From assembly GCA_947037125.1 (NCBI GenBank), contig CAMQTJ010000004.1, positions 1 to 64,000 of the forward strand: DNA of 64,000 bases. The letters are read 5' to 3'. The notes under the pieces were generated by a model. It did no database searches. It worked only from the letters and a program-made list of their open reading frames with translations, and was not told where the DNA came from. The position numbers were made by a program, and so were the translations under genes. How positions within the stretch are numbered: the first letter of the stretch is position 1; each line of letters begins with the position of its first letter. The stretch is from an uncultured Holdemania sp. Its GTDB lineage: Bacteria; Bacillota_I; Bacilli_A; Erysipelotrichales; Erysipelotrichaceae. Positions 1 through 64,000 of this stretch are shown piece after piece.

Positions 1-1569
1 ACAAATGTTGTTATTACTTATGGTAATAAAACAGCAAATCAAGCAATTACAGTAAGCGTAGCATATGTAAATCCTGAAGCTGTAACAGTTACAGGAGCAA
101 ACCAAGTTCAAATTAATAAGACATTAGAATTATATGCAACAGTAACACCTGTAAATGCTACAAATAAACAAGTTACATGGTCAACAAGTGATGCTTCAAT
201 TGCAACTGTTGATACTAACGGTGTTGTAACAGGAGTAGCATTAGGTGATGTAACAATTAGTGCAACATCACAAGGTGATAATAGTATAGTTGGTTCTCTT
301 TTTATTACAGTTACTGAGCAAGATGTTCCAGTAGTTGATGTAATAAGTTTAGATATAATTGGTAATAGCGAAGTTGTAGAAGGTAGTCAAACAAACCTTG
401 TAGCACAAGTAAATCCAACTAATGCAACAAATCAAAAAGTATCATGGACAACAAGCGATGCAACAGTTGCAACAATTGATGCTAGTGGAGTTGTAACAGG
501 ATTAAGTGTAGGTAGTGTCACAATTACAGCAATATCACAAGCAAATCCAAACGTTGTACAAGAGTACACAATGACTGTTACAGAAAAGAAAGCACCAATA
601 GTATCTGTAACAAGTGTATTAATTAGTGGAGATACAGAAATTATCGAAGGTAATAAAACGACACTTACAGCAAAAGTATTACCTGAAAATGCAACAAATC
701 AAAAAGTATTATGGTCAACAAGTGATAATACGATTGCCACAGTTGATGATAATGGCGTTGTAACAGCTGTTATGGATGGTAAAGTAGTTATAACAGCGAC
801 TGCTGATGGTACTAAAATTAGTGATACTTATACAATTACAGTTAAATCTGTAAAGCCAACACCAGTACCGCCAACACCAGTACCGCCAACACCAGTACCG
901 CCAACACCAGTTCCACCAACACCAGTTCCACCAACACCAGTACCACCAACACCAGTTCCAACAATTAAACCTAAACCAACTAAAAAGCCAGTAGTTAAGC
1001 CAACACCAACTACTGAAACTGAAGTAAAAGAACAAGTTTTAGTTAATGAAGAAAATGGTGTAAAAGTATCATTTACTGAAAATTTTGATAATGATATTAA
1101 ATTAGTTGTTGAAAAAATGGATGTTGAAAATCTTGATGAAACAATTACTGTTGTATTAAATGGCAAAGAAGTGTTATTGTCTATGTACGATATTGCATTA
1201 ATGATTAAAGATACTAAAGTTCAACCTGATGGATCTGTAAAAGTTATATTAACATTAACTGACGAACAAATCGAAAAATATGAAAACTTTAAAGTTATTC
1301 ATATTACAGATGACAAAGTTCAATCAGAAATAGAATTTACTTTAGTAGGTAATAAAATTGAATTTGAAACTGATGAATTCTCATTGTTTAGTATTGTAGG
1401 TGTTGAAAAACAAGAAATCGAGCCAACAGTACAACCAACTACAACACCTGAAATAGTTGAAACAGGAGATGAAGGTAATTCATTAATGTGGGTATTTGCA
1501 GGTATTGGAGCTTTATTATTAGCGATCGTTGCAGTGATAGTTATTAAGAAAAGCAGAGAAGAAGATTAA
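1..1569 (+). CDS. Cell-surface protein with Big2 repeats, 3' part (start lies upstream of the window)
   Basis: The frame is open from base 1 to the TAA at 1569, so this is the C-terminal 522 residues of a larger protein; an internal ATG at 571 is not the real start. Three bacterial Ig-like (Big2) repeats are visible at about nt 80-315, 340-585 and 600-850, each with the typical pattern NATNqkVxWstSD..iAtvD..GvVtg. A Pro-rich stalk follows (seven 15-nt units at 856-960), then a folded domain of about 120 residues, a second short Pro/Thr stretch, a hydrophobic segment (LMWVFAGIGALLLAIVAVIV) and a KKSREED tail. This is the layout of a wall- or membrane-anchored surface protein. The site before the membrane segment reads EIVETGDEG, so there is no canonical LPxTG; it may be a variant sorting signal or a plain membrane anchor. 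A terminator follows directly. Function unknown, probably adhesion or scaffolding. Confidence 0.85.
   Translation, partial: TNVVITYGNKTANQAITVSVAYVNPEAVTVTGANQVQINKTLELYATVTPVNATNKQVTWSTSDASIATVDTNGVVTGVALGDVTISATSQGDNSIVGSLFITVTEQDVPVVDVISLDIIGNSEVVEGSQTNLVAQVNPTNATNQKVSWTTSDATVATIDASGVVTGLSVGSVTITAISQANPNVVQEYTMTVTEKKAPIVSVTSVLISGDTEIIEGNKTTLTAKVLPENATNQKVLWSTSDNTIATVDDNGVVTAVMDGKVVITATADGTKISDTYTITVKSVKPTPVPPTPVPPTPVPPTPVPPTPVPPTPVPPTPVPTIKPKPTKKPVVKPTPTTETEVKEQVLVNEENGVKVSFTENFDNDIKLVVEKMDVENLDETITVVLNGKEVLLSMYDIALMIKDTKVQPDGSVKVILTLTDEQIEKYENFKVIHITDDKVQSEIEFTLVGNKIEFETDEFSLFSIVGVEKQEIEPTVQPTTTPEIVETGDEGNSLMWVFAGIGALLLAIVAVIVIKKSREED
856..960 (+). repeat. 15-bp tandem repeat encoding Pro-rich stalk (PTPVP)
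   Basis: Seven head-to-tail 15-nt units (CCAACACCAGTACCG with third-position changes) keep the reading frame and encode PTPVP. The first units are almost identical and later ones differ only at synonymous sites. The copy number can change by slippage without breaking the frame. Confidence 0.9.
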
Positions 1570-1618
1570 TAATTATCATAATATTTAGTTAAATATTATT
1601 TGAATAGTAAGAGTAAAT

Positions 1619-1653
1619 AAAAGGACTACCATTAAATGGGAGTCCTTTTATTG
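1619..1653 (+). terminator. Rho-independent terminator of the surface-protein gene
   Basis: Nine-base arms AAAAGGACT and AGTCCTTTT with an inner CCA/TGG pair, ending in U-rich sequence, about 50 nt after the stop codon. Confidence 0.8.
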
Positions 1654-1822
1654 TGACCTCTATATCATTATATAAGTCAAAAATGCTGTTGAGACAAAAT
1701 AATAGTAATAAAATTGCTACAAATATTTAAATATAAAATTAGAATATTAAGCAAAAAGATTTACGTTATTTACAATCGATAAATAGATTTACAAGAAGCT
1801 AAATTAAATAAATAATATAAAT
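1654..1822. other. AT-rich intergenic spacer, no gene seen
   Basis: Between the terminators of two convergent genes. I see no ORF with coding character, RNA or repeat here. Confidence 0.6.
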
Positions 1823-1855
1823 TAAAAGGATACCAATTATGATATCCTTAATTTT
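1823..1855 (-). terminator. Terminator downstream of the vanY-like gene
   Basis: Arms AAGGATA and TATCCTT around a 10-nt loop lie just past the minus-strand stop at 1883. Read on the minus strand, the hairpin is followed by a U-rich run. Confidence 0.6.
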
Positions 1856-1882
1856 GTAAAATGTATTGAATTCAAATAATTA

Positions 1883-3007
1883 TTAATCGATGTATAACAT
1901 GTAATATTCATCAAATGTTAAGTTTGAATTTTTAACATTTGTAGCTAAATCAACACCAACATAACGCCAATGCCATTCCTCTTGAATATAACCTGTAATT
2001 GCTTGTTTTCCAGGAGGGTAACGAAGGATAAAGCCATACTTATGGGCATTTGCAAGCATCCATGGATACTCACCTGATTCCGCAAATTTCTTTAAACCAC
2101 CATTTTCTGTACTTGCCATATCAATAGTTAGACCTGATTGATGTTCACTATGACCAGGGCGCCCAGCTAATGAATCAGCATACTCTAAATCTTTTTTATT
2201 TGTATAAGATTCATGAATATTAGCTTGATGTTCATAGTCGCGATAAGTACTTGAAGCATACATATGTATATCTTCTTTTTCTGCTTCATTACACATTGTA
2301 ACAAGTGCATCAGCAGCAACTTGTGTTAGTTGTAAGCCTTGAGCAGAATATTGAATTGATAGTTCAACTAAATTTTCTGGAACAAAGTTTTTATCTAAGT
2401 AATATGTTTTATTGACAAGTTTATCAATACTATTAGGATTTTCTACTGGTAGTACTGGTTCATAATAACTTGTATAATCATTAGTTGTTTGAAATACTGT
2501 TGTGCTATTGTACACTCTATTAGTAATAACATCTTCCATATATTCTGTCACATCAACATGACCAAATACAAGTAATGGTGTCATTTCCCAAAATTCTAAA
2601 TCTGTAAACATTTTAATAATATCAGCAGGTTTATAATCAAGATTAACTAATTTACCATATAATCTAAAATCATCAGCACTTATAGAATCTGTAGCTAAAT
2701 ATAATTCTAAATATTCAGGCATAAAACTTGGTAAAATAATGTTCGTATTTAAGTTAGCTGAAAATAATTTTTCTTCTAATAAGCGTTCATCAAGTTCCAT
2801 TTGATTAATTATTTCTACAGCAGGTTTTGAATATCCCAATTTAACAAGTTTGCGATCTTTTAATATTGGTGGAATGGTAAAAAACATATAAACAACAAGT
2901 AAAATCGCAATTAAACTAAGTAATAAAAATTTTATATTCTTTTTAAATTTTAACTTTTTTGGTTTAGGGAATTTTTTTAACTTTCTTTTTTTCATAACTT
3001 TTTGCAT
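1883..3007 (-). CDS. D-Ala-D-Ala carboxypeptidase, VanY/M15B family, membrane-anchored
   Basis: 374 residues. The basic N-terminus is followed by one membrane segment (about residues 27-46, FLLLSLIAILLVVYMFFTI), so the catalytic domain should sit outside the cell. The C-terminal 160 residues carry the M15B/VanY pattern: SSTYRDYEHQ, then SEHQSGLTIDMA (Zn ligands His and Asp) and EEWHWRYVG (catalytic Glu and ligand His). The family trims the terminal D-Ala of peptidoglycan stem peptides. The middle 180 residues are family-specific and unassigned. The start is supported by AAAGGAA about 8 nt upstream, which lies inside the last codons of the rluA-like gene; the two genes are 2 nt apart and probably co-transcribed. 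No vancomycin-resistance genes are nearby, so a housekeeping wall role is more likely than resistance. Confidence 0.85.
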   Translation of the reverse strand: MQKVMKKRKLKKFPKPKKLKFKKNIKFLLLSLIAILLVVYMFFTIPPILKDRKLVKLGYSKPAVEIINQMELDERLLEEKLFSANLNTNIILPSFMPEYLELYLATDSISADDFRLYGKLVNLDYKPADIIKMFTDLEFWEMTPLLVFGHVDVTEYMEDVITNRVYNSTTVFQTTNDYTSYYEPVLPVENPNSIDKLVNKTYYLDKNFVPENLVELSIQYSAQGLQLTQVAADALVTMCNEAEKEDIHMYASSTYRDYEHQANIHESYTNKKDLEYADSLAGRPGHSEHQSGLTIDMASTENGGLKKFAESGEYPWMLANAHKYGFILRYPPGKQAITGYIQEEWHWRYVGVDLATNVKNSNLTFDEYYMLYID

Positions 3008-3009
3008 AA

Positions 3010-3684
3010 TTATTTCCTTTCACTATTAAATTGATTAAATGGTTTAGTTTTAGGTAAATCAGAATAAAATGTCATTGCCTCTTTAGTTATAGGGTGAAAT
3101 ATCGTTAATGAAGTTGCCCATAGTGCAATTTGTTGTTTAACGATAGCTTTTTTATTGTAACGTTGATCACCATATAGTGGTGAATTTCTTGAAGCAAATT
3201 GAACTCTTATTTGATGTGAACGTCCTGTTTTTAAATCAACTTTCACAAGTGCAATATCATCGCGACGTTGCAATGTATCAAAACTTAATTCCGCATACTT
3301 TGCATCCCTATGATTTTTATCGCATACATTAACTGTATTAGTTTTTTTGTTTTTATATAAATAATCACATAAGGTACCAGATTCTTTAATATATCCACAA
3401 ACTACTGCATGATATTGCTTTTTAAATTCGTGATTTGTAATTTGTTTTGATAAACGAGATGCAGCCTTTGAAGTTTTCGCAAAGACCATAACACCACCAA
3501 CTGGGCGATCAAGTCGATGAACTAAACCTAAATAAGCATCACCTTCTTTATTAAATCTTTTTACAAGATCCGCTTTTAATATATTTAATAAATCTAAATC
3601 TTGACTTTCATCTTCACAAACTGCAAGATTACATGGTTTTTCAACTACAAGTAAATGGTTGTCTTCAAAGATAATTTTAATCAT
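3010..3684 (-). CDS. RluA-family pseudouridine synthase
   Basis: About 224 residues starting MIKIIFEDN. The frame is open to 3708, but the inner ATG at 3684 fits the family N-terminus (iiyEDnhllvveKP) and overlaps the end of the upstream methyltransferase gene. The catalytic motif GLVHRLDRPVGG holds the family Asp that attacks uridine; RSHQIRVQF is the second conserved block. Members isomerise uridine in 23S rRNA or tRNA. There is no S4 domain, so it is closer to the short RluA/YtzG-like forms than to RluD. The exact target base cannot be read from the sequence. It is the middle gene of a three-gene minus-strand unit. Confidence 0.85.
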   Translation of the reverse strand: MIKIIFEDNHLLVVEKPCNLAVCEDESQDLDLLNILKADLVKRFNKEGDAYLGLVHRLDRPVGGVMVFAKTSKAASRLSKQITNHEFKKQYHAVVCGYIKESGTLCDYLYKNKKTNTVNVCDKNHRDAKYAELSFDTLQRRDDIALVKVDLKTGRSHQIRVQFASRNSPLYGDQRYNKKAIVKQQIALWATSLTIFHPITKEAMTFYSDLPKTKPFNQFNSERK

Positions 3685-4555
3685 TTGACCAACGTCCATA
3701 AATTCCACAAGGTAAAATTAATTTAGACTTAGATAAAGGTAAACCAATTTCACCAGCTTCAATTGTTCCAAATGGATATTTTTTAAAGACTGTCATTTTT
3801 AAGATATTTTCTAATACTGTTGCAGAAAAACCTGTAGTATAAGAATTAACTAAGAAGAAAATTGCATCTTGATCTAAAATATCAAGTGATTTTGATACTA
3901 ATTCATTGATTTGTTCTTCTAATTTCCAAACTTCTTTATTTGGACCACGACCATAACTTGGTGGATCCATTACTATACCATGATATGTTCTACCACGTCT
4001 TTTTTCACGTTCCACAAATTTAATACAGTCTTCAATAATAAATCTAATTGTATTATCTTCGAGTCCGCATAATTTCGCATTTTCTTTAGCCCATTGAGTC
4101 ATCCCCTTAGATGCATCAACGTGTACAACCTCAGTTGCACCAGCTGCACTACAAGCACAAGTTGCACCACCTGTATAGGCGAATAAGTTTAAGATTCTAA
4201 TTTCTTCAAGATTCGAATTCTTGATTTTTTTAGTCATCCAATCCCAATTACAAGCTTGTTCAGGAAATAATCCTGTGTGTTTAAATCCTGTAGGACTTAC
4301 TTTAAAAGTAAGGTTTTTATATTTAATTGTCCAGTGCTCTGGTAAATGGTTTTTAAAATCCCATGTACCTCCACCACTTTTTGCACGATGATAATGTCCA
4401 TCAACATTGTTCCATAATTTCTCGTTAAATGTTGTAGGCCAAACTGCTTGAGGATCAGGTCTTCTAAGTGTCACGTTTTTCCAACACTCTAATTTTTCAC
4501 CATTTCCTGCATCTATTACTTCATAATCAATCCATTGATTAGCTATTTGTTGCAT
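3677..4555 (-). CDS. Class I SAM-dependent rRNA methyltransferase, RlmI/RlmK-like (COG1092)
   Basis: 292 residues. The SAM-binding motif I is ILNLFAYTGGATCACSAAGA followed by VVHVDASKGM (motif II Asp). The catalytic motif IV is MDPPSYGRG, typical of COG1092 23S rRNA methyltransferases related to RlmI/RlmK. The N-terminal PUA-type region of full-length RlmI is absent, as in many short Bacillota homologues, and is replaced by about 90 residues rich in Trp. It is the first gene of the minus-strand unit; its stop overlaps the start of the pseudouridine synthase, so two rRNA-modification enzymes are translationally coupled. An AAGGATGTGAT stretch precedes the ATG at 4555. Confidence 0.85.
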   Translation of the reverse strand: MQQIANQWIDYEVIDAGNGEKLECWKNVTLRRPDPQAVWPTTFNEKLWNNVDGHYHRAKSGGGTWDFKNHLPEHWTIKYKNLTFKVSPTGFKHTGLFPEQACNWDWMTKKIKNSNLEEIRILNLFAYTGGATCACSAAGATEVVHVDASKGMTQWAKENAKLCGLEDNTIRFIIEDCIKFVEREKRRGRTYHGIVMDPPSYGRGPNKEVWKLEEQINELVSKSLDILDQDAIFFLVNSYTTGFSATVLENILKMTVFKKYPFGTIEAGEIGLPLSKSKLILPCGIYGRWSND

Positions 4556-4687
4556 ATAATCACATCCTTAACTCAAATTATACCATAATCATTGTAATAA
4601 TACATATCGATATTGATTTATTAGCTAAAATAAGATGTTTATCACAAATAAACTTAAAATATTAGGTAAATAATGTATTTATACCTA

Positions 4688-4716
4688 TTGACATAATTAC
4701 TGAATAGGACTAATAT
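4688..4716 (+). promoter_or_regulatory. Sigma-A type promoter of the ytrA-ABC operon
   Basis: TTGACA at 4688-4693 and TAATAT at 4711-4716 with a 17-bp spacer, about 40 nt upstream of the GntR gene. Confidence 0.85.
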
Positions 4717-4735
4717 TGTATTAGTTACTTAATAC
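4710..4735 (+). promoter_or_regulatory. Overlapping dyad operators, probable YtrA-type GntR binding site
   Basis: Two interlocking inverted repeats: CTAATA-TTG-TATTAG (4710-4724) and GTATTA-GTTACT-TAATAC (4718-4735). They cover the -10 box and the start region, where repressor binding would block transcription. Assignment to the GntR protein encoded just downstream is inference from position. Confidence 0.65.
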
Positions 4736-4753
4736 AGTGATACAGGAGGTAAT

Positions 4754-5116
4754 ATGGACTTTAAATTTACAAATGATCGGCCAATCTATTTGCAAATAAT
4801 TGAACAAATAAAAGATGACCTAATTTCAAATAAACTAAAACCTAATGAGAAAATGTTATCGGTAAGAGAACTTGCAATCAGTGCAAATGTTAATCCTAAT
4901 ACCATGCAAAAAGCATTGCAAGAATTAGAAAAAGAAGGGTTAATTATTACTCAGCGTACAGTTGGTAGATATGTTACAAATGATGTGGAATTAATTAAAA
5001 ATATTAAAAATGATGTTGCTAAAAAACATACAGATGATTATTTAAATAAAATGAACCAACTAGGTTATAGTTTTGATGAAATAATGAAAATAATAAGGGA
5101 GAATACACATGAATAA
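4754..5116 (+). CDS. GntR-family transcriptional regulator, YtrA subfamily
   Basis: 120 residues: an N-terminal winged helix (PIYLQIIEQIKDDLISN, LSVRELAISANVNPNTMQKALQ, EKEGLIITQRTVGRYV) and a short C-terminal helical tail of about 45 residues. This length and the lack of a large effector domain are typical of YtrA regulators, which usually repress the ABC transporter operon they lead and respond to cell-envelope antibiotics in Bacillus. The start has AGGAGGT 4 nt upstream. The stop overlaps the start of the ATPase gene by 8 nt. Dyad operators at the promoter suggest autoregulation. The inducer here is unknown. Confidence 0.9.
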   Translation: MDFKFTNDRPIYLQIIEQIKDDLISNKLKPNEKMLSVRELAISANVNPNTMQKALQELEKEGLIITQRTVGRYVTNDVELIKNIKNDVAKKHTDDYLNKMNQLGYSFDEIMKIIRENTHE

Positions 5117-5813
5117 TATCTTAAGTTGTACTAATATCACAAAAAAATATGGAAATAAAGTAGCACTAGACAATGTAAGTTTTGAAATACAACAAGGTAG
5201 AATTGTTGGTTTATTAGGACCGAATGGTGCAGGTAAAACAACGATTATGAAAATTATTGCAGGATTACTTACTATAAATGATGGTGAAATAAATGTTTGT
5301 GGTAAACAAATTGGTGTTGAATCTAAAAAAATAGTTAGTTATTTATCGGATAAAGAAAATTGTTTTTCAGCTAATGAAACTGTTTTAAGTATAATTCATT
5401 TTTATTCACAATTTTATGAAGACTTTAATATAAATAGAGCAAATGAAATGATTAATAATTTAAAGATTGATCCTAAAACAAAATATAAGGATATGAGTAA
5501 AGGTACTAAAGAAAAGGTGCGTTTAATCATGATTATGAGTCGTGATGCAATGCTTTATGTTCTTGATGAACCAATTGGTGGTGTTGATCCTAGTGCTCGT
5601 GAATACATCATTAAAACAATATTACAATGCTACAATGAAAAAGCTAGTATTTTAATATCAACACATTTAATTGCCGACATTGAAAATGTTTTAGACGATG
5701 CCATTATTATTAAAGAAGGTAAAATAATTGAAAATAGTTCAGTAGAACAATTAAGAGAAAAGCATAATATGAGCCTTGAAGAAATATTTAAGGAGGAATT
5801 TAGATGCTATTAA
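5109..5813 (+). CDS. ABC transporter ATP-binding protein (YtrB-like)
   Basis: 234 residues with one nucleotide-binding domain: Walker A GPNGAGKTT (about residue 38), signature MSKGTKEK in place of LSGGQ (common in this drug/bacteriocin-export group), Walker B MLYVLDEP and H-loop STH. It overlaps the GntR gene by 8 nt and the first permease by 10 nt, so the three are translationally coupled. It is the only ATPase in an operon with four permease genes and must therefore serve all of them. In Bacillus such systems sense or resist wall-active compounds; direction and substrate here are not known. Confidence 0.9.
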   Translation: MNNILSCTNITKKYGNKVALDNVSFEIQQGRIVGLLGPNGAGKTTIMKIIAGLLTINDGEINVCGKQIGVESKKIVSYLSDKENCFSANETVLSIIHFYSQFYEDFNINRANEMINNLKIDPKTKYKDMSKGTKEKVRLIMIMSRDAMLYVLDEPIGGVDPSAREYIIKTILQCYNEKASILISTHLIADIENVLDDAIIIKEGKIIENSSVEQLREKHNMSLEEIFKEEFRCY

Positions 5814-6634
5814 AGCTAATTAAAAATGAAATTAGCTGCACAAAAAAAGTAATAAAAACAATGTATCAAGGGTATTGTTTTTTGATACTGGCAACAATCA
5901 TCTTTACAATGCTTTGTAATGGTCAAAATATTTTCATACAAAATGAAATAACTAGTACTAGTGATATGTTTTTATTAATCTTTTATTCTATTACTCAATC
6001 ATTTTTTGTAATATATTCAGTTGGTATGGTGATAATGTGTATTATATATTCTTGTTTTCGCTTTTATAATAATATGCTTTATGATGATGGTTATGTAATG
6101 ATGTGTCTACCTGTCAAAGCAAAAAATCAAATGCTTGCTAAGTTTATTACAACAATAATGTGGATTATAATCACAATTATCTTAATTTTAATTTCAGGTA
6201 TTTTAGTACAAATGGCAAGTAGTAGTACGACGTTTTTTGATACTATAACTACTCTTTTTACTCCATTTATAAATGATTTTAATTTATTTATGGCTACAGT
6301 TATAATTGCATTATTGTTATTTAGTTTATTATTTTATGTAATTTTAATGATTTATACAGGTATATCAATAGGGACAAGTCGTTTTAAAAATCATCTTGCA
6401 GGTTCAATTACAAGTATAATATTTGTTTCAATAACATCAATAATATTATTTTTTATTGCAACAGGAATTATCAATTATTGTCTTTACCCACAAAGCGCAA
6501 TACTTATTTCTTCTAATAGTATACATCCAATTATTGTAATGATTTTTGTAGCGTTGATAGTTATAAACACAATTTCATTTATTCTATTCAATATTACTAA
6601 CCATTACTTAACTAAAAAATTAAATCTGCAATAA
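5804..6634 (+). CDS. ABC transporter permease 1 (type A of two alternating types)
   Basis: 276 residues with about six hydrophobic segments, starting MLLKLIKNEI. After the second segment it has a conserved block (DDGYVMMCLPVKAKNQMLAKFIT) with a strongly hydrophobic helix after it, as in ABC-2 type permeases. Permease 3 has the matching block GEKGYVTMVLPVSMKN, so 1 and 3 look like the same paralogue type. AAGGAGG lies just upstream inside the ATPase gene. Family assignment is from membrane topology and context; the substrate is unknown. Confidence 0.75.
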   Translation: MLLKLIKNEISCTKKVIKTMYQGYCFLILATIIFTMLCNGQNIFIQNEITSTSDMFLLIFYSITQSFFVIYSVGMVIMCIIYSCFRFYNNMLYDDGYVMMCLPVKAKNQMLAKFITTIMWIIITIILILISGILVQMASSSTTFFDTITTLFTPFINDFNLFMATVIIALLLFSLLFYVILMIYTGISIGTSRFKNHLAGSITSIIFVSITSIILFFIATGIINYCLYPQSAILISSNSIHPIIVMIFVALIVINTISFILFNITNHYLTKKLNLQ

Positions 6635-6658
6635 GCATTATTAATTAAGGAGAAATAT

Positions 6659-7456
6659 ATGTTATTAAAACTTTTAAAATACGAATTAAATAAAACAAAA
6701 TATATGGCACTGACAATATGTATTACATTTTTTTCTTTAGCTCTGCTTTCAACATTATCAAGTAGTTTATATCAATCACTTTTAATAAATGGTTCGTATA
6801 ATGCAACTGACTTTATTATGGTTGTACTTAGTGCATCTTCACATATAGTAATTAATTTATTAATTTGGTTTAAAGCATTTTCACTACTTCAAATATTAAT
6901 TATGTCATGTTTAATTAGTATACCTATATGTCTACATTTAGGAAGCAGTCAAAGAAGTAACATAATCATCTTGCCAATTAAAATGACTTGCCAAGTCCTT
7001 TCAAAAATACTTGTGAATATTATATGGATGACAGTGATTATGATGTTTTATATGTTTATATTAACTTTATTTGGATCAGTAAATAGTTCTAATATGTTAT
7101 TAAGTGATCAACTAAGAGTTATTAATCAATATCTAAGCAATCTTAATATTATTGATATTATGACATTGTTAAGTACTGTGATTTATTGTGCTTCGCTACT
7201 AAATTTATATTTCATTATTGTAAGTAAAAGACCTAGACCTGCAATATTTATGATTGTTATGTATAACACTATCCCAAATATAACGATAATTGTAGGCGGA
7301 ACAATTATATTCTTAATTTCAAGTATAATAAATATAGAAATAATATATTCACCATTTCAGTATTCAATAATTTTAATCATTAATTATTTGATTATTGCAA
7401 TGGGACTTAATGTAATAGCAACTAGATATTTAGATAAACATTTAGATGTAACCTAA
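6659..7456 (+). CDS. ABC transporter permease 2 (type B)
   Basis: 265 residues, about six hydrophobic segments, starting MLLKLLKYEL. The block SSQRSNIIILPIKMTCQVLSK and the later KRPRPAIFMIVMYN resemble permease 4 (GTRNKMMVIPVDNKFHVISK and NKPRKASFLFWFNYM), not 1 or 3. A GGAG site lies upstream of the ATG. It probably pairs with permease 1 and the shared ATPase. Followed by a 77-nt gap, the widest inside the operon. Confidence 0.75.
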   Translation: MLLKLLKYELNKTKYMALTICITFFSLALLSTLSSSLYQSLLINGSYNATDFIMVVLSASSHIVINLLIWFKAFSLLQILIMSCLISIPICLHLGSSQRSNIIILPIKMTCQVLSKILVNIIWMTVIMMFYMFILTLFGSVNSSNMLLSDQLRVINQYLSNLNIIDIMTLLSTVIYCASLLNLYFIIVSKRPRPAIFMIVMYNTIPNITIIVGGTIIFLISSIINIEIIYSPFQYSIILIINYLIIAMGLNVIATRYLDKHLDVT

Positions 7457-7533
7457 AAAGTATTGAAAGTATTAAAAGTATTAATCAATTATAAATTATA
7501 AAGAAATTAGTTTCGATATTAGGAGGGGCAGAT

Positions 7534-8325
7534 ATGTTATTAAAGTTAATTAAAAATGATATAAAACAAACTAAACTTATCGGGTTAGGTATTATAGGAT
7601 TTATGGTTATTACAGGATTATATGTAACTATTACAAGTGGCTCATACAATTATTTAATTGGTAAAGAATATATAATTGAAAATGACTTGATAAGTATATT
7701 CGCTAATATATTTATCTATTCACCAATTATGTTCATCGAATATCTTGAAAGTATAAAAATATTTCCAATATTTATTGCAGTAGGACTTATCCAAATTCCA
7801 TTGATTATTAGTTTAATGGGTGAAAAAGGTTATGTCACAATGGTTTTACCTGTAAGTATGAAAAATATTATCAAATCAAAAATTATTGTAACAATTATTT
7901 GGAGTTTTATCTTTCTAGTATTATTCGAATTATTATTTTTACTAATGATGGCTACAAGTAATAATATAGGAATACTAGAGGCAGTATTTAATCCATATCG
8001 ATTTAATTATGCTATTACTCAAATGTGTCTAAGGATGGCTATGGCGATATATTATACAACACTTGTTTACTTCGCGGTAGTATTTTTAGAAAAGTATAAA
8101 TATTTGGCTTATGGTATTGGGCTTATGCACTTGTGGTTACCTGCTTTTTTTGGAATAGTAACAATACCACTGTTTTCAATTATATATACTAATCAAGAAA
8201 ATTTATTTGAATTAATATCAAATGATCATGCTTATTTATTCGAAACAGTTAATTATTTAGGTACTTCACTAATCTTGTATTTAATAATAGCTTGTAAAGT
8301 AAAAAAAGGAATAAATATAAAATAA
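7534..8325 (+). CDS. ABC transporter permease 3 (type A)
   Basis: 263 residues, about six hydrophobic segments, starting MLLKLIKNDI as in permease 1. The GEKGYVTMVLPVSMKNIIKS block matches permease 1. AGGAGGGG stands a few nt upstream of the ATG, a much stronger site than its neighbours have. With permease 4 it looks like a duplicated copy of the 1-2 pair. Confidence 0.75.
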   Translation: MLLKLIKNDIKQTKLIGLGIIGFMVITGLYVTITSGSYNYLIGKEYIIENDLISIFANIFIYSPIMFIEYLESIKIFPIFIAVGLIQIPLIISLMGEKGYVTMVLPVSMKNIIKSKIIVTIIWSFIFLVLFELLFLLMMATSNNIGILEAVFNPYRFNYAITQMCLRMAMAIYYTTLVYFAVVFLEKYKYLAYGIGLMHLWLPAFFGIVTIPLFSIIYTNQENLFELISNDHAYLFETVNYLGTSLILYLIIACKVKKGINIK

Positions 8326-8338
8326 CAGGGGGGAAGCT

Positions 8339-9133
8339 ATGTTGTATAAATTAGTCAAATATGACTTTAAACAATCACTTGGATTATTAAAATTCGCATT
8401 CTATTTACTTAGTGCAATTGTAATGTTTAGTGTTATTAGTAGTACACTCTATAGTTTTATATTAACTCAAGGTTACGCTTTAAGTCATCATGAATTGTTG
8501 AGTTTTGTTCATTATCTTACAGAGATTTCATTATTACTATTTTTAGATATTGAAAAGTATAGCACAATCATTATTTTTATCATTGTATTTATTATTATGA
8601 TTATATTGACCGGTGATTTGAAGGGTGGAACTAGAAATAAAATGATGGTGATACCAGTAGATAATAAGTTTCATGTTATATCAAAAATAATTGTATGTGT
8701 GATATTTATTTTGATATTAATGTGCTTGTATATTGGTGCTTATTTTATAATGATACAAATTAGTAAAAGTCATTTATCGTTTAATACAATAGTTTTAGCT
8801 TATCAACAGATAAATGTAAATACATTATTCAAAATAGTAATTAACTTAAATTTTACAATGTATGTATCATCTGTTGCATTTTTGTATTATTTACTTTCTT
8901 TAAATAAACCTAGGAAAGCAAGTTTTCTATTTTGGTTTAACTATATGATTGTAATTGGGATTTCTTTATTTAGTGATTTAATTATACAAATTGCTTCAAA
9001 TGGATTTAATATACCCAATCTTATAAATAATGTTTATATTGAATTATTTATAGAAGCATTTAAGTATGGAAGTGGTGCAATAATCTTTATATTAATAACA
9101 ATTAAAGTTATGAAAAAATTTGATTATAATTAA
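8339..9133 (+). CDS. ABC transporter permease 4 (type B)
   Basis: 264 residues, about six hydrophobic segments, starting MLYKLVKYDF. It shares the KPRxA block near residue 190 and the SSTLYSxxLxxG(S/Y) stretch near residue 35 with permease 2. It sits 13 nt after permease 3 behind an AGGGGGG Shine-Dalgarno sequence, and is the last gene before a terminator. Substrate unknown. Confidence 0.75.
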   Translation: MLYKLVKYDFKQSLGLLKFAFYLLSAIVMFSVISSTLYSFILTQGYALSHHELLSFVHYLTEISLLLFLDIEKYSTIIIFIIVFIIMIILTGDLKGGTRNKMMVIPVDNKFHVISKIIVCVIFILILMCLYIGAYFIMIQISKSHLSFNTIVLAYQQINVNTLFKIVINLNFTMYVSSVAFLYYLLSLNKPRKASFLFWFNYMIVIGISLFSDLIIQIASNGFNIPNLINNVYIELFIEAFKYGSGAIIFILITIKVMKKFDYN

Positions 9134-9149
9134 AATTGAAACAACTAAA

Positions 9150-9176
9150 AAAACTGCAGATTATTTGCAGTTTTTA
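9150..9176 (+). terminator. Terminator of the ytr-like operon
   Basis: AAAACTGCA / TGCAGTTTT arms with a 7-nt loop followed by a T-run, 17 nt after the last permease stop. Confidence 0.85.
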
Positions 9177-9252
9177 TATTGGTAATAAATTAGTAGTAAA
9201 TTGGTAATGAACTGGTAATATAGTTACTGTTTTTAACTTTAATAATTATTTA

Positions 9253-9723
9253 TTAAGTTATTAATCGATGATAGATATTTAAAGTACCATCAATGTCAGG
9301 TAATTCTTTAATGTGTAATAATTCAAAGTTGTTTTTAAGTAATACTTTAATAGATGCAATGTTATGACTTAAGACATAACCATAAATGTTTTTATTTATA
9401 AGTCTTGTATGATTTTGTATTAAATACATTTGTAGAACTTGAGTAAAATAACCACATGACCAATATTGTTCATCAATTAAAACACTGATTGAATAATCAT
9501 CAAGATTATCTTTTGAATTTTTCATTGTGAAATAACCTATCATTTGATCATCTAAAATAATTTTTACACTATCATATTGTAAAATATCGTCTAATAATAC
9601 TTTTGCATGTTCAATATTATCACACTTATTAAAGCGCATATTTTTGGAATTGTTTTCCTTTTTAACTAAACTATAAAAAACATTTAAATCATTTGTTGTG
9701 AGTGTTTCTATTGTTATAAACAT
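9253..9723 (-). CDS. GNAT-family N-acetyltransferase
   Basis: 156 residues with the GNAT fold: N-terminal strand-helix, central strands (KIILDDQMIGYFTMK, YSISVLIDEQYWSCGYFTQVLQMYL) and a C-terminal NIASIKVLLKNNFELL block typical of the RimJ/RimL branch that acetylates protein N-termini or small amines. The acetyl-CoA loop is poorly conserved (YWSCGYFTQ where Q/RxxGxG/A is usual). It stands alone on the minus strand between two plus-strand units. Substrate not predictable. Confidence 0.75.
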   Translation of the reverse strand: MFITIETLTTNDLNVFYSLVKKENNSKNMRFNKCDNIEHAKVLLDDILQYDSVKIILDDQMIGYFTMKNSKDNLDDYSISVLIDEQYWSCGYFTQVLQMYLIQNHTRLINKNIYGYVLSHNIASIKVLLKNNFELLHIKELPDIDGTLNIYHRLIT

Positions 9724-9818
9724 GTTTTTACCTCTAAAAAGATTATACTAAAAGTTTTATAAATTAGCTATAAATATAGATAAAAATAATATAGGTTTAT
9801 TGTATTGGATTTATTTGC

Positions 9819-9824
9819 TATAAT
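9819..9824 (+). promoter_or_regulatory. -10 box upstream of the helicase gene
   Basis: TATAAT at 9819-9824, 25 nt before the ATG. No good -35 is visible at 16-18 bp. Confidence 0.5.
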
Positions 9825-9848
9825 ATAGAGTATGAATGGGTGATAAAA

Positions 9849-11987
9849 ATGGGAATAAATTTAAACGAGAACCAATATAAGGCAGTAAATTCAAATAGTA
9901 AGTATATTAGAATTATTGCAGGGGCAGGATCTGGTAAGACTAGAGTATTAATTAATCGTATTTCTTATCTAATCCAAAATAAGATAACCTTTGCAAGTAA
10001 GATATTAGCTATTACCTTTACAAATAAGGCAGCTAATGAAATGAAGACGCGTGTTAGAGAAGAACTTGATATAGAAGGTGCTTCAGTAATTATCTCAACA
10101 ATTCACTCACTTTGTGTGCGTATTTTAAGGCAGGATATTCAAGCTATGAATTATCCTCGTAACTTTACAGTTATGGATATGGATGATCAAAAATCAATAT
10201 TAAAAGAGGCTTATAAAGAGTTTGGTATTGATAAGGGACAAATTACTTTTTCTAGTGCCATTAATTTTATATCAAATAATAAAGGTGCAGAAATCACAGT
10301 TGATAAAGCTTATGATTTAGCTGGAAAAAATGAAGTAGAGATAAAAAAATGTCATTTATATAAGTATTATGTAGAAAGACAAAATGCAATTTATGCTTTG
10401 GATTTTGATGATTTATTATTAGTAACTGTTAAAATGTTTAGAAATCATGGTGATGTTTTAAATAAATGGCAAAATAAATTTTCACATATACATGTCGATG
10501 AGTTTCAAGACGTTGATGCTGTACAGTATGAATTAATTGCTCAACTTGCAGGTAAAAAAAATGATGTTTATGTAGTTGGTGATCCAGATCAGACTATTTA
10601 TACATGGCGTGGTGCTGATGTGAATATCATCATGAATTTTGAAAGAGATTTTAATCCTTGCGAAACAATAATTCTTAATCAAAATTATCGTAGTATGCCT
10701 CATATTTTAAATGGTGCAAATCATTTGATCAAGAATAATTCTAATCGATTAGATAAAGATTTATATACCAATAATACAAGCAATGATAAAATTGTGCATT
10801 GTACTAGTTCTTCATCAGAATATGAAGCGGTGTGGATTGCTTCAAAAATAAATGATTTAAAGAAAACTGGTACAGAATACAATGAAATGGCAATATTATA
10901 TCGAAATAACTATCTTTCTCGTGCAATTGAGAAAGGTTTATTAGATGCGCATATTCCATATATTATGTATGGGGGTACAAAGTTTTATGAGCGTGCTGAA
11001 ATTAAAGATGCTTTATGTTATTTAAGAATGGTTGAAAATGCTGATGACTTAGCACTTATGCGAATTATTAATAAACCAAAGCGTGGTTTAGGTAATAAAG
11101 CTATGGAAACAATACTTCAAAAGAGTCGCGAGTGTAATATTAGTATGTATGAAGCTATTTCTCAGTTTGAATTATTTTCTACTAAGTCACAAAAAGTTAT
11201 TGATAGTTTTGTGAAGATGGTTGAAAAATGGCGTGTTGCAGCTGAAACTACACCTATTTATGATTTACTTGAAATGGTTATTGATGAATCTGGATATCGT
11301 GCAATGCTTGAAGAAGATAAAGAAATTGAACGTTTAGAAAACTTAAAAGAATTAATTAATGACGTTTTAAGTTTTACTGTAAACTATCCTGAAAGTACAC
11401 TGGATGAATACTTACAATTAGTTGCTTTATATGGTGATAAATCTGAAATTGAAACAGGTCAAGCTGTTCAGTTAATGACTGTGCATGCATCAAAAGGATT
11501 AGAGTTTGATACTGTATTTATTTGTGGTATGAATGATGGTACATTTCCATCAGAACGCTCACTTCAAGATGGTATTAGTGGACTTGAAGAAGAACGTCGT
11601 ATCGCATATGTTGCAATTACAAGAGCTAAAAACAAATTGTTTATAAGTGATTGTGGTGGATATAATTTTGTATTGCAAAAAGTGCAAGTTAAATCACGTT
11701 TTATTGATGAAATTGACGAAGAATATATTCAACATATTGGAATATCGTCTGATTATAATCGTCCAATTGAAAGAATTGTGAAGCCATTAAATGATGTGAA
11801 GTTATTTAATGAATATAATGAAAAAAGGGATCCTAAAAAACTTAAAAAAGGTGATTTAATAAATCATGGTATGTTTGGTGATGGTGTGGTATTAAAAGTT
11901 GAAGGTAATTTAGCTCAAATTGCTTTTGCTTATCCACATGGTGTTAAAAAATTATTAGTTACACATCCATCAATTACTAAAAAATAA
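9849..11987 (+). CDS. pcrA: UvrD/PcrA-type superfamily 1 DNA helicase
   Basis: 712 residues. All SF1A motifs are present: GAGSGKTR (Walker A), TFTNKAA (Ia), DEFQDVDAVQ (II), GDPDQTIYTWRGAD (III), LNQNYRS (IV), TVHASKGLEFDTVF (V) and EEERRIAYVAITRAK (VI). The family unwinds DNA 3'-5' in excision repair and clears RecA filaments and replication-transcription conflicts. The last 60 residues (KGDLINHGMFGDGVVL...AQIAFAYPHGVKKLL) match the Tudor-like C-terminus through which PcrA binds RNA polymerase. A GTG at 9840 is in frame, but GGGTGA lies 5 nt before the ATG at 9849, which is therefore preferred. Length is near the family norm. ligA, often adjacent, is absent. Confidence 0.92.
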   Translation: MGINLNENQYKAVNSNSKYIRIIAGAGSGKTRVLINRISYLIQNKITFASKILAITFTNKAANEMKTRVREELDIEGASVIISTIHSLCVRILRQDIQAMNYPRNFTVMDMDDQKSILKEAYKEFGIDKGQITFSSAINFISNNKGAEITVDKAYDLAGKNEVEIKKCHLYKYYVERQNAIYALDFDDLLLVTVKMFRNHGDVLNKWQNKFSHIHVDEFQDVDAVQYELIAQLAGKKNDVYVVGDPDQTIYTWRGADVNIIMNFERDFNPCETIILNQNYRSMPHILNGANHLIKNNSNRLDKDLYTNNTSNDKIVHCTSSSSEYEAVWIASKINDLKKTGTEYNEMAILYRNNYLSRAIEKGLLDAHIPYIMYGGTKFYERAEIKDALCYLRMVENADDLALMRIINKPKRGLGNKAMETILQKSRECNISMYEAISQFELFSTKSQKVIDSFVKMVEKWRVAAETTPIYDLLEMVIDESGYRAMLEEDKEIERLENLKELINDVLSFTVNYPESTLDEYLQLVALYGDKSEIETGQAVQLMTVHASKGLEFDTVFICGMNDGTFPSERSLQDGISGLEEERRIAYVAITRAKNKLFISDCGGYNFVLQKVQVKSRFIDEIDEEYIQHIGISSDYNRPIERIVKPLNDVKLFNEYNEKRDPKKLKKGDLINHGMFGDGVVLKVEGNLAQIAFAYPHGVKKLLVTHPSITKK

Positions 11988-11989
11988 AT

Positions 11990-12478
11990 ATGGAACTTGT
12001 TATATATAAAGTTGAATATACTCAAGAAATAGTAGAATTATTTAATAAAACTGTACATAAAATTAATAAGAAAAACTATAATCGAAAACAAATTAGGGCA
12101 TGGGCTCCCAAAAAATATGATTTAACTTTTTGGGAAAATAAATTTTTAAATTCAAATACAATTGTTGTTATGGATAATGATAAAATTGTGGGATTTACTA
12201 ATTTTGAAAATAATGGATACATTGATTGTTTTTATGCACATTATCAATATCAAGGTAAACATATTGGTAGTATGATGTTGGAATATATTACTAATTATTT
12301 AATATCAATAGATGTGGATGTAATCTATGCACATGTATCAATTAGTGCAAAAGGATTTTATCTTAAAAATTATTTTGTTATTGTTAGAGAAAATAATGTG
12401 GTGATCGACGAAGTTAAATTAAATAATTTTATAATGAAAAAAAATATAAAAAGCTATTCATCTTATACAGGTGGATAG
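11990..12478 (+). CDS. GNAT-family N-acetyltransferase (YafP-like)
   Basis: 162 residues, 2 nt after the helicase stop, so probably co-transcribed. Early block FNKTVHKINKKNYNRKQIRAWAP is typical of YafP-type GNATs, followed by VVMDNDKIVGFTNF and YIDCFYAHYQYQGKHIGSMML, where Q/GxxGxG-like YQGKHIG is the acetyl-CoA loop. The C-terminal AKGFYLKNYFVIV is the usual last strand-helix. The terminator hairpin runs through the final codons, including the TAG stop. Substrate unknown. Confidence 0.8.
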   Translation: MELVIYKVEYTQEIVELFNKTVHKINKKNYNRKQIRAWAPKKYDLTFWENKFLNSNTIVVMDNDKIVGFTNFENNGYIDCFYAHYQYQGKHIGSMMLEYITNYLISIDVDVIYAHVSISAKGFYLKNYFVIVRENNVVIDEVKLNNFIMKKNIKSYSSYTGG

Positions 12479-12486
12479 CTTTTTAT
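12449..12486 (+). terminator. Terminator overlapping the end of the GNAT coding region
   Basis: Arms AAAAGCTATTCA (12449-12460) and TGGATAGCTTTT (12472-12483) with one G-U pair. The TAG stop (12476-12478) is inside the 3' arm. Confidence 0.8.
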
Positions 12487-13009
12487 GTTTAATTCATCTT
12501 TTTTTACTATAGACTTAAAGAAAAGGAATGGTCTCTTGTTAAAATAGTAAGACACTTTCGAAAATTATCACACCTTTATAATTTTGATTAATAACTTTTA
12601 GAAATGTCATAAAAGGATTTACATAAAATATTAATTATTTTAATATTTAGAAATATCAAGAACATTGAAAAATCTTCGTTATTTTAATTAAAATATTATT
12701 TGATCATGAATATTAGTACAAATTAAGGTGTTATTTTTTTTCTTTGATAGTAAGTAAGTGAAAAAACTAGAAGATTTTAACCGATAAAAGGAAAAACCTT
12801 ATCATAAATTAATATTGGTCAATGTAGTCGTTAGTTACAGTTTAATAGCTGTTAGTGACAATTGTAATTATTATTTGAAAATTTGACTATAATATTAAAT
12901 TGTACTTATTGGGGTTTCTTCAGTAATCACGTTTAATTATTACAAATAATTTTTGTAATATAAGACTTGTTGATTGTTGTATTGAGAAAAAAATAAAAGG
13001 AGGATTTAT
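12487..13009 (+). other. About 520-bp AT-rich gap, no intact gene
   Basis: No ORF above 50 codons with coding character. A perfect 9-bp hairpin (AAATATTAA / TTAATATTT, 12626-12648) and a TATAAT at 12888-12893 about 115 nt before the next gene are the only distinct signals. The TATAAT has no good -35 at normal spacing. The next gene has a strong AGGAGG at its start. Possibly decayed sequence, but I could not match it to a family. Confidence 0.5.
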
Positions 13010-13993
13010 ATGTCAGTTTTAGATAAAACACACAAAGCTTTAAAAGAAAATGGTTTCGTTGTTCAAGATGGTTGTGCAGTTGGTGTTGTTAATGAGTATC
13101 TTATAACAATAGAGTCAATAGATGGTAGACGTTTTAACGTTTTTTACTATACCAGTCTAAATAACGAAATTACCAAAAACACATTAAAAGATATTAAATT
13201 TAATTTCAAAGAGAATTTTGGTAAGAAATTATTAATTCAAAAACTAGATAATTCTGTATCTACTGTTTTTATCTTTTCTAAAAAGTTTGAAGATGGTAAT
13301 ATAATGAAATATTTAAATGATATTACTTTTGCTCTAAAGGATGCACAAATCTTTAATGAAAAGAAATGTTATATATGTCTTCAAGATAATGTTGATAGTG
13401 TATTTAGAAACAAAAAAATGATGAAAAATGTTCATTTAAAGTGTGCTCAACAAGAAATTATTACTGATGTTGAATTGATAGAAAGTAAAAAATATAATTT
13501 TTTTACAGGTACTCTAGGTGCATTTTTAGGATTGTTTTTGGGTATTTTACCAAGTATAGTGACCATTGTTGCTATGGAGACTATATATAGTATCCTAATT
13601 ATGGTTGTTCCGTTTGCAATATTCATGGTATATAAGTACTTTAATGGTAAACCTGGTATATATGCTCTTATTTTAAATGTAGCTCTTTCTTTTGTTGCAG
13701 TAATACTTATGAGATATATAAGTGTAATCGACGAAGTTTATTCAACTTTTGGTGTTGATATAGCTACCACTTTTGAATTGACTAATAGCGTATTCTTATC
13801 TTTAGAAGGTATTATTGACGTAATTGAAACAAGTGTTTTGGAATTTATATTCATGGGGTTGGGTATATTAGTTAATTGGAAAATGATAGCTACAACACAT
13901 AATAAAATAATTATTAATGAGAGAAATAGAATATCGACAATTATTCCTATAAATATGTTTGAAAGTATAATAAAGGAAACGAAAGATAAATAA
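13010..13993 (+). CDS. Unrecognised membrane protein with CxxC...HxxC motif
   Basis: 327 residues, not recognised. The first 110 residues look like a soluble alpha/beta domain. They are followed by KKCYICLQD and, 22 residues on, VHLKCAQQ, a possible four-ligand zinc site. The second half has about four hydrophobic segments (near residues 165-190, 193-210, 216-240 and 280-295) and a short charged tail. An AGGAGG site precedes the ATG by 7 nt, so it is likely expressed. It sits in an accessory patch beside another unknown membrane protein on the opposite strand and an IS remnant. Function should be left open. Confidence 0.7.
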   Translation: MSVLDKTHKALKENGFVVQDGCAVGVVNEYLITIESIDGRRFNVFYYTSLNNEITKNTLKDIKFNFKENFGKKLLIQKLDNSVSTVFIFSKKFEDGNIMKYLNDITFALKDAQIFNEKKCYICLQDNVDSVFRNKKMMKNVHLKCAQQEIITDVELIESKKYNFFTGTLGAFLGLFLGILPSIVTIVAMETIYSILIMVVPFAIFMVYKYFNGKPGIYALILNVALSFVAVILMRYISVIDEVYSTFGVDIATTFELTNSVFLSLEGIIDVIETSVLEFIFMGLGILVNWKMIATTHNKIIINERNRISTIIPINMFESIIKETKDK

Positions 13994-14096
13994 CTTGCAT
14001 AATTAAAATGAATATTATCATATAATAAATTATGGAAATTTTAAAAGTTAATTATTCAAAGATATATTATTTAGTTTTTACAATGTACATAAATTT

Positions 14097-14134
14097 CAGT
14101 ACTTCTATGTCTAATAGATTGTGCTGTTTTTTTT
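14097..14134 (+). terminator. Terminator after the CxxC membrane protein
   Basis: Outer arms CAGTAC / GTGCTG and inner arms TCTAT / ATAGA, then eight Ts. It lies between two convergent genes. Confidence 0.65.
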
Positions 14135-14177
14135 ATAATTTATGATTATTAATTTCGAAAAAAAGTAAGCTAAATTA

Positions 14178-14729
14178 TTAATTGCGCATAGTTCTTTTCA
14201 TTTTTTTGATTTTATGTCTTGCTATATATACTTGTATACGCTTAGCGATGTCAAGAATAGCAAACCAGAATCCTGTAAACATGCTTATACTAATTTTCGC
14301 AACTATAAATAATGATAATCCCAAAAAAGGTATTTTATTAAAATTTTGCCATTTTATAAATGCTGATGAAGCTACAAAACCCCAAGGTGTACCAAATAAA
14401 TAGAAAAATACTACATTATTAGGAAATATTGTAAATTCATATTTTGGCATTCCAGCATCGACTAGAATATAATACGATATTATCGTAAAAATAAATGCTG
14501 CAATTATTTTATAAAGGAAAACAATATTATCCTTAGATGAAATTTTTTCAGATAATAGTAAATTTTTATTATAAAGATATTTGTTGTTGTATATATTCCA
14601 TTCATCTTTAAGTTCGTTTGTTAAATAAATGTTATAATTTTTCCGTTGTGTTTTTTTGTATGTTGATCTAACTATTTCTATACTTGTATCTTCAGGCAAG
14701 TTTAACATTTCTAAAATTCTATTTTTCAT
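14178..14729 (-). CDS. Unrecognised membrane protein, weakly J-domain-like N-terminus
   Basis: 183 residues, not recognised. The first 60 residues (ILEMLNLPEDTSIEIVRSTYKK ... LKDEWNIYNNKYLYNKNLL) have the helix pattern of a J-domain, but the HPD triad is missing, so no DnaK stimulation is implied. About three hydrophobic segments follow (near residues 68-85, 95-125, 133-158), then a very basic tail (RHKIKKMKRTMRN). An AGGTG site precedes the ATG. It converges with the CxxC membrane protein and may or may not act with it. Confidence 0.6.
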   Translation of the reverse strand: MKNRILEMLNLPEDTSIEIVRSTYKKTQRKNYNIYLTNELKDEWNIYNNKYLYNKNLLLSEKISSKDNIVFLYKIIAAFIFTIISYYILVDAGMPKYEFTIFPNNVVFFYLFGTPWGFVASSAFIKWQNFNKIPFLGLSLFIVAKISISMFTGFWFAILDIAKRIQVYIARHKIKKMKRTMRN

Positions 14730-14840
14730 AGTTTCACCTCTTAATTTTAAAAACTAATAATCATTTAATAATAAATAATAGTTCATATAATTGCTTTATC
14801 TAATGTACACGATATTATATTAATTGTCCAGTTATTTATG

Positions 14841-14867
14841 AACTAGGAAATATCTTAATTCCTAGTT
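14841..14867. repeat. Perfect 9-bp inverted repeat in decayed region
   Basis: AACTAGGAA and TTCCTAGTT around a 9-nt AT loop. No U-run on either strand, so not an ordinary terminator. Its role is unknown. Confidence 0.5.
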
Positions 14868-15049
14868 AAAATTCATAAAAAATTTTCTAACCGACCATCG
14901 GATGCACCAAGATTATATAATGAGTATTATTAAAGTATATAATTATACTATTAGTTCTATATTTGGAATATTTATCATAATAAAATATAGTTAAATGTTG
15001 TTTAAATTATTATAAAATCAAAAATTAAAGAAAAGAAGATGTCATAAAT

Positions 15050-15980
15050 TGAAGTAACATAAAAATACGATGATAACGATCAAGCATGTATCGAATTTTT
15101 TTTAAAAATTAAATTCCCATATGTTTTTATAGTTAAGAGTGAGGATGAACTGAATATTATTGTATCCAGTCTCGCAATATTTTGCAATGTAAATATTGTT
15201 GTCATAATAAGTACTTATTTGCAAACTCAATCTTTTAAGATAACAAACTTTATCTTTATAAATTGATTATAGGACTTCGTTTATTCTTTAATTCTTCAAA
15301 AGGTATTTAAGCAATTGAATTAGCTAGTGATATTAACGTAAATTACAAAACAGCATTACTATTATTAAGCATATGTAGATTGATTATAGCTAAATCTAAT
15401 AACGATAATTTATAAGATTAGATGTTCTTTGAGTCAGATGCTGCATATATTGCTTCAAAAGAAAGGTATCAGGTTGTCAATGGAACACAACTTAACAGCA
15501 ACCTGTTTTATTTATGCTTTCTATAATGATTGAAAATAGTATTCCTTTGTATTTAAAAATGTAAGTAATGCCAGTTGATAATGGTGAAAATATAGATTGA
15601 ATTACAGCGAAAAGTATAAAGTTAGATAAAAAACACGAGCTAAATACAGATGAAAAAAATACATATAATATACTAAAGGATTAAATAAATTTGAAAAGTT
15701 ATAAAATACCGTAAAAGATTAATAGTCTTCGTTATATTGGTTAAATGTAATAATAGCAAATATAAAGAATAATATTACTGACATTTATCATGGCATTACG
15801 AAAGGAGACCTACCATTATTTTTAAATGAGCAATAATAATGATTCAATCATAGTTTTACAGGACAGAAAATAATGAATAAAATATCTTCATACATATATC
15901 ATTCAGTTGAGATGCCTTGAAAACTAATTGTCTATACATTGAACATTTAAAAGAGTTATTTACACCTTGTGGTGTCTGAT
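15050..15980 (+). pseudogene. Decayed IS1595-family (ISXO2-like) transposase
   Basis: No ORF survives, but translation in shifting frames gives a collinear transposase trace: DDNDQACIEFFLKIKFP (from 15068), TEYYCIQSRNILQCKYCCH (zinc-ribbon part, 15150-15210), DNKLYLYKLIIGLRLFFNS, SSKGI*AIELASDINVNYKT (about 15290-15350), FESDAAYIASKERYQ (15427-15471, at the place of the catalytic Asp block), LFMLSMIENSIPLYLK (from 15508), KHELNTDEKNTYNILK, TDIYHGITKGDLPLFL (about 15778-15830), FTGQKIMNKI and LIVYTLNI. These follow the N-to-C order of IS1595 transposases. More than ten stops and several frameshifts show long decay. I could not identify the element ends. Confidence 0.75.
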
Positions 15981-16019
15981 TGTAAGTTAGATAAAATTAT
16001 ATTTTAATGCTTCAAACTA

Positions 16020-16571
16020 TTGGAATGTGTAATAATACTAGTTATGCTATGTGGATGCTCTAATAATCCAAAAGATACTAAACCTGATATAGATAATATT
16101 CAAAATAACGTTAATCCAAGTCCATCACCTACAGCCTATCCTGAAGTTGTTGCAGGTGAAAAAGACTATTCACCAATTAAGGTTCGAAATCAATATTTTA
16201 ATGAAATACCACAGCCTTCTACAATATCGTTTTTTATGGAAGATGAACTTAATATTGGATTTATTTACGAATATGGAGCACTTGCTGAACCTTGCGATGA
16301 TGATTTGCCAAAAGATAAGTATTGAAACACATATTTATATTATGGTAAGTTAAGTGAAGTCGAAAAAAATATTTATAGTAGTGACGGAAACTATACTAGT
16401 GCATGGGATAGTGCTGAAGATACAATTAGTACTGATAAAGACTATTACGTAGTGCTGAAAGGTGAAAAAATGTTTTTTTTATTTGAAGAAATGTCTATCG
16501 TGGAATTAAGAGAGTATGAATCTGATATTTATTTTATGCTATATAAAAGTGCAGAGTCAGATATTAATTAA
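16020..16571 (+). pseudogene. Lipoprotein gene broken by an in-frame TGA
   Basis: From the TTG at 16020 the frame encodes a truncated signal peptide ending in a lipobox (VMLCGC), then a soluble domain to TGA at 16323-16325. The same frame continues without interruption to TAA at 16571 with clear protein character (NTYLYYGKLSE, YYVVLKGEKMFFLFEEM, LREYESDIYFML). The TGA sits where a Trp codon would make sense. The basic start of the signal peptide is missing, and the gene begins directly after the IS1595 remnant, so the 5' end was probably lost with that insertion. The function of the intact parent is not recognised. Confidence 0.6.
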
Positions 16572-16587
16572 TATTAATTATAATAGA

Positions 16588-16617
16588 GAAAAGGTTAAGT
16601 TAATTAACCTTTTTTTA
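16588..16617 (+). terminator. Terminator after the broken lipoprotein gene
   Basis: AAAAGGTTAA / TTAACCTTTT arms followed by a T-run, 18 nt beyond the TAA at 16571. Its survival supports the view that this was a real gene. Confidence 0.75.
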
Positions 16618-16751
16618 TTGAAAAGTTTTTTTAAAGAATCAAATAAGCCATATTAAATACACATTAAAAAAGATAATAATTGATTATAATTCTAACCTTA
16701 AAATAAATTAGATAAAAATGAAAAAAAATTAGAAAAACGTTAAAAAAAGAG

Positions 16752-16780
16752 TTGTTTCACAAGTTAGATTATGTTAGTAT
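16752..16780 (+). promoter_or_regulatory. Promoter of the FMN/FAD reductase gene
   Basis: TTGTTT (16752-16757), 17-bp spacer, TAGTAT (16775-16780) with a TG one base upstream (extended -10). Confidence 0.6.
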
Positions 16781-16828
16781 GAATAGGCTTTCAATTTTTT
16801 TTATGAAATGCAGAAAACGGGAGAATTT

Positions 16829-18529
16829 ATGAAAAAGTTATTAATTTTAAGTTTAGTTACATTATTACTTTTATCAGGATGTACATCAAATGAATCAAAA
16901 GATCCATCTGATAAAACTGAAGGAAGTAAAAGTATTGAAGTTACTGGTAATGGTTACGGTGGAGAATTAGTTTTAAGTGTTACAGTTAATGGAGAAACAA
17001 TTGAAAATATTGAAGTTGTTGAATCAAACGAAACTTCAAATGTTTTTGACAGAGCTTTCCCAGTTATAAAAGATAGAATTATTGCTGAGCAATCTCCTAT
17101 CGTTGATAATGTTTCAGGTGCTACATTTAGTTCATACGCGGTTAAAAAAGCTGTAGCTGATGCTATGTTAGAACAAGGTAAAGACTTTGGAACTATCAGC
17201 ATGGATACTGCAAAAGAGCGTGGTGAAAAAGTTTCTTTAGAAAATGCTGAAACTCAATTAGTTGTTGTAGGTGGTGGTTCTGCTGGTCTATCTGCTGCAA
17301 TTGCTGCTAAAGAAAACGGTGTTGAAAATGTTATATTAATTGAAAAGTTAGATATTTTAAGTGGTAATGGTAAATTTGACATGAACTTCTTTGACTTAAT
17401 TAACTCAGAAGCTATGATTGCAAATGATAATATCGTTACTGTTGATGATTTTATTGCTTCAAAATCTACATCAACTGATTCACCTGAGCGTATTGCTACT
17501 TGGGCACAAGGTTCTTATGAATTAGATGCTTGGTTAAGAACTATGGATATTAACTTAAATAACAATAGCGGTGGAACAAACCATATGGCTGAAGCTGATG
17601 AATATTCAGGCAATCATATTCAATATGGTCTTGAAAAAAGAGCTGCTGAATTAGGTGTTGATATCCGTACTGGTCATAAAGGTACAGATTTAATCGTTGT
17701 AGACGGTGTAGTTGTTGGTGTTAATGTTGAAACTATCGATGGTTTCTACGACATCATGGCTGATGCTACTGTAATGGCTACTGGTGGATTTTCTCATAAT
17801 CCAGAATACTTAGCTGAATATGCTCCAGGTTCTGAAATGGTTGCTACATCAAACAGTATGGGTGCAACAGGAGATTTTGTTAAAGTATTTGAAGGATTAG
17901 ATTATCAAATGGCTAACATGGATGTATTAAGTGTATTTAAATTAATCATCAAAAATCGTCGTGACCTTACAGGTGCTGGTGATGGTTTCGTATTAGTTAA
18001 TGAAAATGCTGAGCGTTTTGTTGCTGAAAATAAATCAGGATTAGATATGGCTCATGCAATTTTAGAACAACCAAATGGTAAAGTAATTTATATTTACGAT
18101 CAATTCTTATATGAATCTGCTTACCGTTTACAAAAACACAATAACTTAGGTTACCATACAAAAGCTGATTCTTTAGAAGATTTAGCTGTTGCAATGGGAT
18201 TAGATGCTGATGCATTAGTAAATACTATCGAAGAATTCAACAGTGCAATTGCAGGTGATACTACTGATGAATTTAGAGAAGAAGCATTCACAAGAGCATT
18301 TGATACAACAGGTCCTGTTTACGCAGTACAAGTTGAATCTGCTATCCACATGACAAAAGGTGGAGTAGTTGCTAATGAAAATGCACAAGTTATCAATAAT
18401 GCAAATGAAATCGTTTCTGGTTTATATGCAGCTGGTGAAGTTACAGCTACATCTGGTGCTTATAGTGCTTCAGTTGTATGGGGTAAAATTGCTGGTGAAC
18501 AAGTTGCTTTAGAAATTTTAGCTAAATAA
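16829..18529 (+). CDS. Surface flavoprotein reductase: lipoprotein with FMN-binding and FAD_binding_2 (fumarate/urocanate reductase-like) domains
   Basis: 566 residues. MKKLLILSLVTLLLLSGC is a lipoprotein signal, so the enzyme is anchored outside the membrane. Residues 35-115 are an FMN_bind domain with the ApbE-type flavinylation motif DNVSGAT. From about residue 140 comes an FAD_binding_2 domain: VVVGGGSAGLSAAIAA dinucleotide fold, ATGGF, NENAERFVAE (catalytic Arg region) and GLYAAGEV near the C-terminus. Known members accept electrons through the covalent FMN and reduce fumarate, urocanate or other enoates. The usual substrate-binding NRLGGN stretch after GEV is replaced by SGAYSASVVWG, so the acceptor may not be fumarate. 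The start at 16829 is chosen over 16808 because of GGGAGA and the signal peptide. It has its own promoter and terminator. Confidence 0.85.
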   Translation: MKKLLILSLVTLLLLSGCTSNESKDPSDKTEGSKSIEVTGNGYGGELVLSVTVNGETIENIEVVESNETSNVFDRAFPVIKDRIIAEQSPIVDNVSGATFSSYAVKKAVADAMLEQGKDFGTISMDTAKERGEKVSLENAETQLVVVGGGSAGLSAAIAAKENGVENVILIEKLDILSGNGKFDMNFFDLINSEAMIANDNIVTVDDFIASKSTSTDSPERIATWAQGSYELDAWLRTMDINLNNNSGGTNHMAEADEYSGNHIQYGLEKRAAELGVDIRTGHKGTDLIVVDGVVVGVNVETIDGFYDIMADATVMATGGFSHNPEYLAEYAPGSEMVATSNSMGATGDFVKVFEGLDYQMANMDVLSVFKLIIKNRRDLTGAGDGFVLVNENAERFVAENKSGLDMAHAILEQPNGKVIYIYDQFLYESAYRLQKHNNLGYHTKADSLEDLAVAMGLDADALVNTIEEFNSAIAGDTTDEFREEAFTRAFDTTGPVYAVQVESAIHMTKGGVVANENAQVINNANEIVSGLYAAGEVTATSGAYSASVVWGKIAGEQVALEILAK

Positions 18530-18544
18530 TTTTAATACATTATT

Positions 18545-18583
18545 AAAGATCATAGATATTAATTTATCTGTGGTCTTTTTTTT
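18545..18583 (+). terminator. Terminator of the FMN/FAD reductase gene
   Basis: 14-bp stem with two G-U pairs (AAAGATCATAGATA / TATCTGTGGTCTTT) and a following T-run. Confidence 0.85.
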
Positions 18584-18623
18584 GTTTATTTTTGATAATA
18601 ATATATTAGTCTAACTTTATTGC

Positions 18624-18654
18624 TTGACTCTCACAATATGGTATACTATATAAT
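18624..18654 (+). promoter_or_regulatory. MerR-type promoter with 19-bp spacer and central dyad
   Basis: TTGACT (18624-18629) and TATAAT (18649-18654) are 19 bp apart, the long spacer typical of promoters activated by MerR proteins through DNA distortion. A near-palindrome (18636-18651, one mismatch) lies in the spacer and reaches the -10. The MerR gene it precedes is the likely regulator. Confidence 0.65.
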
Positions 18655-18691
18655 AAAAATGAGCTCGATACATACATATGGAGGAATTAAA

Positions 18692-19510
18692 ATGCTTAAA
18701 ATAGGTGATTTTTCTAAACTAACAAGAATCAGTATTCGAATGCTTAGACATTATGATGAGATTGGATTATTAATTCCAAAAGAAATTGATGACTTAACTA
18801 ACTATCGATACTATAGTGAAAAACAACTTGTTGTTGCAAATAAAATTAATGCATTAAAAGATATGGGATTTAGTTTGGCTAATATTATATTAATCATAAA
18901 TCAACAAGATCAAAATAATTTTATTGAAAATTCATTAAGTGAAAAATATGAAGAGGTAAATAAACAATTAATTGAAACAACACAAAGATTAAGACTTTTA
19001 AAAACAGCCATTTTAAGGCTAGAAAATGGAGATAATATTATGAATTATGAAGTGACTTTAAAAACATTGCCACAAAGATATGTTGCAAGTGTTAGAAAAA
19101 CAATACCATCTTATCAACAAGAAGGTATGCTATGGGAAATTATGATAAAAGAAACCTATGGATTAAATATTAAAGATAGTGACTCAAATTGTGCTTTAGC
19201 TATTTTTCATGATTGTGAATATAAAGAAAGTGATGTTGATGTAGAAATTCAAAAAAATGTTGTTGGATCAATCGAAAATACAAAAAATGTAATATTTAAA
19301 ACAGTTGAACCTATTCAATTTGCTTGCTCAACAATTATTGGTCCGTATGATAAAATGAGTGAAGTAAACTTATGTGTCGCTAATTGGGTTAATGATAATG
19401 GATATGATTTTAATGGTCCCTCTTTTTTCATATATCATGTAAGTCCAAACGATACTCAAAATCCTGATGAATTTGTAACAGAAATATGTTTGCCAGTAAT
19501 TAAAAAATAA
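18692..19510 (+). CDS. MerR-family regulator with GyrI-like effector domain (BmrR-type)
   Basis: 272 residues starting MLKIGDFSKL; upstream in-frame ATGs lie in the promoter, and GGAGG stands before 18692. Residues 1-70 are the MerR winged helix (IGDFSKLTRISIRMLRHYDEIGLL, NYRYYSEKQL), followed by a dimerisation coiled coil (to about residue 110) and a GyrI-like/AraC-E effector domain of about 155 residues (VTLKTLPQRYVASVRKTIP ... EFVTEICLPV). Such proteins sense hydrophobic or cationic compounds and activate efflux genes. No transporter is linked here, so it may act on itself and on distant targets. Confidence 0.88.
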   Translation: MLKIGDFSKLTRISIRMLRHYDEIGLLIPKEIDDLTNYRYYSEKQLVVANKINALKDMGFSLANIILIINQQDQNNFIENSLSEKYEEVNKQLIETTQRLRLLKTAILRLENGDNIMNYEVTLKTLPQRYVASVRKTIPSYQQEGMLWEIMIKETYGLNIKDSDSNCALAIFHDCEYKESDVDVEIQKNVVGSIENTKNVIFKTVEPIQFACSTIIGPYDKMSEVNLCVANWVNDNGYDFNGPSFFIYHVSPNDTQNPDEFVTEICLPVIKK

Positions 19511-19540
19511 TTACTGCAATAAATATATCCATAAGTATAA

Positions 19541-19570
19541 GAAGGTGAATTATTTGATTCATCTTTTTAT
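19541..19570 (+). terminator. Terminator of the merR gene
   Basis: AAGGTGAAT / ATTCATCTT arms with a G-U pair, then a T-run, 30 nt after the stop. Confidence 0.65.
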
Positions 19571-19733
19571 TATCTATATTATTTGAAAATTTTAATATAA
19601 ATACAAAATTAGTTGTTAAAAAAACAATTAAAATAATCGAAATTTATAAAATATATAACAAAAAATATAAATGATGTAATAGTATTTTAATTTAGATAAA
19701 AATGTAGTAAAATTAAGATAAGGATGGTTATTT

Positions 19734-20243
19734 ATGAAAGCAATTGCAAAATTTGAAAAAGTATCAGTAAAACAACTAGAAAAAGATTTAATAAGACTTA
19801 ATAAAAAAGTTAATATTAATGACATCTATAACAATTTAGTATTACCAAAACGAGCAACAAAAGGTTCTGCTGGTTATGATTTTATGTTGCCATACGACAT
19901 TGAATTACAACCAAATCAAACAGTTTTAATACCAACAGGCATTAGAGTTAATATTAATGAAGGATGGGTATTAAAAATATATCCTCGCTCATCACTAGGT
20001 TTTAAATATCGACTTCAGTTAAATAATAGTGTTGGTATTATTGACAGTGATTATTATTATAGTGATAATCAAGGGCATATTATGATAAAGTTGTATAATG
20101 GCTCAAATGAAAATAAAACCATCGAGTTAAAAGCAAATACAAGTTTTTGCCAAGGAATATTTATTGAATATGGAATAACGATTGATGATGAATGTAATGA
20201 AATAAGAAATGGTGGCTTTGGAAGCACTAATAAAGGGGAATAA
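19734..20243 (+). CDS. dut: dUTP diphosphatase (trimeric dUTPase)
   Basis: 169 residues. Trimeric dUTPase motifs in order: SAGYDF (I), YPRSSLG (II), NSVGIIDSDYY (III, uracil-specificity hairpin with catalytic Asp), CQGIF (IV) and NGGFGSTNKG (V, P-loop-like tail). The enzyme hydrolyses dUTP to dUMP and keeps uracil out of DNA. Motif III is followed by a short YYSDNQ insertion, which many Bacillota homologues also have. The first 35 residues are an extra N-terminal segment. An AAGGATGG site precedes the ATG. The stop ends 1 nt before the aminopeptidase ATG. Confidence 0.92.
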   Translation: MKAIAKFEKVSVKQLEKDLIRLNKKVNINDIYNNLVLPKRATKGSAGYDFMLPYDIELQPNQTVLIPTGIRVNINEGWVLKIYPRSSLGFKYRLQLNNSVGIIDSDYYYSDNQGHIMIKLYNGSNENKTIELKANTSFCQGIFIEYGITIDDECNEIRNGGFGSTNKGE

Positions 20244-20244
20244 A

Positions 20245-21546
20245 ATGAATAATATTAATGAATGTATCAATTTTATCAATGAAAGTAAAACATGTTTTCA
20301 TGCAATATCAAATATCGAAAAAATATTAATTGATAATAACTTTCAATTTTTATCAGAGGATAATAATTTTAAAGTGACAAAAGGAAATAAGTATTACACT
20401 AAAAGAAATGGTTCTAGTATTATTGCTTTTAATGTTGGTGATGATTTAAGTAATTATGGTTTTAATCTTACAGCATCTCATAGTGATTCGCCAACCTTTA
20501 AAATTAAGCCTAATAGTATCATTAAAACAGGTAATGCCTATAAATTAAATACCGAAGGTTATGGTGGTATGATATGTTCTTCATGGCTTGATCGTCCATT
20601 ATCAATTGCAGGACGTGTAATGGTTAAAGATAATAATAAAATAGTTCATCATTTAATTGATTTTAAAAAACCTGTGTGTTTAATACCAAGTGTTGCAATT
20701 CATTTAAATCGTACTGTAAATGACGGGTTTAAATATAATAAACAAATTGATATGTTACCAATCATTGCTATGCAAAAAGAAGAATTTAACTTTAATGCTT
20801 TTATAGCAGAAGAATTAAATGTGAAAACTGAAGATGTAATTAATTATGATTTATTTTTATATGCTTTAGATCAAGGATTTATTTGGGGACCAAATAATGA
20901 ATTTTTATCAGCTCCAAGAATTGATGATTTAGAGTGTGCATATACAACTTTAAAAGGATTACTTAATTCAAATAATCAAAAAAATATTAATGTATTTTGC
21001 TGTTTTGATAATGAAGAAGTCGGAAGTAAAACATTACAAGGAGCAGCTTCAACTTTTTTAAGTGATGTTTTAAATCGCATCAATAATTCATTAGGGTATA
21101 GTAAAGATGATTATTATTGTGCCTTAGCTAATTCATTTATGATTAGTGCTGATAATGCACATGCAGTACATCCAAATCACAGTGAATTATCAGATCAAAC
21201 AAATCGTGTTGAAATTAATGAAGGTATCGTAATTAAATTTAATGCAGCACAATCATATACTACTGATAGTGTTAGTAGTGCAACATTTAAAATGATTTGT
21301 GATAAATGCAATGTGCCTTATCAAATGTATACTAATCGTAGTGATTTAGTAGGTGGTGGTACTTTAGGTAATGTTTCATCATCACAAGTATCAATTGTAA
21401 GTGTTGATATTGGTCTTGGTCAATGGAGTATGCATTCAGCTTTAGAAACTTGTGGTAGTAAAGATGTTGAATATGCAGTTAGTGCTATTAGTGAATTTTA
21501 TAATTCAAACATTAAAATAACGCATAATCAAATAGAATTTTTATAG
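20245..21546 (+). CDS. apeB: M18-family aminopeptidase (aspartyl/leucyl aminopeptidase)
   Basis: 433 residues from the ATG at 20245, with AAGGGGAA upstream. The frame is open to 20209 inside dut, but homologues begin near this ATG. M18 motifs: TASHSDSP (first Zn ligand His and Asp), WLDRPLSIAGRV, CCFDNEEVGS (catalytic Glu pair), SADNAHAVHPNH (second metal site) and a C-terminal DLVGGGTLG. The family forms large tetrahedral dodecamers in the cytoplasm and removes N-terminal residues, often acidic, from peptides. It follows dut by 1 nt and precedes the pyrophosphatase gene by 9 nt, so the three form one unit. Confidence 0.9.
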   Translation: MNNINECINFINESKTCFHAISNIEKILIDNNFQFLSEDNNFKVTKGNKYYTKRNGSSIIAFNVGDDLSNYGFNLTASHSDSPTFKIKPNSIIKTGNAYKLNTEGYGGMICSSWLDRPLSIAGRVMVKDNNKIVHHLIDFKKPVCLIPSVAIHLNRTVNDGFKYNKQIDMLPIIAMQKEEFNFNAFIAEELNVKTEDVINYDLFLYALDQGFIWGPNNEFLSAPRIDDLECAYTTLKGLLNSNNQKNINVFCCFDNEEVGSKTLQGAASTFLSDVLNRINNSLGYSKDDYYCALANSFMISADNAHAVHPNHSELSDQTNRVEINEGIVIKFNAAQSYTTDSVSSATFKMICDKCNVPYQMYTNRSDLVGGGTLGNVSSSQVSIVSVDIGLGQWSMHSALETCGSKDVEYAVSAISEFYNSNIKITHNQIEFL

Positions 21547-21555
21547 GTGACACAT

Positions 21556-23184
21556 ATGAATGAAAAAATTTATGTAGTCGGTCACAAAAATCCAGATACT
21601 GATTCAATTTGTTCAGCAATTGCTTATTCTAATCTTAAAAATATTTTAGGATTTAATACAATTCCTTGTCGTTTAGGACCTTTAAATGAGGAAACTAAAT
21701 TTGTTTTAAATCGTTTTAACTTAGATAATCCTTTATTATTAAAAGATGCTAGAAGTGAATTAAGTGATATTGATATGGATATACCTAAAATAGTGGATGA
21801 GGACTGTACACTTAAAGAGGCGTGGGAACATTTATTTTTAATGAAAAATAAATCTGTTTGTGTAGTAGATGAAAATAATAAACTTTCAGGTATAATGTCT
21901 ACTTCTAATTTAATAATTCCAAGGTTAATGGTTGATGAAGATATAGAGAATCTAATGAAAGAAACGCCATTAGAATTAATCGCAAAAACCATTAATGGTG
22001 TAATCAAAATCGATGCTAATAACTATGAAACTAATGGAAAAATATTTATTATCACTTTAAGTGATGATAAAATAACTCAAAATTTTAAAGATGCTATTTG
22101 TATCTTAAGTAATGGTGAAGAAAAACAATTGCAGTTAATTAAAAATGGTGCTAAGTGTTTAATTATTACATGTGATCAACCAGTATCAAATGAAGTGTAT
22201 AATTATGCACTAAAAATGGATTGTGCAATAATTGAATCTGTCGATGATACAATGAAAGTTGCGAAAACAATTAATGAATGTTTTTCAGTTAAAAAATTAA
22301 TGACTAAAAATTTAGTTACATTTAAAAATTATGAATTTGTTAGCGATGTTTCTAAAAAAATGAGTAATACGCGTTTTCGTAGTTATCCTGTTTTGGATGA
22401 AGAGGGAAATGTTGTTGGAGCTATATCAAGATACCATTTACAAAATTATAGAAGACGAAAATTCATTTTAGTTGATCATAGTGCAATTCACCAAGCTATT
22501 ACAAATATAATGGATGCAGAAATTGAAGAGATAGTTGATCATCACCATATTGGAAATATTGAAACATCTTATCCAATATATTATCGTAATCAAAAATGTG
22601 GATGTACTTGTACTATTATAGCTAAAATGTATGAAGAAAATAATATAGTTCCAAATGTTGAAATGGCAGGTATTATGATGAGTGCAATTATATCTGATAC
22701 ACTTCATTTTAAGTCAAAAACAACTACAATAATGGATATAGAAGCATGTGTTTCATTAGCTAAAATAGCAGATGTAGATATTGCTCCTTATGCAATTGCA
22801 ATGTTAAGTGCATCAGTTGCACTTAAAGATTCTACTATGACACAAATTTTAAATCGTGACTTAAAAGTATACGATATAGGAAAATTTAAAATTGGTATTG
22901 GTCAAACAAATTACCATGATATTGAAGATATACAAGCTATTTTACCTATATTTAGGGAGAATATGCGTAGTGAAAGACGTAGTAAAGAATTTGATTTGAT
23001 GATTATGATGTTTACAAATGTGATGGCTAAAGGGTCAATGTTTGTGTTCTCAGGTTCACTTTCTTACATTATGGAAGACATAATGCAGACATCATTTGAT
23101 AGTAAATCGGGGTTTGATCCTGATATAATTTCAAGAAAACAACAATTAATGCCTAAGTTATCTTCGATATTAAAAATGATGTAA
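21556..23184 (+). CDS. Manganese-dependent inorganic pyrophosphatase with CBS and DRTGG regulatory domains (family II)
   Basis: 542 residues. DHH phosphoesterase signatures: VGHKNPDTDS (residues 5-15) and VDHHHIGN (about 328). The DHHA2 domain is C-terminal (RRSKEFDLMIMMFTN). Between the two halves of the DHH domain are CBS motifs (MKNKSVCVVDENNKLSGIMS; KKLMTKNLVTFKNYEFVSDVSKKM) and a DRTGG-like region. Such forms hydrolyse PPi and are controlled by adenine nucleotides bound to CBS. The ATG at 21556 is preferred because VGHKNPDTDS must lie at the extreme N-terminus. Terminator follows at 23191. Confidence 0.92.
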   Translation: MNEKIYVVGHKNPDTDSICSAIAYSNLKNILGFNTIPCRLGPLNEETKFVLNRFNLDNPLLLKDARSELSDIDMDIPKIVDEDCTLKEAWEHLFLMKNKSVCVVDENNKLSGIMSTSNLIIPRLMVDEDIENLMKETPLELIAKTINGVIKIDANNYETNGKIFIITLSDDKITQNFKDAICILSNGEEKQLQLIKNGAKCLIITCDQPVSNEVYNYALKMDCAIIESVDDTMKVAKTINECFSVKKLMTKNLVTFKNYEFVSDVSKKMSNTRFRSYPVLDEEGNVVGAISRYHLQNYRRRKFILVDHSAIHQAITNIMDAEIEEIVDHHHIGNIETSYPIYYRNQKCGCTCTIIAKMYEENNIVPNVEMAGIMMSAIISDTLHFKSKTTTIMDIEACVSLAKIADVDIAPYAIAMLSASVALKDSTMTQILNRDLKVYDIGKFKIGIGQTNYHDIEDIQAILPIFRENMRSERRSKEFDLMIMMFTNVMAKGSMFVFSGSLSYIMEDIMQTSFDSKSGFDPDIISRKQQLMPKLSSILKMM

Positions 23185-23190
23185 ATGTAT

Positions 23191-23221
23191 AAAAGCTAAG
23201 TTATTATGACTTAGCTTTTAT
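23191..23221 (+). terminator. Terminator of the dut-apeB-pyrophosphatase unit
   Basis: AAAAGCTAAGT / ACTTAGCTTTT arms, 7-nt loop, 7 nt past the stop. Confidence 0.85.
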
Positions 23222-23289
23222 TATATAAATTGTTTAAAAGTTAGTAATGTAATAGTTTATTTACTAAAAACAACTAAATTAAAATTATT

Positions 23290-23305
23290 TTGTAATCGTT
23301 TACAA
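23290..23305 (+). promoter_or_regulatory. Operator-like palindrome O1 upstream of the -35
   Basis: TTGTAATCGTTTACAA, one of three related sites. It has the TGTAA-CG-TTACA shape of LacI/CcpA operators, so either the local LacI protein or CcpA could bind. Confidence 0.65.
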
Positions 23306-23311
23306 AAAGTA

Positions 23312-23340
23312 TTGACAAGTCTAATTACTTATGTTAATTT
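23312..23340 (+). promoter_or_regulatory. Promoter of the lacI-type sugar operon
   Basis: TTGACA (23312-23317). The -10 is weak: TTAATT at 16 bp or TAATTT at 17 bp. O1 lies just upstream and O2 and O3 downstream. Confidence 0.6.
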
Positions 23341-23388
23341 ATAAGTGTAATCAAACACAAGTAATAAAATATATTTTTTTGGAAAGTT

Positions 23389-23404
23389 ATGTAATCCATT
23401 ACAT
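23389..23404 (+). promoter_or_regulatory. Operator-like palindrome O2 in the leader
   Basis: ATGTAATCCATTACAT, arms ATGTAAT/ATTACAT around CC, with the symmetry extended by two bases on each side. Confidence 0.75.
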
Positions 23405-23453
23405 AATAAATTTATAAAAATTATTAGTTACAGTTTAAATTTTTTTGAATGTC

Positions 23454-23469
23454 ATGTAATCGATTACAT
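23454..23469 (+). promoter_or_regulatory. Operator-like palindrome O3 next to the ribosome binding site
   Basis: ATGTAATCGATTACAT, a perfect 16-bp palindrome directly before the AGGAG of the LacI gene. O2 and O3 centres are 65 bp apart, near six helical turns. Confidence 0.8.
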
Positions 23470-23481
23470 AGGAGTTTGTAT

Positions 23482-24504
23482 ATGAAAAATAGTAGTGTAA
23501 AAATCAGTGATGTATCTAAGCTTGCAAATGTATCAGTTGCAACAGTATCAAGAGTAATTAATGGTAATTGTTTTGTAAAACCTGAAACATGTACACGAGT
23601 GATGAATGCGATTGAACAATTAAATTATCAACCAAATCAATCAGCAAGAAATTTAAGAAAGAATACTTCAGGAACTATTTTAGTTATTACACCTAACCTT
23701 ACAAATCCATATTATTCAAATATCTTAACAGGAATTAGTGAGACAGCTAGAATATTAGGTTACAGTACTTTTATTTGTAGTACATCAAATGATCAAGTTT
23801 TGGAACAAGATTTTATTAAAATGTTGGATACTGGTCGTGTTGATGGTGCCATACTTATGGCATTAAATAGTGATGATACATGGATTTTGCCTTATGCAAA
23901 AAAATATCCAATTGTTTTATGTAGTGAGTATAATCCAAATCTTGATATTGATCATGTTTGTATCGACAATTATAAAGCTGCATTTGAAGCATGTGAGTAC
24001 TTAATTAGTTGCAATCATAAAAATATTGCAATGATAAGTAGTGATAATAGTTATATTTCAACTATCCATCGTATGCAAGGATTTAAGGACGCTTTAATTA
24101 AACACAACTTAAAGGATTCAGTAAATAACATTGAATTAGCTTCACAAGACTATTCATTTGAAAGTGGAAAGGCGTTATCGAAAAAAATATTATCAAATAA
24201 AGAAAGTAAAGTGACAGCGATATTTTGTGTTTCAGATATCTTGGCACTTGGTGCGATATATGGTGCACGTGAATGTGGACTAGATGTTCCAAATGATGTG
24301 AGTATATTAGGATTTGATAATCTAGAATATACAGTAATGATGGTTCCACAAATTTCTACAGTCAATCAGCCTTGTTATGATATTGGGGTTAGAGCAATGA
24401 ATTTAATGCAAGCTAAATTTTTGTGCAATACTGATTGGACTACACGTCATGAAATATTAGAGCACCACATTGTTCAACGTGATTCAATTATTAAAATTAA
24501 ATAG
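23482..24504 (+). CDS. LacI-family transcriptional regulator
   Basis: 340 residues. The DNA-binding domain is KISDVSKLANVSVATVSRVIN with hinge helix region NYQPNQSARNLRKNTSG. Residues 60-335 form a periplasmic-binding-protein-like sugar sensor (ILVITPNLTNPYYSNIL, GRVDGAILM, AIFCVSDILALGAIYGA, DVSILGFDN). The ATG at 23482 follows AGGAG; the frame opens earlier at 23449, but that would place operator O3 in coding sequence and add residues homologues lack. It leads a sugar transport and catabolism operon and is probably its autorepressor through the three palindromes. The effector is presumably the transported sugar or an oxidised derivative. Confidence 0.92.
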   Translation: MKNSSVKISDVSKLANVSVATVSRVINGNCFVKPETCTRVMNAIEQLNYQPNQSARNLRKNTSGTILVITPNLTNPYYSNILTGISETARILGYSTFICSTSNDQVLEQDFIKMLDTGRVDGAILMALNSDDTWILPYAKKYPIVLCSEYNPNLDIDHVCIDNYKAAFEACEYLISCNHKNIAMISSDNSYISTIHRMQGFKDALIKHNLKDSVNNIELASQDYSFESGKALSKKILSNKESKVTAIFCVSDILALGAIYGARECGLDVPNDVSILGFDNLEYTVMMVPQISTVNQPCYDIGVRAMNLMQAKFLCNTDWTTRHEILEHHIVQRDSIIKIK

Positions 24505-24563
24505 GATTTTACAAGCATAGACTTGTTAATCATAAATTTCTTCGGAAAGGAAAGGGAAAGAAA

Positions 24564-25652
24564 ATGAAAAAAATTGCTACACTATTATTAGTAATGCTAC
24601 TTGCTTTAAGTCTTGTTGGATGTTCTAAAGACACAACACCTGATGCTACACCTGATGCTGTAGGAGATGCTGCAGATAACTTTGTTATTGGAGTTGTTGT
24701 ACCTTCAGGAGACCACGGATTTACAGGAGAAAGTTTATCACATGCTAAAAAAGAAGCAGAGGAAATCACAGCTGCTGATAATGGAATTGAAGTTATAGTT
24801 AAAGATGGTATTGAAGCTTCAGCTCAAATCACAGAAATTGAAAACTTAATTAATAATGTTAAACCTGACGCAATCGTGTTATGGCCAATGGAAGGTGAAG
24901 CACTTCGTAGTGCTGCACAAACAATAACAGATAATGGTATCAAACTTGTAATCTATGACCGTTTAATTCCTGATTTTGCAGCTGATACATTTGTTGGAGA
25001 CATCATGGGAGATAACGTTTCATTAGGTACTCTTATGGGTGAATATGCTACAGAATTTTTTGCAGAAGACGATGAAGTTAACTACTTAAGATTTATTGGA
25101 GATGCCTCAACTGTTGGTATGCAAAGATCACAAGGTATGGACGATGTAGTTGATGCTACTAAATTTGTACAGGTAAGAGATACATTTATTACTGATTGGT
25201 CAAGTGAAAAATCACAAAATCAAATGGAAGAATGGTTATCAGGAGCTTCAAAAGAAGAAATCGAAGCTTTAGACTTAATCGTTACTCATGATGATGAAAT
25301 TACTGATGGATTAATTAACGCTTTAGAAGCTTACAGCGGTGACGCTAGCTTAGCTAATTTACGCCTTATCACAAGTGTTGGTGGACGTGAAGAAACTTTA
25401 GTTAAATTTGAAGGAACAACTTTAGATACTAAATTAGCAACTTTCTATTTTGCTCCATCATTTGTACGTGAAGCAATTAGATTAGCAGTTAGTGCTGTTG
25501 AAGGTACTGAATATACTGGTGCTGCAATGGTTGATGGTGCTTACTTAATTCCAACATTTGGTATCTCTAATGCTGGTGGAACTGTAGAATACGATTTTGA
25601 TACTTACAGAGCTAGTGATATTTATACTGAACGTTATAGTATTTTTGAATAA
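24564..25652 (+). CDS. Sugar ABC transporter substrate-binding lipoprotein (ribose/xylose type)
   Basis: 362 residues. MKKIATLLLVMLLALSLVGC is a lipoprotein signal. A Thr/Asp/Pro linker is followed by a type I periplasmic-binding fold: VIGVVVPSGDHGFTGESLSHAKKEA, AIVLWPMEGEALRSAAQTI, KLVIYDRLIPDFAAD, VNYLRFIGDAS and a C-terminal hinge strand. It is closest to binding proteins for monosaccharides of the RbsB/XylF class. An AAAGGAAAGGG Shine-Dalgarno region is upstream. A 14-bp hairpin with only a weak U-run follows, which should give more binding protein than membrane components. Substrate not predictable beyond a sugar or polyol. Confidence 0.9.
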   Translation: MKKIATLLLVMLLALSLVGCSKDTTPDATPDAVGDAADNFVIGVVVPSGDHGFTGESLSHAKKEAEEITAADNGIEVIVKDGIEASAQITEIENLINNVKPDAIVLWPMEGEALRSAAQTITDNGIKLVIYDRLIPDFAADTFVGDIMGDNVSLGTLMGEYATEFFAEDDEVNYLRFIGDASTVGMQRSQGMDDVVDATKFVQVRDTFITDWSSEKSQNQMEEWLSGASKEEIEALDLIVTHDDEITDGLINALEAYSGDASLANLRLITSVGGREETLVKFEGTTLDTKLATFYFAPSFVREAIRLAVSAVEGTEYTGAAMVDGAYLIPTFGISNAGGTVEYDFDTYRASDIYTERYSIFE

Positions 25653-25660
25653 TTAAAATA

Positions 25661-25705
25661 ATAAGGATGGTCATCCAGATATTGATATGATCATCCTTAT
25701 CTTAT
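25661..25705 (+). terminator. Attenuating hairpin between binding protein and ATPase genes
   Basis: ATAAGGATGGTCAT (25661-25674) pairs with ATGATCATCCTTAT (25687-25700), a 14-bp stem with one G-U. The following sequence CTTATTATAAAG is a poor U-run, so partial read-through or mRNA 3'-end protection is likely. Confidence 0.7.
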
Positions 25706-25731
25706 TATAAAGATAATTTTGGAGGAAGAAT

Positions 25732-27234
25732 ATGCTTGTAGAAATGAAGGGAATTACTAAAGAATTTGGTCCAGTTGTTGCTGTAAATAATGTTGACTTT
25801 AAAATTGAATCAGGTCAAATTATTGGGCTTTTAGGAGAAAATGGAGCAGGTAAATCAACATTAATGAATGTCCTTGCTGGTACTTTTTTACCTACTAAAG
25901 GTGAAGTTTTTATTGATGGAAAAAAGAAAGTTATTAATAATGCACAAATTGCCAAAGAGTGTGGAATCAGATTTATTCATCAAGAATTAAATTTATGTAA
26001 TGACTTAAGTGTATTAGAAAATATGTTTTTAGCACAAGAAATTACAAATAAAGGAATTACAAATACTAAAGAAATGAATAGATTATGTACTGAAGTTTTC
26101 GAAAGAATGAATGTTAATATACATCCAAATGAAAATGTAGGAAATCTTCAAGCTGCTGATAAACAACTTTTAGAAATAGCAAAGTCATTATTATTTAAAT
26201 CAGAATTAATAATAATGGATGAACCTACAACTGCTTTATCAACAAATGAAATTGAGAATTTGTTCAATATTATGAGACAATTACAAAGTGAGAATGTTAG
26301 TTTTATTTTCATATCACATAAAATGCCTGAACTATTTGCTGTTTGTGATAATTATTATATTATGCGCGATGGAACTTATGTGGCTAATGGTAAATTTAAA
26401 GATATTAAAGAAAGTGAAATAACAAAATTGATGATTGGTCGCTCACTTGCAGACGATTCATTTGCAAATAAGATAGATTATAGTTGTGACGAAGTCGTAT
26501 TGTCTGTAAAAGATTTAAATAGCGAATTGTTTCATAATATTAGTTTTGATTTACACAAGGGTGAAATACTTGCGATTACAGGACTTCAAGGTTCTGGTAA
26601 GGAAGCTATTGCAGATGCTTTGTTTGGAGCTGAAAAATATACTGGTGAGATTAGAATTGGTAATGAATTAATTAAAAGTAATTCTAAGATTATAAAATAT
26701 ATGAAAAAAGGAATTGCGCTTGTTCCAAGAATGAGAAAAGAGCGTGGTATATTAAATGATTTAAGTATTTATGATAATTTGTCAATTGGATTCATTAATA
26801 CTAAATTTAAAAAACTACTGATTAGTTCAAAAGAAGAAAATGCACGATTTGATCGACAAAAAAAAGCTATGCGTATTAAGGTAGGTAATCCTAATAATCC
26901 AATTACATCACTATCAGGTGGTAATCAACAAAAAGTTATTTTAGGACGTTGGTTAGAAACTGATGCAAAAGTAATGTTGTTTGATAATCCAACTCAAGGG
27001 ATTGATGTAGGTGCTAAATTTGAAATATATCACTTGATTTTAGAATTAGCTAAAAGAGGTAAATCAATAATCGTATTTAGTGCTGAATACCCTGAAATAT
27101 CAAAAGTTTGTGATAATTGTATAGTTTTATATAAAGGTGAAATAGCAGCAAATATTAAAAGAGACAAGTTAAATGAAGTTGATGTTATGAAATACTCAAC
27201 AGGTTTAACAGGGGAGGAAAAGACAAATGATTAA
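25732..27234 (+). CDS. Sugar ABC transporter ATPase with two ATP-binding domains (RbsA/MglA type)
   Basis: 500 residues with tandem nucleotide-binding domains. The N-terminal one has a full Walker A (GENGAGKST, about residue 38), Walker B (LIIMDEPTTAL) and H-loop; its signature region reads LQAADKQLLEIAKSL. The C-terminal one has a degenerate Walker A (GLQGSGKEAI), signature LSGGNQQKV and VMLFDNPTQGIDVGA in place of the Glu, as in other carbohydrate-uptake-2 ATPases. GGAGGAA precedes the ATG. Overlaps the permease gene by 8 nt. Confidence 0.92.
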   Translation: MLVEMKGITKEFGPVVAVNNVDFKIESGQIIGLLGENGAGKSTLMNVLAGTFLPTKGEVFIDGKKKVINNAQIAKECGIRFIHQELNLCNDLSVLENMFLAQEITNKGITNTKEMNRLCTEVFERMNVNIHPNENVGNLQAADKQLLEIAKSLLFKSELIIMDEPTTALSTNEIENLFNIMRQLQSENVSFIFISHKMPELFAVCDNYYIMRDGTYVANGKFKDIKESEITKLMIGRSLADDSFANKIDYSCDEVVLSVKDLNSELFHNISFDLHKGEILAITGLQGSGKEAIADALFGAEKYTGEIRIGNELIKSNSKIIKYMKKGIALVPRMRKERGILNDLSIYDNLSIGFINTKFKKLLISSKEENARFDRQKKAMRIKVGNPNNPITSLSGGNQQKVILGRWLETDAKVMLFDNPTQGIDVGAKFEIYHLILELAKRGKSIIVFSAEYPEISKVCDNCIVLYKGEIAANIKRDKLNEVDVMKYSTGLTGEEKTND

Positions 27235-28216
27235 AAACATCAAAGAAATAAATATTAAAACTTTAGCTAAAAAAGTAGTGCAGGATTATAGTTATTGGTT
27301 ATCTTTTGTTTTACTTGTAATAATTGCAGCCTCAATGAATCCATTTTTCTTTACTTGGAATAATATTACAAATATCTTTGTACAAAGTGCAATGATTGGT
27401 ATTATTGCAATGGGTATGAGTATGGTAATTTCAGCTGGGCAAATTGATATTTCAGTTGGTTCACAAGTTGCTTTATTAGGTGGATTTGGTATTCAAGTAT
27501 TAAATGCTACAAATAGTCCATGGATTATGTTGATATTTTGTGTTTTAGGTGGAGCAATTATTGGTACTGTTAATGGATTATTAGTTTCAAAGGGACATAT
27601 GCCAGCAATGGTTGCGACTTTAGCAATGCAGACAACTTGTCGATCAATTATAAATTTTTATGGTCAAGGTGGTCCATTTACAGTAAAGCGTGAATTATAT
27701 GATAGTTTTAGACAAATTGCTGTTGGTGGTATTGAAATAGGTTCTATTAAAATTCCATTTATGATGATTATATTTATTGTTGTTTCTATTATCTTTGCGA
27801 TTATTATGAAACGTACAAAACTTGGTAAACATATTTATGCTGTTGGAAGTAATGAAACATCAGCAAGACTTGCAGGTATCAATGTTGATTTTGTAAAAAC
27901 AATTGTCTTTACTATTACAGGTATGTGCTGTGGTCTTACAGCTGTATTATATGCATCAAGATTAACAGCGGTTGCTTCAGCTAATGCTGCCTTTGGTTAT
28001 GAAATGGAAGCTATTGCTGCAGTTGCAATTGGTGGTACTGCAATGACAGGTGGTAAAGGTAAAATCACAGGAACATTTTTAGGTGTGTTAATGTTTAAAA
28101 TTATAAGTAACATTTTAACAAGTGCTGATGTATCATCATTCTTAAATGGTGCAATTAGTGGTACAATAATAGTTGTTGCAGTATTGCTTCAAAACTTTCA
28201 AAATAAGAAGAAATAG
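27227..28216 (+). CDS. Sugar ABC transporter permease (RbsC type)
   Basis: 329 residues with 8-10 hydrophobic segments. Diagnostic blocks: GMSMVISAGQIDISVGSQVAL, ALGG-like GGAIIGTVNGLLVSKGHMPAMVATL, GKHIYAVGSNETSARLAGI (coupling helix) and YEMEAIAAVAIGGTAMTGGKG. One permease gene is present, so it should act as a homodimer with the two-domain ATPase. GGGGAGG lies inside the end of the ATPase gene. Confidence 0.92.
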   Translation: MIKNIKEINIKTLAKKVVQDYSYWLSFVLLVIIAASMNPFFFTWNNITNIFVQSAMIGIIAMGMSMVISAGQIDISVGSQVALLGGFGIQVLNATNSPWIMLIFCVLGGAIIGTVNGLLVSKGHMPAMVATLAMQTTCRSIINFYGQGGPFTVKRELYDSFRQIAVGGIEIGSIKIPFMMIIFIVVSIIFAIIMKRTKLGKHIYAVGSNETSARLAGINVDFVKTIVFTITGMCCGLTAVLYASRLTAVASANAAFGYEMEAIAAVAIGGTAMTGGKGKITGTFLGVLMFKIISNILTSADVSSFLNGAISGTIIVVAVLLQNFQNKKK

Positions 28217-28225
28217 GAGAATTAT

Positions 28226-29269
28226 ATGATTAAAGTAGGAATAATTGGTTGTGGTAAGATTACAGAAGTGAGACATGCTCCAGAATATGATGATAACAAA
28301 GATTGTGAACTAGTTGCTTTTTTTGATAATATGCATGAAAGAGCAGAGCTTTTAGCAAAACAATATGGTGGTGTTGCTTGTGATAGTGTTGAACAATTAT
28401 TAGCGATGGATCTTGATGCAGTTAGTGTTTGTGTTGCGAATGTTGCTCATGCTCAAATTTCTATTCAAGCATTAAATGCAGGTAAACATGTTTTATGTGA
28501 AAAACCAATGGCAATAAGTGTTGATGAGTGTAATGCTATGATTGAATGTGCTAGTAAAAATAATAAACAATTAATGATTGGTCAAAATCAACGTTTCGCA
28601 AATGCTCATGTAAAGGCTCATGAACTAATTAAAAGTGGAGAAATAGGAGATGTAATTTCTTTTAGAACAACTTTTGGACATCCAGGGCCTGAAGGTTGGA
28701 CAAATGATAAAAACTCATGGTTTTTTGATAAAAAACTAGCTAAATTTGGTGCAATGGCTGATTTAGGTGTTCATAAAACAGATTTAATTCATTACTTACT
28801 AGACGATGAAGTTATTGAAGTTAGTGCAAAAGTAGTAACTTTAGATAAGAAATTTCCAGATGGTTCACCAATTACAGTAGATGATAATTCAATGTGTTTA
28901 TATACTACTAAAAAAGGTGCTCTAGGAATGATGCATGCTAGTTGGACTTTTTATGGTGAAGAAGATAATTCAACTATTATTTACGGAACAAAAGGGTGCA
29001 TTAAATGTTATAGCGATCCAAAATATTCATTAATTGTTGAAAGACGTGATCAAGATGTTGAATACTTAGAATTAGATGTTATGACATCTAATAAAGAACA
29101 AACATCAGGTGGTCGTGTTAATACATTTGTAATAGATTCATTTATTGATGCTTTAGTAAATAAAACTGATGTTGTAATTTCTGGTAAAGAAGCGAGTAAA
29201 GCAATGAGAGTTGTTTTGGCTGCTAATAAGTCTAGTGAAATTAATCAAGCAGTAAAGGTTGAATACTAA
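28226..29269 (+). CDS. Gfo/Idh/MocA-family NAD(P)-dependent oxidoreductase
   Basis: 347 residues. Rossmann fold VGIIGCGKITEVRHAPEY (residues 3-20), catalytic Lys motif VLCEKPMA (about residue 94) and MADLGVHKTDLIHYLL with the conserved His/Asp of the active site, followed by the C-terminal beta-sheet domain. The family oxidises sugars, inositols or glycosides at ring hydroxyls. Downstream of a ribose-type transporter and paired with a TIM-barrel isomerase, it may act on an imported sugar to form a keto derivative. Substrate is inference only. Confidence 0.88.
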   Translation: MIKVGIIGCGKITEVRHAPEYDDNKDCELVAFFDNMHERAELLAKQYGGVACDSVEQLLAMDLDAVSVCVANVAHAQISIQALNAGKHVLCEKPMAISVDECNAMIECASKNNKQLMIGQNQRFANAHVKAHELIKSGEIGDVISFRTTFGHPGPEGWTNDKNSWFFDKKLAKFGAMADLGVHKTDLIHYLLDDEVIEVSAKVVTLDKKFPDGSPITVDDNSMCLYTTKKGALGMMHASWTFYGEEDNSTIIYGTKGCIKCYSDPKYSLIVERRDQDVEYLELDVMTSNKEQTSGGRVNTFVIDSFIDALVNKTDVVISGKEASKAMRVVLAANKSSEINQAVKVEY

Positions 29270-29270
29270 T

Positions 29271-30260
29271 ATGAGTAGAGTTAAAGCAATCTGTAGTGGG
29301 CAATATGGTGATATTGCATTAGATGACTTATGTTTTCAAATGTCAGCTATTGGTTATCAAGCCTTAGAACTTGCTGTAGGTTCGCATTTAGATATCGAAA
29401 AATGTCTAAATGATGTTAGTTATTTAGAAAGTATTAAAGCAACATTTAAGAAACATAATATGCATATTAGTGCAATATCTGCTCACTTAATAGGTCAATG
29501 TGTGGGAGATAATCCTGATGTTAGATTAAATAATTTTGCACCTAGTAAATATCAAAATCAGCCAGAATTAATAAGAGCTTGGGCAATTGATTCAATGAAA
29601 AAAGTTGCGAAAGTTGCAAATTTATTAAATGTTAAAGTAGTAACGTGTTTTTTAGGGTCACCTATTTGGCATGCTTGGTACTCTTTTCCACAAACTACAC
29701 AAAAAATGGTTGATAAAGGTTATGCAAAGATAAAAGAGTTATGGACACCTATTTTTGATGTTTATGATGAATATGATGTATTATTAGCTCTAGAAGTACA
29801 TCCAACTGAAATTGCTTTTGATTATTATTCAACTAAAAAATTACTAGAGACTTTAGATTATCGTAAAACTTTAGGTATTAACTTTGATCCTAGTCATCTT
29901 TTATGGCAAGGAATGGATCCTGCATTGTTTTTAAGGGATTTTAAAGATCATATTTATAATGTTCATGCAAAAGATGTTAAAATTAAATTGGATGGTAGAT
30001 CAGGTATTTTAGGGTCTCATATCGAATTTGGTAATACATGTCGTGGTTGGAACTTTGTTTCTTTGGGGCATGGTAATGTTAATTTTGATGATATTACAAG
30101 AGAGCTTAATCAAATGGATTATCAAGGTCCAATATCAGTTGAATGGGAAGATAGTGGTATGGATAGAATGCTTGGTGCTAAAGAAGCCTTTGAATATATT
30201 ACAAAAATCGATTTCCAACCTTCAAATGTTAGATTTGATGATGCATTAAAAATTGATTAA
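29271..30260 (+). CDS. Sugar isomerase/epimerase, xylose-isomerase-like TIM barrel
   Basis: 329 residues from the ATG at 29271, 1 nt after the oxidoreductase stop. An in-frame TTG at 29259 is less likely. The AP-endonuclease-2/xylose-isomerase-like barrel shows its metal ligands in order: Glu in LALEVHPTE, Asp/His in NFDPSHLLWQGMD, His in NVHAKD and Glu in SVEWEDSG. Relatives epimerise keto sugars, cleave 3-keto-glycosides or isomerise inosose. The pairing with a Gfo/Idh/MocA enzyme is recurrent in such routes. It is the last gene of the operon; no kinase or aldolase is included. Confidence 0.85.
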   Translation: MSRVKAICSGQYGDIALDDLCFQMSAIGYQALELAVGSHLDIEKCLNDVSYLESIKATFKKHNMHISAISAHLIGQCVGDNPDVRLNNFAPSKYQNQPELIRAWAIDSMKKVAKVANLLNVKVVTCFLGSPIWHAWYSFPQTTQKMVDKGYAKIKELWTPIFDVYDEYDVLLALEVHPTEIAFDYYSTKKLLETLDYRKTLGINFDPSHLLWQGMDPALFLRDFKDHIYNVHAKDVKIKLDGRSGILGSHIEFGNTCRGWNFVSLGHGNVNFDDITRELNQMDYQGPISVEWEDSGMDRMLGAKEAFEYITKIDFQPSNVRFDDALKID

Positions 30261-30303
30261 GTACAAATATAAAAAGATAAGCTAATAAAACTTTAATTTA
30301 ACT

Positions 30304-30351
30304 AAAACTTATGATAGACACGGAAAATCGTGTATATATTATAGGTTTTTT
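30304..30351 (+). terminator. Terminator of the LacI-controlled sugar operon
   Basis: Imperfect long hairpin with core ACACG / CGTGT (30318-30333) and outer AAACTTAT / ATAGGTTT pairing, then six Ts. Confidence 0.65.
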
Positions 30352-30420
30352 ATATTATTTATATGTTAAATAATATTAAAAAATGATTTGATTATTTATT
30401 AACAATTTCATGTTATATTA

Positions 30421-30449
30421 TTGACAAATACATTTATAAAGTGTATTGT
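30421..30449 (+). promoter_or_regulatory. Promoter of the tetR-flavoprotein unit
   Basis: TTGACA (30421-30426), 17-bp spacer, TATTGT (30444-30449). Confidence 0.7.
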
Positions 30450-30456
30450 ATAGATA

Positions 30457-30476
30457 CTGACTGACTGGTCAGTCAG
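30457..30476 (+). promoter_or_regulatory. TetR operator
   Basis: CTGACTGAC-TG-GTCAGTCAG: perfect 9-bp arms around two central bases, placed between the -10 box and the ribosome binding site of the TetR gene. This TGAC repeat form is common for TetR-family operators; assignment to the adjacent regulator is by position. Confidence 0.85.
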
Positions 30477-30488
30477 AAAGGACTATAT

Positions 30489-31076
30489 ATGAAACCTATT
30501 GTAAATAAAAAAGAAAAGATAATTCAATCAGCAATTGAATTATTCACATTAAAAGGATTTGAAAACTGTTCTATTCAAGAAATTTGTGATCATGCAAATA
30601 TTGGTAAGGGAACTTTATATTTATATTTTGCATCTAAAGATATTTTAGTGACACAAGTTTATTTATATTGTAATTTACGTAATGTGCATGCATGTGATGT
30701 AGGATTAGAAACTGAAATAACGGTATTAGCTAAGCTTTGTAAGAGAATGCATAATGCAATTAATTGGTCAATAGCACATCCATTAGAAACTAAAATTGAG
30801 CGTTTATATTTAAAATCTGTTAAGTATAGTGCAGGATATGGATATCAAAATCAAATGAATCATTATCAAATAGTTGATAGTATCATTTGTCAAGGGATTG
30901 AAAATGGGGAACTTAAAACATTACCTGCTCCATTACTTGGTGAAATTTTCTTTGGTATAGGATCATCTTTTTTATCTTTTTATGAAAATAATATGGATTT
31001 ATATCAAGATGCTTATATGGTAGAACAAATGGAAACTGTAGTCTATGATAGTTTGAAAAAAACAAAGGAGAAATAA
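30489..31076 (+). CDS. TetR/AcrR-family transcriptional regulator
   Basis: 195 residues. The N-terminal helix-turn-helix is textbook TetR: KIIQSAIELFTLKGFENCSIQEICDHANIGKGTLYLYFASKD. The ligand-binding half is helical and unassigned. GAAAGGA lies 8 nt before the ATG. It is 1 nt upstream of the flavoprotein gene, with AAAGGAG at its end, so both are on one transcript and probably repressed by the TetR protein at the dyad upstream. The ligand is likely a substrate or toxic compound linked to the reductase. Confidence 0.92.
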   Translation: MKPIVNKKEKIIQSAIELFTLKGFENCSIQEICDHANIGKGTLYLYFASKDILVTQVYLYCNLRNVHACDVGLETEITVLAKLCKRMHNAINWSIAHPLETKIERLYLKSVKYSAGYGYQNQMNHYQIVDSIICQGIENGELKTLPAPLLGEIFFGIGSSFLSFYENNMDLYQDAYMVEQMETVVYDSLKKTKEK

Positions 31077-31077
31077 A

Positions 31078-32523
31078 ATGACAAAAAGTATTAAAGCATT
31101 AATTGCCTTACTTATGACAGTATCACTTGTAGGGTGTTCTAATGGTACGGGTAATGAAACTGCAACAAAATTTGATAAAGAAACAGATTACTTAATTATT
31201 GGTGCAGGTATTGCTGGTTTATCAAGTGCTATTGAGGCTGCTGATTTAGGTGTTGAAAACATTTTAGTAATCGACATGCTTGAGGTAATTGGTGGGGCTG
31301 CATTTGTATCTGATGGTATTTTAAATGGTTACGATACTTCAGTATCAAAAACACAAGGGTTGACAGTAACAGCACAAGATTTATATGAAGATACTATGCA
31401 AGAAAAAAATTATATTTTAGATTCAGCTTTAACACAATTAACTATGGAAAAATCAAGTGAAACAATTGAATGGTTAATTAATGACCTTAAGATTGGATTT
31501 AATCCAGAAGTAATTAATAAACCAGGTTATGGTGTAAATACTAGTACACATATTGTTGAAGGTGGTGGACCTGCTATGCGTCAACCTTACATGGATGCAA
31601 TTGCAGCCCATGAAGGTATCACAATCGAAACGAGTAGTCGCGGTGTTGATTTAATCGTTGAAAATGATGTTGTAGTTGGTGCAACTGTTGAAAAAGATGG
31701 AGAAGTATTAAGATATGGGGCTGATGCTGTTTTAGTTGCAACAGGCGGATATGCATCTAATCAAGAAATTATGAATAATGTTTATCCTGCAAACAAATAT
31801 TTCCAAACTAGTACAATGCCAGGATCTACAGGTGATGGTTTATTAATGACAACAAAAATTGGTGCAGGAACTCAATCTTTGGATCAAGTTCAAGTTTACT
31901 TAAGAGATTATAATAATCCAACATTACAAACTCAATACATGTATTCAATCTTTGTTGGAGTTGATGGTAATCGTTTTATGGATGAAAAGCGTACAGCTCA
32001 AACTTTTAATCAAGAAAATAAAGATGACGTAATTGATTTATATGGTAGAACAGGTGTTGATTATTTCTATTCTATTAATGATCATGCAACAATGGAACAA
32101 ATGGGTCTTGTAGAATCTGCCCAAACTCATGAAGGTGTTATTATTGCTGATACACTTGAAGAACTAGCACAACTTACAGGTATTAATGAAGAAAACTTAA
32201 TTAATACTGTTAATACATGGAATACAGATGTTAAAAATGGTTTAGATACACAATATGGTCGTACTCCACCATCTTTCCCATTTGCTCCAATTTCAACCGG
32301 TCCTTACTATGCACTTAAGACAACAATGTTTAATAGTGTTTGTCATGGTGGTATTATGAAAAACGAAAATGCAGAAGTTGTTAGATTTGATAATTCTGTA
32401 ATTGAAGGATTATATGCAGCTGGTGAAGTAACAACTGTTACTAACTCTAATGGATTTACTATTTCTAATGCCATTACATTTGGTAGAATTGCATCACAAA
32501 ATGCTGCTGAATACATTAAATAA
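31078..32523 (+). CDS. Surface lipoprotein flavoprotein, FAD_binding_2 (fumarate reductase-like), without FMN domain
   Basis: 481 residues. A lipoprotein signal ends in VSLVGC, then TDYLIIGAGIAGLSSAIEAA is the FAD dinucleotide fold. Further FAD_binding_2 marks are LVATGGYAS, DGNRFMDEKR (catalytic Arg region), CHGGIMKNENAEVV and GLYAAGEV...SNAITFGRIA. Unlike the protein at 16829 it has no FMN_bind domain, so a partner must deliver electrons. The stretch after GEV keeps the SNAITFGRIA form of flavocytochrome-c-type reductases. It is regulated by the linked TetR gene. It may reduce an enoate or another unsaturated compound outside the cell; the acceptor is unknown. Confidence 0.85.
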   Translation: MTKSIKALIALLMTVSLVGCSNGTGNETATKFDKETDYLIIGAGIAGLSSAIEAADLGVENILVIDMLEVIGGAAFVSDGILNGYDTSVSKTQGLTVTAQDLYEDTMQEKNYILDSALTQLTMEKSSETIEWLINDLKIGFNPEVINKPGYGVNTSTHIVEGGGPAMRQPYMDAIAAHEGITIETSSRGVDLIVENDVVVGATVEKDGEVLRYGADAVLVATGGYASNQEIMNNVYPANKYFQTSTMPGSTGDGLLMTTKIGAGTQSLDQVQVYLRDYNNPTLQTQYMYSIFVGVDGNRFMDEKRTAQTFNQENKDDVIDLYGRTGVDYFYSINDHATMEQMGLVESAQTHEGVIIADTLEELAQLTGINEENLINTVNTWNTDVKNGLDTQYGRTPPSFPFAPISTGPYYALKTTMFNSVCHGGIMKNENAEVVRFDNSVIEGLYAAGEVTTVTNSNGFTISNAITFGRIASQNAAEYIK

Positions 32524-32536
32524 TTTAAATTATTAT

Positions 32537-32573
32537 AAAACACCCTTTTGTCTATGTGATAAAGGGTGTTTTT
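32537..32573 (+). terminator. Terminator of the tetR-flavoprotein unit
   Basis: AACACCCTTT / AAAGGGTGTT arms followed by Ts, 15 nt after the stop. Confidence 0.85.
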
Positions 32574-32664
32574 ATGTTCTGTCGTGAGCCTTTTATTATT
32601 TTATGTGTTTGGTATTGTGTAAAGATTTATGTGACTTATGTGTGAGTTAAATGAGTTTATTTCG

Positions 32665-32700
32665 TAAAAAAAAGGATTGAACCATTTTAGTTCAATCCTA
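32665..32700 (-). terminator. Terminator of the recU-pbp1 unit (minus strand)
   Basis: AGGATTGAAC / GTTCAATCCT perfect 10-bp arms with an A-run on the plus strand that reads as a U-run on the minus strand. Confidence 0.85.
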
Positions 32701-32724
32701 ATACTATTTATTTAACATCACTAA

Positions 32725-35667
32725 TTAGGCAGCAGGTGACGTAGATGGTACATCAGCTGTTGGCAGTGGCTTAGTATCTTCGGTAGGTTCAGGTTTTACT
32801 GTTGGAGATACTGTTGGAGATGGTGTTGGTACAGGTGTTGGTACAGGTGCTTCAGTCGGAGCTGGAGGCACCGGTGTTGGTTTTAATGTATAAATTTTAA
32901 CTATTAACTTAAGATCTGTAAGTTCAGTAGATTTATAAATAGCATTTGTATTATTTACAGGAGTATCTGTACCTTCTATAAATACATTATTTTTACCAAC
33001 TAAATCAGCAACTTCTGTCTCAACAGTAGTGAATGTTATGTTAGGGATATTATTTTGATTTGCCCAATCTTGAATTTGTTGTTGATTAAGCATTTGACTT
33101 GGGAAAGTAATAGTTACTTCTTTATCTTCAACAGGTTCAAATTGTACACATTGTTCATTTGATTTAGTACCCATTAATTCATATTGATAATAACCACATG
33201 CTTTAACAACATTTCCAGGTTTAAGTGCAAGATCTAACTCACTACCTTCTGTATCTGATGTTACTGTTTGTAATAATTGATCGTTTACATAAATATCTGC
33301 ACGATATTTAATTGGTCCATAAATCCATGTCCAATCAAATATTCTTTTACCATAAGCTTCTATCCATTTTCCTGCAAGTTCTTGACTTAAATCCATATCT
33401 TCAGGAGCTATCACAAGTTTAGTAGGATCAGGATAAGCACCCCAATTCATATTTAGTTTTCCAGCCGAATTTAAAGTTGAAGTGAAACTTGAAAGATTTT
33501 CAATAGGTTGAACAAGTGGGTCAACAACAATTGCGTGTTCTTTTTTAATTTTTCCATAAATATTAAATGGCTCAGACCCTTCAAATGTTGCTACATAAGG
33601 ATAAGTACCAATGATATGACTAATTCCTACTACACCTTTTGGTTGTTCTAATTTCGGAGGAGTTACATCTTCATGTAATGAATCAAGAATAACTTTAGTA
33701 ATATTACCAGGTATATTTAATTTAGATTTTGATGTAGTCCAATGATAGTCTTCATATGCCTTTTCATAACCAACCCAAAGGCTTGTTGTGTAAATGCTAG
33801 TTGAAGCAATCATCCATTTATCTCTAGCATTCCCTTTTGGAACACCATATTTCACTCCGTCATTACCCCAATCGGTAGTACCAGTTTTTGCAAATACTGG
33901 ATATTCTCTACCTCTTTGGATAATTTGCATATAGTTTGAGAAAGAACTGCTTGTATTACTTTTTAATAATTCAGTTGTTAAGAAAGCAGCTTCTTCTGAA
34001 ATAACTTGATTTTTATTATAAACAGGTTCAACAGGAGCTTTTCCATCGTTAAACTCTATTCTTGTTATTGTGTGAGGTTGAATATAACTACCATAATTCA
34101 TAATAGCAGCTTGTGCTCCTGCAAGTTCAACAGCGTTAGTTAAGAATGATGAACCACCAATTCCATAACCTAAGTCAAAGTTTTCCATTGTAACTTTACT
34201 AAAACCAATATTTTGCATGTATTCAACAACCATTGATTTCCCGTTTTTTTGTGAATCCATTACTGCTTGTAAAGTAGTAAGAGCAGGTGTGTTCATTGAT
34301 GTCCCTACAGCATTTTTTAAAGTTAATTGTCCACTATAACGGTTGTTGTAGTTTTGAATGATGTGACTTGTACCAGCATACACCATTGGTTGGTCTAAAA
34401 CCGTATGACTTGTTGACCATCCTAAATATTCAAATGCTAAAGGATATGATAATAATGTCTTAACACTTGATCCGGGCTGATTATACTGATCAGTAGCATG
34501 ATTTAATAATAAACTACCACCAGAAGAGTAATTTCTACCACCTAAAACAGCCACGATTTCACCGGTTTGATTATTCATTGAAATTCCACCGACTTCCATT
34601 TTTTCATCAGGGAATTCAACAACATTACCAGTTTGGATTTCATCCATTGTTTTTTGAACATCAGGATCCATACAAGTATATATTTTCATTGAAACAACAG
34701 TTGGATCTAAACCTGTTAATTCTGTAGCTTCTTTTATAACAGCATCAATATATGCTTGATTTGGATTACCGATGCCGTCAGATGCATTGTTAGTGTGATC
34801 AACAAGAACGTCTTCAACATTGATTGATTTAGCAAGATCTGCTTCAAGTTGAGTTATGTAACCATGTCTTAACATTAAGTTAAGAACAATATTTCGTCTT
34901 TCAGTAGCTAAGTCTAAATTTTTATGAGGATCATAAGCACCAGGTGCATTTATTACACCTGCTAAAATAGCACTTTCAGATAGTGTTAATTCTGATACAT
35001 CTTTACCAAAATAATAAAGTGAGGCTTGTTGTACTCCACGAATATTTCCACTACCACCAAAATTCATTTTATTCAAATATAATTCAACAATGTTTTTCTT
35101 AGTAGTTTGGCTATCAATTCTTAACGCCATAAATATTTCTTGTACTTTACGCGCAACATTATTTGGTGTAACAATACCTAATTCTTCATTCATAAAATAT
35201 GTATTATCAATAAGCTGCATTGTTAAAGTAGAACCACCTTGTGAAAAACTAAGTGATTTTAAATTTTCAATCATTGCCTTTACAAATCTTGTGATATCAA
35301 ATCCTGGATGTTCAAAGAATCGACTATCCTCAACAGCTACTAAAGCGTCGATTAATGAATTTGGTAATTGATCATAAGTTACATTTGTTCTAATTTGATA
35401 TCCTACTTCATCAATTAAATCTCCATTCATATCAAAGATTTGAGAAGATTCCTTATTACTGAAATCCTCAATATTTACTTCAGGTGCTTTGCTAGCCATA
35501 GAAAACATAAGAGCAGAACCTGATGATACGCCAATTATTCCAATAACTACACAAAAAGTAATGAAATATGATAAAAACTTCTTCCAATTAAAATTCTTGA
35601 AATTTGGTTTTTTTAACTTCATATTCATTGTTTTTTTTAAATGTCTTTTCTTTTTAGTTTCACTCAT
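32725..35667 (-). CDS. Class A penicillin-binding protein (PBP1A type)
   Basis: 980 residues. A basic cytoplasmic start, one membrane helix (about residues 33-55), then a glycosyltransferase-51 domain (VAVEDSRFFEHPGFD with the catalytic Glu, GGSTLTMQLIDN) and a transpeptidase domain with SSVK (about residue 400), SMN (about 457) and KTGTTD (about 594). The last 250 residues hold additional beta-rich, possibly PASTA- or fibronectin-like, segments and a Pro/Thr-rich tail. The enzyme polymerises and cross-links peptidoglycan. Its start overlaps the recU stop by 8 nt, the same gene order as recU-ponA in Bacillus. GpsB, a known partner of class A PBPs, is encoded divergently just upstream. Confidence 0.92.
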   Translation of the reverse strand: MSETKKKRHLKKTMNMKLKKPNFKNFNWKKFLSYFITFCVVIGIIGVSSGSALMFSMASKAPEVNIEDFSNKESSQIFDMNGDLIDEVGYQIRTNVTYDQLPNSLIDALVAVEDSRFFEHPGFDITRFVKAMIENLKSLSFSQGGSTLTMQLIDNTYFMNEELGIVTPNNVARKVQEIFMALRIDSQTTKKNIVELYLNKMNFGGSGNIRGVQQASLYYFGKDVSELTLSESAILAGVINAPGAYDPHKNLDLATERRNIVLNLMLRHGYITQLEADLAKSINVEDVLVDHTNNASDGIGNPNQAYIDAVIKEATELTGLDPTVVSMKIYTCMDPDVQKTMDEIQTGNVVEFPDEKMEVGGISMNNQTGEIVAVLGGRNYSSGGSLLLNHATDQYNQPGSSVKTLLSYPLAFEYLGWSTSHTVLDQPMVYAGTSHIIQNYNNRYSGQLTLKNAVGTSMNTPALTTLQAVMDSQKNGKSMVVEYMQNIGFSKVTMENFDLGYGIGGSSFLTNAVELAGAQAAIMNYGSYIQPHTITRIEFNDGKAPVEPVYNKNQVISEEAAFLTTELLKSNTSSSFSNYMQIIQRGREYPVFAKTGTTDWGNDGVKYGVPKGNARDKWMIASTSIYTTSLWVGYEKAYEDYHWTTSKSKLNIPGNITKVILDSLHEDVTPPKLEQPKGVVGISHIIGTYPYVATFEGSEPFNIYGKIKKEHAIVVDPLVQPIENLSSFTSTLNSAGKLNMNWGAYPDPTKLVIAPEDMDLSQELAGKWIEAYGKRIFDWTWIYGPIKYRADIYVNDQLLQTVTSDTEGSELDLALKPGNVVKACGYYQYELMGTKSNEQCVQFEPVEDKEVTITFPSQMLNQQQIQDWANQNNIPNITFTTVETEVADLVGKNNVFIEGTDTPVNNTNAIYKSTELTDLKLIVKIYTLKPTPVPPAPTEAPVPTPVPTPSPTVSPTVKPEPTEDTKPLPTADVPSTSPAA

Positions 35668-36241
35668 AAAAATCTCCTTTGTTGTTTATATCTAAATATT
35701 TTAAATAATTTACAGGTGGCGTAAGTGAATAAGGAATCAAAAATCCATTCACTTGTAACCAAGAATACTTAATTGACTTACAATTTATATCATCATATAA
35801 TTCAATAACTTTTGATGCATCAACTAAATATGTTTCATTATAATAATTAAAACGAATAATAAAAAATGCAATGGCTCCATGATGAATCACATTTTTAAGG
35901 TGTGCAATTTGATGTTGATGAATACTTGAAAAAGGAAATGTTGTTTTAAGATTTGTCTCCTTAGCTTCAAAATCAAGATAGCGACCTTTATAAATGCCAT
36001 TGTAATCTGTAGTGCTCGCCACTTTAAAATAAGCTTCAATTATTTTGGCTGATGATCTTTTTGGATAATCAACTTTAACTATTTGAATAGGCGTTGGTTT
36101 TTTATGGATATTAGCAATATTGTAATCTAAGTAATATTTATTACTTAAATTTATATCATCCTCTAAATTCATACCTCGATTAATAGTGCTCTGTTTATTG
36201 CTAACAATAGCTCTTTTTATGCCGTTTGGGTACTTTACCAT
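35660..36241 (-). CDS. recU: Holliday junction resolvase RecU
   Basis: 193 residues from the ATG at 36241, preceded by GGTGAT; the frame is open to 36337, but that extension has no family support. RecU marks: NRGMNLEDDINLSN near the N-terminus, AYFKVASTTDYNGIYKG with catalytic Asp residues, RYLDFEAKET (catalytic Glu-x-Lys) and HQHQIAHLKNV. The enzyme cuts Holliday junctions and helps chromosome segregation. It ends in TGA, the only intact gene with an unambiguous family end in this window that does. Translationally coupled to the PBP gene. Confidence 0.9.
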   Translation of the reverse strand: MVKYPNGIKRAIVSNKQSTINRGMNLEDDINLSNKYYLDYNIANIHKKPTPIQIVKVDYPKRSSAKIIEAYFKVASTTDYNGIYKGRYLDFEAKETNLKTTFPFSSIHQHQIAHLKNVIHHGAIAFFIIRFNYYNETYLVDASKVIELYDDINCKSIKYSWLQVNGFLIPYSLTPPVNYLKYLDINNKGDFYE

Positions 36242-36364
36242 ATTATCACCATCATTATTATAACCAATTATTAGTAATTTTTCTATAAATAATAAAAAAA
36301 TAAATAACTTCCTTGCTATTTTGGTGTTTTTTTGCAAAAATATAGGTGGATAGGTGGGCTTAAT

Positions 36365-36688
36365 ATGGAAAATAAATTCAATTTAGATGTACATTCAATT
36401 CTAGAAAAAGAATTTCATATTGATTTTAAAGGCTATTCTTCAGTTGAAGTTGATGGTTTACTTGATCAAGTTATCGAGGATTACCAACGTTTTGATGAAG
36501 TTGTTGCTAAATTATCAGAAGTTAATTTAAGCCAAGGTCGATTAATTGCTTCTTTAAAAGCTAAATTAATTGAGCTTGAAAGTAAGGCTAAAGTTAGTGA
36601 TAATCAAAAATCTTTAGATTCTAGTCAAATGGATATATTAAAAAGACTTGCTCGTTTAGAAAAAATAGTTTATAGTAACATGGATTAA
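36365..36688 (+). CDS. gpsB: Cell-cycle protein GpsB (DivIVA-like)
   Basis: 107 residues from the ATG at 36365 (AGGTGGG upstream); an in-frame ATG at 36332 is not used by the family. The N-terminal DivIVA/GpsB domain is ILEKEFHIDFKGYSSVEVDGLLDQVIEDY (membrane-binding loop and coiled-coil dimer), followed by a coiled coil and, after a low-complexity link, a C-terminal trimerisation helix (MDILKRLARLEKIVY). GpsB docks wall enzymes such as class A PBPs to the division site; the PBP gene is divergent 700 nt away. The rnpB promoter lies inside its last codons. Confidence 0.9.
   Translation: MENKFNLDVHSILEKEFHIDFKGYSSVEVDGLLDQVIEDYQRFDEVVAKLSEVNLSQGRLIASLKAKLIELESKAKVSDNQKSLDSSQMDILKRLARLEKIVYSNMD
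36648..36676 (+). promoter_or_regulatory. rnpB promoter inside gpsB
   Basis: TTGCTC (36648-36653), 17-bp spacer, TATAGT (36671-36676). The predicted start point about 7-12 nt on coincides with the first bases of the RNase P RNA P1 helix. Confidence 0.7.
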
Positions 36689-37041
36689 TAACACTTGGGC
36701 AATCGCTGGTAATAATAATTATTAGAGGAAAGTCCATGCTCGCACAATCTGAGATGATTGTAGTGTTTACGCTAGTTTAATAAATAAGGCTAGGCAATTT
36801 AATTGACGGCTGAGTCGATTCCTAAGGTGCAAACTATGGATAAGACCTTTAAAAGTGTCACAGTGACGTAGTCCTTTTGGAAACTTAAGGAGTGGAACGA
36901 GATAAACCCCGTAAGCGAGAAACCCAAAATAGGTAGGGGAACTTCACGAAGGCGAATTCAAGCTTGTAGTGCGGACATTTTATATGTAGATAAATGATTG
37001 CCACCACTTGTGGTACAAAACATGGCTTATAGAGTGTTATT
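36687..37041 (+). ncRNA. rnpB: RNase P RNA, bacterial class B type
   Basis: About 355 nt. Conserved RNase P RNA blocks are present: GAGGAAAGTCCATGCTCGC near the 5' end, GGGAACTTC-type core and ACAAAACATGGCTTATAGAGT near the 3' end. The ends pair as helix P1 (AATAACACT at 36687-36695 with AGTGTTATT at 37033-37041). The RNA is the catalytic subunit that removes tRNA 5' leaders. P1 overlaps the last two bases of the gpsB stop codon, so gpsB mRNA read-through would contain the whole RNA. A promoter in gpsB and a terminator just after P1 frame it. Confidence 0.95.
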
Positions 37042-37045
37042 AATT

Positions 37046-37072
37046 AAAGGGACCTTAATTGGTTCCTTTTTG
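37046..37072 (+). terminator. Terminator of rnpB
   Basis: AAAGGGACC / GGTTCCTTT arms with a 6-nt loop and a T-run, starting 5 nt after P1. Confidence 0.85.
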
Positions 37073-37101
37073 TGTACAATTATAAGGTATATTGTTATAA
37101 T
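37073..37101 (+). promoter_or_regulatory. Promoter of the rodZ-pgsA unit
   Basis: TGTACA (37073-37078), 17-bp spacer, TATAAT (37096-37101) with an upstream TG (extended -10). Confidence 0.7.
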
Positions 37102-37122
37102 ATAATTATATGGGAGATTAAG

Positions 37123-37980
37123 ATGAAAGAAATTAGTGAAATATTAAAACAACATAGAATTAATGCTAACCTTTCACTTGAAGATATGAGTGAAAAGACT
37201 AAGATACAAATGCCTTATCTTATCGCTATTGAAGATGGTGATATTGATAAATTTAAAAATGATATATCGTATTTAAAATATTATATTCGCTTTTATTGTC
37301 GTGTAATTGATTATGATTTTGAACTTATAAGAGAAAAACTTGATTTATCTATAGATGAATTTTCGCAGACGATGATAATAAAAAAAATTGATGATGATAA
37401 GCAAAGACAAAACGCAATTAATCGTCAACTAAATTATAGTAAAGAAAAAAATAAAGTTACAAAAAAAGTTGCGAAAAAAGGAAAAGATTATTCATTCATT
37501 TCATTGTTAGTAATGGTAATAATTGTTGTTATTTGTATCATGTTTTTTGTTTTTAATGTATTTTTTAAAAGTGATAATGAAATAAAACCACCTGTTATAG
37601 TTCCGACTCCTACAACTACTCCGGTTGTTGAGGTAGAAGATTTACCAATTAGTATAGTTGAAAATGATGCGACAACATATATTGTTAACGATTATAATGT
37701 TAAAGAAAATATCTCAATAAAAGTCAATTTTAATAATGATACATGGATTCGTGTTTATTATGATGATGTTGTGACTAATAATCCTGTTTCTAAAGTATAT
37801 AATTCAGGAGAAGTAATGGAAATATTAATTACACCTGTCAATGATATGAAAATAACTATTCATTTTGGTATTGTAAAAGGAAATGAAATTTATATTAATG
37901 ATGAATTAGTTGTTTTAAATGAACAAATAAAAGATTTAGCAAGTGGGCAAAAAATTGATTTTGTCTTAAAGGGAGAATAA
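37123..37980 (+). CDS. rodZ: RodZ-like cytoskeletal membrane protein (HTH_25 + DUF4115)
   Basis: 285 residues from the ATG at 37123, with GGGAG upstream. Residues 1-75 form a Cro-like helix-turn-helix (EISEILKQHRINANLSLEDMSEKTKI, YLIAIEDGDID) that in RodZ binds MreB rather than DNA. A basic linker, one membrane helix (about residues 126-148), a short Pro/Thr stretch and an extracellular DUF4115 beta domain follow. RodZ links the cytoskeleton to wall growth. Position before pgsA and recA is conserved in Bacillota. No mreB is in the window. Confidence 0.85.
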   Translation: MKEISEILKQHRINANLSLEDMSEKTKIQMPYLIAIEDGDIDKFKNDISYLKYYIRFYCRVIDYDFELIREKLDLSIDEFSQTMIIKKIDDDKQRQNAINRQLNYSKEKNKVTKKVAKKGKDYSFISLLVMVIIVVICIMFFVFNVFFKSDNEIKPPVIVPTPTTTPVVEVEDLPISIVENDATTYIVNDYNVKENISIKVNFNNDTWIRVYYDDVVTNNPVSKVYNSGEVMEILITPVNDMKITIHFGIVKGNEIYINDELVVLNEQIKDLASGQKIDFVLKGE

Positions 37981-37982
37981 AA

Positions 37983-38576
37983 ATGAATTTACCAAATAAG
38001 TTAACGATTTTAAGAATATGTGCAATACCTTTGATATTACTTGTAGCGATTTTTCCATATGCTCAAGCAGGAATTAATGTTGGTTACATTCATATTGGTC
38101 ATATGAGTATTTCATATGTTAATATTGCAGTTTTGTTATTATTTGCTGCTGCAAGTTTTACTGACTTTTTAGATGGTTACATTGCAAGAAAGTATAAAAT
38201 GATTACAACATTTGGCAAGTTTGCAGATCCTATTGCTGATAAATTGTTAGTGACAACAATGTTTGTGTTATTTGTATCGCAAGGAATTATTCCGGTTATC
38301 CCTGTTATTATAATGATTGCAAGAGATACTGTAGTTGATGGGTGTCGTATGATCGCTGCAACTAATGGTGTTGTTGTAGCTGCAGGTTACTTGGGTAAGC
38401 TTAAAACTGTTTGTCAAATGGTAACGATAATTTTTATATTGATGAATAATTTTCCGTTTGAACTTTATAGTTTGCCATTTACTGTTGCGATGTTATGGTT
38501 TACAACATTAATAAGTTTAGCTAGTGGTTTATCATATTTTAATCAATTGAAAGAATACATTTTCGAAAGTAAATAA
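37983..38576 (+). CDS. pgsA: CDP-diacylglycerol--glycerol-3-phosphate 3-phosphatidyltransferase
   Basis: 197 residues with about five membrane helices. The CDP-alcohol phosphotransferase signature is complete: DGYIAR, then G and two Asp in FGKFADPIAD (DGx2ARx8Gx3Dx3D). It makes phosphatidylglycerol phosphate, the first committed step to PG and cardiolipin. The N-terminus MNLPNKLTILRI is typical of PgsA. 2 nt after rodZ behind GGGAG, so on the same transcript. Confidence 0.95.
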   Translation: MNLPNKLTILRICAIPLILLVAIFPYAQAGINVGYIHIGHMSISYVNIAVLLLFAAASFTDFLDGYIARKYKMITTFGKFADPIADKLLVTTMFVLFVSQGIIPVIPVIIMIARDTVVDGCRMIAATNGVVVAAGYLGKLKTVCQMVTIIFILMNNFPFELYSLPFTVAMLWFTTLISLASGLSYFNQLKEYIFESK

Positions 38577-38664
38577 GGTAATTAGTAATTTAAAAGTATA
38601 TATATAGTATGGAGTATAATTGATATTGGTAATAGTCCAATGAATTATGTCAGGAGGATATAAG

Positions 38665-39702
38665 ATGGCTGTGAAAAATAGTGATAAAATAAATGATAAA
38701 TTAATTGAGAAAAATAAACGTAAAGATGATTTATTGAATGAAGCTTTAAAAGAAATTGAAAAACAATATGGAAAAGGCTCAATTATGAAACTTGGTGATC
38801 GTGCTAATGTTGAAATTGATGCAATCAGTAGTGGCTCAATGGCTATTGACTTTGCTTTAGGCATAGGTGGTTATCCAAAGGGGCGTATTTGTGAAGTTTA
38901 TGGTCCTGAATCATCTGGTAAGACAACATTAGCTCTACATGCAATTGCTGAGTGTCAAAAAAGTGGTGGTCGTGCTGCATTTATTGATGCAGAAAATGCA
39001 ATTGATCCAATGTATGCGAAAAATTTAGGTGTTAATATTGAAGAATTAATTTTATCGCAACCAGATTCTGGTGAACAGGCATTAGAAATAACTGAAGTTT
39101 TAATTAAAAGTGGAGCAATTGACTTAATTGTAATTGACTCAGTAGCGGCATTAGTTCCTCAAGCTGAACTTGATGGGGAAATGGGTGATAGTAATATTGG
39201 TTTACAGGCTCGTTTAATGTCTAAGGCTATGCGTAAACTTGCAGGTGCTATGAATCGTAGTGAATGTACTGCTATTTTTATTAATCAATTACGTGAAAAA
39301 GTTGGAGTTATTTATGGTAGTCCTGAGGTTACACCTGGTGGGCGTGCTTTAAAATTTTATTCTTCTGTGCGTGTTGATGTAAGAAAAGGTGAAGCAATCA
39401 AAAATGGTACTGAAATTATTGGTAATAAAGTAAATGTTAAGATTGTTAAAAATAAAGTTGCACCGCCATTTAAAGTTGCACCAATTGAAATTTATTATGG
39501 TGAGGGTATCTCTAAATTGTCAGAAATTATTATTTTAGGTGTTCAATATGAAATTATAAATAAGGCAGGGGCATGGTTTTCGTATAATGGTGAAAAAATA
39601 GGTCAAGGTAAGGATTCTGTAAGGGCTTTTTTAATTGCTAATCCGGACTTAGAAATGGAAATAGTTAGCAAAATTAAAGCTAAATTGTTCGAAAGTAAAT
39701 AA
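38665..39702 (+). CDS. recA: Recombinase RecA
   Basis: 345 residues. Walker [10 protein letters not shown] (about residue 82), Walker [11 protein letters not shown], loop L1 and the L2 region ([15 protein letters not shown]) and the QLREKVG stretch are all present. The ATG at 38665 follows AGGAGG; an ATG at 38647 lies before that site and is rejected. An extra charged N-terminal stretch of about 20 residues precedes the usual [16 protein letters not shown]. RecA pairs homologous DNA and triggers the SOS response; I see no obvious LexA box upstream. Confidence 0.97.
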
Positions 39703-39704
39703 AT

Positions 39705-39730
39705 AAGAGAATATTAGTTCTCTTTTTTTA
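39705..39730 (+). terminator. Terminator of recA
   Basis: AAGAGAA / TTCTCTT arms with a 6-nt loop and T-run directly after the stop. Confidence 0.8.
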
Positions 39731-39738
39731 TTTTATGG

Positions 39739-39767
39739 TTGTTAATAGTGTGAAAAAAAGGTATTAT
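39739..39767 (+). promoter_or_regulatory. Promoter of rny
   Basis: TTGTTA (39739-39744), 17-bp spacer, TATTAT (39762-39767). Confidence 0.6.
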
Positions 39768-39812
39768 TAAAAGGAGTTATGCTCAATTTAATTTAATAGA
39801 TGGAGGAAAATT

Positions 39813-41369
39813 ATGGGTGATACTATTTTATTTTCTATTATATCTGGTATATTAGGGGTTTTTCTTGGAGTTGCAATCATGATTGCGATGACAAAAATTG
39901 GTTTGAATCAATCAAAAAGTGAAGCAGAGTTAATTATATCTGAATCTAAATCAAAAGCAGAAAACACGCTTAGACAAGCTGTTTTAGACGGTAAGACTCA
40001 AGTATATGAATTAAAACTTGAAGCTGAAAAAGAAATTAAAAATCGTAAAAGTGAGCTTCATGAAACTGAAGCTAAACTTTCAAGGCGTGAAGATACGCTT
40101 AATTTCCGTGATGAAACATGTATTGCTAAGGAAAAACAAATTGATGACAAAAACCAAAAAGCAGCTGATAAATTACAAAAACTAGAGAAAATGGAAACTG
40201 AGTTACAAGAAAAAATCGACGTTCAAATTAATGAGCTTGAAAGAGTTGCTTCAATGAGTGCTTTAGAAGCTAAAAAAGAACTTATGGATGTTGTTGAAAA
40301 GAAAATGGATAAAGAAGTTAGTATTTATATTAAAAATTCAGAAGATGAGGCTAAGGCTAGAGCTTCTGATAATGCGAAAAATATAATCGCATTGGCTATT
40401 CAAAGATTTGCTCAAGAGGAAACAATTGAACGTACAGTTTCAGTTGTTGCAATTCCAAGTGAGGAAATGAAGGGTCGTATTATTGGTCGTGAAGGTCGTA
40501 ATATTAAGGCTATTGAACAGGCAACAGGTGTTGAATTAATAATCGATGATACTCCAGAGGCAATTACTCTTTCATGTTTTGATCCTATCAGACGTGAGAT
40601 TGCTAGAAGATCTTTAGAAAGTTTAATTAAAGATGGTCGTATTCAACCAGGTAGAATTGAAGAAGTTGTTAATAAAAATCGTAAAGAATTACAGGATATG
40701 ATGTTTAAAACAGGTGAAGAAACAGTATTTAAATTAGGTATTGGTAAGATTGATAAGGAATTAATTAAAATCTTAGGTCGTTTATACTTTAGATATAGTT
40801 ACGGTCAAAATGTTTTAAATCATTCAATGGAAGTAGCTTATTTAACTGGTATGATGGCTGCAGAACTTGGATTAAATCAAAGTTTAGCAAAACGTGCAGG
40901 ATTGCTTCATGATATTGGAAAAGGTTTAGACTTTGAACAAGATGGTTCTCATATTGAACTTGGATTTAAAATTGCTAAAAAATATGGTGAAAATGATGTT
41001 GTGTTAAATGCAATTCAGTCTCATCATGGTGAATATGAACCAGATAACCTGATTTCTAATCTAGTTGCTGCAGCTGATGCATTAAGTGCTGCAAGACCTG
41101 GTGCTCGTATTGAAAGTTTTGAAAACTATATCAAGCGTTTGGAGGATTTGGAAAAAATCGCTAATGGCTTTGATGGTGTTAGTAAAGTTTATGCAATTCA
41201 AGCTGGTCGTGAAATTCGAGTTCTAGTTGAACCTGAAAGAATCGATGATGTTAGATGCCATAAAATAGCTAAAGATATTAAAGAAAAAATCGAAGCAGAA
41301 TTAACATACCCTGGACAAATAAAAGTAGTTGTTATACGTGAAACTCGTGCTAGTGAGTTAGCGAAATAA
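39813..41369 (+). CDS. rny: Ribonuclease Y
   Basis: 518 residues, the normal length. N-terminal membrane helix (residues 4-26), a long charged coiled coil (to about 200), a KH domain (EEMKGRIIGREGRNIKAIE) and an HD domain (NHSMEVAYLTGMMA, AKRAGLLHDIGK, SHHGEYEP). RNase Y is the membrane-bound endonuclease that starts bulk mRNA decay. ATGGAGG-type site 8 nt upstream. Followed 2 nt later by ymdB, the usual partner gene. RNase J-like protein is encoded 2.6 kb downstream. Confidence 0.97.
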   Translation: MGDTILFSIISGILGVFLGVAIMIAMTKIGLNQSKSEAELIISESKSKAENTLRQAVLDGKTQVYELKLEAEKEIKNRKSELHETEAKLSRREDTLNFRDETCIAKEKQIDDKNQKAADKLQKLEKMETELQEKIDVQINELERVASMSALEAKKELMDVVEKKMDKEVSIYIKNSEDEAKARASDNAKNIIALAIQRFAQEETIERTVSVVAIPSEEMKGRIIGREGRNIKAIEQATGVELIIDDTPEAITLSCFDPIRREIARRSLESLIKDGRIQPGRIEEVVNKNRKELQDMMFKTGEETVFKLGIGKIDKELIKILGRLYFRYSYGQNVLNHSMEVAYLTGMMAAELGLNQSLAKRAGLLHDIGKGLDFEQDGSHIELGFKIAKKYGENDVVLNAIQSHHGEYEPDNLISNLVAAADALSAARPGARIESFENYIKRLEDLEKIANGFDGVSKVYAIQAGREIRVLVEPERIDDVRCHKIAKDIKEKIEAELTYPGQIKVVVIRETRASELAK

Positions 41370-41371
41370 TT

Positions 41372-42145
41372 ATGAAAATATTATTTTTAGGTGATGTAGT
41401 TGGGTCTGTTGGTAGATTAATGATTAACACACACTTAAAAGAACTTATTGAAAAGAATCAAATTGATATTGTTATAGTAAATGGTGAAAACTCAGCTCAT
41501 GGAAAAGGTATAACTAGTCGTATATATAATGGTTTTATGGAAAATAAAATCGATGTTATTACGATGGGTAATCATACTTTTTCCAAGGGTGAATTACTAA
41601 TGTCTATCGATAGTATGGATGCTCTTGTTCGTCCGATAAATATGGAACCTGTGCATAAGGGTCAAAATCATAAAATATTAAATATTAATGGTAAAACTTT
41701 ATGCGTTACAAATATATGTGGTCAAATATTTATGGATAAAACTTGTGAAAATCCTTTTGATAGTATGGATAACTTGTTGGATCAAGTTAAAGCTGATATG
41801 TATTTTGTTGATTTTCATGGTGAAGCTACAAGTGAGAAAATTGTCTTTGCAAATCATTATAGTGACAGATGTGTTGGTATTGTTGGAACTCATACTCATG
41901 TGCAAACAGCTGATGAAAGAATCATCAATAAGTGTGGTTTCATTAGTGATGCTGGTATGTGTGGTGCTTATGATAGTGTTTTAGGACGTGATACTAAAGA
42001 GGTTACAGACCTTATGGTACATTGTCTTAGAACAAAATATACTGTTGCCGTAGGCGAGGGTGTATTGAGTGGTGTCGTTATTGAAGTAGATACTGATAAG
42101 TGTGCAGCGACTTCAATAAAACGTATTCAAATTAGACCTTATTAA
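41372..42145 (+). CDS. ymdB: YmdB-family metallophosphodiesterase
   Basis: 257 residues. Two-metal site motifs: FLGDVVGSVGR (Asp), NGENSAHGKGI (Glu/Asn), TMGNHTFSKGE (Asn-His), VDFHGEATSEK (His) and GTHTHVQTADERI (two His). Bacillus YmdB hydrolyses 2',3'-cyclic nucleotides and affects mRNA levels and biofilm switching. It follows rny by 2 nt, a conserved pair. No clear terminator; the ferredoxin gene downstream has its own -10 like element. Confidence 0.92.
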   Translation: MKILFLGDVVGSVGRLMINTHLKELIEKNQIDIVIVNGENSAHGKGITSRIYNGFMENKIDVITMGNHTFSKGELLMSIDSMDALVRPINMEPVHKGQNHKILNINGKTLCVTNICGQIFMDKTCENPFDSMDNLLDQVKADMYFVDFHGEATSEKIVFANHYSDRCVGIVGTHTHVQTADERIINKCGFISDAGMCGAYDSVLGRDTKEVTDLMVHCLRTKYTVAVGEGVLSGVVIEVDTDKCAATSIKRIQIRPY

Positions 42146-42221
42146 AATTATGAATAATTTTGTAGTTTTGATTTAGGATTATATGTTATAATATTAGAGT
42201 TAGAAAAAGGAGGTATGTAAT

Positions 42222-42392
42222 ATGCCAGTAACAGTAAATTTAGACGGTTGTATCGGTTGTGGAGCATGCGTTGGAACTTGTCCAGTTGCAGCTTTAGATC
42301 TTAATGATGATGGTAAAGCAGTTTGTAATGGAGATGTTTGTATCGATTGCGGTGCTTGTATCGGTAGCTGCCCTGTTTCAGCAATTTCTTAA
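42222..42392 (+). CDS. 2[4Fe-4S] ferredoxin
   Basis: 56 residues, MPVTVNLDGCIGCGACVG at the start. Eight Cys in two CxxCxxCxxxC(P) sets (CIGCGACVGTCP and CIDCGACIGSCP) identify a clostridial-type ferredoxin. It carries low-potential electrons in the cytoplasm, for example to radical-SAM enzymes; miaB follows directly. AAGGAGG lies 8 nt before the ATG and TATAAT at 42187-42192. A terminator follows the stop by 1 nt. Codon use is less AT-biased than in neighbours, as expected for a highly expressed gene. Confidence 0.95.
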   Translation: MPVTVNLDGCIGCGACVGTCPVAALDLNDDGKAVCNGDVCIDCGACIGSCPVSAIS

Positions 42393-42418
42393 GACCAAGC
42401 ATAGCTTGGTTTTTTTTA
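42392..42418 (+). terminator. Terminator of the ferredoxin gene
   Basis: ACCAAGC / GCTTGGT with a 3-nt loop and eight Ts. Confidence 0.88.
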
Positions 42419-42436
42419 CATATGGAGGTAAATATA

Positions 42437-43867
42437 ATGAAAAAAGATTGGAAACTTCCTTCTTTAAAAGATGCTCAAATTAGAACTACAAAACAATCGC
42501 TTGTTGAACGTGAATTGTTTGATATTCCGTCACATATTAAAAATATGGGAAATGGTCGTAAATTTTTCTTGCGTACTTATGGTTGTCAGGCTAATGAACG
42601 TGATTCAGAGACGATTGCAGGTATTTTATATCAATTAGGATTTAGTAGTGTTAAAAAACCTGAAGATGCAGATATTATTTTCTTTAATACTTGTGCAGTT
42701 CGTAAAAATGCAGAAGATAAAGTTATAGGTGAAATTGGTCATTTAAAAGTTTTAAAACGTACAAACCCTGATTTAATGTTTGCGGTTTGTGGTTGTATGG
42801 CTCAAGAAGAAGATATAGTTAATTTATTACTTAAAAAGCATCATCATATCGATTTAATTTTTGGTACACATAATATTCATCGCTTACCAAATTTATTATA
42901 TAATGCAATGATTTCCAAAGAACGTACTGTTGAAGTATATTCTAAAGAGGGTGAAGTTATTGAAAACTTACCTGCTAAGCGTTTTGGTAAACATAAGGCT
43001 TGGGTTAATATAATGTATGGTTGTGATAAGTTTTGTACTTATTGTATAGTTCCATATACAAGGGGTAAAGAGCGTTCACGTTCAGCTTTAGATATTTTAG
43101 ATGAAGTTGCACAACTTAAAAAAGAAGGTTTTAAAGAAGTTAGTTTATTAGGTCAAAATGTTAACTCTTATGGTAAGGATTTGAATTGTGATTATAACTT
43201 TGCGAATCTATTAGAAGATGTTGCGAAAATCGGAATTGATCGAGTGCGCTTTACAACATCACATCCTTGGGATTTTACTGATGAGATGATTGATGTTGTT
43301 GCGAAGTATGACAATATAATGAAATACATTCATCTACCTGTTCAATCTGGTAGTAGTGAAATCTTAAAAATTATGGGTAGACGTTATAGCAGTGAGGATT
43401 ATTATACGCTTTATGATAAAATTATTGCGAAAATGCCTGGATGTGCTTTTTCATCAGATATTATTGTTGGTTTTCCAAATGAGACAGATGAACAATTTAA
43501 TGAAACACTAAATATGGTTGAACATTGTAAGTTTGATAATGTTTATTCATTTATTTATTCACCAAGAATTGGAACACCTGCAGCTAAGATGGTTGATAAT
43601 GTGCCATTTGAAGTTAAGCAAAAAAGATTGCAAATATTACAAGATAAAATAAATCATTACTCTAATCTTAATAACCAAAAATATGTTGGTGAAAAAGTTA
43701 TGGTATTGGTTGATGGTAAATCAAAGAAAAATGATCAAGTATACTCAGGGTATACACAGGCAAACAAACTTGTAAACTTTACAGGTGATAATATTAATGA
43801 TGGCGATATTATAGAGGTAATTATTACTGAACATAAATCGTGGACATTAAATGGAGAAAAAATATAG
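42437..43867 (+). CDS. miaB: tRNA-2-methylthio-N6-dimethylallyladenosine synthase MiaB
   Basis: 476 residues from the ATG at 42437 (GGAGG upstream). N-terminal UPF0004 domain with the three Cys of the auxiliary cluster (RTYGCQANERDSE, FNTCAVRKNAEDK, VCGCMAQ), the radical-SAM motif CDKFCTYCIVPYTRGKERSR and a C-terminal TRAM domain. The enzyme adds the methylthio group to i6A37 of tRNAs reading UNN codons. The upstream ferredoxin could feed electrons, an inference from position. Terminator overlaps the stop region. Confidence 0.95.
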   Translation: MKKDWKLPSLKDAQIRTTKQSLVERELFDIPSHIKNMGNGRKFFLRTYGCQANERDSETIAGILYQLGFSSVKKPEDADIIFFNTCAVRKNAEDKVIGEIGHLKVLKRTNPDLMFAVCGCMAQEEDIVNLLLKKHHHIDLIFGTHNIHRLPNLLYNAMISKERTVEVYSKEGEVIENLPAKRFGKHKAWVNIMYGCDKFCTYCIVPYTRGKERSRSALDILDEVAQLKKEGFKEVSLLGQNVNSYGKDLNCDYNFANLLEDVAKIGIDRVRFTTSHPWDFTDEMIDVVAKYDNIMKYIHLPVQSGSSEILKIMGRRYSSEDYYTLYDKIIAKMPGCAFSSDIIVGFPNETDEQFNETLNMVEHCKFDNVYSFIYSPRIGTPAAKMVDNVPFEVKQKRLQILQDKINHYSNLNNQKYVGEKVMVLVDGKSKKNDQVYSGYTQANKLVNFTGDNINDGDIIEVIITEHKSWTLNGEKI

Positions 43868-43892
43868 AAATAACGCTATGCGTTATTTTTAT
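43866..43892 (+). terminator. Terminator of miaB
   Basis: AAATAACGC / GCGTTATTT arms around TAT, followed by Ts; starts at the stop codon. Confidence 0.75.
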
Positions 43893-43914
43893 GTTGATAC
43901 AAATATCGAATTGA

Positions 43915-43943
43915 TTGTATAAAAGCAATTATTAGGGTATAAT
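43915..43943 (+). promoter_or_regulatory. Promoter of the RNase J-like gene
   Basis: TTGTAT (43915-43920), 17-bp spacer, TATAAT (43938-43943). Confidence 0.7.
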
Positions 43944-43971
43944 TAACTAAAATATTAGGAGGAAATTTATA

Positions 43972-45636
43972 ATGAGTCAAGTAAGAATTTTTGCACTTGG
44001 AGGATTAGACGAAGATGGAAAAAACATGTATGTTGTTGAAGTTGAACAATCAATATTTGTTATTGAAGCTGGTTTAAAATATCCAGATACAGACCAACAT
44101 GGAATAGAGATGATTATTCCAGATTTTAAATATTTAATAGAAAATAAGGATCGTGTAAAGGGTATATTTATTACTCATGGTCATGATGATGTTATGGCAG
44201 CTCTTGGCAATCTTTTGAAAAAGGTGAAAATACCTGTTTATACTACAGCATTAACTGCTGCTATTTTAGAAGCTAAATTTAAAAAAGAAGAAGTGAAAGA
44301 TTACGAAATTCACCGTATAAAGCGTAATGGCAATTTAAAGATTGCTGGTCATAATATCCTAACTTTTTCAATGACACAATCTATTGCAGATGGTTTTGGA
44401 ATTGCTATTGACACAAAAATGGGTTATGTAGTTTACACTAGTGAATTTATCGTGGATTACGATATTCATCATGATGCGTTTGCTTGTGATATTACATACC
44501 TTGCAGAAATTGGTAAAAAAGGTGTATTCGCTCTTTTAACAGAATCTGTTGGAGCAATCAAGACGGGGCATACTGCTCCTAATCATAAGATTACATCACA
44601 GATTGAACCACATTTTGAGGATAGTGCTAAGCGTATAATTATTACTACGTATCAACAAAATATCTTTAGACTAATTGAGATTATTGAATTAGCTAATAAA
44701 TATAAGAAAAAAGTTATTTTCTTTGATGAACACCAACGTTCGATTTTGAAAATGGTTGAAGATTTAGGTTATTATAAAATTCCTGTAGGTTTAGAACTAA
44801 AAAGAAATGATCCTGAAAGTTATAATAAAAATGTAGTAGTAATTGTTTCAGCAAGTGGCGCTCATGTCTTTAAGTCAATGCTTAAAATTGCACTTAAGGA
44901 AGAAACATTATTAGAATTAAGACCTGACGATACAGTAATTATCGCTTCTCCAATTGTACCTGGTACTGAAAAAGAAGCTTCAAAAATGGAAAACGAAATA
45001 TATAAAGAAGATGTTAAAGTTGTAACTTTAGATAAAAATAAAGTATTTGCAATGCATGCATCTGCGGAAGATATTAAAATGATGATCTATTTATTTAAAC
45101 CTAAATATTACATACCTATTAAGGGTGAATATCGTCATTTAATTGCGAATGCAAATATTGCTATGGATATGGGACTTAATGCAACGAAAATTATTATTTT
45201 AGACAATGGACAAATTGCAAAATTTGAAAATGGTAAGTGTATTGATGTAGCTGAGATAATTCATTTAGAAGAATCAATGGTTGCAGGTAAGAATAATTTA
45301 GATGTTAGTGGAATGGTATTAAGAGATCGTGAGATTTTATCAACAGATGGTGCAGTTATTGTTGGGGTTGTTGTTGATTACAAAACTAAAAAAGTTATTG
45401 GTGGTCCTGATGTACAAACGCGTGGTGTAATCTATTTGAAAGATGCTGATTATATCGTACGTGGTATTGGTGAAATCATTGAAAAGACTATTAATGATGC
45501 AGTAAGTGAAAAACGTTATGAAAATATTTTAGTTCGTAATGAAGCTAGAGATAAAATCGCTAGATACATGTCTAAAGAGACAGGTAAGCGACCAATGATA
45601 TTACCTGCTATTGTCGAAATTAATACAACAGAATAG
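43972..45636 (+). CDS. RNase J-family protein with degenerate metal site (RNase J2-like)
   Basis: 554 residues with the full RNase J layout: metallo-beta-lactamase domain, inserted beta-CASP domain (about 210-340) and C-terminal dimerisation domain (from about 450). The active site is eroded: the HxHxDH motif reads HGHDDV (residues 69-74, last His lost), the HSIPD block reads QSIAD (Q136), the TGDFKFD block reads TSEFIVD, and the HxSGHA block reads HASAED (362-367). GEYRHL is kept. RNase J enzymes are 5'-3' exo- and endonucleases; the J2 paralogue of Bacillus is weakly active and acts with J1. This protein is probably such a non-catalytic or weak partner of an active RNase J encoded elsewhere. 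Confidence 0.85.
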   Translation: MSQVRIFALGGLDEDGKNMYVVEVEQSIFVIEAGLKYPDTDQHGIEMIIPDFKYLIENKDRVKGIFITHGHDDVMAALGNLLKKVKIPVYTTALTAAILEAKFKKEEVKDYEIHRIKRNGNLKIAGHNILTFSMTQSIADGFGIAIDTKMGYVVYTSEFIVDYDIHHDAFACDITYLAEIGKKGVFALLTESVGAIKTGHTAPNHKITSQIEPHFEDSAKRIIITTYQQNIFRLIEIIELANKYKKKVIFFDEHQRSILKMVEDLGYYKIPVGLELKRNDPESYNKNVVVIVSASGAHVFKSMLKIALKEETLLELRPDDTVIIASPIVPGTEKEASKMENEIYKEDVKVVTLDKNKVFAMHASAEDIKMMIYLFKPKYYIPIKGEYRHLIANANIAMDMGLNATKIIILDNGQIAKFENGKCIDVAEIIHLEESMVAGKNNLDVSGMVLRDREILSTDGAVIVGVVVDYKTKKVIGGPDVQTRGVIYLKDADYIVRGIGEIIEKTINDAVSEKRYENILVRNEARDKIARYMSKETGKRPMILPAIVEINTTE

Positions 45637-45646
45637 AGGTTTTATA

Positions 45647-48055
45647 GTGGCTAAGAAAAAAAGTAGAAAAAAAAATACAGAGAAATTTGAAAGTGAAGTA
45701 TTAGTGTATGTATATGCACTAATACTTATTTCAATATCAATTATAGGAATATTAAAACTGGGCTTTTTAGGTCAGTTTTTGTCGCGTTTAGCAAGTTATT
45801 TATTAGGTTCATACAGTATAGTAGTTTATGGGGTTTTTCTTGTGTATGCATTATTTGTTATGTTTACTAAAAAGAAATATCCTTTTTCAATGAAAAAATC
45901 ATTTGGTATTATTTCATTGCTTTTAGCTTTGATTATTTGGTCAGCTATACCTGTTGATGATTCATTAGTTGGTTTTAAAGTTATTCAAACATACCTTGCA
46001 AATACAGTGTCAATTTTTTCAAGTGATGCATCAATTGCGTTTCAAGGTGGAATTGTAGGTGCACTATTATATTCAATTACCTCAGTTTTATTTGCAAAAC
46101 AGGGAACTTTTGTAATTATAGTTTCATTAATTGTACTTAGTATTATACTAAATGTAGATGCGTCATTTTATAAAAGAACAATTGGTATGATAAGACAAAG
46201 TTTTGCGAATAGTATTGATAGTCATACAGAAAGAAAAGAAAAGAAGCAAGAAGTTAAAAAAGAAAAATTATTACAACGTCAAATTAGTGAAGATTTAGAA
46301 AAAGAAACACTAAAAAAATCAGTGTTTGTGGATGTTGAAAATGTAGAAATACAAAAAAAATCGTCTTTTATTACAAATGATGAAATTAATATGCCAATAA
46401 GTGATCTTACAGGTAATGATAATGATAATGATAGTGTTATACAGAATATTATAAAGGCTGATGCACAAAACATTAATTTAAAAGATGATAATACCTCTAT
46501 TGGATTTAATAATAATCCTAACTCTAATAACAATCTTAATACTGCAAATTTGTCAGGTGATCCAATAGCTGATTTACCAAATATTGAAAGTAAAGTTGAT
46601 AATAGTAAATCGAAAGTTTTTAAAGTTGGTATGAATTATCGATTACCACCTCTTAGTTTATTAGATAATACTGCAGTAAAAAATAAGTCAAATGCTAATC
46701 AAATAGCTGCAAATACTAAGGCAAAAAGATTAATTGAAGTTCTTGCGAATTTTTCAATATCAGCTCAACTTATTGCAATACATATTGGACCTGCTGTTAC
46801 AAAATTTGAGATTAAACCAGATTCTAGTGTTAAGGTTAGTAAAATTAGTAATATTTCTGATAATTTAAAAATGGAGCTTGCGGCTCGTGATATTAGAATA
46901 GAGGCACCAATTCCTGGTAGAAATGCTGTTGGGATTGAAATACCAAATGTTGAAACTACTATGGTTAAAATGTTTGAACTTGCGAAAGTTTTACCGTTTG
47001 ATAAAAAAGAGCGTAAATTAACTTTTATTCTTGGTAAGGATTTAATGGGGCGTGCAGTATATTGTGATTTAGCTAAAATGCCACATTTACTTATAGCTGG
47101 AGCTACAGGTAGTGGTAAATCTGTTTGTATGAATACAATTATTACTTCATTTTTACTAAGAAATCGTCCGGATGAAGTTAAATTATTATTAGTGGATCCA
47201 AAAAAAGTTGAATTTACACCTTATCATAATGTTCCACATTTAATAGGGCCTGTTATTAGTGATGCCCAAGAAGCAGCTAGGGCTTTAAAAGTTGTTGTGC
47301 AAATGATGGAAGATCGTTATACAATTTTTGCGGATACAAAGGTTAGAAATATTGAAACATATAATCAAAAGATTAAAGATTTTCCAGATGAAAAACTTAC
47401 AAGTATGCCATATATTGTTGTTGTTATTGATGAGCTAGCTGACTTAATGGCAGTTGCTGGAAAAGATGTAGAAACAAGTATTCAGCGAATTACTCAACTT
47501 GCAAGAGCGGCAGGGATACATTTAATTGTTGCAACTCAAAGACCAAGTACTGATGTTATTACTGGTATCATTAAAGCTAATATTCCATCACGTATCGCCT
47601 TTGCTGTATCAAGTGGAATTGACTCACGTACCATTTTAGATAGTATTGGTGCCGAAAGATTATTAGGTTTTGGTGATATGCTTTATTTACCAATAGGTGA
47701 ACCTAGTGCTATAAGACTTCAAGGTGTATACTTGAGTGATGAAGAAGTTAGTAACATTACAGATTTTGTATCAAAACAAGCAAAACCATTTTATGAAGAT
47801 GCCTTTATTCGTTTAGAGGGTGTTGATAATAATGAAGCGACATCGGTAATCGAAGCTAAAAATGATCCATTATATGATGAAGTTAAAGAATATGTAATAG
47901 ATGTACAAAAGGCTTCAACATCATTATTACAAAGACGTTTTGGTTTAGGTTATAATCGTGCTGCTAGAATGATTGATGTTTTAGAAGATCGTGGTATTGT
48001 AGGTCCAGCCCAAGGTTCAAAACCGAGGGATGTTTACATAAAAAAGGAGAGCTAA
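45647..48055 (+). CDS. ftsK: DNA translocase FtsK/SpoIIIE
   Basis: 802 residues from the GTG at 45647, with GAGG 7 nt upstream; the ATG at 45611 lies inside the previous gene and is rejected. About four N-terminal membrane helices (residues 20-165), a polar low-complexity linker rich in Asn/Asp, and a motor domain with Walker A GATGSGKSV, Walker B VVVIDELADLM and GIHLIVATQRPSTDVITG. The C-terminal gamma winged helix (SLLQRRFGLGYNRAARMID) reads KOPS-like sites. It pumps chromosome DNA across the division septum. A DNA-directed motor of normal length for Bacillota. Confidence 0.95.
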   Translation: MAKKKSRKKNTEKFESEVLVYVYALILISISIIGILKLGFLGQFLSRLASYLLGSYSIVVYGVFLVYALFVMFTKKKYPFSMKKSFGIISLLLALIIWSAIPVDDSLVGFKVIQTYLANTVSIFSSDASIAFQGGIVGALLYSITSVLFAKQGTFVIIVSLIVLSIILNVDASFYKRTIGMIRQSFANSIDSHTERKEKKQEVKKEKLLQRQISEDLEKETLKKSVFVDVENVEIQKKSSFITNDEINMPISDLTGNDNDNDSVIQNIIKADAQNINLKDDNTSIGFNNNPNSNNNLNTANLSGDPIADLPNIESKVDNSKSKVFKVGMNYRLPPLSLLDNTAVKNKSNANQIAANTKAKRLIEVLANFSISAQLIAIHIGPAVTKFEIKPDSSVKVSKISNISDNLKMELAARDIRIEAPIPGRNAVGIEIPNVETTMVKMFELAKVLPFDKKERKLTFILGKDLMGRAVYCDLAKMPHLLIAGATGSGKSVCMNTIITSFLLRNRPDEVKLLLVDPKKVEFTPYHNVPHLIGPVISDAQEAARALKVVVQMMEDRYTIFADTKVRNIETYNQKIKDFPDEKLTSMPYIVVVIDELADLMAVAGKDVETSIQRITQLARAAGIHLIVATQRPSTDVITGIIKANIPSRIAFAVSSGIDSRTILDSIGAERLLGFGDMLYLPIGEPSAIRLQGVYLSDEEVSNITDFVSKQAKPFYEDAFIRLEGVDNNEATSVIEAKNDPLYDEVKEYVIDVQKASTSLLQRRFGLGYNRAARMIDVLEDRGIVGPAQGSKPRDVYIKKES

Positions 48056-48056
48056 T

Positions 48057-49571
48057 ATGAATGATGTTTACAAGATAATATCTGATACAACAATGACTTA
48101 TAAGCAACAACTTTTGTCTTTAGCAAGACTTGCAGAGGGTAGTGAAATTAATTTAGATTTGAGTGATGAATATTATAATGCTAAAAATGATAGTGTTATA
48201 TGTGATTTAAATGAGGGTAATGCACCGTATCGTCCTCGTTATATAATTCCAGATTATAGTGTTTTAATGAATAAAGGTTGTGATTTTTTGCAATTAGATG
48301 CACCAACTGATTTATGGGAGGCTTGTAATAGTTTATTAATTATGTACAGTCATGTACCATCAATTACCTCATTTCCAGTTTATTTAGGAGGATTTGATGA
48401 TTTATTAGAACCTTTTGTAACTGATTTAAGTGATGCGGAAATTGAAAAATGCTTAAGATTATTTTTACTTAATATTGATCGTACATTAACGGATTCATTT
48501 GTTCATGCAAACATTGGTCCTAAAGATAGTCGTGTTGGTCGTATTGTGTTAAAACTTAGTGAGCAAATGCAATTAGCAATTCCAAATATTACACTTAAAT
48601 ATGATGAAGAATTAACTAGTGATGAGTTTGCGAATTTAGCAATCACTTGTATGCTTAAAACAGCAAAACCATCTTTCGCAAACCATAAAATGTTTGTGAG
48701 TGAATGGAGTGAAAACTATTCAATTGCAAGTTGTTATAATGGACTTAAAATTGGTGGTGGTGGTTACACTTTACCAAGACTTAGAATGTATGAACTTTCA
48801 CAAAAAGCCATTGATATAAATGATTTTATGAATAATGTATTACCTAAATATACTAAAATTATGTGTGAGTTTATGGATGCAAGGGTAAAATTTATTGTAG
48901 AAGAAAGTGCATTTTTCAAATCTAATTTTTTAGTAACAGAGAAATTTTTAGATATAAATAACTTTACAGGTATGTTTGGTATGGTTGGACTTAATGAATG
49001 TGTTAATAATCTTTTAAATATTAAAGATCACAGTTTAGGTTATGGAAATAATGAAAAAGCTGATGAAATAGGTGTTGAAATAATGGAGAAGTTGTCGCAA
49101 TTAGTAGCTGATCATAAAGCGCCTTATTGTTCAGGATTTAATGATCAATATCGTTTGCACGCACAAGTTGGAATCGATTCTGATGGTCGCGAAGATTCAC
49201 CGGGTGCAAGAATTAGAGTTGGTAATGAACCTGAAATCTTTGAACATATTGTACATAGTGGTAAATTCCATAAATATTTCCCAACAGGTATTGGTGATAT
49301 TTTCAAATTTGAAGAAACATGGCTTAATACACCTAACGCGTTATTAGATATTATTAAAGGAGCCTTTAAAATGAATATGCGTTATTTTAGTGGTTATTTA
49401 GATAGTAATGATGTAGTTCGTGTTACTGGATACTTAGTTAAGAAAAGTGAACTTTATAAGTTAGATTCAAATAAACAGTCATTAAATAATGTTTCTATCT
49501 TTGGTAAGGGTGCTCGTGATACTGGATGTGCACTTGATCGTAAAGTTGAAAAAAATGTTAGCACCAATTAA
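48057..49571 (+). CDS. yjjI: YjjI-family glycyl-radical enzyme
   Basis: 504 residues. The C-terminus holds the glycyl-radical motif RVTGYLVK (Gly near residue 466), and a candidate active-site Cys is in IASCYNGLKIGGGGYTL. Family features also include GRIVLKLSEQ and SGFNDQYRLHAQVG. YjjI (DUF3029) proteins are much shorter than pyruvate formate-lyase; their reaction has not been firmly established to my knowledge. The activase gene overlaps the 3' end by 17 nt, and a nucleoside transporter follows. In E. coli yjjI-yjjW lies next to the deo nucleoside genes, so both contexts point to nucleoside or deoxyribose metabolism (inference). Being O2-sensitive, it supports an anaerobic life style. Confidence 0.88.
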   Translation: MNDVYKIISDTTMTYKQQLLSLARLAEGSEINLDLSDEYYNAKNDSVICDLNEGNAPYRPRYIIPDYSVLMNKGCDFLQLDAPTDLWEACNSLLIMYSHVPSITSFPVYLGGFDDLLEPFVTDLSDAEIEKCLRLFLLNIDRTLTDSFVHANIGPKDSRVGRIVLKLSEQMQLAIPNITLKYDEELTSDEFANLAITCMLKTAKPSFANHKMFVSEWSENYSIASCYNGLKIGGGGYTLPRLRMYELSQKAIDINDFMNNVLPKYTKIMCEFMDARVKFIVEESAFFKSNFLVTEKFLDINNFTGMFGMVGLNECVNNLLNIKDHSLGYGNNEKADEIGVEIMEKLSQLVADHKAPYCSGFNDQYRLHAQVGIDSDGREDSPGARIRVGNEPEIFEHIVHSGKFHKYFPTGIGDIFKFEETWLNTPNALLDIIKGAFKMNMRYFSGYLDSNDVVRVTGYLVKKSELYKLDSNKQSLNNVSIFGKGARDTGCALDRKVEKNVSTN

Positions 49572-50388
49572 TAAAATTATTAATTTTTCAAATGTGGATG
49601 GACCTGGAAATCGATGTGTAATCTTTTTTCAATCATGTCCATTTAAATGTCTTTATTGTCATAATCCTGAAACGATTAATTATTGTAATCATTGTCAAAA
49701 ATGTGTTGATAAATGTATGAGTAGTGCGTTGAGTGTTGTTGATAATAAAGTTGTTTATGATAGTAATAAATGTATTAATTGTGATACTTGTATTAGTGTT
49801 TGTGATAATTTTGCATCACCTAAAATTAATTATATGAGTGTTAACGATATTATAGTAAAATTAATAAAGTTAAAACCATTTATCAAAGGTATTACTGTGA
49901 GTGGTGGTGAATGTACTAATCATAAACAATTTTTGATAGAATTATTTAAAGAAGTTAAAAAATTAGATTTGCATATTTTAATGGACTCTAATGGCAATAT
50001 TGATTTATCAATTGAAGAAGAATTAATGGATTTAGTTGATGGGGTTATGTTGGATGTGAAAAGTGTCGACGATAAATTTCATTATATTTTAACAAGTAAA
50101 TCATGTGATATGGTTTTGAATAACTTGGATTATTTGTTGAGTGTTGATAAACTTTATGAGGCTCGTACAGTATTGTTACCTAATTTTATGGTTGAAAATC
50201 TTAAAACGGTAAATTATGTAAGTAAAAAACTTTTATTAAAATCTCAATATAAACTGATTAAATATCGAAAATATGGAGTTAGTGAAAAAGGCGTAGATTT
50301 TTTTAAAGATGATACAATAAATGATGAAGATGTAAAAGAATGTTTAGAAATTGCATTAAAATATTGTAATAATAGTTTTATTGTATAA
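49555..50388 (+). CDS. yjjW: YjjW-family glycyl-radical enzyme activase
   Basis: 277 residues from the ATG at 49555, which starts the family pattern PINKIINFSNVDGPGNRCVIF. Radical-SAM cluster motif CPFKCLYC (CxxxCxxC), then a two-cluster ferredoxin-like insert (CNHCQKCVDKC and CINCDTCISVC) as in other activases, and GITVSGGECTN as the SAM-binding block. It uses SAM to make the glycyl radical on the upstream YjjI protein; the 17-nt overlap suggests coupled translation. The in-frame ATG at 49489 lies deep in yjjI and is not credible. No terminator is obvious before 50400. Confidence 0.9.
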   Translation: MLAPINKIINFSNVDGPGNRCVIFFQSCPFKCLYCHNPETINYCNHCQKCVDKCMSSALSVVDNKVVYDSNKCINCDTCISVCDNFASPKINYMSVNDIIVKLIKLKPFIKGITVSGGECTNHKQFLIELFKEVKKLDLHILMDSNGNIDLSIEEELMDLVDGVMLDVKSVDDKFHYILTSKSCDMVLNNLDYLLSVDKLYEARTVLLPNFMVENLKTVNYVSKKLLLKSQYKLIKYRKYGVSEKGVDFFKDDTINDEDVKECLEIALKYCNNSFIV

Positions 50389-50406
50389 TTTAAAGTGTTA
50401 TTTTAA

Positions 50407-50435
50407 TTGACACTATTGATTAAACAGGATAAAAT
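50407..50435 (+). promoter_or_regulatory. Promoter of the BMP-family lipoprotein gene
   Basis: TTGACA (50407-50412), 17-bp spacer, TAAAAT (50430-50435). Confidence 0.8.
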
Positions 50436-50470
50436 TGTATAGTAGATGACTACAACGGAGGAAAAATCGA

Positions 50471-51559
50471 ATGAAAAAGTTTTTAAAATTAGCTTTAATT
50501 TCATTAATGGCATTAAGTCTTGTTGCTTGTTCTAAAGAAGCACCAAAAGAAACAGGTACACCTGAAACTACACCTGTAGCTGGTGAATGTGCTGTAACTG
50601 TTGGTTTAGTAACAGATATTGGTGGAGTAGATGACAAATCATTTAACCAATCTGCATGGGAAGGTGTTTTACAATTCCAAAAAGATAATAATTTAGCTGA
50701 CGAATGTGTTTCATATTTACAATCTGCAGCTGACGCTGACTATGTTCCAAACTTATCAACTTTTGGTGATCAAGGTGTTGATGTTGTTATGGCTGTTGGA
50801 TTCTTATTTGAACAAGCTATTAACGAAGTTGCTCCAAACTATCCTGATACAAAATTCTTATTTGTTGATGCTGTAAGCCCTGAAGCAAATGTTATGAGTG
50901 CTATTTATGCTGCTGAACAAGGTTCTTTCCTTGTAGGTGTTGCTGCTGGCCTTAAAGCATTAGAAACTGAATCAAATGCTGTTGGATTTATCGGTGGTAT
51001 GGAAGGCGAAATTATTGGCGCATTCCAAGCTGGATTTGAACAAGGTGTTTTAGCTGCTAATCCTGAAGCTACAATTTATGTTGACTATGTTGACTCATTT
51101 GCTGATGATTCAAAAGCTCAAAACTTAGCTGTTAAACAATATGATGCTGGTGTTTCTGTAATTTATCAATCAGCTGGAAATGCTGGAAACGGTGTTATTA
51201 AAGAAGCAAAACAAAGAGGTGACGTTTGGGTTGTTGGTGTTGATAGAGACCAATACGAAGATGGTATGACTGCTGAAGGAAATTCTGTAATCTTAACTTC
51301 TATGATCAAACGTGTTGATAGTGCAACTTATAAAGCTGCTGAACTTGCTATGAACAACGAATTTGTTGGTGGAATTACAACTTTTGACTTAACTAACGAA
51401 GGTATTGGTGCTGAACTTACTACTGGTCGTAACTTAAGTGATGAAGTTATTGCAACTGTTGCTGATTATGCTGCAAAAATTAAAGCTGGTGAAATTGTAG
51501 TTACAATTGATACTTTAGTTGCTAACGGTCAATCTAACAAAACTCAACAAGCTAAATAA
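50471..51559 (+). CDS. nupN: BMP-family nucleoside-binding lipoprotein (PnrA/NupN type)
   Basis: 362 residues. Lipoprotein signal ending in LSLVAC. BMP/PnrA domain: VGLVTDIGGVDDKSFNQSAWEG, DVVMAVGFLFEQAI, FLFVDAV, QGSFLVGVAAGL, VGFIGGMEGEIIGAFQAGFEQG and GVDRDQYE. The Asp of DDKSFNQ and the Phe/Trp positions bind the nucleoside in PnrA. It captures purine (or other) nucleosides for the transporter encoded next. GGAGG precedes the ATG. Separate promoter and terminator give it higher expression than the membrane parts. Codon use is less AT-biased, as in a highly expressed gene. Confidence 0.9.
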   Translation: MKKFLKLALISLMALSLVACSKEAPKETGTPETTPVAGECAVTVGLVTDIGGVDDKSFNQSAWEGVLQFQKDNNLADECVSYLQSAADADYVPNLSTFGDQGVDVVMAVGFLFEQAINEVAPNYPDTKFLFVDAVSPEANVMSAIYAAEQGSFLVGVAAGLKALETESNAVGFIGGMEGEIIGAFQAGFEQGVLAANPEATIYVDYVDSFADDSKAQNLAVKQYDAGVSVIYQSAGNAGNGVIKEAKQRGDVWVVGVDRDQYEDGMTAEGNSVILTSMIKRVDSATYKAAELAMNNEFVGGITTFDLTNEGIGAELTTGRNLSDEVIATVADYAAKIKAGEIVVTIDTLVANGQSNKTQQAK

Positions 51560-51589
51560 TTCATTTAGTTGTTGCATAAAATTTATATT

Positions 51590-51616
51590 AAAGACCATTA
51601 ATTTGGTCTTTTTTTA
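51590..51616 (+). terminator. Terminator of the BMP lipoprotein gene
   Basis: AAAGACCA / TGGTCTTT arms with a 6-nt loop and T-run. Confidence 0.85.
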
Positions 51617-51753
51617 TACTGTAGTAGATTAATCAAACTAAATGAATTATTTTGAATTACTACATTTTAAAATGAATGCGCTAACAAAAATTGACTTAAT
51701 TGCTATATTTTATAATTAAATTTGTAAAAAAAAATTAAAATGTAAGGGTTTAA

Positions 51754-51762
51754 TGTTATAAT
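51754..51762 (+). promoter_or_regulatory. Extended -10 promoter of the nucleoside ABC genes
   Basis: TGTTATAAT; no convincing -35, 26 nt before the ATG of the ATPase gene. Confidence 0.6.
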
Positions 51763-51788
51763 ATATGTAAGTGATTGGAGGAATTTAA

Positions 51789-53315
51789 ATGAATTATGCA
51801 ATAGAGATGCTTAATGTTAGTAAACATTTCCCGGGTATTAAGGCAAATGATGATATAACAATTCAAGTAGAAAAAGGCTCAGTTCACGCTTTGTTAGGAG
51901 AGAATGGAGCAGGTAAATCAACTTTGATGTCTGTTTTATTTGGTTTATATCAACCTACAAGTGGTACGATAAAAGTAAATGGTAGTACAGTGGCTATTAG
52001 TAGTCCAAATGTAGCGAATAAACTAGGGATTGGTATGGTTCACCAGCATTTTAAATTAGTTGATTGTTTTACAGTAACGGAAAATATTATTTTAGGAAAT
52101 GAACCTAAAACAAAATTTGGTAGTATTGATATTAAAAATACAAGTTTGAAAATTAAAGAATTGTCACAAAAATATGGGTTGGATGTTGATCCATATAGTA
52201 AAATTCAAGATATTTCGGTTGGTATGCAACAAAGGGTAGAAATATTAAAAATGTTGTATAAAAACGCTGATATTTTGATTTTTGATGAACCTACTGCAGT
52301 TTTAACGCCACAAGAAATTATAGAATTATTAAAAATCATGGAGAATTTAACTAATGAGGGTAAGACAATAATTTTAATTACTCATAAACTTAAAGAAATT
52401 AAAGCTATTGCTGATAAGTGTACGGTTATTAGACGTGGTAAAGTAATTGATACTGTTGACGTTAAAGATACTAGTGAAAAACAAATGGCTGAACTTATGG
52501 TTGGACGTGAAGTAGACTTTAAAGTTGATAAGCAAGAACAAGAATGTGGTGATAGTGTATTAGTTGTAAATAATTTGCAAGTAAAAAATAAAAGAGGAAC
52601 TTATGCAGTTAAGGATATAAGTTTTGATGTTAAAGCTGGTGAAATTTTAGGAATTGCAGGAATTGATGGTAATGGTCAATCTGAATTAATATTTGCACTT
52701 ACAGGTCTTCAACAAGCTTCAAAGGGTAGTATGGAATTAAAGCATGTCGATATAACTAAATTCAATACAAAAAAAAGATATGAAAGTGGTCTTGGTCATG
52801 TTCCAGAAGATCGCCATAAGCATGGTTTAGTTTTAGATTTTAAACTAAAAGAAAATTTTATAGTTCATGATTTTAAAACGAATCAATTTTCTAAACATGG
52901 TATTTTAAAATTTAAAGAGATAGATGATTATGCAAATAAATTAATTGAGCAATTTGATGTAAGAAGCGGTAATGGATTAGAGTCTAATACTCGTTCAATG
53001 TCAGGTGGTAATCAACAAAAGGCAATCATTGCACGCGAAATTGACAGAAGTCCTGATCTTTTAATTGTAGTACAACCAACTCGTGGACTTGATGTTGGGG
53101 CAATTGAGTATATTCATGCAAGAATTGTAGCTGAAAGAAATAATGGTAAGGCTGTTTTACTTGTATCATTTGAATTAGATGAAATATTAAGTTTATCAGA
53201 TCGTATTGCTGTAATGTTTGATGGGACAATAACAGGTATTGTTGATGCAAAAGATACAGATGAATTAAAGTTAGGTCAAATGATGGCTGGTAAAAAACTT
53301 GAGGAGGTATGCTAA
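51789..53315 (+). CDS. nupO: Nucleoside ABC transporter ATPase (NupO type, two ATP-binding domains)
   Basis: 508 residues, tandem nucleotide-binding domains. First: Walker A GENGAGKST, signature-region SVGMQQRVEILKML, Walker B ILIFDEPTAVLTP. Second: degenerate GIDGNGQSEL, signature MSGGNQQKAI and LLIVVQPTRGLDVGA. The VPEDRHKHGLVLDF block is typical of YufO/NupO and RbsA-like ATPases. GGAGGAA upstream. Its stop shares one base with the start of the first permease (TAATG). Confidence 0.9.
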   Translation: MNYAIEMLNVSKHFPGIKANDDITIQVEKGSVHALLGENGAGKSTLMSVLFGLYQPTSGTIKVNGSTVAISSPNVANKLGIGMVHQHFKLVDCFTVTENIILGNEPKTKFGSIDIKNTSLKIKELSQKYGLDVDPYSKIQDISVGMQQRVEILKMLYKNADILIFDEPTAVLTPQEIIELLKIMENLTNEGKTIILITHKLKEIKAIADKCTVIRRGKVIDTVDVKDTSEKQMAELMVGREVDFKVDKQEQECGDSVLVVNNLQVKNKRGTYAVKDISFDVKAGEILGIAGIDGNGQSELIFALTGLQQASKGSMELKHVDITKFNTKKRYESGLGHVPEDRHKHGLVLDFKLKENFIVHDFKTNQFSKHGILKFKEIDDYANKLIEQFDVRSGNGLESNTRSMSGGNQQKAIIAREIDRSPDLLIVVQPTRGLDVGAIEYIHARIVAERNNGKAVLLVSFELDEILSLSDRIAVMFDGTITGIVDAKDTDELKLGQMMAGKKLEEVC

Positions 53316-54385
53316 TGAAGATTAATAAAAGATTAGTTGTCTCATTAATATCTATTGCGTTAGGGATATTAGTTGGAGTTTTAATTCTTGCTATTTCTGG
53401 TAAAGATGTAGTTGCTTTATTTAATGGGTTATTAAAAGGTTCAATCGGTTATGACATTGTTAATGGTGGAATTAATTTGCGTTACTTTGGTGAGTTTTTA
53501 GTTAGTGCAATGCCAATTATCTTAACGGGTCTTGCAGTAGGTTTTGCTTATCGTTGTGGTATGTTTAATATTGGTTGTGAGGGTCAAGTTATCATGGGGT
53601 CACTTGCAAGCTGTATGGTCGCAATATTAGTGCCAATGCCAAATATTGTTGCGCCAATTGTTTGTATTTTAGCTGGGGGATTTGCAGGTGCTATGTGGGC
53701 ATTTGTGCCAGGTATATTAAAAGCTAAATTTAATATTTCCGAAGTTGTTACAGGAATCATGCTTAACTACACTGCTTTGTATGGTGCCAATTATTTCTTA
53801 AAAGCACTACCTGGTTCAACTACACAAAGAACTGTAGAAATAGCAGCAAATGCAACATTAGGAAATGATTTTTTCAAAGCAATGACAAACAATTCTCGTT
53901 TGCATTTTGGATTTATTGTTGTTATTATAGCTGTTTTTGCATATTGGTTTATTATGGAAAAGACAACATTTGGTTATTCATTAAGAGCAACAGGTTTTAA
54001 TAAAAATGCTGCTGAATATGCAGGAATTAAAGTTAATAAAAACATTGTTATTTCAATCATGATTTCAGGTTTCCTTGCAGGTCTTGCAGGAGCTATAATT
54101 CTTCAAGGTACATTTGGTTATGGTCGAATGATGGTTGCACCTGAAAATTATGGTTTTGATGGAATTGCTGTTGCCTTAGTTGGTGGATGTAATGCTATTG
54201 GAACTTTATTTGCTGGTTTATTATTTGCTTTATTAAAAGTTACTCAACCTTTATTACAGACTTCAGGAATTCCAAGAGAAATTGGTGATATTATTTCAAG
54301 TTCAATTGTATTCTTTGTTGCAATACAATATGTTATTGAAAAAGCATTACTAAAATATAAAAGTTATAAAGGAGGTAAATCATAA
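53315..54385 (+). CDS. nupP: Nucleoside ABC transporter permease 1 (NupP type)
   Basis: 356 residues from the ATG at 53315. About eight to ten membrane segments. Family blocks: LTGLAVGFAYRCGMFNIGCEGQ, KAKFNISEVVTGIMLNY, TTFGYSLRATGFNKNAAEYAGI (coupling helix) and FDGIAVALVGGCNAIGT. GAGG upstream inside nupO. It forms a heterodimer with the next permease in the YufNOPQ-type importers of nucleosides. Confidence 0.9.
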   Translation: MKINKRLVVSLISIALGILVGVLILAISGKDVVALFNGLLKGSIGYDIVNGGINLRYFGEFLVSAMPIILTGLAVGFAYRCGMFNIGCEGQVIMGSLASCMVAILVPMPNIVAPIVCILAGGFAGAMWAFVPGILKAKFNISEVVTGIMLNYTALYGANYFLKALPGSTTQRTVEIAANATLGNDFFKAMTNNSRLHFGFIVVIIAVFAYWFIMEKTTFGYSLRATGFNKNAAEYAGIKVNKNIVISIMISGFLAGLAGAIILQGTFGYGRMMVAPENYGFDGIAVALVGGCNAIGTLFAGLLFALLKVTQPLLQTSGIPREIGDIISSSIVFFVAIQYVIEKALLKYKSYKGGKS

Positions 54386-55323
54386 TGGATATACTTATTT
54401 CAATGATTCCTGCAACTTTATTAGTTGCTGCTCCAATTATTGTTGCTGCCTTAGGTGGAATGATTTGTGAAAGAAGTGGAATAGTAAATATTGCATTAGA
54501 AGGAATTATGTTAGTTGGTGCATTTGCGGGAGCTACAGCTTGTTATTTCCTTGAATCACATGCAGTTTTAGGTCCTTATGCTGGATGGATTTCATTAGTT
54601 ATCGGTATAATTGCGGGAATATTATTCTCATTATTATTAGCTGTTAGTACAATAAATTTTAAAGCGGATCATACAATTGCAGGAACTGCAATTAACTTGT
54701 TATCAGTTGGGCTTAGTGTTTACATGTGCCAAATTATTTTTGGACAACAAAGATCACAATCTTTTATGACAGGGCTTAATAAAATGAAAGATGTTCCAAT
54801 TTTTGGTGATTTGTTTGCAAATATCTATCCTACAATATTTATTGCATTAATATTGGTTGTTGCATCATATTATGTAGTATTTAAAACAGGATTTGGTTTA
54901 AGATTAAGATCATGTGGAGAAAATCCACAAGCATCGGCTTCAATGGGAATTAATGTTTATAAAACTCGTTACATGGGTGTATTATTATCAGGAGGATTTG
55001 CAGGACTTGCAGGTGCTATGATGGTTTTAACAAATGGTGTTCAGTTCACTGCAACATCAATACATGGAGTTGGATTTATTGCTATTGCGGCAGTTATTTT
55101 TGGTAAATGGAATCCATTTGGAATTTTAGGAGCAGGAATATTCTTCGGGCTATCTTCGGCTATTGGAATTTATGCAAGTATGATTCCAGTACTTAATTTA
55201 TTACCACCAGAATTTTTTGCTTGTATTCCTTATGTCTTAACAATTGTTGCGTTAGTGTTATTTTCTAATAAAACAGTTGGACCAAAAGCGGCTGGTCAAA
55301 TTTATGATGTAGGTCAAAGATAA
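54385..55323 (+). CDS. nupQ: Nucleoside ABC transporter permease 2 (NupQ type)
   Basis: 312 residues. Blocks: APIIVAALGGMICERSGIVNIALEGIM, TGFGLRLRSCGENPQASASMGI and GVGFIAIAAVIFGKWNPFG. AGGAGG precedes the ATG, which shares an A with the nupP stop. It completes the transporter. A terminator hairpin with duplicated downstream arm follows. Confidence 0.9.
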   Translation: MDILISMIPATLLVAAPIIVAALGGMICERSGIVNIALEGIMLVGAFAGATACYFLESHAVLGPYAGWISLVIGIIAGILFSLLLAVSTINFKADHTIAGTAINLLSVGLSVYMCQIIFGQQRSQSFMTGLNKMKDVPIFGDLFANIYPTIFIALILVVASYYVVFKTGFGLRLRSCGENPQASASMGINVYKTRYMGVLLSGGFAGLAGAMMVLTNGVQFTATSIHGVGFIAIAAVIFGKWNPFGILGAGIFFGLSSAIGIYASMIPVLNLLPPEFFACIPYVLTIVALVLFSNKTVGPKAAGQIYDVGQR

Positions 55324-55333
55324 ATCAATTTTT

Positions 55334-55371
55334 GGATTAAACAAATTATTAATATTTGTTTAATCCATTTT
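55334..55371 (+). terminator. Terminator of the nupOPQ unit
   Basis: GGATTAAACAAAT / ATTTGTTTAATCC, a perfect 13-bp stem, followed by ATTTTT. Confidence 0.88.
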
Positions 55372-55412
55372 TAAATATTTGTTTAATCCATTTTTAAATA
55401 TTGTTTAATTTT
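55352..55412 (+). repeat. 23-bp tandem repeat duplicating the terminator 3' arm
   Basis: Two identical 23-nt units (55352-55374 and 55375-55397) and a shortened third copy. Each full unit carries the 3' arm ATTTGTTTAATCC plus the T-run, so alternative pairings with the single 5' arm are possible. Confidence 0.8.
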
Positions 55413-55479
55413 AAAAGTTAAACACAAACTATATAACAGTTCAAGTGTATTTGTAAACTTAATAGAATTTGGAGATAAT

Positions 55480-56013
55480 ATGCGAAAAATAATTTTAAAC
55501 CTAGCGATAAGTATAGATGGTATGATAGCTGATGTTGACGGGGGATTTTCTTGGATTAAAGGACAAGATGATAAAAGTATTGATACAATAAAACAATTTG
55601 ATTTTTCAAGGTTTTCTAACAGTTGTGACACAATAGTCATGGGCAGAAAAGCATATGATGATTGTGGTATTGAAAATATCGAAGATTTTGAAAATAAAAT
55701 GTTTTATGTTGCTACAACACAAGATCGACAAGACAGTGAAAATGTAAAATTTATAAAAGGTGATATAGTTAAATTAATCGTACAACTACAACAATTAGAG
55801 GGTAAAAATATTTGGCTTTTTGGAGGTTCTGGTTTAACAGATGCTTTTGTACAAGCAAATGTTATTGATGAATACATTGTAGGAATTATTCCAACGATTA
55901 GAGGTACTGGGACAAAACTGTTTGCTGATATATATCCTGTTATTGATCTTGATTTAAAACAGTTTACTGTTAATGATGGTATTGTGATATTAGAATATGT
56001 AAAAAGAAAATAG
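55480..56013 (+). CDS. Dihydrofolate reductase-fold protein (RibD C-terminal domain family)
   Basis: 177 residues. RibD_C/DHFR-like blocks: KIILNLAISIDGMIADVDGGFSWI, CDTIVMGRKAYDDC, LEGKNIWLFGGSGLTDAFVQANVIDEYIVGIIPTI and GTGTKLF. The family reduces pterin- or pyrimidine-like substrates with NADPH; stand-alone members such as YwjB/YyaP have no firmly known substrate. GGAG precedes the ATG. It is a single gene between terminators. Confidence 0.85.
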   Translation: MRKIILNLAISIDGMIADVDGGFSWIKGQDDKSIDTIKQFDFSRFSNSCDTIVMGRKAYDDCGIENIEDFENKMFYVATTQDRQDSENVKFIKGDIVKLIVQLQQLEGKNIWLFGGSGLTDAFVQANVIDEYIVGIIPTIRGTGTKLFADIYPVIDLDLKQFTVNDGIVILEYVKRK

Positions 56014-56023
56014 TAATCAATAT

Positions 56024-56055
56024 AAAAACACTGTTAAGAAAATAACAGTGTTTAT
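56024..56055. terminator. Bidirectional terminator between the DHFR-like and SSB genes
   Basis: AAACACTGTT / AACAGTGTTT perfect arms between two convergent genes; A-run before, T-rich after. Confidence 0.8.
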
Positions 56056-56059
56056 TTAT

Positions 56060-56374
56060 TTATACCTGTAAAAAAGAAACTTTTTCAGCGATTATATCAG
56101 CATTGTAATATGTAGTATTTTCTTCGTTAGTGTAGTTTTTCGACACAAATCGACCTTTAATACCTAATAAGCTACCAACTTTCGCAATTGAACATGTTTG
56201 TTCTGCAAGTGAGCGCCACAAATCTACTTTGAAAATATCTTTTTCATAGATACCTTCACTATTCATAAAATTACGGTCAACTTCAATCAAAATTGAAGCC
56301 ACCTTATGACCTGTTGCTGTTTCCTTTAACTCGGGCAATTCTTTAACTTTTCCTACTAATAGACATTGATTCAT
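56060..56374 (-). CDS. Short single-stranded DNA-binding protein (SsbB/YwpH-like)
   Basis: 104 residues with an OB fold: MNQCLLVGKVKELPEL, HKVASILIEVDRNF, FKVDLWRSLAEQTCSIAKVGSLLGIKGRF. It lacks the acidic C-terminal tail through which the essential SSB recruits partners, so it is a minor paralogue like Bacillus SsbB, which works in competence. AAAGGAGG stands 6 nt before the ATG. Single gene; no competence genes nearby. Confidence 0.8.
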   Translation of the reverse strand: MNQCLLVGKVKELPELKETATGHKVASILIEVDRNFMNSEGIYEKDIFKVDLWRSLAEQTCSIAKVGSLLGIKGRFVSKNYTNEENTTYYNADIIAEKVSFLQV

Positions 56375-56444
56375 TGTAATTCCTCCTTTTGTAGTGTAAT
56401 TATTGATTATATATTACATTAATGCAAATGAGTGAATTATATAA

Positions 56445-56480
56445 AAATACCAATTCGCAATATGCAAATTGGTATTTATT
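56445..56480 (-). terminator. Terminator of the ymfF-ymfH unit (minus strand)
   Basis: AAATACCAATT / AATTGGTATTT arms with an 11-nt loop; just past the YmfH stop. Confidence 0.75.
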
Positions 56481-56491
56481 TAATATTGTAA

Positions 56492-57778
56492 CTAATTTAA
56501 AGGTTTTATTTCGAATAGTAAATCATTACTTAAATCTAATGAATTAACCATATCCTTTACAAAAGCGATGTTCAAAGATTCAATTGCTTCAATAGTTTCA
56601 AAGATTGATAAGCCATTATATTTATAACGAATATAACTTGTCGAGATATCTTCTGTATTATTAAATGTTCTTAAAGCTTGTCCTTGGTATCTTTTCTTTA
56701 ACTGATTTAAAGATTCTAGGTTTAATAAATCAAACTTTAATAAATTAGCCATTTCATTAATTACAAACTCTTTGAATTTTTCTGCTTTTTCGCATTCATT
56801 TCCAAAAATAATATAACCATAGTCTTTACCTAAATCAATTTCTGTAAAGAAATAATCATTGATTACTTCTTCATCTAACCAATTTTGATAGTTAGGGTTC
56901 ATACTTGAAAAATATAGTTCTAAGATAAATCTTATTGCCCATTCGCTTTTACAACGTTGTTGACTATCACAATTTAATGGTTTTAGTTTATAAGAATATG
57001 TTACTTTATTAATTGCAACATCCATATCAATACTTGCATATTTTACTACAGTTGTTTCACTTTCTTCTTCTTTAAAACGTTCATTTAAAATTGGTTCATC
57101 AAATGTTTTTGCGTTTTGATTTTTTTCAATGATTTTCATTACTTCTATTGGATCACATGGTGTAGTAATGATTAGAGTCATTTTACTTGGATGATAATTA
57201 ATCTTATAGCATTGTTCTAATTCTTCTTTACTAATTGCACTAACACTTTCACTATCTCCACCAATATCTATTTTTAATGGGTGGTTATGGAATAGATTTT
57301 TAAGTGTTTCAAAAAATAGTCTTGAATCAGCCATTTGTTTATACATTGCAAGTTCTTGAATTATGATACCTTTTTCTTTTTCAACTGATTCTTGTGTTAT
57401 TGAAAGTTTTTGGACAAAATCAAGTAATAAATTTAATGGTTCACTAATATCTTTTTTAGCTGTTGTGAAGGTATAGGCTGTTTCATTATATGAAGTAAAG
57501 GCATTGACGTTTGCACCAAGTCTTGAAAAGTCACTCATTACATCACTATCATCTTGTTCAAACATTTTGTGTTCTAAAAAGTGGGCGATTCCTGCATTAT
57601 TTTCAATAAGTTTTCCATCGTTAATTACTTGTTTGTAATCATTTGAACCATAAGGTGTAGCAAATACACAACTTGTAGTTGAAAAATCTTTTTTACTCCA
57701 AATGACTACTTGTAATAAATTTGATAGTGTTTGTTCATAATATATTTCATCAAATTTGCTTTGAACTATTTTTCTCAT
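56492..57778 (-). CDS. ymfH: M16-family zinc peptidase, YmfH type
   Basis: 428 residues. The inverted zinc motif is intact: AHFLEHKMF (HxxEH, about residue 47-51), with the distal Glu in the EKGIIIQELAMYKQ stretch about 75 residues on. YmfH forms a pair with YmfF; the two genes overlap by 4 nt and should form a heterodimeric clamshell peptidase acting on small peptides. In Listeria and Bacillus the pair is linked to peptide signal processing or is of unclear role. Confidence 0.88.
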   Translation of the reverse strand: MRKIVQSKFDEIYYEQTLSNLLQVVIWSKKDFSTTSCVFATPYGSNDYKQVINDGKLIENNAGIAHFLEHKMFEQDDSDVMSDFSRLGANVNAFTSYNETAYTFTTAKKDISEPLNLLLDFVQKLSITQESVEKEKGIIIQELAMYKQMADSRLFFETLKNLFHNHPLKIDIGGDSESVSAISKEELEQCYKINYHPSKMTLIITTPCDPIEVMKIIEKNQNAKTFDEPILNERFKEEESETTVVKYASIDMDVAINKVTYSYKLKPLNCDSQQRCKSEWAIRFILELYFSSMNPNYQNWLDEEVINDYFFTEIDLGKDYGYIIFGNECEKAEKFKEFVINEMANLLKFDLLNLESLNQLKKRYQGQALRTFNNTEDISTSYIRYKYNGLSIFETIEAIESLNIAFVKDMVNSLDLSNDLLFEIKPLN

Positions 57779-59031
57779 GTATTATCCTCCTGAAGCAAAG
57801 TAAATGTTACTACATGATTTATTTGCTTAAATATTTCTATTACATCGTCTTTTGTAGTAGCTAAGATAGTACTTATACAACTATCAAAATTTCTTTGATT
57901 ATTTAAAATAATATTTTGATAATTAAAGTTAAGTAAAGATATAACATCGTCATTACTTTGATTAATTGAATCAATCAACATTAATTTACTTGTTTCAAAG
58001 TCTTCATCACTAAAGTTACCTGATTTCATACTTTCAAATTGAATTAAGATTAATTCTTTGGCTTTTTCAACATTACCTTTTTCAATTCCTGTTGTTACAA
58101 CCATTGATGCTTCATAAGGTAAGATATTTGAATAGATTGAATAACATAAACTATTCTTTTCTCTTACTTGTTGAAATAATAATGATGTAGGTAATTGACC
58201 AAAGATTGCATTAGCGACTCTTAGTTTGAAATAATCATCACTACCTATTGAAATATTAGTAGTAAAGGCTAGTGCTAAAACACTTTGATCTATTTTTTTT
58301 GTGATACTTTCTTCAACTAAATCAAATGGTTTAATTGCATATTCACTTTCAATACTTATTTCACGACTATCAAAGCTTAAGTGTTTTTTAGTATATTGTT
58401 TGATTAGATCATTATCAACATCACCAATAATTATTATATCAACTTTATTTGTTTGTAATGCATTGTTATATTCATTTGTGACACCTTGTAAGGTAATCTT
58501 TTCAACTTCATCAAATGATGGTAAGGCGCTATCACTTAATGCATAATCTTTACCTAAAAGGTTTAAGACTTTATCAAATGCGAATGATGAAGGGCGATCA
58601 TTACGACGGCTTATCATTGATTTTAAATTAATGATTGCTTCACTAAAAGTTTCTTTTGATAATAAATCACCATCTTTTAAAGGATTAAAGATCATTTCAT
58701 TTAGTAATTCAAATTGTGACTCAAGTAATTTTGTTGTAGTGAATTTATCATTAATAACTTTTGTATTAAATGATAAGGCATGAGCTAAACCATTGTTACT
58801 AGCTTTTACACTACCAATAGCACCATACATTAAGTCTAATTGTTTTACAAATTTATCTTTGGTATTATATTTATTTGTACGGTCTTGAAGCATTAAGCTA
58901 AGTACTAAACGATTAAGTGCTGATTCTTTAGTAAAGTTATTTAAAAAGCGAACTGATATTAAAATATCCTTAAATTTATTGGTATTTAGGATTGTTATAT
59001 CAACATTTTGATTAATATTTATTTTATTCAT
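57775..59031 (-). CDS. ymfF: M16-family inactive subunit, YmfF type
   Basis: 418 residues, M16 fold but without HxxEH; the corresponding region is LSLMLQDRTNKYNTKDKFVKQLDLMYGA. The C-terminal half has FGQLPTSLLFQQVREKNSLCYSIYS, the conserved Arg/Tyr substrate block of M16 partners. It is upstream of and overlaps ymfH. TAATAT plus GGAGGTATAA-type site precedes the ATG. Confidence 0.88.
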   Translation of the reverse strand: MNKININQNVDITILNTNKFKDILISVRFLNNFTKESALNRLVLSLMLQDRTNKYNTKDKFVKQLDLMYGAIGSVKASNNGLAHALSFNTKVINDKFTTTKLLESQFELLNEMIFNPLKDGDLLSKETFSEAIINLKSMISRRNDRPSSFAFDKVLNLLGKDYALSDSALPSFDEVEKITLQGVTNEYNNALQTNKVDIIIIGDVDNDLIKQYTKKHLSFDSREISIESEYAIKPFDLVEESITKKIDQSVLALAFTTNISIGSDDYFKLRVANAIFGQLPTSLLFQQVREKNSLCYSIYSNILPYEASMVVTTGIEKGNVEKAKELILIQFESMKSGNFSDEDFETSKLMLIDSINQSNDDVISLLNFNYQNIILNNQRNFDSCISTILATTKDDVIEIFKQINHVVTFTLLQEDNT

Positions 59032-59103
59032 ATTATACCTCCATAAATAGTATACCCTATTATTAAAATTAATTGATGATAAAATGTAAAAATGTCATCT
59101 ATG

Positions 59104-59112
59104 TGATATAAT
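59104..59112 (+). promoter_or_regulatory. Extended -10 promoter of the pncA-pncB unit
   Basis: TGATATAAT with TATAAT at 59107-59112, 24 nt before the ATG. No strong -35. Confidence 0.55.
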
Positions 59113-59135
59113 AATTTAAAGGGAGATTATAAAAT

Positions 59136-59732
59136 ATGAATATTATTAAAGATCTTAGCAATAATAAATCATTGCTTGTAGTTGTAGATATGGTAAATGG
59201 TTTTGTGAAACAAGGAAATATGGCTGATATTAAAATTAATGAATGCACTAAAAATATCGTTGAGTTAATTAAAAAAAATATTAGTGATAAAAATTATTTG
59301 CTTGCGTTTAATGACAATCACCAATTAGGATGTAATGAGTTTAATACTTTTCCTGTTCACTGTGTTGATAATACGGATGAATCAATGCTTATTGATGAAA
59401 TAAAAGTGTATGAAGATAGTTTTAAAATTATTAAAAAAAATAGTACCAACGGATTTGTGAATAAAGAATTCTTACCTTATTTTAATAGTTTAGAAAATGT
59501 AAATGAAATTGTAGTAGTAGGTTGTTGTACAGATATTTGTGTAATGCAATTTTGTTTAGCAATGATAACATATATTAATGAATATGATTTACCAATTAAA
59601 GTTGTTTGTTATAAAGATTGTATGGATACTTATGATAGTGATATTCATAGTAAAGTAGTATATAATCAAATGGCATGTACTTTAATGAGTAATGCAGGTA
59701 TAATTGTGAAAGATAAATTTATAGGTGAATAA
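59136..59732 (+). CDS. pncA: Nicotinamidase (isochorismatase-fold)
   Basis: 198 residues. Catalytic triad candidates: Asp in VVVDMVNGF, a Lys in SFKIIKKNSTNGF and Cys in VVGCCTDICVMQ; metal ligands DNH in AFNDNHQLG. It deamidates nicotinamide to nicotinate. The next gene, nicotinate phosphoribosyltransferase, starts 1 nt after its stop, which makes nicotinamidase the best choice among isochorismatase-fold enzymes. GGGAG upstream. Confidence 0.85.
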   Translation: MNIIKDLSNNKSLLVVVDMVNGFVKQGNMADIKINECTKNIVELIKKNISDKNYLLAFNDNHQLGCNEFNTFPVHCVDNTDESMLIDEIKVYEDSFKIIKKNSTNGFVNKEFLPYFNSLENVNEIVVVGCCTDICVMQFCLAMITYINEYDLPIKVVCYKDCMDTYDSDIHSKVVYNQMACTLMSNAGIIVKDKFIGE

Positions 59733-59733
59733 T

Positions 59734-61170
59734 ATGGATGATAAAATGTTGATGACAGATTTTTATGAATATACTATGGCTTATGCTTATTTTAAAGAAG
59801 GTAAACATGAAGAAATAGGTTATTTTGATATGTTTGTAAGAAGTATACCTGATAAGGGTGGGTATATGGTATTTAATGGTTTACATCGTTTAATTGATTT
59901 TATTGAAAACTTTAAATATAGTGATCAACAAATTGATTATTTAAGAAGTACAAATTTATTTGATGAACCTTTTTTGATGTATTTAAAAAATATGAAATTA
60001 ACATTAGATATTTATAGTGTAAAAGAGGGTACACCTGTTTTTGCGAATGAACCATTTATTACGGTAAAAGGTCCAATTATTCAAGCACAATTAATAGAAA
60101 CAATCTTATTAATATTTATTAATTATTCAACACTTGTTGCAACAAAATCATCAAGAATAAATTATGCTGCAAAGGGTCGTGCTGTAATGGAGTTTGGTAG
60201 TAGACGTGCACATGGAATTGATGCTGCAAATGAAGGTGCGAGAGCTGCTTATATTTGTGGTGCTGTTGGTAGTGCATGTACTTTAGCGGGTCAAATGTAT
60301 GGAGTTCCAGTATCTGGTACTATGGCTCATAGTTATATTCAATTACATGAAACTGAGTATGATGCATTTTTATCTTATGCAAAAGTTATGCCTAATAGCT
60401 GTACTTTACTTGTAGATACATATGATACCTTATATCAAGGAATACCTAATGCTATAAAAGTCGCATTAGAGTATCTGATACCTAATGGGTATAAACTACA
60501 AGCAATTAGAATGGATAGTGGAGATTTAGCATATCTTTCTAAAAAGGCTCGTAAGATGCTTGATGCAGCAGGATTACAAGATACTAAAATTGTTGTATCT
60601 AATTCACTTGATGAATATATTATTGATGATTTATTAATGCAAGGTGCAAAGATTAATGCTTTTGGTGTTGGTGAAAATTTAATAACAGCCAAATCTAATC
60701 CTGTATTAGGTGGAGTATATAAAGTAGTAGCTCATGTTGTGGATGGAAAAATAGTTCCAAAAATTAAAATTAGTGGTAATGTTGAAAAGATGACAAACCC
60801 TGGTTTTAAAAAGATAGTTCGTTTTTATTCTAAAGATGATCATATGGCAATAGGTGATGTTTTAGCACTTAAAGATGAAGTTATTGATGAAGATAATTAT
60901 TTATTGTTTGATCCTACTGCTCCATGGAAACAAAAAAGAATAAGTAATTATTATTATAAAGATCTTCATGAAGTTATTTATCAAGGTGGTAAATTAGTTT
61001 ATGAGGTTCCATCAACTTTGCAAGTTAGAGAGTATCATATGGAACAAATGAGTACTATATGGGATGAAGTTAAAAGACTTCGTTATCCACATAATTATTA
61101 TGTGGATTATTCACAGCAATTGTTTGATTTGAAAAAAGAATTAATTAGAATAAATACAGTTAAAATATAA
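59734..61170 (+). CDS. pncB: Nicotinate phosphoribosyltransferase
   Basis: 478 residues from the ATG at 59734. Family blocks: MTDFYEYTMAYAYF, FDMFVRSIPDKGGYMVFNGL, EFGSRRAHGIDAANEGARAAYICG, VSGTMAHSYIQ (catalytic His region) and IRMDSGDLAYLSKKARKML. It couples nicotinate and PRPP to NaMN with ATP hydrolysis, the entry to NAD by salvage. With the upstream nicotinamidase it forms a two-gene NAD salvage unit; no de novo NAD genes are in the window. Confidence 0.95.
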   Translation: MDDKMLMTDFYEYTMAYAYFKEGKHEEIGYFDMFVRSIPDKGGYMVFNGLHRLIDFIENFKYSDQQIDYLRSTNLFDEPFLMYLKNMKLTLDIYSVKEGTPVFANEPFITVKGPIIQAQLIETILLIFINYSTLVATKSSRINYAAKGRAVMEFGSRRAHGIDAANEGARAAYICGAVGSACTLAGQMYGVPVSGTMAHSYIQLHETEYDAFLSYAKVMPNSCTLLVDTYDTLYQGIPNAIKVALEYLIPNGYKLQAIRMDSGDLAYLSKKARKMLDAAGLQDTKIVVSNSLDEYIIDDLLMQGAKINAFGVGENLITAKSNPVLGGVYKVVAHVVDGKIVPKIKISGNVEKMTNPGFKKIVRFYSKDDHMAIGDVLALKDEVIDEDNYLLFDPTAPWKQKRISNYYYKDLHEVIYQGGKLVYEVPSTLQVREYHMEQMSTIWDEVKRLRYPHNYYVDYSQQLFDLKKELIRINTVKI

Positions 61171-61188
61171 AGAAAAGGTGGTATTATT

Positions 61189-62574
61189 ATGGCTTTTGAT
61201 TCACTAACAGATAAGTTTAGTAAAGCGTTTAGAAATATAAGTGGTAAGGGTAAACTTAGCGAAAAAAATATGGAGGACATGCTTAAAGAAGTGCGTCTTG
61301 CACTTTTAGAGGCTGATGTTAACTATAAGGTTGTTAAGAATTTTTTAGAAAATATTAAAGAAAAAGCATTAGGACAAGATGTTTATAAAGCACTTAATCC
61401 TGATCAAATGGTATTAAAGATTGTAAAGGATGAATTAATCTCTTTACTTGGTGAGGCGGAAACACAACTAGCATATTTAGAAAATGGTATTACTACTATT
61501 ATGATGGTCGGACTACAAGGAACAGGTAAAACAACTTCTTGTGGTAAGATAGCTAAAATAGCAATGAAAAAAGATAATCGTAAAGTTTTATTAATTGCAG
61601 CCGATGTTGTAAGACCTGCAGCTGTTGAACAATTAAAAGTATTAGGTAATAGTATTGGTGCACACGTATTTGAAATAGGTACAGATTATCCAAGTATTGA
61701 TGTTGTTAAGCAGGGGATGAAGTACGCTAAAGATAATGATTATGATACAGTATTTATTGATACTGCTGGTCGTTTACACATTGATGATGCATTGATGGGT
61801 GAACTTAGTGATATTGAAAAACTTGTGAAGCCACAAGAAATCTTACTTACAGTTGATGCAATGAGTGGACAAGATATTATTCAAGTTGCTGCAAAGTTTA
61901 AAGAAACTTTAAATGTTACAGGACTTATTGCAACTAAAATGGATGGTGATTCACGTGGTGGTTCTGTTTTATCAGTTCGTGCAATTACGCAAGTTCCAGT
62001 TAAGTTTGTAGGTGTTGGTGAAAAAATCGATGAGATGGATTATTTCTATCCTGAAAGAATGGCTGATCGTTTACTTGGGATGGGTGATGTTTTAACTCTA
62101 ATCGAGCAAGTTCAAGATAAGATTGATATTGAAGAATCAGAAAAAAGTGCTAAACGTATGATGGAAGGTAATTTTACCATGGATGATATGTTGACACAAT
62201 TTGCACAACTTGAAAAAATGGGTCCTTTAGGTGGATTACTTAAAATGATTCCTGGTATGGGACAAATGGCTGGACAAATTGATGATAATAAAGCCGGTGG
62301 TCAAATGAAGAAGTCAAAAGCAATTATTCAAAGTATGACTAAAAAAGAAAAAGCAGATACATCAATCATGAGATCTTCACATAAAAGAAGAATTGCAACA
62401 GGCAGTGGTGTTACTGTACAAGATGTTAATAAATTAATCAAACAATATGAACAAATGAAAGTCATGATGAAATCTATGGGGGCAATGCAAAAGAGTGGTA
62501 AAATGCCTGATATGGATAAATTAATGAAACCTCAAAAGGGTATGAATTTACCTATGAGTAAAAGAAGATATTAA
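61189..62574 (+). CDS. ffh: Signal recognition particle GTPase Ffh
   Basis: 461 residues: N domain, GTPase G domain (G1 GLQGTGKTTSCGK, G3 DTAGRLHID, G4 TKMDGDSRGG) and Met-rich M domain (MKKSKAIIQSMTKKEK, IMRSSHKRRIATGSGV). With 4.5S/scRNA it directs nascent membrane and secreted proteins to FtsY. The usual companions ylxM (upstream) and rpsP (downstream) are absent here. AAGGTGG-like site before the ATG at 61189. Terminator at 62590. Confidence 0.97.
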   Translation: MAFDSLTDKFSKAFRNISGKGKLSEKNMEDMLKEVRLALLEADVNYKVVKNFLENIKEKALGQDVYKALNPDQMVLKIVKDELISLLGEAETQLAYLENGITTIMMVGLQGTGKTTSCGKIAKIAMKKDNRKVLLIAADVVRPAAVEQLKVLGNSIGAHVFEIGTDYPSIDVVKQGMKYAKDNDYDTVFIDTAGRLHIDDALMGELSDIEKLVKPQEILLTVDAMSGQDIIQVAAKFKETLNVTGLIATKMDGDSRGGSVLSVRAITQVPVKFVGVGEKIDEMDYFYPERMADRLLGMGDVLTLIEQVQDKIDIEESEKSAKRMMEGNFTMDDMLTQFAQLEKMGPLGGLLKMIPGMGQMAGQIDDNKAGGQMKKSKAIIQSMTKKEKADTSIMRSSHKRRIATGSGVTVQDVNKLIKQYEQMKVMMKSMGAMQKSGKMPDMDKLMKPQKGMNLPMSKRRY

Positions 62575-62589
62575 TTGATATAATTCATT

Positions 62590-62627
62590 AGAATAGCTAA
62601 CTAGCGATAGTGGTTATTCTTTTTTTA
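62590..62627 (+). terminator. Terminator of ffh
   Basis: AGAATAGCTA / TGGTTATTCT arms (G-U pairs) followed by seven Ts. Confidence 0.75.
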
Positions 62628-62774
62628 TTATTTATTATTAAGTGAGTAAATAGAAACCAATTTACACAAATAACGGGTTATTTTACTAAGAATTAATTTA
62701 TTGTTGTGAATTATGATATTATATAAGTGTATTAGTAATGAAAATTATTAATAGTTAAACATAAATAAATTTAA

Positions 62775-63373
62775 GGATATTTCAAGCTTAATAAAATAAT
62801 AACTCAATTAAGTCTAAATATTTATAAGTGGTTAAACTTAGAGGAAAAGAAACAAAAACAAGATAAGTTAATGTTAGTAATTATTGAATTATGGATATAT
62901 GATCTAATAACCTTTTTTATTGCATTAATTATGGGTTAATATTTGGCTATTTTGTAGAAACAATTATTTACTTAATCTTTTTTAGTTGGATAAGACAATA
63001 TTGTGGGGGATATCATGCAGATACTCATAATAAGTGTATGAGTTCATATTTTTTATTATATTTATTATTTATTGCATTTCTTTATTATAGTGACTTAACA
63101 CGGAATACACTTATGCTTATAAATGTATTATCTTGTGTTTATATCGTTTGTAATGCACCAGTACAGCACTGTAATCAACCATTAACACTAATTGAACAAA
63201 AAGATAATAGACATAAAGCAATAAGAATTGTTAGTATAGTTATGTTTATTCAAATATTACTTTACTTAATTAATAGTAATTGGTTAATTAACCTTACTAT
63301 TGTCTTGGCTTATAGTGCGATATTAATGATTATTCAAAAAAGAAGTAAGAATTATAGGGGGAATGACATATGA
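62775..63373 (+). pseudogene. agrB: agrB-type peptide-processing membrane protein, frameshifted and without a normal start
   Basis: Two overlapping frames together give a normal AgrB of about 200 residues. Frame one (62775-62939, IITQLSLNIYKWLNLEEKKQKQDK ... FFIALIMG) ends in TAA; frame two, open from 62903 to TGA at 63371, gives IFGYFVETIIYLIFFSWIRQYCGGYHADTHNKC and four more membrane helices. The AgrB catalytic His and Cys (GGYHADT...C) are present. A single -1 shift between 62903 and 62936, where there is a run of six Ts, joins them. No ATG, GTG or TTG begins frame one at the right place. AgrB is the membrane peptidase that matures the AgrD signal peptide. It may be a real pseudogene, an assembly error or a frameshift-expressed gene. 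Confidence 0.75.
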
Positions 63374-64000
63374 AATATACAGTAGCTATTATTGATGATT
63401 GTGTAAATGATATAGTAAAACTTAAACAATTATTGCAACAATATAATGATTCAAGTGAAATAAGTTTTGATATAACTACTTTTAATCATGATGAATATGA
63501 AAAGTTAATTAGTGTAGAATATGATTTATATTTTTTAGATATTGATATGCCCAACAAAGGTGGTTTTGAAATTGCAAGGGCAATTGAAAAGATTTATACA
63601 TCTAGTAAAATAATCTTTTGTTCTTCTAAGGAAGACTTAGTTTTTCAATCGTATGGTAATAATACTTTTTATTTTATACGTAAATCAAATATTAATGATG
63701 ATTTTAATAGATTCATAATAAAACTAAACGAGAATCAAGTGTTGGATAATTATTATATGTATAAAGATAAAAAGATATATTATAAAAACATACTTTACGT
63801 TGATACAAAAATGCATTATATAGTAATACATTTTCATAACAATGATATCATTAAGGACAGAAAGAATATAAAGAGTATTCTAAAACAATTTGAGGATAAT
63901 TATTTTGTGAATGTGGATAATGGGGTATTAGTTAATTTAAAATTTATTAAAAGAATTAACTATGCTAATAACACAATCATTTTAATTAATGATTGTGAAA
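63370..64000 (+). CDS. agrA: LytTR-family response regulator, AgrA type, 5' part (runs off the window end)
   Basis: At least 210 residues from the ATG at 63370, which overlaps the agrB stop (ATGA). Receiver domain: VAIIDDCVND (acidic pair), LYFLDIDMPNKGGFEIA with the phospho-accepting Asp near residue 58, IIFCSSKED and a Lys-like position FIRKSN. From about residue 130 a LytTR DNA-binding domain begins (ILYVDTKMHYIVIHF ... FVNVDNGVLVNLKFIKRI). GGGGG lies upstream inside agrB. It should be activated by an AgrC histidine kinase, which would be downstream of the window. No agrD lies between agrB and agrA. Confidence 0.88.
   Translation, partial: MKYTVAIIDDCVNDIVKLKQLLQQYNDSSEISFDITTFNHDEYEKLISVEYDLYFLDIDMPNKGGFEIARAIEKIYTSSKIIFCSSKEDLVFQSYGNNTFYFIRKSNINDDFNRFIIKLNENQVLDNYYMYKDKKIYYKNILYVDTKMHYIVIHFHNNDIIKDRKNIKSILKQFEDNYFVNVDNGVLVNLKFIKRINYANNTIILINDCE

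Follow-up and report, generated by a model that had tools for sequence, protein, structure and literature searches.

The window is the whole 64,000-nucleotide stretch of DNA analysed and corresponds to positions 1-64000 of contig C4 in a draft genome of 2.49 Mb; it shares the contig's numbering, and C4 itself extends to 69604. At the right-hand edge of the window lies the start of an agr operon with the order agrB-agrA-agrC-agrD, of which agrA, agrC and agrD are fully open reading frames with good ribosome-binding sites and the first gene, agrB, is interrupted. The features, with positions beyond 64000 referring to the contig, are as follows.

62773..62777, forward strand: AAGGA, a Shine-Dalgarno-like sequence of agrB recognised from the sequence and placed as GGAGG is in the related locus L083, where agrB starts with TTG
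62784..62786, forward strand: AAG at the expected agrB start, 6 bases 3' of AAGGA (first lesion, no start codon)
62784..62939, forward strand: agrB 5' piece, 51 codons plus TAA, which can be aligned to the N-terminal part of intact AgrBs and scores 26 bits with our own AgrB HMM, a score that is not independent because the seed alignment included the piece itself
62903..63373, forward strand: agrB 3' piece with GGYH-x6-C; PF04647 at 83.6 bits, H-x6-C kept
62926..62939, forward strand: zone of the -1 frame change (second lesion), where the gapless alignment with intact AgrBs switches frame
63370..64000 in the window, ending at 64068 on C4, forward strand: agrA, a response regulator with LytTR domain, 232 aa; PF00072 and PF04397 above cut-offs
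64072..65376 on C4: agrC, with a GHKL ATPase domain; PF14501 at 58.6 bits, motifs LKHDMKH and HGYGIKN
65440..65559 on C4: agrD-like gene, 39 aa, ...ASWQSMYQPNLKDLQD, behind AGGAGGG, recognised by layout and position

The 5' piece of agrB reads like an AgrB N-terminus for 51 codons from 62784 (KLNKIITQLSLNIYKWLNLEEKKQKQDKLMLVIIELWIYDLITFFIALIMG*) and ends at TAA 62937-62939, and the remainder of the gene is found in a second frame that is open from 62903 to 63370 (...GLIFGYFVETIIYLIFFSWIRQYCGGYHADTHNKC...) and closed by TGA at 63371-63373. A Pfam search matches this second frame to AgrB (PF04647, E 1.4e-23) and gives no match for the 5' piece. An open frame of 156 codons, the longest in the agrB stretch, is not a product of chance, since the longest frames in 2000 base shuffles averaged 44 codons and never exceeded 98. 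At the protein level the two pieces, joined by a -1 step near 62937, align without gaps to intact AgrBs, and the H-x6-C catalytic pair is preserved, as it is in most of the AgrBs surveyed. In the agrB frame there is no ATG, GTG or TTG before 62871, where the first in-frame start, an ATG, is located. An earlier note on this DNA had described agrB as legible in two frames with one -1 shift and no start codon and as overlapped by agrA, and both descriptions hold, the agrA start at 63370 sharing four bases (ATGA) with the agrB stop. The same note pointed to the T-run 62913-62918 and the base at 62936 as sites to compare; the shift is better placed at about 62926-62939 than at the T-run, because as far as IALIMG the first frame is still hydrophobic and in alignment.

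No agrD is found between 62575 and 64000, in line with the earlier note, which saw no small peptide ORF in 62575-62775 or between the genes, and this is an effect of the window edge: both agrC and an agrD-like gene lie further along the contig, one of the possibilities that it had raised. The agrD-like ORF (MKQIIKKIITKMLLSCKVRSLEIASWQSMYQPNLKDLQD) begins with a basic amphipathic segment, places its ring residue five positions before YQP and ends in a charged tail, a layout that matches those of the genome's own AgrDs on contigs C3, C43 and C1 and of the L083 AgrD. NCBIfam model TIGR04223 (AgrD) does not match it, and the same model misses four of ten agrD candidates from related loci. From the layout, the position and the matching L083 peptide we infer that this ORF is agrD, and AgrB (the broken gene, PF04647), AgrC (PF14501) and AgrA (PF00072 and PF04397) are all present beside it. 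Serine is the first residue of the predicted signal ring (S-W-Q-S-M, followed by YQP), and we predict from this residue that the ring is a lactone rather than a thiolactone, a Ser type being common in the host family. The other three agrD products of the genome, CLFFG-YQPKVP on C3, CIYIM-HQPKLP on C43 and SSWLT-YQPEEP on C1, are all accepted by the NCBIfam model.

The last codons of agrD are covered by one copy of a 189-bp direct repeat, 98% identical, at 65534-65722 and 67288-67476 (L005 5535-5723 and 7289-7477), with one exported-protein gene between the copies and another after the second (the two genes span 66382-68156). We considered whether this repeat is a genome-wide element and rejected the idea, as the two copies lie near agrD only and one 26-base partial match is the sole addition. 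A scan for promoters and terminators was uninformative: it detected no terminator, and promoter-like sites were more numerous in shuffled sequence.

The gene order is not unusual, as it had appeared to be from the window alone. We surveyed AgrB-bearing loci of the host family, anchoring on AgrB matches and calling genes with HMMs built here. Of these, 49 loci contain agrA, agrB and agrC uncut by contig ends (a hand tally); B-A-C in one direction is the commonest arrangement (26/49), followed by A-C-B (18/49), and the S. aureus order B-D-C-A occurs at none of the surveyed loci. An AgrB read-through in the wrong frame after the shift was left out of the survey HMM, and the correctly joined protein pieces were used afterwards. 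An intact agrB-agrA-agrC-agrD copy is moreover present on contig C3 of the same genome, and with the family tally this led us to reject an odd gene order at C4. The earlier note had named an agrD directly downstream of agrA as evidence against its reading, and this is nearly what is seen: agrD lies downstream, after agrC.

Across the 49 loci agrB is broken in five, agrC in one and agrA in one. Of these genes agrB is the shortest; the counts are low, they come from an AgrB-anchored survey, and the five include the C4 locus itself. Both agrA and agrC are open at all five, that is, at four loci besides C4. Three loci with agrB broken and agrA and agrC open lie in L084 (G009:C1:506000-521500) and L129 (G204:C4), and two of these three also carry a candidate agrD of the NVSP(R/Q)GYYKP type. 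The proposal that a serine AgrD accompanies loss of agrB was rejected: Ser-type AgrDs stand beside an intact agrB in L066, L068, L099, L104, L112, L114 and L124, and since such pairings are common, the serine does not account for the loss.

The C4 AgrC falls in a clade (99, SH-aLRT, quick tree) with two copies from contig C7 of the same genome (G000) and one from G078:C2, a genome of another genus in the family, and no further members beyond G000 and G078 are found among 273 family and 316 order genomes, the latter set including family genomes. A working local agrB is absent from every known locus of this clade. The locus most closely related to that of C4, G078:C2 (L083), shows the order B-A-C-D with intact agrA and agrC, and encodes a 39-aa AgrD with Ser followed by YQP (MNIIKKFFLSFLINIKARNLTITSSRGLYQPRFKSTTKI), equal to that of C4 in length and layout. 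Its AgrC and AgrB are 36% and 37% identical to those of C4, and agrB is frameshifted in both. The G078:C2 agrB has a TTG start behind a good Shine-Dalgarno sequence (GGAGG) and its frame breaks around codon 115, whereas that of C4 has no start and breaks at codon 51; the different positions mark these as separate events. At a sister locus, G078:C5, agrB is intact.

On C7 (L029, G000:C7:15000-27000; 4674-7668, minus strand) agrA lies between two AgrC paralogues; agrB is absent and no agrD was found there. One AgrC copy retains the ATPase domain and has KNEMNN instead of the phospho-His motif KHDMKH, and the other keeps KHDMRH, is stopped before the ATPase domain and is followed by remnants with stops. 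The two may form a complementary pair or may both be in decay, the idea of complementary half-kinases being weakened by the position of the short copy's stops, which precede the remnants of its ATPase domain. Among other agr pseudogenes are this second agrC with its stops and an agrC with five stops on G078:C3. Taking the clade as a whole, we tentatively entertain, with a good deal of doubt, that it has repeatedly shed AgrB and kept AgrC and AgrA, with AgrD in two of its three loci, either because other AgrBs of the same cell mature the precursor in trans or because the systems have turned into listeners to neighbours.

The two agrB lesions, the missing start codon and the frameshift, would each inactivate the gene and are read from one assembly. 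The genome is a draft in 135 contigs, and no other stop interrupts the agrB frame, so that agrB could be intact in the cell, within an ordinary working operon, and broken only by an error of sequencing or assembly. The earlier note likewise allowed for an indel of this kind. A TruSeq adaptor (AGATCGGAAGAGCACACGTCTGAACTCCAGTCAC) left at the end of contig C1 (L030 8550-8582) indicates that the assembly derives from short Illumina reads, however, and consensus indels are rare in these; two errors of different kinds, one substitution and one indel, would have to fall within about 150 bases, and G078:C2 offers an independent agrB frameshift in another genome. We consider an error decidedly unlikely. 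The adaptor also gives rise to a false N-terminus, SDWSSDVCSSDL, on a truncated agrC at the end of C1.

A programmed -1 shift, in which the glycine tRNA slips from G_GGT to GGG before TAA and translation begins at a non-standard start, would supply a low, controlled dose of AgrB. The sequence ATG GGT TAA does permit such a P-site slip beside the stop, which would yield an AgrB without gaps, but a standard slippery heptamer and a stable downstream structure (fold z = +0.64) are both absent, the G078:C2 shift lies elsewhere (at about codon 115), and the missing start codon goes unexplained. Programmed frameshifting is therefore highly improbable.

Given the Illumina reads, the two unlike lesions and the lack of a programmed-frameshift signal, we think it likely that the C4 agrB is a recent pseudogene, with start codon lost and frame broken, in an otherwise complete agr operon. 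The stop-free read-through with its catalytic pair counts against this, being what is expected of a working gene or of one broken very recently. A variant of the pseudogene reading, with which it shares part of its probability, is that the whole locus is dying, that agrB merely went first and that agrD, agrC and agrA are intact through recency alone and have no signalling role left. Agr pseudogenes are indeed common in these genomes, as on C7 and G078:C3, and the 3' end of agrD lies within the recent 189-bp duplication; the three remaining C4 genes are nevertheless fully open, each with a good ribosome-binding site, and the four other broken-agrB loci likewise retain agrA and agrC. We regard such general decay as unlikely.

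If agrB is a recent pseudogene, the local AgrB would no longer cleave and cyclise the C4 AgrD. Since agrA has its own Shine-Dalgarno sequence (AGGGGGA, spacing about 7), it should still be translated, and AgrC-AgrA could either answer peptides of other cells as a receiver only or be fed by AgrD matured in trans. The genome has three intact AgrBs elsewhere, on C3, C43 and C45. The C45 agrB (L007 3136-3792, G000:C45) is an orphan with no nearby agrD, and its product is closest to the G040 AgrB in the AgrB tree (86); the C1 locus (L030), with the order A-C-D-A and a Ser-type agrD (4342-4467), has no agrB on its contig, although it is near the contig end and an agrB may lie beyond, and its AgrC is closest to the G040 AgrC (91) in the AgrC tree. 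These placements suggest that the C45 AgrB serves C1 in trans, the two perhaps being separated halves of one system, and such a pairing makes it plausible, by analogy, that the C4 AgrD is also matured in trans by another AgrB. Receiver-only signalling, or maturation in trans by the intact AgrB of C3, C43 or C45, is the outcome that we infer to be most likely. At the C4 locus the strain has probably kept the ability to listen and lost the ability to mature a signal of its own, and eavesdropping by the C4 AgrC-AgrA is possible; the proposal that the signal-making side has decayed while sensing is kept thus stands for agrB and fails for agrD, which is still present.

More broadly, agr loci of this host family lose the signal-processing gene while the receptor and regulator stay. 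If the remaining half works, these are natural receiver-only strains, or genomes in which one processing enzyme is common to several precursors, and either would allow tests of cheating and of cross-talk in quorum sensing by peptides.

The C4 locus, from a low-GC bacterium, is a real agr locus with a broken agrB, of a kind already known from S. aureus, in which agr frameshifts are present in more than 5% of genomes and a polyA-tract frameshift in agrB and loss of the agrC start codon are among the natural agr lesions (PMC8768832). It resembles the S. aureus agrBDCA system in its four protein families and in its logic, and frameshifts and start-codon losses are frequent natural lesions there (PMC8768832), but the order is B-A-C-D rather than B-D-C-A, and the recurrent S. 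aureus lesions affect agrA, the agrC start and the region near the agrB end (PMC8768832), whereas those of C4 both fall within 160 bases of the beginning of agrB. In the general agr scheme AgrD is cut and its ring closed by AgrB (PMC3673130). The AgrD of Staphylococcus (pseud)intermedius has a ring-closing serine and gives a lactone autoinducer (PMC3673130), and C4 likewise has serine at this position; its ring and tail (SWQSM followed by YQPNL) are unlike those of that species, and its lactone is a prediction.
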